A stretch of DNA of 38,852 nt from a virus. Each line of letters opens with the position of its first letter. The first letter of the stretch is position 1. The stretch spans positions 1-38,852 of IMG/VR virus record IMGVR_UViG_3300037247_002053; one strand, given 5' to 3'. This document shows positions 1-38,852 of this stretch, one piece after another. The translations under genes and the position numbers were made by a program. Under the pieces are notes generated by a model, which saw nothing but the letters and a program-made list of their open reading frames with translations, searched no databases and was not told the DNA's origin.

Positions 1-1437
1 GTGATACTTCGTCAAAAATTCGTCGATGGACTCGCGGGACAGGGCCTCTCCGGGGTTGGCCTCGATCTCGTTCTCGTAGCCGGTCCCCAGTTTCGTGATG
101 TCGTTGAGAACCAGAAACTCGTCGACGCTAGACTTGAACACCCCGATGCGGAGCTTCTTGGCGCAGGCCCTGATCTTCGGCATCGCCTTTCTTGCGATCT
201 CGGCCCCCTGGCCCCCTCCCTTGATCTGCTGGGCAGCTTTAGACATCGCGCTTCGGGTGCGGGAGGCATCACCGTCTCCGCTGGCATTCCTGATGGGGTA
301 ATGGCGCAAGCTGCGCGGCTCGGTCTTGTCTCCGCTATCTTTCTTCCCGCCCGATTCAATGAACCCGAATGAGCTGTCAGGCAGACTGTCGATGAAAGTA
401 GCAGACCATACGGCCTTCTCGGCCCCATCTTCTGTCTGCTCAGCCTTCTCCGTCTCGGGGCTTCCGGCCTTCCCGGCCTCCTTGCCCTCCACTTTCTTGT
501 CCACGGGAATCTCCCCTGACTCAAGAATCTCGGTGGCGGTCGGAACGCCGTCCACCATCTTAACCAACTCGAAGCCGGAACCGGGGAGCGCCCCGGCGTC
601 AACCACGCTCAGCTCCGCCATGACCCACTCGCTGGTGACCCGGACCTTCTCCGGAATGTTCTTGATACCCTTGAGTGCACGCTTCGGAACCTCCAGGGAA
701 CTCTTGATCGCGGTCACGACCCGCGTCCCGCGGATCGAGAAATCACTGAGGGTACCGTCCTTGATCTTCGTCCAGGTGTCCTCCGCTCCCTTCGAGATCC
801 TGGCCGTGACCTTGATCTGCTTCTTCGTGTCCTCGAACTCAATGCCCACGCTCTTCCCGACGGCAAGGGGCTGGTGCATCTCCCGGACGTTCCCTTTCCA
901 GGCGCCGAAGGCCTTCTTCGAGCCCTCGTACTCCATGATCTCGCCTTGGGCATCCAGAACCTCAGCGGACGCGAGGCCCTCGATCAGCCTCTTCTCGTCG
1001 TCGACCTTCGTGATGCTGAAGTTCAGCCTCAGGTCAGAAGGGCCGACGCTTTCGGGTGTTACTTGAGATTTCGACACAGAAGCACACTCCTCGACGGACA
1101 GATTGATGCCCTCTTCCGTTATGTGCATCTCACCGTCCTGATATTTCAGCGCGACAGCTCCACACCTCTCACACTTACCGGCTCCAGCGAAAAGACCCGG
1201 ATCGTCGACAAGCGCCTTGAAAAGTGAGGAAAAAGTAATATAGTCAGCGCCGCTGAACAGATCCTCTAGAACTTTGCCAGCCGATCCCCTTACCGCCGAC
1301 CAGGCCGCAGCAGCGGCCCTTCCGTCGTCACTCGTCGACGCGAACACGCTATTGAAAACGGCCTTCCACTGCTTCTGCTTCTTGCGCGGAAGCTTGCGAA
1401 CGGCAGGGGGCAGATCACTCAGCCTCTCGTATGGCAC
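1..1437 (-). CDS. ChaB-domain / XkdF-type prohead protease (partial, C-terminus beyond window)
   Basis: Likely matures the capsid by cleaving scaffold and head proteins. 479 codons are visible and no stop is reached at the left edge. Residues 1-55 resemble a ChaB domain (VPYERLSDLPPAVRKLP, then helices). A CxxC pair lies at residues 89-92. Residues 135-240 resemble an XkdF/HK97-type serine protease, with a candidate His188 (REMHQP) and Ser234 (LSDFSIRG). The Lys/Glu-rich C-terminal part continues past the window. The GTG start at 1437 follows a GGGAGGGGGAGG-like site and overlaps the end of the portal gene by 23 bp in another frame, as expected for a portal-protease pair. The family is known from phages of Gram-positive bacteria; the catalytic residue assignment is inference. 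Confidence 0.85.
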   Translation of the reverse strand, partial: MPYERLSDLPPAVRKLPRKKQKQWKAVFNSVFASTSDDGRAAAAAWSAVRGSAGKVLEDLFSGADYITFSSLFKALVDDPGLFAGAGKCERCGAVALKYQDGEMHITEEGINLSVEECASVSKSQVTPESVGPSDLRLNFSITKVDDEKRLIEGLASAEVLDAQGEIMEYEGSKKAFGAWKGNVREMHQPLAVGKSVGIEFEDTKKQIKVTARISKGAEDTWTKIKDGTLSDFSIRGTRVVTAIKSSLEVPKRALKGIKNIPEKVRVTSEWVMAELSVVDAGALPGSGFELVKMVDGVPTATEILESGEIPVDKKVEGKEAGKAGSPETEKAEQTEDGAEKAVWSATFIDSLPDSSFGFIESGGKKDSGDKTEPRSLRHYPIRNASGDGDASRTRSAMSKAAQQIKGGGQGAEIARKAMPKIRACAKKLRIGVFKSSVDEFLVLNDITKLGTGYENEIEANPGEALSRESIDEFLTKYH

Positions 1438-3139
1438 GCCTCCCCCTCCCGGGCTTCAAGTTTTCCCGCACGGGGAACGCCGGATCTTTCGTCGTGATGG
1501 CTTTAGCCTCGGAGAAGACTTCCTTCACCTGCTCCTCGGTCCTCGCACCGTCAAGTTTCTCCCGGATGAACTCCTGCACCTCGTCCGGGATATAGACGGC
1601 CTTGAAGATCCTGGGCGACACAGACCTGCGGACGTCAGTCAATGCGACGAGACGCCACTGGCCAATCTCGTGCCGGTACATGAGCTTCTTCCTGAGACCA
1701 ATCTCCTCCGCGGTCTCGTCCGACGTAGGAAGAATGGAGGCCTCGATGATCCCACTGGGGGAAACTTCGTGGCCCAGTATCGAGGAGGCGCCGTCCTGGT
1801 TGATAAAGTCGACCTTGCCGTCCTTGATAGCACCGAGAACGTTAGGAGTCAAAAGAAGAATTCCGTTGGCAAGCTGGATATAGGGAGGGACGCCCAGGGG
1901 GGGTTTCCCTTCCGCCTTCCTAAGCTCATCGATCCCCGTAGCCCCGAGAGGAACCATCGCCTTGCTGCGACGGATGTTCATCTCCTCGTCCTCCCTCTTG
2001 GAGGACAGCCACTCAAACTTCAGCCCCTTCTCGCCGAACCTCTTCCGGATGATCCTCTCGGTGAAGACCTCGGCCAGGAACTTCTTCCTGGGGTTGAGGC
2101 CGATCTGTGTCTGCTGGGACTCGAGCACGGTTCCCTGTACCCTCGTGGATCTCGAGCGCATCAGGCCGTGGATCGAGACGCCGAAGATAGCAGCTATGAT
2201 GCGGGCCAGCCACTCGTCCACCGCGATGGTGAAGTCGTGGGGCTTCATCTCCTTCGGCTGCACCCCGCTGGGCACAAGCTTCATCTTGCTGCGAGCGGCA
2301 AGATCACCAGAGAGGTAGTCGTCGAGATATCTCTGCACCTCGATGATCGTCTCGAAGTTCCAGTCGGGGGGCGACACCAGCAGGTATTCGGGAACGTTCC
2401 CCTCTGTGTAGAAGTTCAGGCCCGCCAACTGGCGCTTCAAGGAAATATGAGCAGCCGTCAGAACCATCTCAACCGGGGACATGCCATACGAACTGTTCGG
2501 CATAGAGTTGTACGGGAAGTAGAGGAGCTCGTCCCGGGTGAAGGTCGTGAAGGGCATCCCCTTGACGACCTGCATGTAGGCAGGCAGGGGGGCCCTGGGC
2601 ACGAACCCGTTCTGGTCGATGATTGGTTTGATAGTCGACCCGTCGATCTGGGGAAGCCCGAACAGCCTCCCGGCCCTGTCGAGTTGGATCCAGAGCGCGG
2701 GGGCGTCCAGGACCAGCATGTCTTCAAGTATCGGGGAGAGCCACCTACTGAACGTCAGGTCGTTCCAGGGGTCCGGGTACCTGAAGAACTCCTTGATCCT
2801 CTTCCTGCGGGGCTCGAGCGCTTCGGCATCAAAGTCCGCCTCCACCACAATATCCCAGTCGAGACCCCGGATCTGGTCCTTCGACATCTGTATCGCGATC
2901 CTGACGAGGTCGCAATTCCTCGCCACGCTTCTCAGCAAACTGAAGGTAGAGGTTATCCCCTGGCGGGGCTGGATCCTGATGTTCTCCCCGTGGGCAAAGT
3001 CCCAGGACCTGGGCGGCCTCTTCTCGACCCTGGCCGCCACTCCCGCGTCCAGGGGGCCGATGAACTTCTCGACCTTGTCCTCCACGAAGGACCTGCGGGC
3101 GGCGCTATAGGCGTTCTTGATGCGAGAGAAAGCTGACAC
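1415..3139 (-). CDS. phage portal protein
   Basis: Forms the dodecameric ring at the capsid vertex through which DNA is packaged and ejected. 574 residues, within the usual portal range. Typical signatures are the N-terminal anti-CBASS-free portal body with LLRSVARNCDLVRIAIQMSK, the DMLVLDAPALWIQLD strand region, the LNFYTEGNVPEYLL segment and FGVSIHGLMRSRS. The last ~90 residues are less conserved and basic (PGRGRRAIREAE). The GTG start at 3139 follows TAGGAGA. The gene lies directly upstream of the protease gene. No frameshift is seen. Confidence is high from the overall pattern and context. Confidence 0.9.
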   Translation of the reverse strand: MSAFSRIKNAYSAARRSFVEDKVEKFIGPLDAGVAARVEKRPPRSWDFAHGENIRIQPRQGITSTFSLLRSVARNCDLVRIAIQMSKDQIRGLDWDIVVEADFDAEALEPRRKRIKEFFRYPDPWNDLTFSRWLSPILEDMLVLDAPALWIQLDRAGRLFGLPQIDGSTIKPIIDQNGFVPRAPLPAYMQVVKGMPFTTFTRDELLYFPYNSMPNSSYGMSPVEMVLTAAHISLKRQLAGLNFYTEGNVPEYLLVSPPDWNFETIIEVQRYLDDYLSGDLAARSKMKLVPSGVQPKEMKPHDFTIAVDEWLARIIAAIFGVSIHGLMRSRSTRVQGTVLESQQTQIGLNPRKKFLAEVFTERIIRKRFGEKGLKFEWLSSKREDEEMNIRRSKAMVPLGATGIDELRKAEGKPPLGVPPYIQLANGILLLTPNVLGAIKDGKVDFINQDGASSILGHEVSPSGIIEASILPTSDETAEEIGLRKKLMYRHEIGQWRLVALTDVRRSVSPRIFKAVYIPDEVQEFIREKLDGARTEEQVKEVFSEAKAITTKDPAFPVRENLKPGRGRRAIREAE

Positions 3140-3151
3140 GAAGACCGTCTC

Positions 3152-3577
3152 CTAGAGCTCGTCCAACCAAGATAGGCTACCTAGGAGGGACTCGGCGTCT
3201 GTCTCCGCCTGTCCGGCCAGCATGCCCCGCCCGTGGAGCTCGACGAGAGCATCATACACCGGCTCTCCCAGCTTGGCAGCCGGAGGCATCCTGAAAACGC
3301 AGTGGGATCCCTTGTGGGCGACACACACCAGCTTGCATCCGCCTCCACTCGTCAGTGGGGCAGAGTCGGGGTCCCAGTCGTAGCTGCACTCTATTTTGTT
3401 TGAATTCTGTACGGAAGACCTCTTCCCGGGCAGCAGGGCAGCGAGATTCTCGAAAAACTCCCCCTTGCCGGTAAGGTCCTTATCTGGTGGGTTCTCGTCG
3501 AAGTGCCCGGCCGAGGGGCACGAGTTCTGCTTAGACAAGAAAAAGTGTAGTTCCGAAGAACACGTGCCTGACGACAT
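3152..3577 (-). CDS. hypothetical protein, Cys-containing
   Basis: Unrecognised 141-residue protein. Cysteines are scattered (C6, C20 and a CxxxC-like cluster in GGGCKLVCVAHKGSHC), and the C-terminal half is acidic and helical (AGQAETDAESLLGSLSWLDEL). The ATG at 3577 is preceded by GAGGGGG. It sits immediately upstream of the portal start in the leftward morphogenesis operon, 12 bp away, so a head or neck accessory role is possible but not shown. Confidence 0.65.
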   Translation of the reverse strand: MSSGTCSSELHFFLSKQNSCPSAGHFDENPPDKDLTGKGEFFENLAALLPGKRSSVQNSNKIECSYDWDPDSAPLTSGGGCKLVCVAHKGSHCVFRMPPAAKLGEPVYDALVELHGRGMLAGQAETDAESLLGSLSWLDEL

Positions 3578-3668
3578 CCGGGCCCCCTCACTAGATTGGA
3601 GAAGAAACGTTAGGTTCTTGTGTCGGTTTCACGGTTGTTTAAGCATCAAATTTGTCGAGCCCGATCTA

Positions 3669-3977
3669 TCACAGATATCTAGACAGAAGTTCGAGTTTGA
3701 CAAGGTCACCATCCGGAAGCCGGTACACCTCCCCGGGCACAAGATGGCCAGATATGACCTGCAGTAACTCCTTTCTCCCTTGGTGTTTCTTCCTGCTTTC
3801 CTCCAGCGAGCGCACGGGGTCTCCTCCCGTGAATTCTCGGGCCTCTGCTCCCCCAGACCTCAGTGCCTTGGCCTGAGTTTCATAGAAGAGCACTCGTTCA
3901 GCATGATAGGCAATCTTCTTGCCAAGATGCTCTTTCAGCTGCGCTGTCGTGAAATCAAGTTTCAGCCCTTCAATCAT
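3669..3977 (-). CDS. hypothetical helical protein
   Basis: 102-residue protein of unknown function. It begins MIEGLKLDFTTAQLKEHL and is largely alpha-helical and charged, with AYHAERVLFYETQAKALR in the middle and a C-terminal LPDGDLVKLELLSRYL. The ATG at 3977 follows an excellent GAGAGGAGGAGTT ribosome site. It belongs to the portal operon. The 91 bases between this gene and the next (3578-3668) are AT-richer and hold no obvious gene. Confidence 0.75.
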   Translation of the reverse strand: MIEGLKLDFTTAQLKEHLGKKIAYHAERVLFYETQAKALRSGGAEAREFTGGDPVRSLEESRKKHQGRKELLQVISGHLVPGEVYRLPDGDLVKLELLSRYL

Positions 3978-3997
3978 AACTCCTCCTCTCCGTTTCC

Positions 3998-4312
3998 CTA
4001 ACCAAACATTCTGTCGCCGACCACGATCGGGGACGATTTCGGACCCGGGGACTCGTCCTCGAGTAAATAAAGATCAGGAGGGGTCGTCTGCAGCAAGACG
4101 GGCTGTAGCGGATTGTCGAAGGTGTGAACACGCAACCAGATACTGCCTCCAAGCAAGACGCGGAGCCGTTCTCGCCAAGAAAGGGCCCACCTGGTGATCA
4201 CAACCCCTCCTGATATCTTGATAGCAGGGAGGTTTCTATACTGTGGCTGGTTTTTCGCGAACTCGACCTCGGCCCACATCTCACCAGGGACCACCGGTGA
4301 TACTGGTTTCAT
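3998..4312 (-). CDS. conserved phage hypothetical protein
   Basis: 104-residue protein with a pattern I associate with small conserved phage proteins: an N-terminal PVVPGEMWAEVEFAKNQPQYRNLP stretch broken by charged residues, then VVITRWALSWRERLR and GGSIWLRVHTFDNPLQPVLL. No catalytic motif is visible. The ATG at 4312 is preceded by GTGAGGAGGGAGACAG, a strong ribosome site. It is the first protein gene downstream of the tmRNA terminator on this strand. Confidence 0.75.
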   Translation of the reverse strand: MKPVSPVVPGEMWAEVEFAKNQPQYRNLPAIKISGGVVITRWALSWRERLRVLLGGSIWLRVHTFDNPLQPVLLQTTPPDLYLLEDESPGPKSSPIVVGDRMFG

Positions 4313-4334
4313 CTGTCTCCCTCCTCACTGACTA

Positions 4335-4371
4335 GAAAAAGTTGGGCGCCTTCTGTTGCCAGGTGGCGCCC
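4335..4371 (-). terminator. Rho-independent terminator after the tmRNA coding piece
   Basis: On the minus strand, GGGCGCC (4371-4365) and GGCGCCC (4350-4344) form a 7-bp GC stem around a 14-nt loop. It is followed by AAC and a run of five T (4340-4335 region). It lies just after the tmRNA coding piece and before the ribosome site of the next gene, so it probably ends the precursor tmRNA. Confidence 0.8.
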
Positions 4372-4568
4372 GGTACCCCGGACTCGCCGTTAGGCGACAG
4401 CCAAGGCAGGACCCAACATCGGATCACCGATGTCGAGCCACGACTTGACCTTCATCCATGCACCCTTCAGTAGAGTGGCATTTGTTCGTTTGCCCATTGG
4501 TAACGCGGACAGGCGCCGCGGCCTGCAGGGAGGCGAGGACGTGTCGCCGTCGATACCGTTTCGCCCCC
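4372..4568 (-). ncRNA. ssrA: tmRNA coding piece (5' half with tag reading frame)
   Basis: Starts at the acceptor 5' strand GGGGGCG (4568-4562), followed by AAACGGTATCGACGG. The resume site falls about 75 nt in (E. coli about 90). Further small hairpins lie before the terminator. The 3' limit is taken as the base of the terminator and may be shorter after processing. Confidence 0.85.
4390..4494 (-). other. tmRNA tag-coding region, two candidate frames
   Basis: Frame 1 starts at GCA (4493) and reads A-N-E-Q-M-P-L-Y, stop TGA at 4469-4467. Its opening resembles canonical ANDE tags, but its end lacks the usual hydrophobic AA. Frame 2 starts one base earlier at GGC (4494), opens G-K-R-T-N as in Firmicutes GKTN tags, and runs 34 codons to PALAVA and TAA at 4392-4390. 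Each stop sits in the loop of a 5-bp hairpin (CACTC/GGGTG and TCGCC/GGCGA), as in tmRNA helix P5. Which frame is used cannot be decided here. Confidence 0.6.
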
Positions 4569-4690
4569 ACCGGCGCACCCTCTGGCACTGCGGTTCTGCT
4601 CGTCCCGGAACCGCAACCCGACCATCATCTTAAGATGCCGTGTCCCAGCATCTTGGCGAGCTCGACCGGTTGACACACCAGATGGTGCGC
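4569..4690 (-). other. ssrA: tmRNA intervening segment joining acceptor and coding pieces
   Basis: 122 nt removed in mature two-piece tmRNA by analogy with known permuted genes. Its ends are complementary: GCGCACC directly after the CCA pairs with GGTGCGC near the mature 5' end. With the acceptor stem and the CCA/TGG pair this makes one helix of 18 positions with a single A-C mismatch. Such an extended acceptor helix is expected of a permuted precursor. Confidence 0.85.
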
Positions 4691-4774
4691 TGGTGGAGGC
4701 GCCGGGAGTCGAACCCGGGTCCGAACGACCACCACGCTCCCCGATACACAGGCTTCACCTACCTTCCAAGAAAC
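4691..4774 (-). ncRNA. ssrA: tmRNA acceptor piece (3' half with T-arm and CCA)
   Basis: Contains AAGCCTGTGTATCGGGGAG, then the TTCGGAC stretch, a 5-bp T-stem (CCGGG at 4718-4714, CCCGG at 4706-4702), T-loop 4713-4707, acceptor strand 4701-4695, discriminator A and an encoded CCA (4693-4691). It begins right after the stop of the YkgJ-like gene at 4775. The 5' end is approximate, because processing sites cannot be read from sequence. Confidence 0.88.
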
Positions 4775-5512
4775 TCAGTTCGATGCGACGAGAAAGGTCT
4801 CCTTTCCTCCCCAGTACTCCTTCAAGGAGTACCCCTCCCTAATCACCACCAGCGCCCCCCTAATATGGGTTGTGAGCGCGAACAGGTGGGTCTGCACCTC
4901 CAGTTGCTGGCACAGCTTCATAAGCTCCACAAAGAGGGGGACGTCCCTGTGCTCCACGGCGTCAAGATCCGCCTCCTCGGGCCACTCGCACATCGCCCCG
5001 CGCCCGTCGTCGATCCTGAGCATCTGCCACGCGCGGCCGAAGGGCCTCTTCGTTACCACGACCCTGGACACCCCGATCTGACACAGGCCATAGTTGATGA
5101 ACTTGATCGTGGGCTCGAAGGAGCAGGACAAGGGACGCACGGGGTAGATCCCGCAGCGGCCGTCGATCTTGTTCAGATTCCTGCAGTGGGGGTCCTTGTG
5201 ATCCTTCTGCTGATCAGAAAGGTACCAGAAGGGCCTGCCGTTGACCTCGATCCTCCTGTTTTCCAGCCTCTCGCCGGACACCGTGTCTATCATCTCCAGC
5301 GTCCTCCTGGCCCCGTGGAAGTAGTCGAGGGTGAAGTGGGGACAGCAGCCCCCGCACTTGTCGACGCACTCGAACCCGCGGAAGAAGCTGGATGACAGCC
5401 AGAGCTCGTCCGGCGGCACAAGGGTCCTTCCATCGACCGTGAACTCCTTCGTGGCGACTGCGCGGACGTAGGTCTCCAGGATCTTCTTCATCGAGTCAGG
5501 GTACGCGGGCAT
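4775..5512 (-). CDS. YkgJ-family cysteine-cluster protein
   Basis: 245 residues. It carries the family's metal-binding cysteine pattern: C49, C53, C56, C57 (FECVDKCGGCC), C110 (DPHC), C120 and C130 (RCGIYPVRPLSC). The YkgJ family is thought to bind zinc or iron; its biochemical role is not established. The ATG at 5512 was chosen over upstream in-frame codons because GTAGGAGGTGAG precedes it. The stop abuts the tmRNA acceptor piece, so the tmRNA precursor may be cotranscribed with this gene. Confidence 0.85.
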   Translation of the reverse strand: MPAYPDSMKKILETYVRAVATKEFTVDGRTLVPPDELWLSSSFFRGFECVDKCGGCCPHFTLDYFHGARRTLEMIDTVSGERLENRRIEVNGRPFWYLSDQQKDHKDPHCRNLNKIDGRCGIYPVRPLSCSFEPTIKFINYGLCQIGVSRVVVTKRPFGRAWQMLRIDDGRGAMCEWPEEADLDAVEHRDVPLFVELMKLCQQLEVQTHLFALTTHIRGALVVIREGYSLKEYWGGKETFLVASN

Positions 5513-5520
5513 CTCACCTC

Positions 5521-6015
5521 CTACTCGTCCTCCCTGAGCGCCGCGTGCAGATGCAGCGGTCTCCTTTCGACCTTCACGTAGTACCTCTGTCCCAGAAGGA
5601 CTTCGGCGCAGTCCGAGACCCTGACGACCTCGCCCTCCGTCAGATGGAGCAGCCTGAAGTCGACCCCCCTCAGTTTGTAGTGGGCCGACCCCTCCCTGTG
5701 CCTCCCGTCCGAGAAAGCGGTGACCATAGCCGGCCGGCCGGACACGTAGTAGAAGCACCTGTTCACCTGCCTCGCTATCTTGATGGACTCCTCCGACAGC
5801 ACCGACACGGCCCAGGGGTTCTTCACGACGGGCGGCGGTGCGGGCTCGTCGTCCATCAGACTCTGAAGGAGGGCAACCGGGGGATAGGTTGGTATAGAGA
5901 AGAACGGAGGCGGAAGAGGAAGAGGACGAGAGATCCGGATGGCCGCGGCCCCGATGGTTGAAAGAAAAACGAGCGACAAGACGACAAGCCAGGCCCTCCC
6001 TACTCTCACAATCAC
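5521..6015 (-). CDS. membrane-anchored M15-like (DD-peptidase fold) peptidase
   Basis: 164 residues. An N-terminal hydrophobic segment (about 9-26, LVVLSLVFLSTIGAAAI) suggests a signal anchor, followed by a Pro-rich linker (30-65). The C-terminal domain has HREGSAHYKLRGVDFRL and a final PLHLHAAL. These match the H-x6-D and late HxH pattern of small phage M15/hedgehog-type zinc peptidases, giving candidate ligands H112, D119 and H157. The likely role is cutting peptidoglycan cross-links at lysis or entry. The GTG start overlaps the terminase stop (GTGA). Function is inferred from the motif only. Confidence 0.6.
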   Translation of the reverse strand: MIVRVGRAWLVVLSLVFLSTIGAAAIRISRPLPLPPPFFSIPTYPPVALLQSLMDDEPAPPPVVKNPWAVSVLSEESIKIARQVNRCFYYVSGRPAMVTAFSDGRHREGSAHYKLRGVDFRLLHLTEGEVVRVSDCAEVLLGQRYYVKVERRPLHLHAALREDE

Positions 6016-7793
6016 ACCCCCAGTCCTTTCATATCGATCAGCCTCGGGCGCGTTTCTTTGGGCTTGGTGGCGGCGTAGGTCGGCGTCCCGTGGTCCTCCC
6101 TACAGGGGAAGCACTGACCGGTACCCGCGCCTATGCCATAGTAGTTCTCTCCGTCCGCCATGGTCTTACCGCAGTCCACACACATCGTAGCACCTTTGCT
6201 TGGAAGTGTCAACCGGTGAGCCTGGGCCGTCCTCCCAATCTCGGAGTAAGCCCTGATCCACTGGAGTGCGGTGTTCCTCTTCTCCGTGCTCAGGTAGCAC
6301 CCGGTCGCTATCACCGTCGCGAGGTCCTTCTTCTGACCGGAGGGGACCGTGATCTTGACCACTCCCGTGGCGTTGACCGAGAAGGAGAGGCTCTTCAACT
6401 GGGCGTTCGCGACATCGTTATCGAGAAGGTCGATCCCGTCAGACATGACGAGCGCCCTGGTCGTGGAGTACATCGCCTGCTTGGTGTTCGAGGTCGTCGT
6501 AACAAGATGGAACTCGACCCCAAACTCCCTCAGGGTCTGCCTAATAGGCTCAGCACAGAACTGGTCACCATAGACGCTCCTCATCCCGTAGGTCTTGAGC
6601 GTCCCCGCAATCTCTAGCAGGGTCTCCTTCATCTTGACAGGGTTCTTCTTGTGCCCCTGCCAGGACCTCAGGTGATCGAAGACCACCTTCCCGGCCGGGT
6701 CCTTGTGCAAGATGCAGAAAGCAAACTCGTCGGACTTGAAAGCCACATCCACTATCGCCATGTACTCGTGGTCCTTGTCCGGGAGCCTGTGCCGGACGCT
6801 CCGAGAGATGCAAAGATCGATCCTCTCGGAAGGAAACAGCGCGTTGGCGGCCTCCCAGAACTGTGCGGCAAACTCACGGTCGAAGTTCTCACTGTCTCTG
6901 AGGTACTCTGCGATGAGCCACTCCTCCTCTATGACCGGGCTCATCTCCCAGGAGGGGAGCTTCCAGAGAAAAGTATCGGGGAGGTCTTCCCTTCCGTTCC
7001 ACTCTTCCCAGACCACGCCCGCCTTGGCGAAGGGGGAGGAGATCTTGACAAGCTTGGCGTTCGGGAAGGTGGCCATCCCTCGCCTGACGGCGCGGATAAT
7101 CTCCTTCGCGGGGTTCTGCAGAGTCTCCTCGTCCCTCCAGACAGCGACCTCGTCAAGAATCGCACAGGGGATAGACCACCCCCTCAGTTGGCGAAAGATG
7201 CAGGGGAGGATGGCTATCGTGATCCTGTTGTCTAGCTCTATCTCCTCCCTCGTGACGTTCACGATCATCTGACTGAACGCGGGGGACGCGAGGATCTTGT
7301 CCTTGATGTAGGTGTGTACGACGCTGGCCTGCTTCTTGTCGACGGCTATGACGGGGATGTAGCCGCGCTCGCCGCGGGACAGCCTGTGCTTCCTCAGCGT
7401 CGCCTCGTAGATCGCGATGTTCGACGCGAACTTGTCGGACTTGCCGCTCCTCGCCCCGGGGTAGATCCCCGCCTCGAGGTACTCCTTGGGCCTGTACGAC
7501 GACCTGGTTGTCGCCCTCTTGTAGAGCTGCAGGGGGGTCTCGGTGATCCTCCGGAAGAACGGGGCCTTGCCGGTCGTGTAGCAGTACCTGCAAGCGGCGC
7601 CCCTCAGCCGCCCCGAGCCCTTGCAGCGCCTACAGGTCTCCATCCTGAGGACCCGGGTCGTGATCTTCTCGACCGGCAGGGGGAGGCCGTAGAGCGTCCT
7701 GAGTGCCACCTCCTGCTGGGGGCTTATTTCGTCGCCGATAAGCAGCGGGTCCCTTATGGCACTGATGATGTCGACGACGGGCGTCTCCGTCAT
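6012..7793 (-). CDS. terL: terminase large subunit
   Basis: ATP-driven DNA-packaging motor and headful or cos nuclease, docking on the portal. 593 residues. Walker A is at 112-119 (PGARSGKS), Walker B at 210-215 (AILDEVA), a coupling SSP near 252-254, and candidate RNase-H-like nuclease acids are D349 (IVDVAFKSDEF), D410 (YGDQF) and D490. Two features are unusual: an N-terminal zinc finger of DnaJ type (C54, C57, C68, C71; CRRCKGSGRLRGAACRYC) before the ATPase, and a C-terminal zinc ribbon (C538, C541, C561, C564). The ATG overlaps the upstream stop (ATGA), with AGGAA just before it. Confidence 0.92.
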   Translation of the reverse strand: MTETPVVDIISAIRDPLLIGDEISPQQEVALRTLYGLPLPVEKITTRVLRMETCRRCKGSGRLRGAACRYCYTTGKAPFFRRITETPLQLYKRATTRSSYRPKEYLEAGIYPGARSGKSDKFASNIAIYEATLRKHRLSRGERGYIPVIAVDKKQASVVHTYIKDKILASPAFSQMIVNVTREEIELDNRITIAILPCIFRQLRGWSIPCAILDEVAVWRDEETLQNPAKEIIRAVRRGMATFPNAKLVKISSPFAKAGVVWEEWNGREDLPDTFLWKLPSWEMSPVIEEEWLIAEYLRDSENFDREFAAQFWEAANALFPSERIDLCISRSVRHRLPDKDHEYMAIVDVAFKSDEFAFCILHKDPAGKVVFDHLRSWQGHKKNPVKMKETLLEIAGTLKTYGMRSVYGDQFCAEPIRQTLREFGVEFHLVTTTSNTKQAMYSTTRALVMSDGIDLLDNDVANAQLKSLSFSVNATGVVKITVPSGQKKDLATVIATGCYLSTEKRNTALQWIRAYSEIGRTAQAHRLTLPSKGATMCVDCGKTMADGENYYGIGAGTGQCFPCREDHGTPTYAATKPKETRPRLIDMKGLGV

Positions 7794-7981
7794 TTCCTGT
7801 TAGGTGACGTAATCTCCTTGATCTTCACCTTGCCCGAGGCGTTCGCAGCGAGAATTGCTACCGCGCCAGAAACAGCCATTGTGATGACCTCCACCTTGTT
7901 GTCAGCAAAGAGCTGGTACCCAGCGAATGCGAAGATTCCCGCAGCCACGAGTGCCACTAGAAACCACCTTGCTTTACTCAT
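7790..7981 (-). CDS. small two-span membrane protein (holin-like candidate)
   Basis: 63 residues with two hydrophobic segments (about 5-24 WFLVALVAAGIFAFAGYQLF and 31-48 VITMAVSGAVAILAANA) and a basic C-terminus (KVKIKEITSPNRK). Size and topology fit a class II holin, and a candidate peptidase lies two genes downstream, but nothing proves it. The start follows GGAAGGAGTAGAAG, and the stop overlaps the terminase start. Confidence 0.7.
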   Translation of the reverse strand: MSKARWFLVALVAAGIFAFAGYQLFADNKVEVITMAVSGAVAILAANASGKVKIKEITSPNRK

Positions 7982-7984
7982 CTT

Positions 7985-8050
7985 CTACTCCTTCCTTGGA
8001 TTTCCGCCCCCGAGGGCGAATAGAACCGCGATCACGGCAAAAACGATCAA
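7985..8050 (-). CDS. tiny single-span membrane peptide
   Basis: 21 residues, MIVFAVIAVLFALGG followed by NPRKE, nearly all one transmembrane helix. The TTG start at 8050 overlaps the stop of the upstream zinc-ribbon gene (TTGA), and GGGGGAGG lies 7-8 bases upstream. The stop is 3 bp before the next start. It is below usual gene-calling size. Support is the coupling, the ribosome site and the clean hydrophobic composition. Confidence 0.5.
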   Translation of the reverse strand: MIVFAVIAVLFALGGGNPRKE

Positions 8051-8241
8051 TTCCAGCCTCCCCCCTTGCCCCAACGGAACGTGGCCGGCCTCCCCGAGAC
8101 CTGCGCCCTCTCGCAGGGCCTCCCACAAGCAGGGCAGGGAGGGTCCGGGCTGCCGAAACCTTGCACGATCTTCTCGAACGGCTTGCTGCAGAGAAACATC
8201 TCGCACCCGGGGCTCTTGCAGTAGAAGTCGTACATCGGCAC
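8047..8241 (-). CDS. FmdB-family zinc-ribbon protein
   Basis: 64 residues beginning MPMYDFYCKSPGCE with a later CPACGRPCE, the two halves of the FmdB-type zinc ribbon. FmdB proteins are small putative regulators; their role in phages is unknown. The GTG at 8241 gives the conserved MPxYDF start. The gene follows the Fic gene by one base. Confidence 0.75.
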   Translation of the reverse strand: MPMYDFYCKSPGCEMFLCSKPFEKIVQGFGSPDPPCPACGRPCERAQVSGRPATFRWGKGGGWN

Positions 8242-8242
8242 T

Positions 8243-8749
8243 TCAGGGGTTCCCTCCGCCGAAGTAGTCCTTGATCAGGACGGGGTCGGCCAGGGTCCCG
8301 AGTATCCAGTTGTGGATGATCTTCCCCGTCCTCCCGTTCCCGTCCACGAAAGGGTGTATCCGCTGGAACTCGAGGTAAAATTTATCAGCAGAATTCCTTG
8401 TGTTAGCGCATCTCTCGGCCGCTGGGTCCTGACGAAAATTCCTGAAGAGTTCGTCAATGAGCTGCGGCACCTCGAGAAAGGACGGAGCTACATGGCCCCC
8501 GACCCTGACCCCGCACCTCCTGAATCCGCGGATGTTTCTTCTTTCAATCATTTCGCCGATGCGCAAGAGATGGTCCTTGTCAAGCTTCTCCCCCTGGTTC
8601 AGCAAGGCGTAGCTCCACGCCTCTATCATCCACCCGACGCGGACAAGGCCCTTTCTCTCCCCCAGGCTGAATCCTTGCCTGACGACCTCCTCCTGGATGA
8701 ACTTCAGTATCGCCGGGACGTCCGCGGTGAGCTTGCCCTCGAACCTCAT
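8243..8749 (-). CDS. Fic-domain protein
   Basis: 168 residues. The Fic active-site loop is at 132-143, HPFVDGNGRTGK, matching HPFx(D/E)GNGRxxR except that the last Arg is Lys. Fic enzymes transfer AMP or other nucleotide moieties to target hydroxyls, using the motif His as base. The preceding helices (GLVRVGWMIEAWSYAL, HLLRIGEMIERRN) fit the Fic core. No clear inhibitory (S/T)xxxE(G/N) helix is seen. The ATG at 8749 is preceded by GGGAGGAGGGAAAG, and the preceding gene's stop overlaps it. A host-modifying or self-limiting toxin role is speculative. Confidence 0.85.
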   Translation of the reverse strand: MRFEGKLTADVPAILKFIQEEVVRQGFSLGERKGLVRVGWMIEAWSYALLNQGEKLDKDHLLRIGEMIERRNIRGFRRCGVRVGGHVAPSFLEVPQLIDELFRNFRQDPAAERCANTRNSADKFYLEFQRIHPFVDGNGRTGKIIHNWILGTLADPVLIKDYFGGGNP

Positions 8750-8919
8750 CTTTCCCTCCTCCCCTGGTACATGACCCCGAGCCTCAGGTAGAGCTCGATG
8801 TGCCTGCAGGGGCTCTTGTCCGACGCCCCCTCCCTGCAGTGGCAGCAGTTCCCCTCGCTCTCGCACCAGCAGGGGTCGCCCTTGCTCATCCAGCACATGC
8901 ACCGGCACTTCTTTTCCAT
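8746..8919 (-). CDS. small cysteine-rich protein
   Basis: 57 residues with ten cysteines (MEKKCRCMCWMSKGD, PCWCESEGNCCHC, SPCRH) and a C-terminal helix ending YQGRRER. The cysteine spacing suggests metal binding. The ATG at 8919 has AGAAGG upstream; the TGA overlaps the Fic start (ATGA), implying translational coupling with Fic. Function unknown. Confidence 0.7.
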   Translation of the reverse strand: MEKKCRCMCWMSKGDPCWCESEGNCCHCREGASDKSPCRHIELYLRLGVMYQGRRER

Positions 8920-8953
8920 TCTAACCTTCTGTCGAAAATTTTTCTCCCCCGGC

Positions 8954-9208
8954 CTACTGCACGTACTCCACGGCGCACACGAAGTCCGTCCATATGATCA
9001 GCGGGAGGTGGGGGCCAAGCGGCGGCTGCGGCCTGGCGAAGAGCGTCGCGCGGAACCCGTTCTTGATCTCCGGGAAGACCAGAAGCTTGCCCCTCGGCTG
9101 CGACACGTTGACCCTCCCGGGCCAGTCGGAGATGAAATAGGTCATCCCGGCCCCCTCTATCTCGTACCTGGTCCCGTCCCTGGTCCTGAAGATGAGGTGC
9201 GACAGCAA
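8954..9208 (-). CDS. hypothetical protein
   Basis: 84 residues, mostly beta-like: MLSHLIFRTRDGTRYEIEGA, YFISDWPGRVNVSQ, KLLVFPEIKNGFRATL, ending LIIWTDFVCAVEYVQ. The TTG start at 9208 is the first start after an in-frame stop, and its ribosome site is weak. The start is 6 bp downstream of the neighbouring stop. No family recognised. Confidence 0.6.
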   Translation of the reverse strand: MLSHLIFRTRDGTRYEIEGAGMTYFISDWPGRVNVSQPRGKLLVFPEIKNGFRATLFARPQPPLGPHLPLIIWTDFVCAVEYVQ

Positions 9209-9214
9209 CGGCGC

Positions 9215-9352
9215 CTACTTAATCTTCAGGTGCTTCCTGACCACCGATCTCGCCTGGGAGAAGCCGAAAAGCATCCCCAGGACGAACCCCGCAAGGAACC
9301 AATAGAAGGCCCCGCTAATCACCGCCTCGTTGGCAACGATCCACTGTTCCAT
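9215..9352 (-). CDS. small single-span membrane protein
   Basis: 45 residues: MEQWIVANEAVISG, then a hydrophobic helix FYWFLAGFVLGMLFGF, then a basic tail ending SVVRKHLKIK. Start and upstream stop overlap (TGATG). Likely an N-out, C-in membrane protein by the positive-inside rule. Function unknown. Confidence 0.65.
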   Translation of the reverse strand: MEQWIVANEAVISGAFYWFLAGFVLGMLFGFSQARSVVRKHLKIK

Positions 9353-9564
9353 CACTCGAAGCCCCTCGAGGGGTAACACCCCGGCGATGCCGCTGCCCTC
9401 GCCTGGTCCTGCGCGAGGGCCTCACTCCGCAGCCTGTGGAAGGCATTCCCCGAGACCGTGATGATCCAGGTGTCGGTTCCGTTCTCGGTGGGGTCCGCGT
9501 TCAGGACGAGGTCGTTGATCAACTCGCCCCGGTCCGACAAGTCCGTCCACTGCTTTATCTCCAC
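9352..9564 (-). CDS. hypothetical protein
   Basis: 70 residues, MEIKQWTDLSDRGELINDLV followed by NADPTENGTDTWIITVSGNAF and an Ala-rich, Arg-containing helix. The GTG start follows GACGGAGGTGGCTC. The stop overlaps the start of the next gene. No recognised family. Confidence 0.65.
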   Translation of the reverse strand: MEIKQWTDLSDRGELINDLVLNADPTENGTDTWIITVSGNAFHRLRSEALAQDQARAAASPGCYPSRGFE

Positions 9565-9598
9565 GAGCCACCTCCGTCTGAAAGATTGCGCGAAAATG

Positions 9599-9784
9599 TT
9601 AGTTTGGCTTCTTGCTCCCGCACCGGTCGATGTGCCTGTCGCACATGCACCGGTCGATGTGCCTGTCGCACACCTCGCACCAGGCCATGCAGATGTTCGG
9701 GAATTTTCTCAGTCCCCTCAGCCTTTCGTCGATGTCGGGGCACTTGCAGAACATCAACTGATTATTGCACACGACGCAGAACAT
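9599..9784 (-). CDS. cysteine-rich zinc-ribbon-like protein with duplicated motif
   Basis: 61 residues with CVVC, CKC, CEVC and two adjacent copies of CDRHIDRC, encoded by a 24-bp direct repeat (period 27 bp). The pairs suggest zinc binding. The start is two bases after the upstream stop (TGAGGATG), and the stop's GAGG can act as ribosome site. Confidence 0.7.
   Translation of the reverse strand: MFCVVCNNQLMFCKCPDIDERLRGLRKFPNICMAWCEVCDRHIDRCMCDRHIDRCGSKKPN
9621..9671 (+). repeat. 24-bp direct repeat, period 27 bp
   Basis: CACCGGTCGATGTGCCTGTC plus GCAC occurs at 9621-9644 and again at 9648-9671. It lies in a coding region and adds one in-frame CxxHIDRC unit, so it is a recent slippage-type duplication that kept the frame. 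Confidence 0.9.
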
Positions 9785-9786
9785 CC

Positions 9787-10242
9787 TCAGCTCTTCAGTG
9801 AGGCGGCGGCCCTGATCAAGCCATCGACCTCCACCGCGTCCATCACGATCTCGGGGCTTCTGGAGGACCACGGGCTGCCGACGGCGCACAGTTTGCTGGT
9901 CAGGTGGACCCCAACCCAGGCCGTCCCTTCGGTACCGTCCCCGTAAGTCACCTCCTGCCGGGTTTCCGACGTGATGAGCCCCAGTGAGCCCTTCGAGCAC
10001 AGCCCTACGCACCCTTTCATGCTTCCTCCTTCCGACCAGTCCTTGGTCTCGTGGTAGTCGCAGAACGGAGTGACGCAGACAATACTCACCCTGCCGTGGT
10101 ACTGGTCGTCATCTATGGTTCCAACTTTCTTGCAAGTAGGGCACCTGAAAAAGGGGAAAGTTGTCGTGGTGGCTTTCTCTCCAACCCCCCTCCAGTCCTC
10201 GATAAGAACACCTCCCACGAAATTCCCGAAGAACCCCATCAT
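9787..10242 (-). CDS. zinc-ribbon protein, possible fusion with internal start
   Basis: 151 residues. Residues 32-66 form a zinc ribbon (FRCPTCKKVGTIDDD, IVCVTPFCDYHETKD). From residue 75 a second segment begins MKGCVGLCSKGSLGLITSET with a later GTAWVGVHL and PWSSRSPEIV, which I recognise as a small protein usually stand-alone in phages. A strong internal ribosome site (GGAAGGAGGAAGC) precedes the ATG at 10020, so the second domain may also be made separately. Both domains are in one frame without a stop. Start at 10242 (ATGATG) follows AAGGAGGG and overlaps the upstream stop. Confidence 0.7.
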   Translation of the reverse strand: MMGFFGNFVGGVLIEDWRGVGEKATTTTFPFFRCPTCKKVGTIDDDQYHGRVSIVCVTPFCDYHETKDWSEGGSMKGCVGLCSKGSLGLITSETRQEVTYGDGTEGTAWVGVHLTSKLCAVGSPWSSRSPEIVMDAVEVDGLIRAAASLKS

Positions 10243-10760
10243 CCCTCCTTGGGCTCCTTGGCCTCCTCGGCCCTCTTCCTGTAGGACGCCACGACCTCCT
10301 CCAGCCCCGGGGGCTTCTGCGCGCCGCCCTTCCCGCCCTGGCCCCTGCGGGGGAGCAGGTCGAGCGCCGTCACGGTCTGGCGGAAGGAGTTCAGGTAGGC
10401 GTTGAGGGTCTTGAACAGGGGACGGACGTCCCCGTCGGCCTGGGTGACCGTCCCCGCCTTCGCCATATCCTGCTCCGCGAGAAGCATGACGGTAAGGCAG
10501 ACCCTGAGCGTCGCCAGGAGCCCGAGCTGGCCGACGGTGATCTCATCCCCCATCTCCTCCCGGGCCCAGCTGATGTACCGACGCACGCGGGAGCGGATCT
10601 CCGGGTCCAGTATGAGCGCGGTGTTCAGGAACCTCCCGACCTGCCCGCTGTACTTGCCCTTGCAGTCCGACGGCGGCATCCTCTCCCCCTTGGCGACCTT
10701 CTCGTAGTAGTCGGCCAGGTGCTCCCGGGCCTTGTCCTTCTGTCTCTGGGTCCTACCCAT
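10239..10760 (-). CDS. putative terminase small subunit-like protein
   Basis: 173 residues, almost entirely helical and charged: an N-terminal basic helix (MGRTQRQKDKAREHLADYY), central helices, then LFKTLNAYLNSFRQTVTALDLLPRR and a C-terminal EVVASYRKRAEEAKE. The RxxxLxxYLxSxRQxxxxLxL pattern resembles P27-type small terminases that recognise packaging sites. It lies 2.5 kb upstream of terL rather than adjacent, so the call is tentative. The ATG at 10760 overlaps the upstream gene by 8 bp. Confidence 0.5.
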   Translation of the reverse strand: MGRTQRQKDKAREHLADYYEKVAKGERMPPSDCKGKYSGQVGRFLNTALILDPEIRSRVRRYISWAREEMGDEITVGQLGLLATLRVCLTVMLLAEQDMAKAGTVTQADGDVRPLFKTLNAYLNSFRQTVTALDLLPRRGQGGKGGAQKPPGLEEVVASYRKRAEEAKEPKEG

Positions 10761-11061
10761 GACTATCCGCCCTCAGCTTGCCGACCTCGTCCTGGAGGAG
10801 GCTGTTGTCAGCCTCAAGTGTCTCCACCCTCGACCGCAGCTCGGTGCACTCGGCCTCGTACTCGTCCCTCTCCTTCTTGGCCGACTGTTCCTGCTGGGCC
10901 GCCGATAGATCAGACTCAAGCCCGTCGATCTTCACCACGAGTCCGTCCCTCTCGGCCCCCACGTCCCTCAGGGCTTCCTGCGCCTCGCAGGCGGGGCAGA
11001 GTCTGCAGGAGAAGCAGACCTCCTCGTGGCCGTCCGGGCGGGAGCCCTCACAGACCTCCAT
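10753..11061 (-). CDS. coiled-coil protein with N-terminal cysteine cluster
   Basis: 102 residues. C4, C16, C19, C22 and C25 (CEGS...CFSCRLCPAC) suggest a metal site; residues 30-95 form a heptad-rich coiled coil (VGAERDGLVVKIDGLESDL, then ELRSRVETLEADNSLLQDEV). The ATG at 11061 follows GAGGAGGGGTCCCG. It may be a zinc-headed coiled-coil scaffold; function unknown. Confidence 0.7.
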   Translation of the reverse strand: MEVCEGSRPDGHEEVCFSCRLCPACEAQEALRDVGAERDGLVVKIDGLESDLSAAQQEQSAKKERDEYEAECTELRSRVETLEADNSLLQDEVGKLRADSHG

Positions 11062-11073
11062 CGGGACCCCTCC

Positions 11074-11319
11074 TCATGGTGATAAGATCTCCCTGTCAAG
11101 ATCTAGTCCATATTCTCCCGCGATGTCCGGCAGCCCGGCGGCGGCGGCGCACCGGTTGATCTCGTCGTGGACCAGCTTCCACGCCTCGCCGGATAGCCCG
11201 CCGCGCTCCAGCGCGTGCCTGCTGCTGAAGGCGATGACGGGCGTCCCACTAGCAGTCTCTGCCAGCCCCTGGACGCGGTCGAACTGCTCCCGCGTAAGAA
11301 ACTTCCCCGTCCTCTTCAC
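11074..11319 (-). CDS. conserved phage hypothetical protein
   Basis: 81 residues, starting VKRTGKFLTREQFDRVQGLAE, with TPVIAFSS and a C-terminal AAGLPDIAGEYGLDLDREIL. The LTREQFDRV...TPVIA...GYGLDL pattern recurs in small phage proteins of unknown role. The GTG start overlaps the previous stop (GTGA). Confidence 0.7.
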   Translation of the reverse strand: MKRTGKFLTREQFDRVQGLAETASGTPVIAFSSRHALERGGLSGEAWKLVHDEINRCAAAAGLPDIAGEYGLDLDREILSP

Positions 11320-11558
11320 CTCTGCATCCTTTTGGGGTACACCACGCTGACCTTCACGTCGTGGTCGCTCGTGAACTCCACGTGGGTCCCCTCCGCCAGG
11401 AAGCCGAACGTCTTCTCGAGCTCCTTGACGTCCGCCGAGGTCTCCGGGGTCAGGCGGATGACGACCCGGGGAGGCAGCCCACCCCCGGTCCGGCCCTTCT
11501 CGAAGAGGCGGGCCAGATGGAGTCCCCCCTCCCACGGCTCGAAAATCTCAAGTCTCAC
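11316..11558 (-). CDS. hypothetical protein
   Basis: 80 residues: MRLEIFEPWEGGLHLARLFE, GLPPRVVIRLTPETSADVK, FLAEGTHVEFTSDHDVKVS. Alternating beta and helix, no cysteines. The GTG start overlaps the upstream stop and is preceded by AAGGAGGCGG. No family recognised. Confidence 0.7.
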   Translation of the reverse strand: MRLEIFEPWEGGLHLARLFEKGRTGGGLPPRVVIRLTPETSADVKELEKTFGFLAEGTHVEFTSDHDVKVSVVYPKRMQR

Positions 11559-11758
11559 AGTTCCGCCTCCTTCTTCAGTTTCTTAGCGAGCGTCTCGTTC
11601 TCGGGGAAACTGTCCGAGTTCTCCTGCACCATGAACGACGTACCGCACCAGTAGCACAGGTACCCGGGGCCGACCGCGTCCCCGATTATCTCCCTCGCGA
11701 ACATGTGGATACTCTTCCTGCCGCACCACGGGCAGAACTCGACGTCGGTGTAGCTCAC
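11555..11758 (-). CDS. zinc-ribbon protein
   Basis: 67 residues beginning VSYTDVEFCPWCGRKSIHMF, with a second pair YLCYWCGTSFMV, a classic two-CxxC zinc ribbon, then a charged tail (ETLAKKLKKEAEL). The GTG at 11758 is chosen because CAGGAGGAG precedes it and it overlaps the upstream stop. May bind nucleic acid; unknown. Confidence 0.75.
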   Translation of the reverse strand: MSYTDVEFCPWCGRKSIHMFAREIIGDAVGPGYLCYWCGTSFMVQENSDSFPENETLAKKLKKEAEL

Positions 11759-11985
11759 CGGCCACTCCTCCTGGTCCACCTGACGAGGCAGTCCGCGTAG
11801 TCGTCCATGCACCCCGCGACGAAGGCCGACACCCCGGCGGCGGCCAGCACGCCCGCGAGGCCCCACTCACCGTGGAGGACCGAGAGGGCGGCGGCGAGGA
11901 GCAGCAGCGCGGCGTCGAGGCTGACAAAGATGAGCACGAGCGACAGGGGCCCGGCGGTCACAGCGGCCACGTCCCGGTCGGTCAC
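11755..11985 (-). CDS. two-span membrane protein
   Basis: 76 residues starting VTDRDVAAVTAGPLS, with hydrophobic segments at about 15-38 and 43-60 and a C-terminal CMDDYADCLVRWTRRSGR. The GTG start overlaps the upstream stop (GTGA). One of a run of consecutive small membrane proteins at 11755-13324. Confidence 0.65.
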   Translation of the reverse strand: MTDRDVAAVTAGPLSLVLIFVSLDAALLLLAAALSVLHGEWGLAGVLAAAGVSAFVAGCMDDYADCLVRWTRRSGR

Positions 11986-12191
11986 CGCGACCCCCCGTAG
12001 AGGAAGAAAAGGGCCAAGGAGAAGAGGACCAGGAAGACAATGGCGGGAATGGCCTCCCGCGGAGGAAACGCCCGGCGCAGCCTCCCCCGGTCGCCCAGTC
12101 TCAACGCCTTGCCGTCTACGAGGACCCCCCTGCGGATCGGCTCCCTGAACCCGCGGACCGGCGGAGGGGGCCACGGTGAGTGGGGCCTCAC
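11982..12191 (-). CDS. single-span membrane protein, paralogue of the 12899-13324 product
   Basis: 69 residues. A cytoplasmic-looking Pro/Arg-rich N-terminus contains GFREPIRRGVLVDGKAL; a C-terminal helix (AIPAIVFLVLFSLALFFLYG) crosses the membrane. The GFRxPIRxGVLVDGK box is shared with the 12899-13324 product, so the two are diverged duplicates. The GTG at 12191 overlaps the upstream stop; its ribosome site is weak. Confidence 0.65.
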   Translation of the reverse strand: MRPHSPWPPPPVRGFREPIRRGVLVDGKALRLGDRGRLRRAFPPREAIPAIVFLVLFSLALFFLYGGSR

Positions 12192-12310
12192 GGCGAAACC
12201 GCCCAGACGAGAAGCCGGGCGGCCCCATACATGAACCCCAGCGCGGCGCACAGCACCGCGCCGACGATGAGTATAAACGTCGAGTCGTGCTCACCCCGGG
12301 GACCACTCAT
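12188..12310 (-). CDS. small single-span membrane protein
   Basis: 40 residues, MSGPRGEHDSTF followed by ILIVGAVLCAALGFMYGAA and RLLVWAVSP. The ATG at 12310 follows GCAGGAGGAGAG and overlaps the upstream stop. Function unknown. Confidence 0.65.
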   Translation of the reverse strand: MSGPRGEHDSTFILIVGAVLCAALGFMYGAARLLVWAVSP

Positions 12311-12534
12311 CTCTCCTCCTGCGCGCCCACATCTCCCCTCCCCGCGTTGAGGGCCTGCACTATCTCGTCGCGCCTCGAGATTATGTCCGGATCCTCGAAC
12401 AAGCCGGCACCGCCCATCCAGCAAAGGATCTTGCCGTCGGCGTCAAAGATCCGCCCGTCGCCCGGATTGGCAGACACTGGCAGCGGGATGCTCACCGGCG
12501 TTCCCGGGACGACACCGCCGCGCGGGCGACTCAC
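12307..12534 (-). CDS. hypothetical protein
   Basis: 75 residues, Pro/Gly-rich at first (MSRPRGGVVPGTPVSIPLPV), then GRIFDADGKILCWMGG and a charged helical tail ending GAQEER. The GTG start overlaps the preceding stop. No recognised family. Confidence 0.6.
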   Translation of the reverse strand: MSRPRGGVVPGTPVSIPLPVSANPGDGRIFDADGKILCWMGGAGLFEDPDIISRRDEIVQALNAGRGDVGAQEER

Positions 12535-12902
12535 CGCGGCACCCCCATGGCCGTCCCCATCTTCCGGAGCAGGGACAGCGTGCGGCGGTCCTCATCGCGG
12601 GCCGACCCGGCCTCCTCCCTATCTATAAGCCTGCGGAGGACGGCAAGCATCCTCCGGGGGATCCTCTCCGCAAAGACCCAGTCCCAGCCCCCGACGTAGA
12701 CAGACTCCTCCCCGGTGACAGTGTCCCGGACCTTGAAGAGCCTGTCGCAACTGTACTCGCCGTCGTTCTCGGCAAGAACGACCCGGAGGCCGTCGATCTC
12801 GCAGTGGAACTCCCAGAAGTATCTTCCCCCCGAGCTCCTCGTCCACCTGCCGAGCGGGAGAGCAGCGACGAGGTCGACGATCCCCTTCCAGTGCTTACTC
12901 AC
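12531..12902 (-). CDS. hypothetical protein
   Basis: 123 residues starting VSKHWKGIVDLVAALPLGRW. Beta-rich centre (YFWEFHCEIDGLRVVLAEN) and helical C-terminus (RMLAVLRRLIDREEAG). The GTG at 12902 overlaps the preceding stop and is preferred to the longer in-frame extension, which would overlap the upstream gene by 75 bp. Function unknown. Confidence 0.65.
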   Translation of the reverse strand: MSKHWKGIVDLVAALPLGRWTRSSGGRYFWEFHCEIDGLRVVLAENDGEYSCDRLFKVRDTVTGEESVYVGGWDWVFAERIPRRMLAVLRRLIDREEAGSARDEDRRTLSLLRKMGTAMGVPR

Positions 12903-13324
12903 CGCGGCGCTACCGGCCGCACCCCCTCGATGAAGGTCCTTTCGGACCCGGCGGGGCCTGACAACTCCAGCAAGCACCGGAGCCCGACGTAGACGGGGAT
13001 AGAGAAGTCAAGGGGGAAGTCCCCGACCCTCCCGTCATCGAACCTGACCACGGCGCGGCGCATACCCCTGCGCGCATGGGCGGTGTGGTTCCGGTAGATC
13101 CTCACGACCACCACCGGGCCGGCAAGCTCGGGCGGGCCCCCGGAGGAGAACCCGCGGTAGATGAACGAGGCGAGTAGGAGAACGATAACCGCGGGGAGAA
13201 GCCACTCCCAGCCCCGGGGAAGTAGTACACTGCGGTCACTCGGGAACAGGTCCTTCCCGTCGACGAGCACGCCGGAGCGGATCGGTGCGCGGAACCCGCG
13301 GTCCGTCATCTGGAAGACCCCCAC
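12899..13324 (-). CDS. membrane protein, first gene of the leftward operon
   Basis: 141 residues. It contains GFRAPIRSGVLVDGKDL near the N-terminus, a transmembrane helix (LLPAVIVLLLASFIYRG, about 46-62) and a C-terminal soluble beta domain of about 75 residues (VVVVRIYRNHTAHA, AVVRFDDGRVGDFPL). It shares its N-terminal half with the 11982-12191 product. GTG at 13324 is used; ATG at 13309 is an alternative with a similarly modest ribosome site. Everything upstream is non-coding control region. Confidence 0.65.
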   Translation of the reverse strand: MGVFQMTDRGFRAPIRSGVLVDGKDLFPSDRSVLLPRGWEWLLPAVIVLLLASFIYRGFSSGGPPELAGPVVVVRIYRNHTAHARRGMRRAVVRFDDGRVGDFPLDFSIPVYVGLRCLLELSGPAGSERTFIEGVRPVAPR

Positions 13325-13828
13325 GGTCCCCGATGAAGACGGGTCTCGTCATGGCCGGCGCGGCGAGACGAACCCGGTGAGCCGAAAGCACATCCAAAAA
13401 CCGGGGTCCTCCGGTGGTGGCGATGCGAACCGCCCGGCCGAAACCGGCGACGGACCCGGATCCGGGCGGACACCACCGGGGTGGACCCCAGATCCCCACC
13501 AGACCGAGGAGGGGTGAGCCCCACGGCGCGGTGTGCAGAGTCTGCAAGGCGAAGCGAGCGGGGAAAAGCCATGTCACAAGACGCGGGGAAACGTTAGGCG
13601 AAGGCGGAAAACGGCAAGAGAAGGGCGCCGACGAGTGTCGGCAAGACGCCGTTTGTGCGCATGGTGGGGATGTTTTGAGCGAACGGTGGGGGGTGCATGT
13701 GATTGAGAACGCACGTGTTACACACAGAACGAGAACGCGCAACGCATTGTGTGCAATACGGTTACGTGTTGCATGACAGCGAGTGTGTGTTTTCTGCAAC
13801 ATGCAAGCGCTACCAGCGAGGGAGAACA

Positions 13829-13962
13829 GTGTGTGATAACACACAGGGGTGCGTGATATAACGCACTGTCTCGCTTAGGCAACACTGTCTCGCTGATGCA
13901 ACACCATGGTGCGCGATATCGCGCAGCGAGCACGGCATGAGGGTGGTGCGCGATAACGCGCA
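13829..13962. promoter_or_regulatory. operator-like palindrome array 1 (four sites)
   Basis: TGTGTGATAACACACA (13830-13845), GTGCGTGATATAACGCAC (13849-13866), TGCGCGATATCGCGCA (13910-13925, perfect) and TGCGCGATAACGCGCA (13947-13962). Shared form TGYGYG-spacer-CRCRCA with an AT core. Spacing and symmetry are typical of dimeric repressor sites. The protein that binds them is not identified. Confidence 0.6.
13866..13903 (+). repeat. 19-bp tandem repeat
   Basis: CTGTCTCGCTTAGGCAACA is followed immediately by CTGTCTCGCTGATGCAACA (three differences). It sits inside the palindrome array between the second and third sites. Function unknown. Confidence 0.7.
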
Positions 13963-14083
13963 GCCGCGCACGCACAGGAGAGTATGAGAACGCGGATGGG
14001 CGCATACGCGAGAACGTATATGGAAACGCATAGGGCGTTATGTAACATGCGGAGCAACGGCAGTGCTGCGCGGCGGTTGGCGC

Positions 14084-14220
14084 ATATGGCTTTACGTAGC
14101 GGTATATGACATCTCGGATTTTCGCGGCGGAGCGGTGGAGTGCCGAGCGCATGTGCAACAAACGAAAGCGCAAGATAGCTGCCCGCTTTGCACGTCAATT
14201 GCACACTGTATGGCATGACC
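14084..14220 (+). promoter_or_regulatory. leader module A (ATATGR box plus TTGCA element)
   Basis: The 26-bp box at 14084-14109 has ATATGG and ATATGA 20 bp apart with TTTACGTAGCGG between. At 14187 TTTGCACGTCAATTGCAC begins, a direct repeat of TTGCAY with 11-bp period followed by TGTATGG. The same two elements, 95-104 bp apart, recur before 18190 and 23551/23655. A weaker ATATGG box lies at 14018. Promoter-like (TTGCAC, 15 bp, TATGGC), but the spacing is short for sigma-70. Confidence 0.5.
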
Positions 14221-14508
14221 ACTACACAAACAAAACGCACGCGCGAACGCGCCCTCTGGCGCTGCTCGCAGTGCAGACGAGTGACGGGAGTAAGCGTCTA
14301 CGTGCGGGAGCACTCGTGCCCGCAGACGGACAAGCGCGTGGAGGAACTGGTGAACACGTGCATACGCTGCGGCGCGCACGTAGGAGGACGCCGAGTGCAC
14401 ACGTCGGACGTGTGCTGCGAGCCGTACAGATGCGCATGCTCAACGCACGTGGACGAACGGACGTGGAAAGCAGAGTTGGAGCGCGACAGCGCAAGGAGGG
14501 GACGATGA
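14215..14508 (+). CDS. cysteine-rich zinc-ribbon-like protein
   Basis: 97 residues with CSQC near residue 23, a single CPQ, CIRCG, and DVCCEPYRCACS, suggesting a double zinc site. This frame is preferred over neighbouring open frames because of the paired cysteines and the ATGA link with the next gene. The ATG at 14215 has no ribosome site and overlaps the TTGCA element, so the true start or promoter position is unsettled. Confidence 0.5.
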   Translation: MTTTQTKRTRERALWRCSQCRRVTGVSVYVREHSCPQTDKRVEELVNTCIRCGAHVGGRRVHTSDVCCEPYRCACSTHVDERTWKAELERDSARRGR

Positions 14509-14696
14509 CTTCCAAGAACAGCAAAGAGGCCTTCGAGCAGGCGATAGAGGACGGGCGCTTGTCCACGGACAAGAGCGTGCCCAACTACGCGGGCAACTAC
14601 ATGTACATGGGCACGGAAACCAAGACCGGGCAGGGCTGGAGAGTACGCGGGCGCGACCTGTTCAAGAACATTGTGACGCGACTATACGACGTGTAG
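14505..14696 (+). CDS. small protein, paralogue of the 19138-19305 product
   Basis: 63 residues: SKEAFEQAIEDGRLS, then NYAGNYMYMGTETK and GRDLFKNIVTRLYDV. Shares EAFxxAIExxRLS, NYAGxYMYMGT and RDLFKNIxTRxYDV with the 19138-19305 product. The ATG follows GCAAGGAGGGGACG. Function unknown; the two copies begin or lie inside different transcription units. Confidence 0.8.
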   Translation: MTSKNSKEAFEQAIEDGRLSTDKSVPNYAGNYMYMGTETKTGQGWRVRGRDLFKNIVTRLYDV

Positions 14697-14775
14697 CGGG
14701 CGGTGCCTAGGGCACCCGGGCAGCCGGGCGCTCCTGGCAGCGGACGCAACAGGCGACGCAGGGGACGGTGATAAC
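14697..14775 (+). repeat. intergenic hairpin element, copy 1
   Basis: After the stop: GCGGTGCCTAGGGCACC (6-bp stem GGTGCC/GGCACC), then CCCGGGCAGCCGGG and CTCCTGGCAGCGGACGCA. It shares GCGGTGCCTAGGGC and GCAGCG...GACGCA with the elements at 15027 and 15293. No T-run follows, so it is not a simple terminator. Confidence 0.5.
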
Positions 14776-14777
14776 GC

Positions 14778-15026
14778 ATGGCGAACAGGATGCCGGAGCA
14801 GAACAGCAAGTGGCCCTGGGGCCAGTGGAGGGTGAAGCAGGCCGCGGAGGCGGTGAGTGCGGCCGAGGCGCGCCTGGAGCACGCCAAGGAGGTGCTCGGC
14901 TACGTGGAGGGCACGGTGGCCGAGAACCTGGAGCACGCGGCGACGCGGAGGCTCGAGGCGAAGAAGGAGCGGCTGCAGTCCCAGCTTGACAAGACGAACC
15001 AGACGCTGGCGGAGGCGCAGGCGTAG
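14778..15026 (+). CDS. coiled-coil protein
   Basis: 82 residues. After MANRMPEQNSKWPWGQWRV the protein is one long heptad-repeat helix rich in Ala, Glu and Leu (VSAAEARLEHAKEVLGYVE, ERLQSQLDKTNQTLAEAQA). The ribosome site is AGGGGACGG, somewhat distant. Function unknown. Confidence 0.7.
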   Translation: MANRMPEQNSKWPWGQWRVKQAAEAVSAAEARLEHAKEVLGYVEGTVAENLEHAATRRLEAKKERLQSQLDKTNQTLAEAQA

Positions 15027-15100
15027 GCGGTGCCTAGGGCTCGCGCACATGGCGGGCCCCTGGTAGCGCCCGCAGCCGGCGGACGCAGAGGAGGCGGTAC
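15027..15100 (+). repeat. intergenic hairpin element, copy 2
   Basis: TAGGCGGTGCCTAGGGCTCG, then GGCGGGCCCCTGGTAGCGCC and CGGCGGACGCAGAGG. Same layout as copies 1 and 3: a TAGGGC word and a GCGCCC or GCGGAC word about 35 bp apart, ending in the next ribosome site. Confidence 0.5.
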
Positions 15101-15102
15101 CG

Positions 15103-15294
15103 GTGAGAACGTGCGACATATGCGAGAAGCGGCAGGCGGTAGAGCAGCCCGGCGGCATGGCGGTCTGCCCGCAGTGCGAGACCGAGCTGGCGGAGGAGGC
15201 CGTGGAGACGGCCTACCAGCGCGAGGAGACGGTCGGGGTGGCCACGGAGCGGCTACTCCAGGACCTTGCGGACCCTTTCAGCTACGGAACGTAG
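15103..15294 (+). CDS. small zinc-ribbon protein
   Basis: 63 residues starting MRTCDICEKRQAVEQ with a second pair VCPQCE, then an acidic helix (ELAEEAVETAYQREE) and ERLLQDLADPF. Two CxxC pairs 16 residues apart. The GTG start follows AGAGGAGGCGGTACCG. Function unknown. Confidence 0.75.
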   Translation: MRTCDICEKRQAVEQPGGMAVCPQCETELAEEAVETAYQREETVGVATERLLQDLADPFSYGT

Positions 15295-15304
15295 GCGGCG
15301 CGTA

Positions 15305-15327
15305 GGGCGTGCAGAATCTGCACGCCC
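15305..15327. repeat. 23-bp perfect palindrome containing GTGCAGAATCTGCAC
   Basis: GGGCGTGCAGA, A, TCTGCACGCCC: 11-bp arms around one base. The core 15-mer occurs again (complementary strand) at 30353-30367 inside a gene, and a near copy GTGCAGAGTCTGCAA at 13533-13547. It also forms the centre of the third intergenic hairpin element (15293-15360). Confidence 0.65.
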
Positions 15328-15364
15328 GTCGCAGCGCCCGCGGCAGACGGAGCGGACGGAGAGG

Positions 15365-15456
15365 TGCGTGGAATCGCGCAGTGCGCGATATCGCGCACCA
15401 GCGAGTGTGTGATATCACGCACCTGTGTGATTTCGCGCAGTGCGCGGTTTCGCGCA
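15365..15456. promoter_or_regulatory. operator-like palindrome array 2 (five sites)
   Basis: Five sites in 92 bp: TGCGTG-GAAT-CGCGCA (15365), GTGCGCGATATCGCGCAC (15381-15398, perfect), GTGTGTGATATCACGCAC (15405-15422), TGTGTGATTTCGCGCA (15424) and TGCGCGGTTTCGCGCA (15441). Centre spacings are about 17, 24, 18 and 17 bp. Same family as array 1. It lies in the 251-bp gap between two genes, upstream of 15546. Confidence 0.6.
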
Positions 15457-15545
15457 GCCGCAGAGGCCCGAGGGGAGGCTAAGGACTACCCAGCCCCGGG
15501 GCCGCGTAAAGGAGTTTTCGGATAAAGGCGGTAAAGGAGGAGAAC

Positions 15546-15752
15546 ATGAACAAACAGCAGGAGCAGAAGAAGCCGGTATGCAAGCTGGTCGGGACGGACG
15601 GCAACGTCTTCTCGGTCATCGGCAACGTCGCGCGGGCGCTGAGGAAGGCGGGACTCGGTGAGAGGGCGACCGAGTTCACACAGAAGGCGATACAGCAGCC
15701 CTCCTACGACGCGGTCCTGCAACTGTGCTTCGAGTACGTGGACGTCCGCTAG
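15546..15752 (+). CDS. conserved small phage protein
   Basis: 68 residues: KPVCKLVGTDGNVFSVIGNV, ALRKAGLGERATEFTQKA and a C-terminal SYDAVLQLCFEYVDVR. This CKLxGTDGNVF...ALxxAGL...EYVDV pattern recurs in small proteins of phages and prophages, with unknown function. The start follows GGTAAAGGAGGAGAAC. Confidence 0.8.
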   Translation: MNKQQEQKKPVCKLVGTDGNVFSVIGNVARALRKAGLGERATEFTQKAIQQPSYDAVLQLCFEYVDVR

Positions 15753-15762
15753 CGCCCACCGT

Positions 15763-15785
15763 CTGCCCTCTCCCCCAGAGGGCAG
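15763..15785 (+). other. intergenic hairpin
   Basis: CTGCCCTCT, CCCCC loop, AGAGGGCAG: a perfect 9-bp stem. It lies between two genes; no T-run follows, so RNA processing or stability is more likely than termination. Confidence 0.5.
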
Positions 15786-15815
15786 GCTGAGGAATGCTAG
15801 AAGGAGGAGACGCAG

Positions 15816-16277
15816 GTGAAGCAGATGAGGCACCAGACTCAGGGCCCCTACGAGTGCCAGTTGGCGGCGGTGGCCATGCTCGCCGGCGCGGACGTCGCGG
15901 TGGTGCGGCGGATGGCGCTGACGCACGCCGGCGGCAGAAAGTGGTCCGACGTGCTCTACACGGACAGGTTCTGGCCGGCGGTGCGCTACGCGCTCGCCGT
16001 GCTCGGAATGAGCCTGGACACGAAGTCTTCCGGCCTCCAGCCCGCAGGAGCGTACTCACTCTTCCCGCCCGGCGGGAGGGGCCAGTTGGTCGTGAAGACC
16101 CTCTCCTGCCACCACGCGGTCGCCTACGAGACGGACGACCGGGGCGCGACGCTGGTGTACGACCCCAGGGAGAGCGGCCCACTTACGTGGAAGGACTACA
16201 GGGAGCTGATGAGCTCCAGGGGATGGACAATGCACGCGATATGGAAGGCGCACCCGGCGCAGAAAGGGGGCGAGTAG
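15816..16277 (+). CDS. C39-like cysteine peptidase-fold protein
   Basis: 153 residues. QGPYECQLAAVAMLAGAD fits the nucleophile helix of C39/papain-like domains (Cys14), and LSCHHAVAYETDDRGATLVYDP supplies the His and a following Asp. The family includes bacteriocin-leader and other peptidases; the phage substrate is unknown. The GTG start follows AGAAGGAGGAGACGCAG. It could be an inactive domain, but the Cys and His are both in place. Confidence 0.6.
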   Translation: MKQMRHQTQGPYECQLAAVAMLAGADVAVVRRMALTHAGGRKWSDVLYTDRFWPAVRYALAVLGMSLDTKSSGLQPAGAYSLFPPGGRGQLVVKTLSCHHAVAYETDDRGATLVYDPRESGPLTWKDYRELMSSRGWTMHAIWKAHPAQKGGE

Positions 16278-16279
16278 AT

Positions 16280-16522
16280 ATGCCGATAGACAGATGGAGG
16301 AGGCAGTCCTGGGAGATAGGGTCCCGGGTGAAGGTGGGGTTCCTGGAGCTGACGGTAAAGGGCTTCAGGCGCACCCCGGGCAACCACCTGCCGGACGAGT
16401 ACCTGCTGGAGCGCGGCGGAAAGTTCTACGTGTTCGTGCCCCACAACGGGCTACACAGGCTCACGGACGAGGAGAGGGCGAAGTTCGAGCGCGGCGAGCA
16501 GCTTTTCGACAGGCACGTGTGA
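16280..16522 (+). CDS. hypothetical protein
   Basis: 80 residues: MPIDRWRRQSWEIGSRVKVG, then LPDEYLLERGGKFYVFVPHNG and a charged helical end. Beta-rich, basic. The ATG lies 2 bp after the previous stop, with AAAGGGGGCGAG as ribosome site. No family recognised. Confidence 0.7.
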   Translation: MPIDRWRRQSWEIGSRVKVGFLELTVKGFRRTPGNHLPDEYLLERGGKFYVFVPHNGLHRLTDEERAKFERGEQLFDRHV

Positions 16523-16532
16523 AGGAGGAGCG

Positions 16533-16811
16533 ATGAAGCGCGAAGAGATACTCAGACAGTACAAGGTCCACAAGAGCGGAGTCATCGAGTCCCCGGGGAA
16601 GTTCGAGGGCGAGATGCTGTACGTCCCATACTTCTGGGAGGACTGTCTCGCGGGGGAGGCTGATGACGACATCTGGGAGCCGGGCGGGTTTCAAGTCTCA
16701 GTTGTGCGCATCATCCAAGAGGACAGGGACGCGTTCCCAGAACTAGGAAAAGTACACACCATCCACCTCTGGGAAGACGAGCAAGGGTTCGTGCGCACTG
16801 AGGAGTTCTAG
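16533..16811 (+). CDS. conserved phage hypothetical protein
   Basis: 92 residues: a basic start (MKREEILRQYKVHKSG), then GEMLYVPYFWEDCLAG, ADDDIWEPGGFQVSVV and TIHLWEDEQGFVRTEEF. Acidic, mixed alpha/beta. Strong ribosome site GAAGGAGGAGCG. I recall similar small phage proteins without a known role. Confidence 0.75.
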   Translation: MKREEILRQYKVHKSGVIESPGKFEGEMLYVPYFWEDCLAGEADDDIWEPGGFQVSVVRIIQEDRDAFPELGKVHTIHLWEDEQGFVRTEEF

Positions 16812-16825
16812 GAAGGAGGTGTAGC

Positions 16826-17188
16826 ATGGCGAAGACGTGCGAGTTGTGCAACAGCGCGCCGGCGGTGGCCCGCATCTACAGCGGAGCAAGAAAGGGCAGC
16901 ACAGAGGTGTGCGAGTCCTGCCGGGAGCGCGTGGTCCTGGAGGACCTGGAGCTGGTTGACCAGGTGGTTGAGGAGGACAAGAGGAGAAGGGCCGAGTTCA
17001 ACGAGTACCTGGACGGGGTAACCGACGAGACCGAGTACCTGGCCCGGCTGCGGCAGGCGCTCAGGCCCCAGAGGCAGAAGGACGGCGGGCTCGGCGCCCT
17101 GGGAAGGTTCGCGGCGGAGACGCAGCGCAGGATGGACGCCGGCACGGACGAGCAGTTCCTGAGGAGCTGCGGGATAAGGTGGCAGTAA
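16826..17188 (+). CDS. zinc-ribbon plus helical protein
   Basis: 120 residues. CELC at 5-8 and CESC near 29-32 make a zinc ribbon of the TCELCNSAPAVARIY type. A long charged helix follows (VVLEDLELVDQVVEEDKRR) and a C-terminal segment ends FLRSCGIRWQ. Ribosome site GGAAGGAGGTGTAGC. Function unknown. Confidence 0.75.
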   Translation: MAKTCELCNSAPAVARIYSGARKGSTEVCESCRERVVLEDLELVDQVVEEDKRRRAEFNEYLDGVTDETEYLARLRQALRPQRQKDGGLGALGRFAAETQRRMDAGTDEQFLRSCGIRWQ

Positions 17189-17211
17189 AGGGAGATTGAC
17201 AGGCGCGGAAC

Positions 17212-17228
17212 ATAACAACTCTTGTTAT
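17212..17228. promoter_or_regulatory. perfect AT-rich hairpin or operator before a ribosome site
   Basis: ATAACAA, CTC, TTGTTAT, directly followed by AAAAGGAGGAACGG. It could be an operator or an RNA hairpin that limits access to the start at 17245. A TTGACA at 17196 lies too far (24 bp) from the TTATAA to be a normal promoter. Confidence 0.4.
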
Positions 17229-17244
17229 AAAAGGAGGAACGGTG

Positions 17245-17415
17245 ATGGCGAAAAAGAAAAAGAAGTGGGTAGAACTGGTCGTCAGGGTAGAATTCGACGA
17301 AACTACCTCCGAGGGGAAGGAATGGGAGAAGGACCCTGACAGTTTCTCGGGCGACCTGGAGTCCTCAATCTCCCAGTGGTACGGGATCTCATCGGTCGAT
17401 GTTATGTTCGGCTAA
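17245..17415 (+). CDS. small hypothetical protein
   Basis: 56 residues: MAKKKKKWVELVVRVEFDET, then acidic SEGKEWEKDPDSFSGDLESS and ISQWYGISSVDVMFG. Basic N-terminus and a beta strand. Ribosome site AAAAGGAGGAACGGTG. Function unknown. Confidence 0.7.
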   Translation: MAKKKKKWVELVVRVEFDETTSEGKEWEKDPDSFSGDLESSISQWYGISSVDVMFG

Positions 17416-17426
17416 AGGAGGAAGAC

Positions 17427-17552
17427 ATGAACAGAATCGTGCCCGCGGTGAAACTAACGGACCACCTGATGTTCAGGCAGAGGCTCGCGGCGTGGCTCAT
17501 GGCCACCGACGCGGCCCTGCTCGTCTACGTGCTGCACCTGCTGGGGCGCTAG
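17427..17552 (+). CDS. small single-span membrane protein
   Basis: 41 residues: MNRIVPAVKLTDHLMFRQRL and a hydrophobic C-terminal helix WLMATDAALLVYVLHLL. Ribosome site AAAGGAGGAAGAC. The spacer after it (17553-17616) carries a CCGGCCGTC...GACGGCCGG hairpin. Function unknown. Confidence 0.65.
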   Translation: MNRIVPAVKLTDHLMFRQRLAAWLMATDAALLVYVLHLLGR

Positions 17553-17577
17553 TGCCCGGCCGTCGGCCTCCCACCGG

Positions 17578-17823
17578 GACGGCCGGCGAGCGGACACCTC
17601 CGCCGCGGAGGAGAAGATGAGATACCGGGACATCAGAGTCGGGATGGTACTAAAGCTGAAGAAGGAGCGGCAAGAGGCCTACGGGACGGACTCCGACAGG
17701 GACGGCCGGCGAGCGGACACCTCCGCCGCGGAGGAGAAGATGAGATACCGGGACATCAGAGTCGGGATGGTACTAAAGCTGAAGAAGGAGCGGCAAGAGG
17801 CCTACGGGACGGACTCCGACAGG
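17578..17823 (+). repeat. perfect 123-bp tandem duplication
   Basis: 17578-17700 and 17701-17823 appear identical base for base. Each unit contains the ribosome site GAGGAGAAG, an ATG and the first 28 codons of the 62-residue ancestral gene. 123 is a multiple of three, so the frame stays open through both copies. Confidence 0.95.
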
Positions 17824-17928
17824 GTCGAGGTGACGGACATCAGGCCGAGGCCCGGCTACAGAATCCCCTGGATCTTCAGCGGGGCCGAGGCCTACAAGCC
17901 GCAGGACTTCGAGAAAGCCCTGGACTAA
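17617..17928 (+). CDS. hypothetical protein with duplicated N-terminal half
   Basis: 103 residues from the first ATG. Residues 1-28 (MRYRDIRVGMVLKLKKER, AYGTDSDR) recur at 42-69. The original gene is probably the 62-residue form from ATG 17740, which keeps the same ribosome site. The domain resembles small phage proteins with an RYRDIxVGM start and a later VxDIRPR. Both starts could be used, giving 103- and 62-residue forms. Confidence 0.75.
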   Translation: MRYRDIRVGMVLKLKKERQEAYGTDSDRDGRRADTSAAEEKMRYRDIRVGMVLKLKKERQEAYGTDSDRVEVTDIRPRPGYRIPWIFSGAEAYKPQDFEKALD

Positions 17929-17950
17929 AGAACCGAGAAACGCGGAGGGA

Positions 17951-18152
17951 ATATGGTTTCCCATAGTGGAGATTCTCGCAGTAGTGGTAACGTGCGCAAC
18001 GCCAACGAGTTGCGAGGATATGAGTTCCCGTAGGGAGATATGACTTACCATATAAAACCCGGTGCGCGATATAACGCACGCGCGCAACACGTTGAGCTCA
18101 CTGGGCTTGTTTTTGGCACGATTTGCATTTGAATTGCATAGTGTATGGTGTG
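17951..18152 (+). promoter_or_regulatory. leader module B
   Basis: ATATGG box at 17951 and the fuller 26-bp box at 18018-18043 (ATATGAGTTCCCGTAGGGAG then ATATGA), a TGYGYG palindrome at 18062, a GAGCTCACTGGGCTTGTTTT stretch at 18094, then TTTGCATTTGAATTGCATAG at 18122 and TGTATGG. Precedes the unit starting at 18190. Same order and spacing as modules A and C. Confidence 0.5.
18062..18079. promoter_or_regulatory. operator-like palindrome, single site
   Basis: GTGCGCGATATAACGCAC, the same family as arrays 1 and 2, placed between the ATATGA box and the TTGCA element of module B. Confidence 0.55.
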
Positions 18153-18189
18153 AACGCAACGCACGCACAACGCAGAGGAGGGACTCGAG

Positions 18190-18318
18190 ATGAGCGAAAC
18201 CTCGATAGTCTTCACACTGCTGATGGCCGCGCAGATAGCGGCAGTGGGCTGGGTCTGGGTTGATCTCGTCTGGCTATCCAGACGGAAGAGGGCAAGGATC
18301 TTCTACCGGAGGGGGTGA
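18190..18318 (+). CDS. small single-span membrane protein
   Basis: 42 residues: MSETSIVFTLLMAAQIAAVG, WVWVDLVWLS, then RRKRARIFYRRG. N-out topology expected from the basic tail. Ribosome site GAGGAGGGACTCGAG. First gene after leader module B. Confidence 0.7.
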   Translation: MSETSIVFTLLMAAQIAAVGWVWVDLVWLSRRKRARIFYRRG

Positions 18319-18324
18319 GGAAAA

Positions 18325-18648
18325 ATGGACGTCAACGAGGCGAGAATCAGGGAGATGATCTTCTGCAGGAACGGACTGCGCAAGTCCTTCGGGCTGAGGG
18401 ACGCGAACAGGGCAGCTAAAGAAGACCGGGAACTCGGCCACCAGGCCTACTTTGTGTGGCGCCTGGCCAGGTTCCACGGCGGGGCAGATGTGACCTTGCC
18501 GATGCTCGCATACCTCATGCTACACGGCGGCGCCAAGGAAGAGCTAGAAGAGCTCGAGGCTTTGGCAGGCCAAGTCGCAAAGGAGACTTTCGGCACCGAC
18601 ATCGGAGCGGCGATGAAATGGGACAGAGTTCTCGGACACAGAGCTTGA
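18325..18648 (+). CDS. hypothetical protein
   Basis: 107 residues, helical: MDVNEARIREMIFCRNGLRK, then GHQAYFVWRLARFHGGADV and ELEALAGQVAKETFGTD. Ribosome site GGTGAGGAAAA. No recognised family. Confidence 0.75.
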   Translation: MDVNEARIREMIFCRNGLRKSFGLRDANRAAKEDRELGHQAYFVWRLARFHGGADVTLPMLAYLMLHGGAKEELEELEALAGQVAKETFGTDIGAAMKWDRVLGHRA

Positions 18649-18653
18649 GTAAC

Positions 18654-18788
18654 ATGCGCAGAGGGGCAACAGCCCCTCCCGCGTGCCGCGAAGCAGCGCA
18701 CGGCCTCCTCCACCGTGCGCTGTCCGAGGCATACGGAAAACGTGGCCCAGACGCTATGTCAGATGGAATGAAGGAGGAGAAAGCATGA
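18654..18788 (+). CDS. small hypothetical protein
   Basis: 44 residues: MRRGATAPPACREAAHGLLH and ALSEAYGKRGPDAMSDGMKE. Support is modest: the stop overlaps the next ATG (ATGA), but the ribosome site is poor. Confidence 0.35.
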   Translation: MRRGATAPPACREAAHGLLHRALSEAYGKRGPDAMSDGMKEEKA

Positions 18789-19141
18789 AGAACGCCTGCG
18801 GCATCAAAGTAAGAAGATCGGGGTGGATTAGTTTCCACCCCAAGGACGACGGAACCTCGGCCTCCCTCAGTTGCTGGCCCGAAAAACTTAGGCGAAAGGT
18901 CAGGCGCCTCGGCATCTATTCCCTCCAGCGCGTGGAAAAGCCGCAGAGGAGATCAATCACGGTAACCATCGTCCACACGGGGAGACCCGGACGGGACCCC
19001 TGTCCGGCGTACTTCCTAGTGCCCTGCTGCTACGGCCTCTGCCACAGATTTGTGCGGGAACTGGGCATAAGGCGACGTAAGGCGGGAACGAGGCAGGGAA
19101 TCCATCTCATCGTGACCAAGAAAAAAAAGAGGACCAGGTGA
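18785..19141 (+). CDS. hypothetical basic protein
   Basis: 118 residues, strongly basic, with CGIKVRRSGWISFHPKDD, a cysteine cluster PCPAYFLVPCCYGLCHRF and a C-terminal run of lysines (TKKKKRTR). The ATG follows GGAATGAAGGAGGAGAAAGC and is preferred to longer in-frame starts. Possibly nucleic-acid binding; unproven. Confidence 0.7.
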   Translation: MKNACGIKVRRSGWISFHPKDDGTSASLSCWPEKLRRKVRRLGIYSLQRVEKPQRRSITVTIVHTGRPGRDPCPAYFLVPCCYGLCHRFVRELGIRRRKAGTRQGIHLIVTKKKKRTR

Positions 19142-19305
19142 CCTTCAGGGACCCGAACGAGGCCTTCGCCAGGGCGATAGAGGAAAAGAGGCTGTCGGGC
19201 AACAAGCTCCACCTCAACTACGCCGGGCGGTATATGTACATGGGCACGGACGCGGACGGCAGGGACCTCTTCAAGAATATCGAGACGAGAAGCTACGATG
19301 TCTAG
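19138..19305 (+). CDS. small protein, paralogue of the 14505-14696 product
   Basis: 55 residues starting VTFRDPNEAFARAIEEKRLS, then NYAGRYMYMGTDADGRDLF and KNIETRSYDV. GTG overlaps the previous stop (GTGA). It lacks the TGQGWRV insertion of its paralogue. Confidence 0.75.
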   Translation: MTFRDPNEAFARAIEEKRLSGNKLHLNYAGRYMYMGTDADGRDLFKNIETRSYDV

Positions 19306-19579
19306 GTCCTGGCGAAAGATAGACGTCCACGGTGAGGCCTACGAGTACAGGGTCGGAAAGTCGAACCTGCAGCTCCGCAGGCCCGGCAAGAAGCCGTGGT
19401 ACTATCCGCTGGACGTAGTAAAAAAGTTGGACTTCGTGACCATCCACAGGGGACGGTTCAAGGGAACGAGCGACGGGATGATAACGCCGAAGGACGTCGT
19501 CAACTTCATCATGTCGGTGAAGGCGCGGCTGGTGATAGCCCGCCTGGAAGGAAGAAGGAGAGGCAGAAAGACCGTCTGA
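19298..19579 (+). CDS. hypothetical protein
   Basis: 93 residues: MSRSWRKIDVHGEAYEYRVG, KPWYYPLDVVKKLDFVTIHR, then KDVVNFIMSVKARLVIARLE and a basic tail. Start overlaps the preceding gene by 8 bp; stop overlaps the next start (TGATG). Unknown function. Confidence 0.75.
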   Translation: MSRSWRKIDVHGEAYEYRVGKSNLQLRRPGKKPWYYPLDVVKKLDFVTIHRGRFKGTSDGMITPKDVVNFIMSVKARLVIARLEGRRRGRKTV

Positions 19580-20490
19580 TGCCGAAAATCTGCTACCGAC
19601 CGAAGAGGTTCTCGCACTCGAGCCAGGCGCTGATAGACCAGTGCAACGACATCATCGCCGAGTACGCGGAGCAGGGCTTCGTCCTGACCCTGCGCCAACT
19701 CTACTACCAGTTGGTATCCAGAGACATCATCGAAAACAAAACCACCGAGTACAGCCGAGTGGGCTCCATAGTGAACCAGGCCAGGCTTGCCGGGCTGATC
19801 GACTGGAAGGCCATCGAGGACCGCACCCGGAGCCTGAAGGCTCTGTCCCACTGGGCCGGCCCCGCCCAGATCGTCGAGACCTGCTCCGAGCAGTTCGACG
19901 TGGACATGTGGGCGGACCAGGAGTTCCGCCCCGAGGTTTGGATCGAGAAGGACGCACTGGTCGGGGTCATAGACGAAGTTTGCAGGTTTCTCGACGTCCC
20001 CTACTTCTCCTGCCGGGGGTACACCAGCCAGTCGGAGATGTGGGCGGGGGCGATGCGCCTCCAGTACTGGGTAAAGGAGGGGCGCGACGGGCGCGGGCAG
20101 ACCCCGGTCGTCTTTCACCTAGGGGACCACGACCCCTCGGGGAAAGACATGACCCGAGACATCAGGGACCGGCTGCAGCTCTTCATGGGCGGCATCAGGC
20201 TGGAGCGCCTGGCCCTGAACATGGACCAGATACGGAAGTACGGCCCACCGCCCAACCCGGCCAAGACCACGGACTCCCGCTACAAGGCCTACATCGTCGA
20301 GTTCGGCGAGAGCAGTTGGGAGCTGGACGCCCTGGAGCCCCGGGTGATAGCGGGACTCATCCGGCGGGCGGTTACCGGCCTGGTGGACAGGGAGAAGTGG
20401 AGGCAGAAGAAGGTGGAGCGCGACAGGGGTCGGGCCCTTCTCTCCCGGCTTGCCGAGAACTGGGAAGAGGTGACGGGGATGCTAGAGTAG
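19579..20490 (+). CDS. stand-alone TopoVI-A/Spo11-like TOPRIM protein
   Basis: 303 residues. A winged-helix-like N-terminus carries LTLRQLYYQLVSRD (R39, Y42/Y43), matching the RxxYY catalytic-tyrosine motif of TopoVI-A/Spo11. A TOPRIM domain follows with E123 (VWIEKDALVGV) and the DxD at 183-185 (FHLGDHDPSG). FSCRGYTSQSEMW and LNMDQIRKYGPPPNPAKTTD are family-typical. Such proteins cut DNA as dimers with a partner ATPase; no B subunit is seen here. Single A-subunit homologues have been described in mobile elements. The ATG overlaps the upstream stop. Enzymatic role here is inferred. Confidence 0.8.
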   Translation: MPKICYRPKRFSHSSQALIDQCNDIIAEYAEQGFVLTLRQLYYQLVSRDIIENKTTEYSRVGSIVNQARLAGLIDWKAIEDRTRSLKALSHWAGPAQIVETCSEQFDVDMWADQEFRPEVWIEKDALVGVIDEVCRFLDVPYFSCRGYTSQSEMWAGAMRLQYWVKEGRDGRGQTPVVFHLGDHDPSGKDMTRDIRDRLQLFMGGIRLERLALNMDQIRKYGPPPNPAKTTDSRYKAYIVEFGESSWELDALEPRVIAGLIRRAVTGLVDREKWRQKKVERDRGRALLSRLAENWEEVTGMLE

Positions 20491-20499
20491 GAGAAAACC

Positions 20500-20784
20500 A
20501 TGAGCGACACTAAGAGCACAACCAAACCATCAGCGGGGGCCTCACTAGCTGCTGACAAGATAATCTATGCCTATGGAATTCGATACCCAAACATGGGCCA
20601 CTCACACACAAGGGAACAGATTGCCCTCACCATTGACCGCGAAACTGGCGTGGCAGTAGAGGCCCTCAAGATGCTATGGGGAGAACTCCAAGCAGCCGAG
20701 CGTGAAAGACGCTTACTGCGCCTCTCACCCGATGATGTTAAGCAAATTGAGCAAGCCATCGCCAAGTGTGAGGGTAGCGAGTAG
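20500..20784 (+). CDS. hypothetical protein, lower GC
   Basis: 94 residues: MSDTKSTTKPSAGASLAADK, YGIRYPNMGHSHTREQIALT, then a helical C-terminus (LGELQ-like heptads, DVKQIEQAIAKC). Codons are less GC-biased than its neighbours, hinting at separate origin. Ribosome site TAGGAGAAAACC. Confidence 0.75.
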   Translation: MSDTKSTTKPSAGASLAADKIIYAYGIRYPNMGHSHTREQIALTIDRETGVAVEALKMLWGELQAAERERRLLRLSPDDVKQIEQAIAKCEGSE

Positions 20785-20794
20785 GGAGGAAACC

Positions 20795-21139
20795 ATGAGC
20801 GATACCAGCAAGGCGACACCGAGACCGTGGCAAAGACAGCCAGCAGAGTTAGATGGTGCTGGATACATCGTCCACTTTCGCGCCCTTTCTAGGATTGGCA
20901 AGGTTTTCGTATTTCCATGTGCTGTTGGTGGAAGCACAAAAGAAGAGGCAGAAGCAAATGCTGACTTTGTGGACTCTCTGCTTAACTCCTACAACCCCGA
21001 GCGCGACAAAGCGGCGCTGATGCTGGCGCAGATGATGCTCGACCACACCGGACACTGGTGCGCATCGTGCAACCGCTACGCGGAGGATCTGATTAAGTTC
21101 TTCCCGGGAGCTGACAAAGGGACAAGGGAGCAGAAGTGA
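20795..21139 (+). CDS. hypothetical protein
   Basis: 114 residues beginning MSDTSKATPRPWQRQPAELD, with IVHFRALSRIGKVFVFP, KEEAEANADFVDSLLNSYNP and a terminal HTGHWCASCNRYAEDLIKF (a CxxC pair). TPRPW and the ANAxxxVxxxN pattern resemble small phage proteins of unknown role. ATG at 20795 follows GGGAGGAAACC. Confidence 0.75.
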   Translation: MSDTSKATPRPWQRQPAELDGAGYIVHFRALSRIGKVFVFPCAVGGSTKEEAEANADFVDSLLNSYNPERDKAALMLAQMMLDHTGHWCASCNRYAEDLIKFFPGADKGTREQK

Positions 21140-21561
21140 AAGAGGGAAACCTAGAAAGAGCGATCGCGCTGGCCATCGAGAAGCACGCCGGCCAGGTGGA
21201 CAAGTCGGGCGCGCCCTTCATCGGGCACCCCGTCCGCGTGATGGCATCACTCCGCCCGGACGATCTCGCCATGACGGTCGGCGTACTCCACGACGTCGTG
21301 GAAGACACGGACGTGACGCTAGGGCAGATCAAAGTTAGGTTCGGGACGCGGATATGGTTCGCGCTCTGGCTTCTAACGAAGCCGAGTGACATCACATACA
21401 AGGAGTACATACGCGCAATCAGGAACCAGGACCTCGCCACCAGGGTGAAGCTAGCGGACCTGAGGGACAACATGCGCCCCGACAGGATCGCGACGAAGCA
21501 CATCGAGTCGCTGCAGAAGCGGTACAGGTGGGCGGTCGGGTATCTGACGGAGGTGAGTTGA
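21136..21561 (+). CDS. SpoT-like HD hydrolase (small alarmone hydrolase type)
   Basis: 141 residues of HD fold: H17 (EKHAGQVDKSGAPFIGHP), H31, H52-D53 (GVLHDVVEDTDVTL) with E56-D57, and D108 in VKLADLRDN. These match the (p)ppGpp hydrolase domain of SpoT and MESH1-like small alarmone hydrolases. The likely reaction is removing the 3'-pyrophosphate of (p)ppGpp or related alarmones. Some phage-encoded enzymes of this type neutralise toxic alarmone synthetases. GTG overlaps the preceding stop. Substrate not proven. Confidence 0.8.
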   Translation: MKEGNLERAIALAIEKHAGQVDKSGAPFIGHPVRVMASLRPDDLAMTVGVLHDVVEDTDVTLGQIKVRFGTRIWFALWLLTKPSDITYKEYIRAIRNQDLATRVKLADLRDNMRPDRIATKHIESLQKRYRWAVGYLTEVS

Positions 21562-22136
21562 TGGCGGTTCGCCAATCCCACGTCACCATGACCTACCCGA
21601 AACTGGACTATGGCTTCGTGTTTGACATTCAATCGTCAGGAGAGTTGCTGGCATATTGGACTGAAAGACATACACGACAGATGAACGCTGGGTTCTCAGA
21701 CTTCATCAACTCCCGCGAGTGGAAGGGACAATCTGCCGACCACGTGTCAAACGGTTACGGTCAGTGGTTGGCGGTGAGGGTAGAAAGTGAGAGACTTGCA
21801 CCCCGACCGCGCTCCCTCGTCAACCTATTGGCAGACATGAACAGCGAGGTTCTCAGCTTCATGGAAAGACTTTTGTTAGACAAGGGAAGGATTTTCATAA
21901 TGAGTAGCGGGGGATACTTTGGAGACCACAAATCGCTCCGGGTTCTGGCAACAAAATATACAGAGACCTTCACACTTCTCGCCATAAAAGAACTCACTGA
22001 TAAAGACATCAGAATAACCCAGTGGTCAGGGGGGAAACACCACTATCTGAAAGTGGGAGACAAGGAACTGGGGAAGTTTTCAACCTGGGGAGCCGCCCAT
22101 AGACACGGTATCGAGTCCCTGAAGAAGGAGAGGTGA
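21561..22136 (+). CDS. hypothetical protein
   Basis: 191 residues: MAVRQSHVTMTYPKLDYGFV, helical middle (LVNLLADMNSEVLSFMERLL), then beta (RIFIMSSGGYFGD, DIRITQWSGGKHHYLKVG). Codon use is AT-richer than its neighbours. Ribosome site GACGGAGGTGAGTTG. Not recognised. Confidence 0.7.
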   Translation: MAVRQSHVTMTYPKLDYGFVFDIQSSGELLAYWTERHTRQMNAGFSDFINSREWKGQSADHVSNGYGQWLAVRVESERLAPRPRSLVNLLADMNSEVLSFMERLLLDKGRIFIMSSGGYFGDHKSLRVLATKYTETFTLLAIKELTDKDIRITQWSGGKHHYLKVGDKELGKFSTWGAAHRHGIESLKKER

Positions 22137-22137
22137 A

Positions 22138-22530
22138 ATGGCGTTCCACCTGAAAACCGACGGCACGGGCATCCCGATAAGGCCCCACGGGGGCAAGGAG
22201 TTCACGCTCGGCGAGCTCCAGCAGCTCGTCGGGGGCTACATCGAGATGCTCAGGCTCTCCACGGGGCTGCTGATGGTCATGAACGAGGACGGCCTGAGGC
22301 TGGGGCTCCCGCTCAACGTCGCGGCCAGCGACATCGCGAAGCAGGCCGTACTGGGGAAGGTCGTGCTGTGCAACGACCTGGAGGCGGGCTACGGCTCGGA
22401 GTGGATCGACGCTGAGGTGGGCTGCTCCGCCAACCAGTCGGCGATGGAGAACGACCCCGAGGCCCACTGGGGCGAGTCCGAGGAGGACAAAGAGTTCCTG
22501 AGAAAGTGCGGCATAGAGGGAGGAGTATGA
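22138..22530 (+). CDS. DUF3846-like protein
   Basis: 130 residues. KEFTLGELQQLVGGYIEML, then LLMVMNEDGLRL and LPLNVAASDIAKQ, fits the DUF3846 pattern (VGGYIE, N-E-x-G, L-x-N) common in phages and plasmids. Later WGESEEDKEFLRKCGIEGGV. Function unknown. Ribosome site AGAAGGAGAGGTGAA. Confidence 0.75.
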   Translation: MAFHLKTDGTGIPIRPHGGKEFTLGELQQLVGGYIEMLRLSTGLLMVMNEDGLRLGLPLNVAASDIAKQAVLGKVVLCNDLEAGYGSEWIDAEVGCSANQSAMENDPEAHWGESEEDKEFLRKCGIEGGV

Positions 22531-22925
22531 GGGTTCTGGTCTGCGGCGACAGGCGGTGGAGGGACAAGGGCGCCATCGAGCACGAGATCATACTCGTACT
22601 CGGGTCCGTACTACCGTCCGACCTCATCATCCACGGCGGCTGCGGAAGCCGGTACTGGGACGGGTCCAAGCACAGAACTCAGGGGGCGGACAAGCTGGCG
22701 GGGGAGGTGGCCAAGGACCTCGGCATCCGCGTGGAGGAGTGCCCGGCGGAGTGGGGGGAGTACGGGCGCGCCGCGGGGCCCATCCGCAACCAGCAGATGC
22801 TGGACGACTGGGACCCCCACGTGGTCCTGGCGTTCCACAGAAACCTAACGAAAAGCAAAGGGACGGCCGACATGGTGCGGCGCGCGAAAAAGAAAGGGAC
22901 ACCGGTGATAGTGGTAAAGGAGTAG
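22527..22925 (+). CDS. SLOG-family (YspA-like) protein
   Basis: 132 residues: MRVLVCGDRRWRD, LIIHGGCGSRYWDG, CPAEWGEYGRAAGPIRN and VVLAFHRNLTKSKGTADMV. The Rossmann-like GGCxG and PIRN motifs mark SLOG proteins, proposed to bind nucleotide-derived signals. The loop after GGCGS carries a short insertion compared with the usual GGAxGAD. ATGA overlap with the previous gene. Confidence 0.8.
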   Translation: MRVLVCGDRRWRDKGAIEHEIILVLGSVLPSDLIIHGGCGSRYWDGSKHRTQGADKLAGEVAKDLGIRVEECPAEWGEYGRAAGPIRNQQMLDDWDPHVVLAFHRNLTKSKGTADMVRRAKKKGTPVIVVKE

Positions 22926-22929
22926 ACGG

Positions 22930-23148
22930 ATGAAAAGAAAGACGCAGTTCGGGGGGACGCTCCGCGTGGAGCTGAGAAGGACAGACAGGGACAAGTTCTC
23001 TGACAAACTGAGCCCGTACCCCAAGGGGTCGCCGGCTAGCGCCACCAGAAGGCCGGACGGCTGGTGGGACGTCTTCTGCCAGGGGGAGCTGGCTAGGGGG
23101 CCCGTGGCCTACGCCGAGGCGCAGCACCTGGTGGAGGAGGGGACGTGA
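22930..23148 (+). CDS. hypothetical protein
   Basis: 72 residues, basic: MKRKTQFGGTLRVELRRTD, then ATRRPDGWWDVFCQGELARG and a short helix. Ribosome site AAAGGAGTAGACGG. No family recognised. Confidence 0.7.
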   Translation: MKRKTQFGGTLRVELRRTDRDKFSDKLSPYPKGSPASATRRPDGWWDVFCQGELARGPVAYAEAQHLVEEGT

Positions 23149-23360
23149 GCAAGGAGACCTACTGGAAGTGTAACAGGTGCAAGAAGAAAGCACTCGGAGC
23201 GGCGCCTCCCCGAGGATGGCAGGAGGTAAACCTCACAGAGTTATTGAAGTCCCTGGAGGACAAACCTCCACCCGAGACCGATCTCTGCGCCGAGTGCCAC
23301 GAGTCGTTCATCCTCTGGTGGACACAACCAGACAGGGAGAAGAAGGGAGAGGCGAGGTGA
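23145..23360 (+). CDS. small zinc-ribbon protein
   Basis: 71 residues with CNRCKKK near residue 9 and DLCAECHESF near 48, two CxxC pairs. Helical linker between. GTG overlaps the preceding stop (GTGA). Last gene before leader module C. Confidence 0.7.
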   Translation: MSKETYWKCNRCKKKALGAAPPRGWQEVNLTELLKSLEDKPPPETDLCAECHESFILWWTQPDREKKGEAR

Positions 23361-23431
23361 CGCGAATATGAGGAACCGTATCCCGCGTTCCGCACCAGCG
23401 AGTAACCTGCGCGCGCTCATTGAGTTGCCAA

Positions 23432-23557
23432 ATATGGTTTCACGTAGGGGAATATGAGATCTCATATACCAAAAGTCGCACCAAAGTGCAACTGTTTGAG
23501 CGCATTGGGTTTATTTTGGTAGGAGTTTTGCACGTGAATTGCATGTGTATATGTCTA
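23432..23557 (+). promoter_or_regulatory. leader module C
   Basis: ATATGGTTTCACGTAGGGGA then ATATGA (23432-23457), GAGCGCATTGGGTTTATTTT at 23498, and TTTGCACGTGAATTGCATGT at 23527 followed by GTATATG. It fills most of the 23361-23550 gap. Homologous in order and spacing to modules A and B. Confidence 0.5.
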
Positions 23558-23658
23558 TGCAACTAGCGATTGCGCGAGCGCGCGTCCTGTGGTGCAAGGT
23601 CGTCCTGTGGTGGGCGCGGCGGTGGCTTGAGTGGGAGACGAAGGAGAAAGAAGAATGA
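23551..23658 (+). CDS. possible small Trp-rich amphipathic peptide
   Basis: 35 residues: MSMQLAIARARVLWCKVVLW, WARRWLEWETKEKEE. The stop overlaps the next start (ATGA), but no ribosome site is present and the start overlaps the TTGCA element. Low confidence. Confidence 0.25.
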   Translation: MSMQLAIARARVLWCKVVLWWARRWLEWETKEKEE

Positions 23659-23999
23659 TACTGGCGAAAACAAAGTGTCGCGTCAGAGACTTCCGCTACT
23701 CCTATGTCTGGTTCAACATCAAAGAAAAAGACGGGCTCCTTGAAATAGGATGCAAGCGCTTCACGAAAGCCCGTGTAAGAAGAATGTTGAAAAGAAGAAA
23801 GGCTACGACTTTCGCGGTAATGACCCTCTACAGAATGAGGATCCAAAAGTACAGGGGGAAAGAAATTCTGGTACTCGGAGGATACACTGGAGATCATAGT
23901 ATGCGGGGAGAAAAAGATCTATCAGGGGCCGATCAGCTGTACTACACTACCCCGACGGGCCTGAAAAACATCAGGGCCTGGGCGAGGGGCAAGAGATGA
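23655..23999 (+). CDS. hypothetical basic protein
   Basis: 114 residues: MILAKTKCRVRDFRYSYVWF, KRFTKARVRRMLKRRKATTF, then LVLGGYTGDHS and LYYTTPTGLKNIRAWARGKR. Very basic. Ribosome site GACGAAGGAGAAAGAAG. First well-supported gene after module C. Nucleic-acid binding is possible. Confidence 0.7.
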   Translation: MILAKTKCRVRDFRYSYVWFNIKEKDGLLEIGCKRFTKARVRRMLKRRKATTFAVMTLYRMRIQKYRGKEILVLGGYTGDHSMRGEKDLSGADQLYYTTPTGLKNIRAWARGKR

Positions 24000-24370
24000 G
24001 GAGAAGGCTCAGCAAGGCGCAGGCGGCGGCGTGCGAGAACGCCAAGCGCCCGCAGTGCGTCTGCCGGTGCGGCGGCGCGCTGCACGGCGCCGGGCACCAC
24101 TTCCTACTGGGACCGACGCGGGCGGCGCTGGACGAGCTTCCCGCGGACCTAAACAGGACCCAGAGACGCGTCTACGCCTACGTCCTGATGAGCGCCTGGA
24201 AGTACGCCGCCAAGGTCGCGGCGGGGCCCAGGGTCAACGGGCTAAAGTGCTGGCAAGAGGACTCGTTCTTCCTCGGGCACTACTCCTCGGGCGCGCAGCT
24301 ACTGACACGGACCTGGCGCCTACCGATTCCGATGACGTTGATCCAAGAACAGGGGCTCGAAAATGTTTGA
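23996..24370 (+). CDS. cysteine-containing conserved phage protein
   Basis: 124 residues: RRLSKAQAAACENAKRPQC, VCRCGGALHGAGHHFLLG, then a helical middle (RTQRRVYAYVLMSAWKYAAK). The CENAKRPxCxCRCGGALHG box recurs in small phage and bacterial proteins, probably metal binding. ATGA overlap with the previous gene. Confidence 0.75.
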   Translation: MRRRLSKAQAAACENAKRPQCVCRCGGALHGAGHHFLLGPTRAALDELPADLNRTQRRVYAYVLMSAWKYAAKVAAGPRVNGLKCWQEDSFFLGHYSSGAQLLTRTWRLPIPMTLIQEQGLENV

Positions 24371-24530
24371 AGACGACGCCCGGGACAGCAACGATGAGCC
24401 TTTCATCTTCCTGTCAAAGCTGATGTTCCTCGGGGCGGTGGCACTGTTCATCTATGTTTGCGCCCGACTAGGGCGCGAAAATAAGCAGAAAGGAGAGCCG
24501 TATGACGGACCGATGGGATGGTTCATCTGA
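24363..24530 (+). CDS. small single-span membrane protein
   Basis: 55 residues: an acidic start MFEDDARDSNDEP, a helix FIFLSKLMFLGAVALFIYVC, then RLGRENKQKGEPYDGPMGW. Overlaps the previous gene by 8 bp and the next by 29 bp. Ribosome site weak (AGGGG). Confidence 0.5.
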   Translation: MFEDDARDSNDEPFIFLSKLMFLGAVALFIYVCARLGRENKQKGEPYDGPMGWFI

Positions 24531-24777
24531 GGAGCAGGAGCGGTCGCTGGCGCCCGGGGAGAAGACGTACCGGGTGGAGATCAGGGTCCATCTGCTGGGC
24601 TACGTTCTCATCCCGGCAGCAAATCAGAAGGAGGCCTCACTCGAGATCCGCGCCATCGGGGCCCAGGGCAACTCCATCGAGGTACACGGCCTACCCCAGC
24701 ACGAGGAACCCTTCCTGGTTGACTTCTCGGGCGCTGAGCTGTCCGTAGTCAAGGGCGGCACGACCCTAGAGGAGTAG
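24502..24777 (+). CDS. hypothetical protein
   Basis: 91 residues: MTDRWDGSSEEQERSLAPGE, then EIRVHLLGYVLIPAANQKE and GLPQHEEPFLVDFSGAEL. Beta-rich. Ribosome site CAGAAAGGAGAGCCGT. Unknown. Confidence 0.7.
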   Translation: MTDRWDGSSEEQERSLAPGEKTYRVEIRVHLLGYVLIPAANQKEASLEIRAIGAQGNSIEVHGLPQHEEPFLVDFSGAELSVVKGGTTLEE

Positions 24778-25281
24778 GTGGCCGAGAGGCCGAAGGTCGA
24801 CTGGCGCGCCGGCAAGTCCCACTGGGTGACGTGCCGGCGCCGCCACCACGGCGGCGGGTGGGAGGGCGGAGAGCTCACCATGACCGCGAAGAGCGTGAGA
24901 CAGGCGCTGGAGGAGGGCCCGTGGCGGTACGACGAGTACGTCGTGGAGAAGGCCACCGCCCCCTGGGTTCTGGCAGAGGAGAGACGGGGCAGCCCCCCGA
25001 AGAGAGAGGACGAGCATGCCGATAAGGGTGATCAAGAGGTCGGACGTACCGGCGGCGAAAGAGCGGGGGATGTTCAGGGTGACGGACGAGTGGATGGAGC
25101 TGATGCAGAAGCTGGTGTCGGGCCTGGCTCCCCACGAGGCGGTGGAGGTCACACTCTCGCCGGATACCAAGAACATGATGGGGGTCAAGAGCCCGGAGAA
25201 GACGTTCCTGAACAACCTCAGGCACCACCTGAAGAGGAACAAGATGTCCTACGACGCGGTGTTGAGGACCGAGGGGGGTAA
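24778..25281 (+). CDS. hypothetical protein, reading frame probably shifted near its end
   Basis: GTG start follows GGAG at the end of the previous gene. The first ~75 codons look real: VAERPKVDWRAGKSHWVTC, GGELTMTAKSVRQALEEG, YDEYVVEKATAPWVL, with strongly GC third positions. This frame then runs 266 bp over the next gene with non-coding-like composition. A -1 shift at the C6 run near 24993 would end the protein at TAA 25023-25025, just inside the next start. Either a sequencing error, a mutation or programmed slippage. Confidence 0.4.
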   Translation: MAERPKVDWRAGKSHWVTCRRRHHGGGWEGGELTMTAKSVRQALEEGPWRYDEYVVEKATAPWVLAEERRGSPPKREDEHADKGDQEVGRTGGERAGDVQGDGRVDGADAEAGVGPGSPRGGGGHTLAGYQEHDGGQEPGEDVPEQPQAPPEEEQDVLRRGVEDRGG

Positions 25282-25309
25282 GCAGTTCATCTGCGTGGTG
25301 GGGAGGTAG
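25016..25309 (+). CDS. hypothetical protein
   Basis: 97 residues: MPIRVIKRSDVPAAKERGMF, DEWMELMQKLVSGLAPHEAV, then SPEKTFLNNLRHHLKRNKMS and a beta end (GGKQFICVVGR). Start follows GAGAGAGGACGAGC. Unrecognised. Confidence 0.75.
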   Translation: MPIRVIKRSDVPAAKERGMFRVTDEWMELMQKLVSGLAPHEAVEVTLSPDTKNMMGVKSPEKTFLNNLRHHLKRNKMSYDAVLRTEGGKQFICVVGR

Positions 25310-25325
25310 GAGGAATAAAATCTGG

Positions 25326-25354
25326 TTGCGTTCTCCCACGACAACGTCTATACT
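25326..25354 (+). promoter_or_regulatory. sigma-70-type promoter
   Basis: TTGCGT (25326-25331), 17 bp, TATACT (25349-25354). The best consensus promoter seen in the window. Expected transcript start is near 25361, giving a short leader with GAGG before the GTG at 25376. Confidence 0.7.
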
Positions 25355-25375
25355 ATACATGAGGCGAACAAGACG

Positions 25376-25609
25376 GTGAACGGACAAACGACAACGGCAG
25401 ACCTTACCACGCAGCAGGTCGCGGACAGCATCGGCGTCCACAAGGAGACCCTGCTAAAGTGGGTCCGAGGGGGCGAGATCCCGGAGCCCCGGAAGGTCCA
25501 GGTGGGCCGCATAGCGAACCGCCTCTGGGGCGAGGCCGACGTGCGCCGCGCCCGCGAGCACAGGGAGAGAAACTACCGGAGGAAGAACAGGGAGGGGAGC
25601 GGGGGATGA
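25376..25609 (+). CDS. MerR-like helix-turn-helix DNA-binding protein
   Basis: 77 residues: LTTQQVADSIGVHKETLLKW, GGEIPEPRKVQVG, LWGEADVRRAREHRERNY. This is the small MerR/excisionase-type winged HTH. It has its own consensus promoter and heads a subunit with a homing endonuclease, HerA ATPase, methyltransferase and serine recombinase. It could be a regulator or recombination directionality factor. GTG start. Confidence 0.75.
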   Translation: MNGQTTTADLTTQQVADSIGVHKETLLKWVRGGEIPEPRKVQVGRIANRLWGEADVRRAREHRERNYRRKNREGSGG

Positions 25610-26370
25610 GAAGGGTCCACATATACGCGCTCCACTCTACCGCCGAGCCGGGCGTCTACCGGTACGTGGGGAAGACTTGTGATTTAGCCAAAAGATTGAA
25701 AGAACATCTTGGAACCAGCTTCAACCATAACAAAGGTCTGAAAAACTGGATAGCAAATACGAAAAGCATCCTTGGTCAAAAGCTTTTATGCAAAGTTCTA
25801 AAGAAAACCGACAAGGATCATTGGCAAAAGTGGGAAAAATACTGGATCAAAAAACTTAGACAAGGAGGGCACCCGTTACTAAATTTGCACGAAGGAGGGA
25901 CGGGTGGAGACGCTGGGTGGAAGCACGGCCCCGGGGCAAAGAAAAGAAGTTCAGAGGCAAGCCTGCGATTCTGGAACAATCCCGACAATAAGGCAAGAAT
26001 GAGAACTGTCAAAAAGCGCCTCTGGGAAAACTCAGCCTTCAGAGCCAAGATGATATCCAGCTATATAAGAGCCCAGAATGATCCGGCCCTGAAGAAAAAG
26101 ATGAGTATTATCAAGAAACGTCTTTGGGCAAATCCGGTACATAGAAGAAAAATAATCTCCGGTATAATACGTGCCGGAGATGATCCTGCCGTTCGGGCCA
26201 GAAGATCTGCGGCCATGAAGCGCGTCTCAGCCAATCCCACTGTTCGGGCCAGAAGGCTAGTTGTCTGGAAGCTCCTCAACGCTGATCCGGATTTCACTAC
26301 CAAAAGACTGGCCGCCTGCAGACGCGCTTGGGCTAAGAAGCGCGCTCGCAGGGAAGAGAACAGGATATGA
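25606..26370 (+). CDS. GIY-YIG homing endonuclease with DNA-binding repeats
   Basis: 254 residues. N-terminal GIY-YIG domain: VHIYALHSTAEPGVYRYVGK, then LAKRLKEHL. C-terminal half has about seven copies of an N-P-x-x-R-x-K module roughly 18-20 residues apart (NNPDNKARM, NDPALKKKM, ANPVHRRKI, DDPAVRARR, ANPTVRARR), as in NUMOD-type binding arms. From about 25675 the DNA turns clearly AT-rich, unlike its neighbours, pointing to recent transfer. ATGA overlaps at both ends; no intron is evident. Confidence 0.8.
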   Translation: MRRVHIYALHSTAEPGVYRYVGKTCDLAKRLKEHLGTSFNHNKGLKNWIANTKSILGQKLLCKVLKKTDKDHWQKWEKYWIKKLRQGGHPLLNLHEGGTGGDAGWKHGPGAKKRSSEASLRFWNNPDNKARMRTVKKRLWENSAFRAKMISSYIRAQNDPALKKKMSIIKKRLWANPVHRRKIISGIIRAGDDPAVRARRSAAMKRVSANPTVRARRLVVWKLLNADPDFTTKRLAACRRAWAKKRARREENRI

Positions 26371-27410
26371 ACAAACTTCGACTCGGCATCGACCCCGAAG
26401 GACGTCCAGTCGAATTGCCGGCGGACAAGATATGGGAAAAAATTGCTGTGGTTGGGATCAGCGGCGCCGGCAAGTCCTACGCCGCCGGCGTGCTGGTCGA
26501 GCAGATGCTGAAGGCCGACAAGGCGGTCTCGGTGATCGATCCCGTGGGGATCTGGTACGGGCTGCGCTCGGGCGCCGACGGCCGGGCCGAGGGGGGTATC
26601 CCCATAGCCGTCTACGGCGGCATGCACGGCGACTGCCCGGTCCTGCCCGACCCCGAGGAGATCGCCATGAGGTTCGCGCTCTACGGGGAGTCCAACGTCA
26701 TCGACGTGTCGGAGGTCAACATGGAGGAGATGCACGACTGGGTGGGGGCATACGCGGAGGCACTCATGTCGCCCGGGATCGTCCCCTTCGAGCCGTGCCA
26801 CGTGGTGCTCGAGGAGGCGCCCGTGCTGGTCCCGCAATCAGGCAGCTATTCTAAGAATCAACGAAGATGTAAAGCGGCACTGGCCCACCTGTGGCGCGTG
26901 GGGCGGAACAGGGGGTACGGCGGGACGGTGATCGCGCAGCGCGCGGCCGCGGTGGACAAGAACCTCCTGACGCAGTGCGGGTCGCTGCTACTGATGCGCC
27001 TCGCCGCGATGATCGACCGCCGGGCCATCACGGAGTGGATCGCGAACAACGCCGCGAACGCGGAGAGGTACATGGAGATGATCCCGAGCCTCTCGGAGCT
27101 TCCCAACGGGGTGGGGTGGCTGTGGTCCCCGGCCTGGGCCGAGACGTTCACGAAGGTGAAGGTATCGAGTCGGGAGACCTACCACCCGGGCCCGATGGCG
27201 AAGGGTTTCGTGATGATGGAGATGGACGTCGAGGCCCCGGGGAAGAAGCCAAAGGCCGGCCCCTTCCTCCCCGGGGCCCGGAAGGCGATCCGCAGGGCGA
27301 TCCTGTGGGCCGTCGGAATCGGGTTCGCGGTCCTCCTGGTAGCGGCGATGGGAATATCGGTAGCGTTGTCGGCCCTCTCGGGGGCGTCGGGGGGAGGGAT
27401 AAGAAAATGA
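26367..27410 (+). CDS. HerA/DUF87-like P-loop ATPase with C-terminal membrane helix
   Basis: 347 residues. Walker A at 30-37 (GISGAGKS), Walker B near 147-152 (CHVVLEEAPV), and RVGRNRGYGGTVIAQRAAAVDKN, a typical HerA/VirD4-like sensor and arginine region. C-terminal hydrophobic helix about 315-340 (LWAVGIGFAVLLVAAMGI). Family members pump or translocate DNA; the role in phages is unknown. No NurA partner is seen nearby. A short AT-rich patch at about 26833-26877 interrupts otherwise GC-rich codons. Confidence 0.8.
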   Translation: MNKLRLGIDPEGRPVELPADKIWEKIAVVGISGAGKSYAAGVLVEQMLKADKAVSVIDPVGIWYGLRSGADGRAEGGIPIAVYGGMHGDCPVLPDPEEIAMRFALYGESNVIDVSEVNMEEMHDWVGAYAEALMSPGIVPFEPCHVVLEEAPVLVPQSGSYSKNQRRCKAALAHLWRVGRNRGYGGTVIAQRAAAVDKNLLTQCGSLLLMRLAAMIDRRAITEWIANNAANAERYMEMIPSLSELPNGVGWLWSPAWAETFTKVKVSSRETYHPGPMAKGFVMMEMDVEAPGKKPKAGPFLPGARKAIRRAILWAVGIGFAVLLVAAMGISVALSALSGASGGGIRK

Positions 27411-27634
27411 GAACGACGAAAGCAGACAGGGAGATGGTGAGGCGCTTCGAGTCGGCCGAGAAGCTACTAGCGAGGTTCGGCCTCCAAACCAGAGGGTTCG
27501 ACCCTGGGGTGACCTGCTATGACGCCAAAGAAAACGCCCTCCTCCACTTCGGCCACGAGGAGTGGAGGTGGCTCGAGCCGATACTCCGGGCCCACGTAAA
27601 GCTGAGGGGGTTCCGGGTGAGGGGGAGGAGGTAG
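27407..27634 (+). CDS. hypothetical protein
   Basis: 75 residues: MRTTKADREMVRRFESAEKL, GFDPGVTCYDAKENALLHF, then EEWRWLEPILRAHVKLRGF. ATGA overlap with the previous gene. Unknown function. Confidence 0.7.
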   Translation: MRTTKADREMVRRFESAEKLLARFGLQTRGFDPGVTCYDAKENALLHFGHEEWRWLEPILRAHVKLRGFRVRGRR

Positions 27635-28236
27635 TGGGCTGGTCCTGGAAGAAGATGACGGAGGCGGTGCCCGAGGGAAGACACGGCACCGCGGAGGTGA
27701 AGCACTTCGACATCTCGGACGCCGAGTCGAGGATGAGCACCATCCGCGGCGGACTGTCCTACGTGCAGCCGGGGAGATACGCGAAGCTACTGGTGGACGG
27801 ACAGATCGTGATGAGCGACACCCGGATGGAAAAGGTGTTCAGCGGTGAAGTGGTAGACAAGGCCCACGGGTCCGTCCTCGTCGCCGGGCTGGGACTAGGT
27901 ATGGTCATCTTCCCGATTCTCGAGAAGAAAGAAGTCAAGATGGTCACGGTGGTGGAGCTAAACTACGACGTGATAAAGCTGGTCAAGCCACGCGTCAAGT
28001 CTCCGAAGCTGCGGATAATCCATAGCGACATCGCGGTCTGGCTACCGCCCAAAGGAGAGAAGTACAACACCATCTTCTTCGACATCTGGCCCACGATCTG
28101 CCAGGACAACCTCCAAGAGGTGGCGATCCTGCACCAGGCCTTCAAGAACCGGCTGGACAGAAGCGACCCCGAGTGCTGGATGGGCTCCTGGTGCGCGCAC
28201 TACCTTAGGGGTCAGAGAAGGAAGGAGAAAAGATGA
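27634..28236 (+). CDS. spermidine-synthase-like SAM-dependent methyltransferase
   Basis: 200 residues from GTG. Class I motif at 81-90 (VLVAGLGLGM), acidic residue ending strand 2 (VTVVELNYDVI), then IIHSDIAVW and TIFFDIWPT. The DIWP segment resembles the spermidine synthase and related small-molecule methyltransferase group. Substrate unknown. Ribosome site GAGGGGGAGGAGGTA; start shares a base with the preceding TAG. Confidence 0.75.
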   Translation: MGWSWKKMTEAVPEGRHGTAEVKHFDISDAESRMSTIRGGLSYVQPGRYAKLLVDGQIVMSDTRMEKVFSGEVVDKAHGSVLVAGLGLGMVIFPILEKKEVKMVTVVELNYDVIKLVKPRVKSPKLRIIHSDIAVWLPPKGEKYNTIFFDIWPTICQDNLQEVAILHQAFKNRLDRSDPECWMGSWCAHYLRGQRRKEKR

Positions 28237-28919
28237 AGGCCGTCGGCTACACCCGGGTCTCGACGAAGGACCAGGCGGACGAGGGCATCAGCCTCGACGC
28301 GCAGGCCGAGCGCATCCGGCACTACTGCCAGGCGAAGGGGCTCGAGCTGCTCCACATCTACTCCGACCAGAAGTCGGGCAGGGTGGCGCTGAACCGACCG
28401 GGGTTCCAGGAGATGCTGGAGGACCTGAGGGAGAAGAGGGCGGAGGCCGTCGTCTTCTTCAAGCTGGACCGGATGTTCCGATCGATGAAGGACGGCATCC
28501 AGACGTTCGAGGACTTCCAGAAGGCGGGGGTCGCGGTGCACGACATCACGAACGCGATGGACACGAGCACGGCGAACGGGAAGCTCTTCTTCCACATCGT
28601 ACTGGTCGTGGCGAGCTGGGAGAGCGACCTGCGCTCCGAGAGGGCGAGGGAGGCGGTGAGGTACCTGAAGAAGCACGGCAGGAAGTACGCGCACAGGCCC
28701 TTCGGGTACGCCGCGGTCCTGAACGGCGACGGAAAGTTCAACCTCGTGCCGGACGAGAAGGAACAGGCCATCATCCTCAGCATCCGGGAACTCAGGAAGT
28801 ACATGACCTACCAGGCGATAGCTGACAGGTTCAATGCGGAGGGCGTGAGAGGGCCGAGGGGAGGCAGATGGCACTCCACTTCCGTGCGAAACATTTTCCT
28901 GAGGGAGAAAGAATGCTAG
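28233..28919 (+). CDS. serine recombinase (resolvase/invertase type)
   Basis: 228 residues. Catalytic Ser10 in GYTRVSTKDQ; KLDRMFRSMKDG and VASWESDLRSERAREAVRYL follow in the catalytic domain. The C-terminus (YQAIADRFNAEGVRGPRGG, WHSTSVRNIF) is a short recombinase-domain/HTH. It is much shorter than large serine integrases, so inversion, resolution or short-arm integration are all possible. Ribosome site AGAAGGAAGGAGAAAAG. Confidence 0.85.
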   Translation: MKAVGYTRVSTKDQADEGISLDAQAERIRHYCQAKGLELLHIYSDQKSGRVALNRPGFQEMLEDLREKRAEAVVFFKLDRMFRSMKDGIQTFEDFQKAGVAVHDITNAMDTSTANGKLFFHIVLVVASWESDLRSERAREAVRYLKKHGRKYAHRPFGYAAVLNGDGKFNLVPDEKEQAIILSIRELRKYMTYQAIADRFNAEGVRGPRGGRWHSTSVRNIFLREKEC

Positions 28920-29134
28920 GGCAGGAGCGGGAGAAGAAGTACGAGCTGACTACCTTCCCCTTCAGGTGCTCCTCTCCTGGGTCTCAGAGCTTCTGGATCT
29001 GGACTGTCAGGAGAAAGGACGGGGGTGCTCTCTTGGCTAGCGGATCTGGCAACACAAGGAACGCCGCCTACTGGACCGGGAAGAATTGGCTGAGACGGTA
29101 CGAGAGAAAGCAGGCAAGGGAAGGAAAACGGTGA
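28913..29134 (+). CDS. hypothetical protein
   Basis: 73 residues: MLGQEREKKYELTTFPFRC, FWIWTVRRKDGGALLASG, NAAYWTGKNWLRRYERKQ. Starts 7 bp inside the recombinase gene. Unknown. Confidence 0.65.
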   Translation: MLGQEREKKYELTTFPFRCSSPGSQSFWIWTVRRKDGGALLASGSGNTRNAAYWTGKNWLRRYERKQAREGKR

Positions 29135-29322
29135 ATCGCGCTATCAAGACGACCCCGAGGCCGTGGTTCATCCGCCGGTACAACGGAGACCTAACCATCC
29201 AGGGACGACGAGGAAAGACGACAGTGGCGATTCTCTTGCCCTGCCAGTTGGAAGACGCTCGGCTGATGCTCAGGGCCGTCAACTCCTACAGGGTACGGCA
29301 GAAGGAGCGGCGTGGCGCCTAG
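29131..29322 (+). CDS. hypothetical protein
   Basis: 63 residues from GTG: VNRAIKTTPRPWFIRRYNGD, TIQGRRGKTTVAILLPCQLE, then a basic end. GTG overlaps the preceding stop. The TTPRPWxIRRYxxD start recurs in small phage proteins of unknown role. Confidence 0.65.
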   Translation: MNRAIKTTPRPWFIRRYNGDLTIQGRRGKTTVAILLPCQLEDARLMLRAVNSYRVRQKERRGA

Positions 29323-29566
29323 GCGATGCTCTTGCGCTGAGGAGTACCTGTGCTCCTCCTGCGGGCGCTGCTACCAGCACGAGCACTCCTCCTTCTGCCT
29401 GCTCGGGGTCCAGTGGTACTGGAGGCACCCGGTCCGCGTAGTAGACTTCCGCTCCCCCTGGCGCGAGAAGCTCCGAACCGTGCTGGTGGGAGGGCAACTG
29501 CGCCGGGGGCCGGTGGTCTTCGACGCCTCCATGGCCCTGCAGGAGCCGGGCGTGGTCTACTGGTAG
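29312..29566 (+). CDS. cysteine-rich protein
   Basis: 84 residues with CSC, CSSCGRC and C29 near the N-terminus, followed by WYWRHPVRVVDFRSPWREKL and a beta end. Likely zinc-binding head. Overlaps the previous gene by 11 bp; ribosome site AAGGAGCGGC. Last rightward gene; it meets the leftward operon with a 12-bp gap. Confidence 0.65.
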   Translation: MAPRRCSCAEEYLCSSCGRCYQHEHSSFCLLGVQWYWRHPVRVVDFRSPWREKLRTVLVGGQLRRGPVVFDASMALQEPGVVYW

Positions 29567-29578
29567 CCGGCCGAGAGC

Positions 29579-29836
29579 CTACCTAGAAAAGAACTCCTCG
29601 CCGCGGGTCCCGGACTTCGCAACCAGCCCCCTCTGGGACGGGAACAGCGTGTGCCCGGAGTCCTTGTGCAACCGTCTCCTCTTGGGGGACCTGAACACGA
29701 TCGTCTTGCCCTCCGCACCGGGGCAGTAAGAACAGGTGCAGCGCGCCCAGTACCGCGCGTGCCTAGCCGAGCGCCCAGCGCTGCGCGACGATCGGGGTAT
29801 GCCCCTCGCGCTCTTCTTCTTCTTCTGAACAGGCAT
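29579..29836 (-). CDS. hypothetical basic protein
   Basis: 85 residues, strongly basic: MPVQKKKKSARGIPRSSRSA, WARCTCSYCPGAEGKTI, KRRRLHKDSGHTLFPSQRG. One CxCxxC cluster. Ribosome site GAAGGAGAGCTG; last gene of the replication operon. No terminator is visible in the 12-bp convergent gap. Confidence 0.65.
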   Translation of the reverse strand: MPVQKKKKSARGIPRSSRSAGRSARHARYWARCTCSYCPGAEGKTIVFRSPKRRRLHKDSGHTLFPSQRGLVAKSGTRGEEFFSR

Positions 29837-30312
29837 CAGCTCTCCTTCGCTGCTCGCTGGCTCTTTCGATGATCGTGGAGGATGTCGGCTAGCGGCCTCG
29901 GCATGTAGAGCACACTCCTCTCGGGCGGTAAAGTAGTTTCCGCGATGTCCACGCCCACCTGGGTCCTCACCTCCACCTCCCTGCCCCCAAACGTGTGCGT
30001 CTCCACAAGAACCGTCTGCTGGCGTATAGATCCGCGGTGGATCTCTTCGAGAAACTCTTGGTCGACGCGGTTGCCCATCGCGTTACCTTCTATGACCGCC
30101 TGGTCAACCGTGCCCCCCCTGGGGAAAGTGGGGAGCCGGCCGCATACCGAGATCTCCGTCCTTCCTATCCTGACCGCAAGGCCCAGCTTCATCCGCTGGG
30201 CGGCCTCGATGGGACTGATCCAGAGACCTTGTTTGGAGGAGCACCGACAGCTCTCGGGCGGAGACCTCTGGGCAAAGGGATTAAAACAAACATGGGCCAA
30301 AATCTTAGCCAA
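29836..30312 (-). CDS. hypothetical protein
   Basis: 158 residues from TTG: AHVCFNPFAQRSPPESCRC, GLWISPIEAAQRMKLGLAVR, then beta-rich REVEVRTQVGVDIAETTLPP. TTG is preferred because GGGGAGGGCGC precedes it; ATG at codon 41 lacks a ribosome site. Not recognised. Confidence 0.6.
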   Translation of the reverse strand: MAKILAHVCFNPFAQRSPPESCRCSSKQGLWISPIEAAQRMKLGLAVRIGRTEISVCGRLPTFPRGGTVDQAVIEGNAMGNRVDQEFLEEIHRGSIRQQTVLVETHTFGGREVEVRTQVGVDIAETTLPPERSVLYMPRPLADILHDHRKSQRAAKES

Positions 30313-30335
30313 GCGCCCTCCCCGCTAAAACCTTT

Positions 30336-30620
30336 TCAATCTAGGCCTTTCTGTGCAGATTCTGCACGCCTGCTCTGTTGCTGCTTGATCAGCTTCCTTC
30401 TTCTACTTTTGGTCAAACTCTTGATTCTCGATTGCCGCGAGGCGAAGCTCCTCATCTCCATCTCGAGGCCCAGAAGCTTCCTGTACTGCTTGGCGGCACA
30501 GCTCTCGCCGTTCATCTCCCTTAGAAGGGTAAAATCCCTTCTGTCCTCCAGCCGATTGAGGTACCCCTCGACCCTCATGACAGACAGGCGCTCTTCGGTG
30601 AATTTCATGTCTTCCATCAC
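30336..30620 (-). CDS. hypothetical helical protein
   Basis: 94 residues, highly charged helix: MKFTEERLSVMRVEGYLNRL, FTLLREMNGESCAAKQYRKL, then a basic tail. GTG at 30620 is given; ATG at 30608, with GGAAG just upstream, is at least as plausible. The palindrome GTGCAGATTCTGCAC lies in its 3' end. Confidence 0.6.
   Translation of the reverse strand: MMEDMKFTEERLSVMRVEGYLNRLEDRRDFTLLREMNGESCAAKQYRKLLGLEMEMRSFASRQSRIKSLTKSRRRKLIKQQQSRRAESAQKGLD
30353..30367. repeat. palindrome GTGCAGATTCTGCAC, second copy
   Basis: Exact complement of the core at 15309-15323. Here it lies in a coding region near the end of the 30336-30620 gene. Confidence 0.6.
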
Positions 30621-30650
30621 AAGATTGCAGGGGCTGTTAGGGCGAACTGG

Positions 30651-30674
30651 TTGTTTGAAACTTAAATCCTAATC
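30651..30674 (-). promoter_or_regulatory. 24-bp repeated element, copy 1
   Basis: On the minus strand GATTAGGATTTAAGTTTCAA then ACAA, identical to 33470-33493. It includes the stop codon of the 30669-31163 gene and sits upstream of the 30620 start. Its position ahead of genes suggests a transcription or translation signal, but it does not match a known promoter. Confidence 0.6.
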
Positions 30675-31163
30675 GTCAACTTTCCCGATCTTCTGTAACA
30701 GGGGGTTCTCCTCGCCCGGGCTCTTGATCTGCTCACGCACCTCCTTCTCCCACTCGAGGTCCTTCAACAGCCTACCTTGCCTTGACAGAGAGACCAGGTT
30801 CTTCTTCGCGAAGTAGACGATCCTCCTCGACTGCCCCTCGCAGACGTCCATCTCGTCCCCGACCTCCTTGTGCGAAAGGCCCAACCAGGCGAAGAGCATC
30901 ATCGCCCTACACTGCCGAGGAGGCAGCTTCTTAAGTATCTCGGGCGATGCGTGGAGGGCCCAGAGTTCTCCTTTGGCCGCCGCCTTCACGACCCGGACGG
31001 GAACGGTTTCGTTTCCCTTCCGCGCGGGAAGTACATCGGGGTCAAGCCCGTACCGCACCGTCTGGGCGTCCGTGTCGGCTGCTCTGTCGAACTGGTGCCT
31101 GCTGAACCTGAGTTCTCGCCGATCAGGCCCCGGAGGGACCTTCCTTGTGCTTTTCTCTGCCAT
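30669..31163 (-). CDS. sigma-region-4-like HTH transcription regulator
   Basis: 164 residues. Residues 80-126 (LKKLPPRQCRAMMLFAWLGL, SHKEVGDEMDVCEGQSRRIV) follow sigma-70 region 4: a P-x-R-x-R helix, acidic turn and recognition helix. It lacks region 2, so it may work as an RNA polymerase-binding activator rather than a full sigma factor. It lies in the replication operon, a good place for a middle or late gene activator. Its start overlaps the RuvC-like gene by 41 bp. Confidence 0.65.
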   Translation of the reverse strand: MAEKSTRKVPPGPDRRELRFSRHQFDRAADTDAQTVRYGLDPDVLPARKGNETVPVRVVKAAAKGELWALHASPEILKKLPPRQCRAMMLFAWLGLSHKEVGDEMDVCEGQSRRIVYFAKKNLVSLSRQGRLLKDLEWEKEVREQIKSPGEENPLLQKIGKVDD

Positions 31164-31671
31164 GGTAAGACAACTTCGCCTTCTCTAATGCCACCCGCCG
31201 GTCCTTGTTCAGTGGCCCGCCCGAGGCCCCGAGCAGGCAACACCCTATCTCCGCCAAGACGAAGGCGTCGATCTCGTGCTCGGTCTCGTACTCGACCCTC
31301 CAGCACTTGTAGACGGCGAGGCGCACCTGGTCCTTCTTCGCGGTCCCCCTCCCGGTGGCGAACTTCTTAAGGACCGTGGGGGCGATGTTGACGAAGTCGA
31401 CGCCGTGCTCCCAGAGGGCATGTCTAACCACGCCCCCAAGCTCGCCGAGCTGGTGCGCCCTGTTCCTGGCCCCGAAACTGTAGCCCTCGATGACGACGAG
31501 ATCTATCGACAAGAGCAGGGGGTCCAGCGCCAAGAGAATACCGTGGATTCTGCCCATTCCCCCGCCTTCGCCCTTGATAACTCCCGATGAAAATGCAGGA
31601 AACGAGCTCGGCATGGCCCTCACCCACCCCGTGGAGACGAGGCCCAGGTCGAGACCCAGGACTGCTTTCAT
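31123..31671 (-). CDS. RuvC-like Holliday-junction resolvase
   Basis: 182 residues. D8 (VLGLDLGLVSTGW), E62 (VVIEGYSFGARNRAHQLGEL), and HEIDAFVLAEIG (D135) match the RNase-H-like active site of RuvC. Probably resolves branched replication and recombination intermediates before packaging. Ribosome site GGAAGGAGAAGAAGAG; its start overlaps the stop of a tiny upstream gene. Confidence 0.85.
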   Translation of the reverse strand: MKAVLGLDLGLVSTGWVRAMPSSFPAFSSGVIKGEGGGMGRIHGILLALDPLLLSIDLVVIEGYSFGARNRAHQLGELGGVVRHALWEHGVDFVNIAPTVLKKFATGRGTAKKDQVRLAVYKCWRVEYETEHEIDAFVLAEIGCCLLGASGGPLNKDRRVALEKAKLSYHGREKHKEGPSGA

Positions 31672-31763
31672 CTCTTCTTCTCCTTCCGATCAAGATGCTC
31701 GACGCGCCAAGCTATGGCGAGCCAAAGAGCCCCGTACCCCACTAGCGCGAGCAGAAACTCCAT
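31668..31763 (-). CDS. tiny single-span membrane protein
   Basis: 31 residues: MEFLLALVGYGALWLAIAWR then VEHLDRKEKKR. Start overlaps the upstream stop (TGATG), stop overlaps the resolvase start (ATGA), so it is tightly coupled between two nuclease genes. Function unknown. Confidence 0.55.
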   Translation of the reverse strand: MEFLLALVGYGALWLAIAWRVEHLDRKEKKR

Positions 31764-32128
31764 CAGTACTCGACGACCACCAGCCTGCGCCTACGCGCCA
31801 GGCCGTGCTCGCCCCTCCTGCCCACGTGACACTCCACGCAGAGCGTCTCGCAGTTCTCTACCGTCCTGTCGCCTCCCCGGCCGCGGTGGAGCTTCTCGTG
31901 CAGGTGCCCCGAGTCCCAGGTCACCACCCCTCCGCACTTCACGCAGCGCCACTCGTCCCTCTCGAAAACCCTCTTCCTTAGTGAGTAGATCGCGTCCTTC
32001 AGCACGCCAGGCGAGAGGGTCGCGGTGAACTTCTTGCAGGAGGCCTCGAGGTAGTGCTCGGCGCGCCGGCGGCGGCCAAACACCCCCCTGACTCCAGCAG
32101 AGTCCTCTACGACGAAGCAGCCCTTCAA
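31763..32128 (-). CDS. HNH endonuclease
   Basis: 121 residues. The HNH/beta-beta-alpha metal domain is C62-C65 (WRCVKCGGVVTWDSGHLHEK), HRGRGGDRTVENCETLCVEC (C97, C100) and a following His. The N-terminal 45 residues hold a basic patch (GRRRRAEHYLEAS). TTG start follows GGGGAGGCCTAG and overlaps the upstream stop (TTGA). It could be a nicking, packaging or homing nuclease. Confidence 0.8.
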   Translation of the reverse strand: MKGCFVVEDSAGVRGVFGRRRRAEHYLEASCKKFTATLSPGVLKDAIYSLRKRVFERDEWRCVKCGGVVTWDSGHLHEKLHRGRGGDRTVENCETLCVECHVGRRGEHGLARRRRLVVVEY

Positions 32129-32391
32129 CTAGGCCTCCCCGGCTGCGGGACGACGATGAGTGGCACCTGCGCGGGGCTCTTCTTCTCCTGGTAAATGAAC
32201 CTCTTCGTCACCAGGGCGATGGCGTACTGGAAGATCCCAAGCGCCTGGACGATGCTGTTCGGAAGCCCGATGATCTTCATGTCGAGTATGATGTTGTCCC
32301 TGACCGTCACCTCCAGGACAATCGTCTCTACGACCACTCCCTTCTCTTGCTCAGGAAGCTTCTCTTCAAGCTGTCTTTTCTCTTCCGACAT
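32125..32391 (-). CDS. hypothetical protein
   Basis: 88 residues: a charged helix (MSEEKRQLEEKLPEQEKGVV), a beta strand pair (ETIVLEVTVRDNIILDMKII), then FQYAIALVTKRFIYQEKKSP. The ATG at 32391 follows AGAGGAGGGGTTCTG and overlaps the upstream stop. No family recognised. Confidence 0.7.
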   Translation of the reverse strand: MSEEKRQLEEKLPEQEKGVVVETIVLEVTVRDNIILDMKIIGLPNSIVQALGIFQYAIALVTKRFIYQEKKSPAQVPLIVVPQPGRPS

Positions 32392-33059
32392 CAGAACCCC
32401 TCCTCTTTCACCATGTTTGACTCCGAAACCCTCTGTTCTTCTTCTAGCCAGTGCGACCTGGAGATGTCTATCATGAAAACGAATATCCGGTGCTTGCTCT
32501 CGACGCCCTCGATCCTCCGGGCCAGGCCCATCAACTCGCCCAGCAACTTCTTCTCGTCCTTGGTGATCCAGAAGGTGATCTTGCAAATCTCCTGCCCCTC
32601 GCGCGTCTCCCCCGCGAGCAGGGGCCGCTGGATCCTGGCCTCGAACTCCTCGCACGGAAGGGTCTTGGCCTGCTCGACGAGCTCGGGGTCGGGCGGGCGT
32701 CCGTCGTCCGGCGTCTGGGACGCGAGCAGGTAGAGCTTGGACTTCCCGATCTGTCGCATCTCCCCCTCGGTCATGTGCCGGGCTAGGCGCCTGCCCACCC
32801 AAGTGAGGTTGTAGATGATCGACCTGGAGACCTCGAACTGCTGGGCCTTGGACAGGACGAACTTGTTCCAGGAAGAGAACCGTCCCCTCCAGCACTCGCG
32901 GTCATCATACTCAGCGAAGAGCCGGGCTAGGCGACCGAACCGCCACTCGCCCTCCTGCCTCTTCTCTTTCGCCCAAAGAAGCTCCTCGTCGATCTTTGTC
33001 TCGAGCTCCGCGGCCGTGCCGGAGGCCTCGCTGGTAGCGACAACGATTTCTTCAGTCAT
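32391..33059 (-). CDS. putative DNA-binding helical protein
   Basis: 222 residues. SSWNKFVLSKAQQFEVSRSI followed by IYNLTWVGRRLARHMTEGEM looks like a helix-turn-helix of the kind found in phage and plasmid maintenance proteins. The C-terminal half is alpha/beta (KITFWITKDEKKLLGELMGL). Downstream of SSB in the replication operon. No named family. Confidence 0.6.
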   Translation of the reverse strand: MTEEIVVATSEASGTAAELETKIDEELLWAKEKRQEGEWRFGRLARLFAEYDDRECWRGRFSSWNKFVLSKAQQFEVSRSIIYNLTWVGRRLARHMTEGEMRQIGKSKLYLLASQTPDDGRPPDPELVEQAKTLPCEEFEARIQRPLLAGETREGQEICKITFWITKDEKKLLGELMGLARRIEGVESKHRIFVFMIDISRSHWLEEEQRVSESNMVKEEGF

Positions 33060-33072
33060 ATGTCTGCCTCGA

Positions 33073-33459
33073 CTAGAACGGAATGTCCGAGTCCTCCACG
33101 GTCTCGGGAGCCCGCTCTGGCTCCTCCCTCTTCTCCTTCTTTCCGATGAAGCGCACGGTGCTGGCCACTATCTCCGCGTTGACCCTCTTCACGCCCTCCT
33201 TGTCGGTCCAGTCCCTGTAGGTCAGCCTCCCCTCCAGGTAGATCTGCGACCCTTTGCGGCAGTACTTCGCGACCGTCTCCGCGAGCTTGGCCCAGCAGAC
33301 GATCTTGTGCCATTCGGTCTTCGTCTGCTTCTCCCCCGACTTGTCGGTCCAGGACTCGTTCGTCGCGATGCTCAGGTTGCACACCGGGGTCCCCCCGCTA
33401 GTGTACCTGATCTCCGGGTCCTGCCCGAGGTTGCCGACCAAAGTAACCCTGTTCACCAT
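33073..33459 (-). CDS. ssb: single-stranded DNA-binding protein
   Basis: 128 residues. OB fold typical of SSB: MVNRVTLVGNLGQDPEIRYT, WHKIVCWAKLAETVAKYCRK, GSQIYLEGRLTYRDWTDKEG. The acidic tail ends DSDIPF, the peptide that recruits SSB partners. Coats single strands at the phage fork. Ribosome site AAGGAGGGAAAA, preceded by a 24-bp repeated element. Confidence 0.95.
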   Translation of the reverse strand: MVNRVTLVGNLGQDPEIRYTSGGTPVCNLSIATNESWTDKSGEKQTKTEWHKIVCWAKLAETVAKYCRKGSQIYLEGRLTYRDWTDKEGVKRVNAEIVASTVRFIGKKEKREEPERAPETVEDSDIPF

Positions 33460-33469
33460 TTTTCCCTCC

Positions 33470-33493
33470 TTGTTTGAAACTTAAATCCTAATC
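33470..33493 (-). promoter_or_regulatory. 24-bp repeated element, copy 2
   Basis: Identical to 30651-30674. On the minus strand it ends 2-3 bp before the ssb ribosome site, in the 104-bp gap between dnaN and ssb. Such placement fits an mRNA leader or an activator site. Confidence 0.6.
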
Positions 33494-33563
33494 ACCAATC
33501 CCCTCGAATTTTTCTAGCAAGGATTTCGTCCTGCTCGCACCCAGCAAGTTGTAACCGCTTTGT

Positions 33564-34661
33564 TCATCGTATGATCGGCATCAGACAGTACTGCCAGCTC
33601 CCCGACTCGAACAGCGCGCCGGCATTGGGGCCTGACATGGTGATCCTTATAGCGCCCTCGACCGATCCGACGAAGTCCAGGAGCATGTCGACGTTGAAGA
33701 ACAGCTCGACGGAGGGCTCGTCCGACTCGTACTCTAGCGGAACGGTCTCGGAGGACTCACCGACCTCCGAACTCCTGGAGGACAAGACGAGCCCCTCCTT
33801 CGTGAACGACAGCTTGACCTCCCTAGTGTGCTCGTCGCAAACCACCGCCGCGGTCCTGAGGGCGACCAGGAACTTCGAAGCATCGACAAACACTTTGTGA
33901 GTAGCTTTGGTCTCCATCACCGGGGCCCAGGTGGGGAAGTTCCCGGCCAGCTTCGTGACCCCCACGTAGGTGTCGCCGGCGACGAAGTAGATCTTGCCTG
34001 CCTCTTCACCCAGAAGAATGCTGTCTCCCTTGAGCTGGGAGACCACGGGCAGGGCCCGGGAAGGGATGAAGACCGAGAACTCTGCGCCCCCTTCGCGCGA
34101 AGCCCTATAGACGGACATCCTTCTCGAGTCGGTAGAAACCATCAGAAATCCCTCGAATGTCTCCTCCAGCTTGGCCCCGTCCATGATGAACTTGCCTCCC
34201 ATCTCGGTGTCAAAGAGAAAGCCGGTCCTGGCGACCATCGCCCGAAACTCCTCCATGGGATAAGCCCGCAGGTTCACCGGAGGGTCAGGGAGCTTCGGGA
34301 ACATGCTGACGTCCACGGTGTTCAGCCTGCACACCATCCCAGAGTCTCCCTTGAGAAACGCCCGGTTGCCGTCCTGCTTGAGCCTCACCCTGCCCCCCGA
34401 CATCGTACGGAGAAGGGGAAGCAGGTGCTTGGCGGGGAGACAGATCTCCCCGAGGTCCCTGACATCGACCTCCACCGCCGTCCCCATCTCGATGGTCAGG
34501 TCGGTCCCGAAGATCGAGAGCCTGCCCTCTCCTGCCTCCGTCTTGTAGGTGCGCATCAGTACGCACCCCAGCACCGGGATGCTGGCCTTCTTCTCGCACG
34601 CCTTCTCGACGAGTGCCACCCTTTCCGCAATCGTGTTCGCGTCCGCGACGAATTTTATCAT
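33564..34661 (-). CDS. dnaN: DNA polymerase III sliding clamp (beta subunit)
   Basis: 365 residues, normal clamp length, three clamp domains: IKFVADANTIAERVALVEKA, SIPVLGCVLMRT, FGTDLTIEM; a middle GFLMVSTDSRRMSVYRAS; and a C-terminal YESDEPSVELFFNVDMLLDF ending YCLMPIIR. Holds the polymerase on DNA. A phage-encoded clamp with no polymerase gene in the window suggests that a host polymerase is recruited or the polymerase gene lies outside the window. Confidence 0.95.
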   Translation of the reverse strand: MIKFVADANTIAERVALVEKACEKKASIPVLGCVLMRTYKTEAGEGRLSIFGTDLTIEMGTAVEVDVRDLGEICLPAKHLLPLLRTMSGGRVRLKQDGNRAFLKGDSGMVCRLNTVDVSMFPKLPDPPVNLRAYPMEEFRAMVARTGFLFDTEMGGKFIMDGAKLEETFEGFLMVSTDSRRMSVYRASREGGAEFSVFIPSRALPVVSQLKGDSILLGEEAGKIYFVAGDTYVGVTKLAGNFPTWAPVMETKATHKVFVDASKFLVALRTAAVVCDEHTREVKLSFTKEGLVLSSRSSEVGESSETVPLEYESDEPSVELFFNVDMLLDFVGSVEGAIRITMSGPNAGALFESGSWQYCLMPIIR

Positions 34662-36535
34662 ACGTCTCCCCTCGATGAAGGTCCCTGCCCGGCCACGGCA
34701 ACCTCGTAGAAGGCCGCCTGCTCACCGACCATCGTCAGCTTCTGCACGGCGCCCGCCTCCCCGACGTGCCTGCTCTTCTTGAACTTGACCCACGTTTCGG
34801 TCTCCAGGGTCGTGGAATCGCTCTCCGTGACGTTCTTCTTTATCGCCCGGTGCAACCAGATCACGTGGTCCGCGTCGGCCTCGAACGCCTGGGTGCCGAG
34901 TATGTCGGAGAGCTCACCCTCCTGGTACCGCTCCCTGCCCGTGCCCGGCTTCCGGGACGCGGTCACGACCCAGATCCTGATCGAAAGCTCCCTGGCGAGG
35001 TTCTTGATGCGCTGCATCGCGTTCGCCTGGACCTGGTAGAGGTTCTTGTGCTCGGACCTGGCTATGAACCCGAGATTGTCGATAACCAGGTCGGTGATAC
35101 CCAGGTGCCTGATCGCGTCCTCGCAAAGATCAAGCACGTCCTTGATCTTCGTCTTGCTAGTGTCGTACCCCACGTACAGGTTGACGTTCTCAAGCCTGTC
35201 CATCGCTTCTTGCATGTTCTCTTTCGTTAGGTAAAGCCTGTGGGACCTGGTGATGTAGGCGACGGCCATCCTGGCAAGCTCCGAGGGGCTCTGCTCCGCG
35301 GAGTATATCGCCGGCACCTTCCCGTCACCGTGACACGCATTGTGAATCATGCCGTTCAGGAGAAAGGTGGACTTCCCCGTCCCCGTGTAGGTCGCGCACA
35401 CCGTGATGACGTGGCCGGGGAGAATCGCGGCCATCTTATCCACATTCGCCCAGGGCCACCTAAACCTAAGGGGATCATCCATGACCGGCGTATCAGACAA
35501 CGAAGCTATCGAGGCGCAGAGCTGCTCGAACCCCGGGACGGTGGGGTCTTGCAGCCCTTCCTCGAGAAGCTTCTCAAGATTGTCGGAAAACCCTTCCGGG
35601 TCCTTCAGGTAGAACTCGTTCGCGTCCTTCGCACCGGGCCAGGTGAGAACCTTCCCCATGCCCAACTCGATGCCGAGCTTGTTCATCGCCCTCACGCCCG
35701 ACCTGTCCGTATCGCCTGCATAGATCAGCCTGCACCCCGACCTGACCAGAACGTCCCTCTCTTGCGCCGTGGGAGGGGAGCTGTCCGAGTGAAGGGAGAC
35801 GGCCTGCCTGCCGGACTGCCGGAAGATGATCGCGTCGAATTCTCCCGACACGACGAACAGGTCCTCGAACTCACTAAGCCCGAGGTTCTCTCCGAAGTAC
35901 ATCCGGGCCCTCTTGCCGGTCGAATGCCTGTACTGCTTGTGGCGAACGTCCCTCCACTTGACACAGGAGACCTTGCGGTTATCCATGTAGGGGATTCCGA
36001 CAAAGGAGCACTCCCTGTGCTCGTCGTCCGTGCCCAGAAAAAACCGCCCGTCCATGTACCCCAGCAGGGACGCCTTCGCCTGCCCCAGGCTGATGCCCCG
36101 CCGCTCCAGGAAGGCGACGGCCTCGGGGTTTTCCAGGAGGGCGGCGTGCAGCCCCCTCCAGTCCTCGAGGGGCATCAACTCTGACTCCTCCTGAGAAAAC
36201 TGGTTCCCGAAGGCCTTCTCGACGGGCCTCCTCCCCTTCTCCCACGAGACCCTCTCTATCTCCTGCACCTTCCTGACCGCGGCCGGGAACTCGCACCCCT
36301 CTACCGCCATCACCACGGCGAAGATATCCCCCTTCCACTCGCAGCCGAAGCAGGACGCGACCTTGTCCCCGGGCTTCCACTTGAGCGAGGGCGTCTTCTC
36401 CTGGTGGGACACGCACAGGGCCGTGTACCATCCGCTTGCCTTCCTCACGGGGCGATACAGCGACACCACGTCGTGGAGGGTCACCTTCTCCTTCAGGTCG
36501 TCCACGATCGCCCTACTCTTTAGTTCCTTCTCCAC
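34658..36535 (-). CDS. bifunctional primase-helicase
   Basis: 625 residues. N-terminal CHC2 zinc finger (C41, H44, C62, C65: CVSHQEKTPS, SCFGCEWKGD). TOPRIM primase in the middle (LFVVSGEFDAII, IYAGDTDRSGVRA). C-terminal DnaB/Twinkle-type RecA fold with Walker A (ATYTGTGKST), SAEQSPSELARM and IRIWVVTASRKPGTG. It both unwinds and primes, as in T7 gp4. GTG start after AGGAGAAAG, overlapping the initiator gene by 23 bp; stop overlaps the dnaN start. Confidence 0.92.
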   Translation of the reverse strand: MEKELKSRAIVDDLKEKVTLHDVVSLYRPVRKASGWYTALCVSHQEKTPSLKWKPGDKVASCFGCEWKGDIFAVVMAVEGCEFPAAVRKVQEIERVSWEKGRRPVEKAFGNQFSQEESELMPLEDWRGLHAALLENPEAVAFLERRGISLGQAKASLLGYMDGRFFLGTDDEHRECSFVGIPYMDNRKVSCVKWRDVRHKQYRHSTGKRARMYFGENLGLSEFEDLFVVSGEFDAIIFRQSGRQAVSLHSDSSPPTAQERDVLVRSGCRLIYAGDTDRSGVRAMNKLGIELGMGKVLTWPGAKDANEFYLKDPEGFSDNLEKLLEEGLQDPTVPGFEQLCASIASLSDTPVMDDPLRFRWPWANVDKMAAILPGHVITVCATYTGTGKSTFLLNGMIHNACHGDGKVPAIYSAEQSPSELARMAVAYITRSHRLYLTKENMQEAMDRLENVNLYVGYDTSKTKIKDVLDLCEDAIRHLGITDLVIDNLGFIARSEHKNLYQVQANAMQRIKNLARELSIRIWVVTASRKPGTGRERYQEGELSDILGTQAFEADADHVIWLHRAIKKNVTESDSTTLETETWVKFKKSRHVGEAGAVQKLTMVGEQAAFYEVAVAGQGPSSRGDV

Positions 36536-37853
36536 CTTTCTCCTTGAGCGCCCTGAGCTGCGCCCTGGCCGCCGCGACCATGTCCACCGGCGGCTCCTTC
36601 TTCTTGGCCGCGAAGGGGTTCGGCGCGGCCTCTATGATCTTCTTCTTCTGCTCGTCGGTGAGGGGACGGATGTCGGGGAACTCGACAGTGTCGGGCGGCC
36701 GCGAGCCAGGACGGGAGGGCGCGGGCTGCGGCCCGGCCATCATCTCCTCGATGATGGAGTCCGCTGAGGCCATGAAGGCCGCGTCGGGGTACTGACAATA
36801 GGTGACGACCCACTCGAGGTACTTCTCCAGCCAGTACTCCCAGGCCTCGATGACGGTGTCTTTGCCGTGGCGCAGAAGAACTGAGGATAGGCGCTCTTTC
36901 GAGTTCTTGGTTGCAAAGACTCGTTTATGGAGTTGAAACTTGTTCTTTGCAATCAGACGGAGCGTTTTGTCGACGGGGGAGAAGATTTGAGTACGGGGAG
37001 GTCCGGATTGCTGTTGTTGTATTTGAGTACTAGAATAAACCATCGAAGATGGTTTATTCTTAGTACTATTAACAACAACACTTGCCCGTTCCTCTCCGGG
37101 CGGATCTTCTTTTTCCCCGGGCGGAGAGAACGGTTCCTCCCGGGCGGAAGTTCCGGGTTGCCCGGGCGGATTGAGATCTTCACCATTGAGAATTGCCTGT
37201 ATTCTACGTTGTCTTGCTTGCTCTTCGGCTTTATAATCTCTCCACCCGGGCGGAGATGATCGTACGGATGGTCCGGGCGGAGGAATAAATCCCTTGGGAA
37301 TAGCTTTCTGAAAAAAGTAGGTCCACTGGTTTCGATTACCGTTCGTCTTTCCGTGACAACTAGAACAAAGAAGAACTAAGTTAGAAAGATCATTGTTGTC
37401 AGGATCATAATCTATATGATGCCGACAAAGCGCATCATCCTCATTCTTGCATATGAAGCAACGGAGACCATCTCTGTCTGCAAGAGCATCTTTGATCAAC
37501 ATAACCGGTTGATCAACCGGTTCACTTTTCGGTCCACTCGCTTCCAAGAACTCCCGGTACTTCTTGAAGTCGATCGTCTTCTCCTCCAGGGACTTCCTGT
37601 CGATCAGCCCCACCTCCGCCATCACGGGCAGGACCTTCCCGAGCTTCTGGGGGGTGATGCCGACGGCGCGGGCGATGCTGGCGAGTGAGTACTCGAAGCC
37701 CTCCTCGAACGTGACGCGGTATTCCTTGCCGTTCTCCGCCACGAAGCCCTGCAGGGCGAGGTAGATTCCGTACCCCTCGTACCCGAGGCGCTTCCGCAGC
37801 TCCTTCAGGCGCGGGTGGTCGTAGAGCTGGCTGGGGACGCGGAGATTATCCAT
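36513..37853 (-). CDS. replication initiator with embedded HNH domain
   Basis: 446 residues. The N-terminus (1-95: MDNLRVPSQLYDHPRLKELR, GYGIYLALQGFVAENG, VGITPQKLGKVLPVMAEVGL) fits the DUF4373/replisome-organiser winged helix. About 130-175 is an HNH nuclease (LRCFICKNEDDALCRHHIDY, NLVLLCSSCHGKTNG). Then a PPG-rich linker and a C-terminal helical part (AWEYWLEKYLEWV). DNA from about 36890 to 37560 is AT-rich and carries iterons and palindromes. ATG at 37853 follows AAGGGGACAG; GTG at 37871 is an alternative. Confidence 0.75.
   Translation of the reverse strand: MDNLRVPSQLYDHPRLKELRKRLGYEGYGIYLALQGFVAENGKEYRVTFEEGFEYSLASIARAVGITPQKLGKVLPVMAEVGLIDRKSLEEKTIDFKKYREFLEASGPKSEPVDQPVMLIKDALADRDGLRCFICKNEDDALCRHHIDYDPDNNDLSNLVLLCSSCHGKTNGNRNQWTYFFQKAIPKGFIPPPGPSVRSSPPGWRDYKAEEQARQRRIQAILNGEDLNPPGQPGTSAREEPFSPPGEKEDPPGEERASVVVNSTKNKPSSMVYSSTQIQQQQSGPPRTQIFSPVDKTLRLIAKNKFQLHKRVFATKNSKERLSSVLLRHGKDTVIEAWEYWLEKYLEWVVTYCQYPDAAFMASADSIIEEMMAGPQPAPSRPGSRPPDTVEFPDIRPLTDEQKKKIIEAAPNPFAAKKKEPPVDMVAAARAQLRALKEKGGEGTKE
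37012..37080. repeat. 69-bp imperfect palindrome
   Basis: Centre AGAATAAACCATC, GAA, GATGGTTTATTCT (37032-37060, 13-bp perfect arms). Next out, AGTACT at 37026-37031 and 37062-37067; outermost TGTTGTTGT (37012-37020) and ACAACAACA (37072-37080). 28 of about 33 arm positions pair. It lies in a coding region and keeps the frame. Confidence 0.85.
37095..37281. repeat. six iterons, YCCGGGCGGA
   Basis: Copies at 37095, 37116, 37139, 37161, 37245 and 37272, all in one orientation. The first four are 21-23 bp apart, about two helical turns. On the coding strand they give repeated PPG codons, but the 10-mer is preserved beyond what PPG requires. Confidence 0.85.
37503..37522. repeat. 20-bp perfect palindrome
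   Basis: AACCGGTTGATCAACCGGTT, in the initiator gene at the N-terminal side of the HNH segment. It could be an initiator or nuclease site; it codes for PVDQPV. Confidence 0.75.
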
Positions 37854-38430
37854 CTGTCCCCTTCCCCGCACTGGCGCGGGCCTTTTCTAGCTCGGCGATT
37901 CGGTCGTTTATTGTCTGTGTGCCTGGGTCGGGAAACCACATGCCGCCCGCGTCATCGCCTTTCATCATCTTGAGTTGGGCAATCCGCCCTTTCAACCTTG
38001 CCTCCCGCAGCAACGCTTCCAGGGCTTTGGCGGTTGGCTTGAAATCATCCAGACCGTTTTGCAAATCAGTCAATGCCTCGTTGTAGCCTTTGGCCTCCGC
38101 TGAACTCACCGCTGCATATCCTTCAATGAGTGAGTAGTCAATCCTTCGTAGAAAAGATGCCAACATTTCCAGCCGAATCTCCTCGTCGTGCGCTTCCAGG
38201 TCTGAGGCGGCGGGTTGGAGTTGTTCCAAGTCCTTTAGAACTAAGGCCAGCAAACTTTCATCCTGCATATCTCCTGGCAGGCCCCCATCCTGAGCAAGCT
38301 GTATTCTCCAATTCACCTTAGCGTGACACGCCGCCAACACTCCCGCCCGCGTGTTAGCCAGTAAAGCCCTGACAAGCGGATTGTGCTTCAGCCTCTCTAT
38401 AGTTTCTTTCAGTTTAGAACCCTCAGCCAT
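37846..38430 (-). CDS. hypothetical helical protein
   Basis: 194 residues, nearly all helix: LKETIERLKHNPLVRALLAN, LLALVLKDLEQLQPAASDLE, ALEALLREARLKGRIAQLKM. Codon use is less GC-rich than its neighbours. Ribosome site GGGGAGGAAAAGGTAA. Overlaps the initiator start by 8 bp. Not recognised. Confidence 0.7.
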   Translation of the reverse strand: MAEGSKLKETIERLKHNPLVRALLANTRAGVLAACHAKVNWRIQLAQDGGLPGDMQDESLLALVLKDLEQLQPAASDLEAHDEEIRLEMLASFLRRIDYSLIEGYAAVSSAEAKGYNEALTDLQNGLDDFKPTAKALEALLREARLKGRIAQLKMMKGDDAGGMWFPDPGTQTINDRIAELEKARASAGKGTDG

Positions 38431-38566
38431 TTACCTTTTCCTCCCCACCCTCAGCCAGTCTCGTTAACCGCTGCCGCTCGGTCGCGGCGATTCTTTGCAT
38501 CACCCTGACCTTCAGCCAGCCGATGAGAAGCACACCGATGATAAATATCCCGCCCTCGAAACTCAT
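38423..38566 (-). CDS. small single-span membrane protein
   Basis: 47 residues: MSFEGGIFIIGVLLIGWLKV then RVMQRIAATERQRLTRLAEG. The ATG follows GGAGGGGAAGGT and overlaps the upstream stop; its own stop lies 8 bp inside the next gene. Function unknown. Confidence 0.6.
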   Translation of the reverse strand: MSFEGGIFIIGVLLIGWLKVRVMQRIAATERQRLTRLAEGGEEKVNG

Positions 38567-38808
38567 ACCTTCCCCTCCTCCCTGCTACTAGGTGCAAGGG
38601 CTTTAGTGAGGTCGAGTTGGCGGATAAGTGCCACTGCGCTGTGACACGCCGCAACACCATCGTTGTCTAGTTCGCCTGTCGTAAAAGCTTCCCACTGGCC
38701 GCATAATTGAACCAATTCCACTACGCACATCTTCCTCACCTTCTCCCGCTCGGCGGCTAGGAGGCGCTTGATTTCTTCAACCAGTTTCTCTTTCTCGATT
38801 TCCGTCAT
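38563..38808 (-). CDS. hypothetical helical protein
   Basis: 81 residues: MTEIEKEKLVEEIKRLLAAE, KMCVVELVQLCGQWEAFTTG, then DGVAACHSAVALIRQLDLTK. AACHxxVxxRxQL is also present in the 37846-38430 product. The 44 bases to the window edge (38809-38852) hold no gene that I can support. Confidence 0.65.
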   Translation of the reverse strand: MTEIEKEKLVEEIKRLLAAEREKVRKMCVVELVQLCGQWEAFTTGELDNDGVAACHSAVALIRQLDLTKALAPSSREEGKV

Positions 38809-38852
38809 AATAGTCCAAAATCCTGTGTGTCTATTTCGGTCACAAGCATACG

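Follow-up and report, generated by a model that had tools for sequence, protein, structure and literature searches.

Two-piece tmRNAs are already known from phages. A survey from 2022 (PMC9004378) covered 402 phages with 133 unique tmRNA structures. The two-piece form made up 53 of these, 50 of which came from marine or aquatic phages. Sequences from bacteriophages number 79 in the 2025 tmRNA database (PMC11915505). The Methylophilales phage Melnitz and other phages carry a permuted ssrA with a tag-coding frame in two pieces; in Melnitz, a marine myophage, this ssrA is associated with a riboswitch and located beside a transcription coactivator, together with tRNAs (PMC9004378). Mycobacteriophage DS6A also carries a tmRNA-derived RNA, which consists of a tRNA-like domain without a tag frame; molecules of this type inhibit tmRNA (PMC11915505, PMC4131195). 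Among bacteria, the permuted tmRNA of Alphaproteobacteria (RF01849; merged model RF04321, PMC11915505) has the same piece order, tRNA-like domain, P2 and tail (ACCUGGCAACAGAA) as the gene described below. In addition, pattern scans of IMG/VR yielded about 40 distinct permuted forms, several of them in loci with genes for a phage-type polymerase, primase-helicase, integrase or tail/lysis protein (judged from one large ORF each); these checks covered part of the contigs, and a few of the loci could be bacterial or prophage sequence.

The locus studied here lies in a 38,852-base IMG/VR virus record, the whole of which was analysed as one window. It is a permuted two-piece tmRNA gene and very probably a working phage ssrA, and extends as a complete gene from approximately 4786 to 4336 on the minus strand. 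Unlike the ssrA of Melnitz, it is located between terminase and portal genes in a 39-kb record and has a tag of 29 residues; no riboswitch reached the Rfam gathering score in the record (cmscan). In contrast to the RNA of DS6A, its coding piece is complete, and it differs from the alphaproteobacterial form in its longer tag and in a full RF01849 model score below the cut-off. The novelty implied by the original prediction is thus reduced by the 2022 survey (PMC9004378), and the distinctive traits of this gene are its long tag and its unusual genomic place.

Read along the minus strand, an acceptor piece ending with CCA at 4691 is followed by 122 nt and then by a coding piece starting with GGGGGCG at 4568, where GGGGGCGAAACGGTATCGACGG begins. 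The proposed tail-to-head order, for which no strand had been given, is therefore real and belongs to the minus strand, and the ends expected near 4691 and 4568 fall exactly on the CCA and on the GGGGGCG start. The gene extends slightly beyond the predicted range (4372-4774) on both sides, with the acceptor piece starting perhaps from about 4786 and the U-tract ending at 4336. Covariance models for permuted tmRNAs, the check that accompanied the prediction, agreed with the assignment. In Rfam (cmscan), tmRNA_permuted (RF04321) aligned over its full model length at 4753-4433(-) with 70.4 bits (E 9.9e-12) against a gathering score of 47, and the score rose to 74.0 bits when the search was restricted to 601 bases. 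The viral permuted tmRNAs that were scored span 62-131 bits, which puts this locus among those with the weakest matches. The RF01849 model was not passed, as the tail alone aligned (19 bits vs 50), and the locus was filed under the general permuted form and not under the alphaproteobacterial family.

ARAGORN also called a permuted tmRNA, at 4786-4299(-). Its permuted mode also responded wrongly to genes that are standard or cut (L154, L166, L176; L043), and we therefore rejected ARAGORN as sole proof and sought evidence not dependent on it. A complete standard tmRNA, the finding that would have contradicted the permuted arrangement, is not present at the locus: RF00023 scored 42.6 bits on the acceptor half, below its cut-off of 47, and its 5' part runs into a protein gene. 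Since ARAGORN miscalled permuted forms next to standard genes elsewhere (L154, L166, L176), a chance resemblance, or the acceptor half of a standard tmRNA, might be suspected here as well. This is extremely improbable given Rfam E-values between 1e-11 and 2e-14 for the locus, the presence of both halves, the conserved registers, the tail motif and, upstream, a protein gene with no standard 5' half. The locus combines the permuted order of pieces, a covariance match above the gathering score, alanine identity, P2, a tag frame and a phage-borne position.

The acceptor piece (4691-4786, minus strand) is the tRNA-like 3' half and was delimited with ARAGORN, RF04321, the sequence itself and cofolding; its 5' end is uncertain between 4786 and 4753. 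It comprises the 5' strand of P2 (4753-4722), a T-arm (CCGGG-TTCGACT-CCCGG) and, at its 3' end, the acceptor strand CGCCTCC followed by A and the encoded CCA. Pairing of GGGGGCG with CGCCTCC yields an acceptor stem with G3-U70, the signal for alanine. A two-strand fold formed the acceptor stem, P2 and the T-arm at -63 kcal/mol. The P2 strands alone were only modestly better than shuffled sequences (137 of 5000 shuffles were as good), and the predicted P2 helix hence rests mainly on the RF04321 alignment.

The intervening segment (122 nt, 4569-4690, minus strand) is predicted from its fold and from register comparison to be removed from the precursor. Its closing stem, GCGCACC/GGTGCGC, starts directly after the CCA and leaves 4 nt between its end and GGGGG (0/4 register), and the fold of the segment has a z-score of -3.0. 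The same 0/4 register, with differing stem sequences, was found in most of the approximately 40 distinct viral permuted tmRNAs compared; some registers were shifted by 1 or 2 on both sides and a few RNAs had no clear stem. The base pairs of RF04321 cover the tRNA-like domain alone, and both this stem and the tail hairpin lie outside them (PMC11915505). The stem in 0/4 register, the resume context and the tail hairpin are features that the locus has in common with the IMG/VR viral forms (L003-L012, L117, L131-L147, L197-L201 and others).

The coding, mRNA-like piece (4340-4568, minus strand; RF04321, cofold and comparison with relatives) consists of the GGGGGCG acceptor strand, a D-loop-like GGTATCGAC, the 3' strand of P2 (4550-4519), the tag frame and a terminal hairpin. 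A candidate PK1 stem (CGCGG...CCGCG) is located near 4520-4504. The terminal hairpin GGGCGCC-ACCTGGCAACAGAA-GGCGCCC (4344-4371, minus strand) carries the conserved tmRNA tail motif, as indicated by the RF01849 consensus, the relatives and a fold z-score of -5.1. Its loop region is identical to the RF01849 tail consensus over 14 nt and close to the tails of other viral permuted tmRNAs; an early impression of a beta-type tail was dropped, since the RF01849 consensus fits better. Three bases after the hairpin, a T-run (4336-4340, minus strand) may, judging by its sequence, act as an intrinsic terminator. A consensus scanner flagged no terminator at this T-run and no promoter-like site on the minus strand.

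The tag frame, predicted by ARAGORN and by comparison with relatives, occupies 4390-4479 (minus strand) including the stop codon TAA and would encode ATLLKGAWMKVKSWLDIGDPMLGPALAVA, a peptide of 29 residues. The resume codon GCC at 4479 is preceded by GGGCAAACGAACAAAT; this context, CAAA-N6-AAT directly before GCC, agrees with a CAAA...AAAT/AAAC box found ahead of the resume codon in many relatives. The stop codon (4392-4390) lies 35 nt before AACAGAA, a distance of 25-49 nt in the viral relatives in which that motif was found. A few codons upstream, the frame GCA AAC GAA CAA ATG CCA CTC TAC TGA (ANEQMPLY and stop) begins with Ala-Asn-Glu like ordinary tags, and a real RNA might in principle use it. 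However, this peptide is without a degron-like end, the Rfam alignment and the viral relatives place the CAAA box upstream of a resume codon that corresponds to the later GCC, and it is the TAA of the 29-residue frame whose spacing to the tail hairpin is the conserved one. We consider the upstream frame very unlikely.

With 29 residues, the tag is roughly two to three times as long as usual. Most relatives have tags of 9-15 residues, as do most of the IMG/VR viral forms, in which L132 and L135 reach 26, and most viral and bacterial tags compared have 8-17. The commonest tag length is 10 (PMC11915505). Long tags recur among the viral copies, with 26 residues in L132:3900-4329(-), L135:5550-5979(+) and L122:8935-9190(+) and 33 in L046:2041-2457(-). 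The tag of our locus ends with ALAVA, a terminal Val-Ala where Ala-Ala is usual. ClpXP recognition depends most on Ala-Ala-COO-, and KM rises when the penultimate Ala is changed (PMC7652416); a tag that ends with Val-Ala may therefore signal to ClpXP more weakly.

Four other viral permuted tmRNAs (L011:6804-7295(-), L117:4398-4842(+), L201:2949-3369(+) and L080:494-927(+)) have tags that end with AAAGR and not with Ala-Ala, namely ATTKPRAMAAAAGR, AETEKPRAFAAAAGR, AETKPLAMAAAAGR and AKTNTLAMGAAAGR; a gene for a phage DNA polymerase is also present in three of the four loci. Capped with Gly-Arg, these tags could give a blunted ClpXP signal.

A genuine permuted tmRNA might carry, in its lengthened ALAVA tag, something other than a normal degradation signal. 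Tagged proteins would then be degraded less or differently, and the phage RNA would compete with the host tmRNA and free ribosomes without feeding the host proteases. The contrast of 29 residues with the 9-15 of most relatives and the four AAAGR tags point in this direction, whereas the end of the tag is still small, hydrophobic and alanine-rich, its length falls inside the published range of 8-35 residues (PMC8012679), and other long viral tags end with AA (PMAA in L132 and L135, AAAA in L122). On balance this reading is unlikely. The wider proposal that some phage tmRNA tags were changed (lengthened, or capped as ...AAAGR or ...ALAVA) for rescue without ClpXP targeting, with this RNA as one such case, appears less probable still.

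The terminase large subunit (6012-7793, minus strand; phrog_9 and tblastn to terL) and the portal protein (1415-3139, minus strand; PF04860, 55.8 bits; phrog_2662) flank the tmRNA gene on the same strand, and the gene is therefore phage-borne and located inside the packaging and morphogenesis block, as the original prediction had it. The upstream gene encodes a protein with a CxxCxxCC zinc/iron-chelating domain (4775-5758, minus strand; PF03692, 29.4 bits; phrog_16018), the stop of which ends at 4775, inside the stretch where the acceptor piece may have its 5' end. Downstream, a small ORF (3998-4312, minus strand) follows about 24 nt past the T-run. The record further encodes a primase-helicase (34658-36535), a DNA clamp (33564-34661), an SSB and a RuvC-like nuclease, and the tmRNA locus is the sole tRNA-like gene found in it by ARAGORN. 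The record also has a gene for a serine recombinase (28233-28919). Since ssrA is often a phage integration site and has been discussed as a source of phage copies (PMC9004378), the gene might be a host ssrA that was acquired by recombination or imprecise excision and is now decaying without benefit to the phage; the recombinase and the low bit score relative to other viral copies would fit. Yet every part is intact (the two acceptor strands, P2, the stem of the intervening segment, an open tag and the tail hairpin), the stems still pair despite the difference from all viral relatives found, and the gene stands mid-operon, with terminase and portal on either side and no integrase next to it. 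A decaying passenger is accordingly improbable.

Several other proteins of the record were noted. A small HD-domain protein (PF13328, 21136-21561, plus strand) resembles (p)ppGpp hydrolases and is possibly a phage alarmone hydrolase, and a Fic/Doc-family protein (PF02661) is encoded at 8243-8908 (minus strand). A HerA/DUF87-type ATPase (26367-27410, plus strand) has a hydrophobic C-terminal stretch in this small phage and is weakly terminase-like (phrog_2666). The GIY-YIG nuclease at 25459-26370 (plus strand) has repeated C-terminal motifs and is homing-endonuclease-like. Lastly, the ORF at 17617-17928 (plus strand) contains a near-exact internal duplication, with MRYRDIRVGMVLKLKKERQEAYGTDSDR present twice.

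Searches of IMG/VR by terminase or portal found no relatives of the phage, and the whole acceptor-plus-5'-end pattern had no match in bacterial genomes. An exact copy of the 33-nt acceptor end was found in 49 bacterial contigs, among them Myxococcota, Desulfobacterota and Bacillota; as nearly all of these carry standard genes by ARAGORN, it was rejected as a host marker. When plasmids were searched with an approximate query for the alphaproteobacterial tmRNA, nothing was found, and this negative carries no weight. Among the matches listed, the portal is nearest to Brevundimonas phages (33%), the clamp to a Rhizobium phage (27%) and the terminase to a Synechococcus phage (26%), and the SSB matches P1-like phages and many others. 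The alpha-type tail and the portal and clamp matches weakly favour an alphaproteobacterial host, against which stand the cyanophage match of the terminase and the RF01849 score below the cut-off; the host is unproven.

Ordinary trans-translation with host factors, by an RNA cut from a phage transcript, is the best-supported account of this gene. The sequence and its comparison with relatives support the piece order, acceptor identity, P2, intervening-segment stem, resume context, stop and tail position and phage context on which it builds. A phage transcript running from terminase through the tmRNA to portal, or starting nearer, would fold so as to bring the two ends of the tRNA-like domain together. 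The 122-nt segment would be cut out by host RNase P and 3'-processing enzymes, and the acceptor RNA and the coding RNA would remain joined via the P2 helix. The molecule would be charged by host AlaRS via G3-U70. A search of the record, which may itself be a fragment, for SmpB (PF01668) was negative, in line with the prediction. The phage would therefore depend on host SmpB, which would, late in infection, carry the tmRNA to ribosomes that have stalled on broken messages. The ribosome would resume at GCC, add the 29-residue tag and terminate at TAA. That the gene is transcribed and its RNA processed, that host SmpB is used, that tagged proteins are degraded and that the phage benefits is inferred. 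The simplest reading is an aid to the host SmpB pathway in late-infection ribosome rescue; the earlier suggestion that the phage RNA outlasts or overrides the host system is a guess. This two-piece tmRNA gene adds, to the set of phages that bring their own ribosome-rescue RNA, a member that has few sequenced relatives and carries the gene at a late-operon locus. It also raises a question that can be tested across many phages, namely whether unusual tags are still degradation signals.
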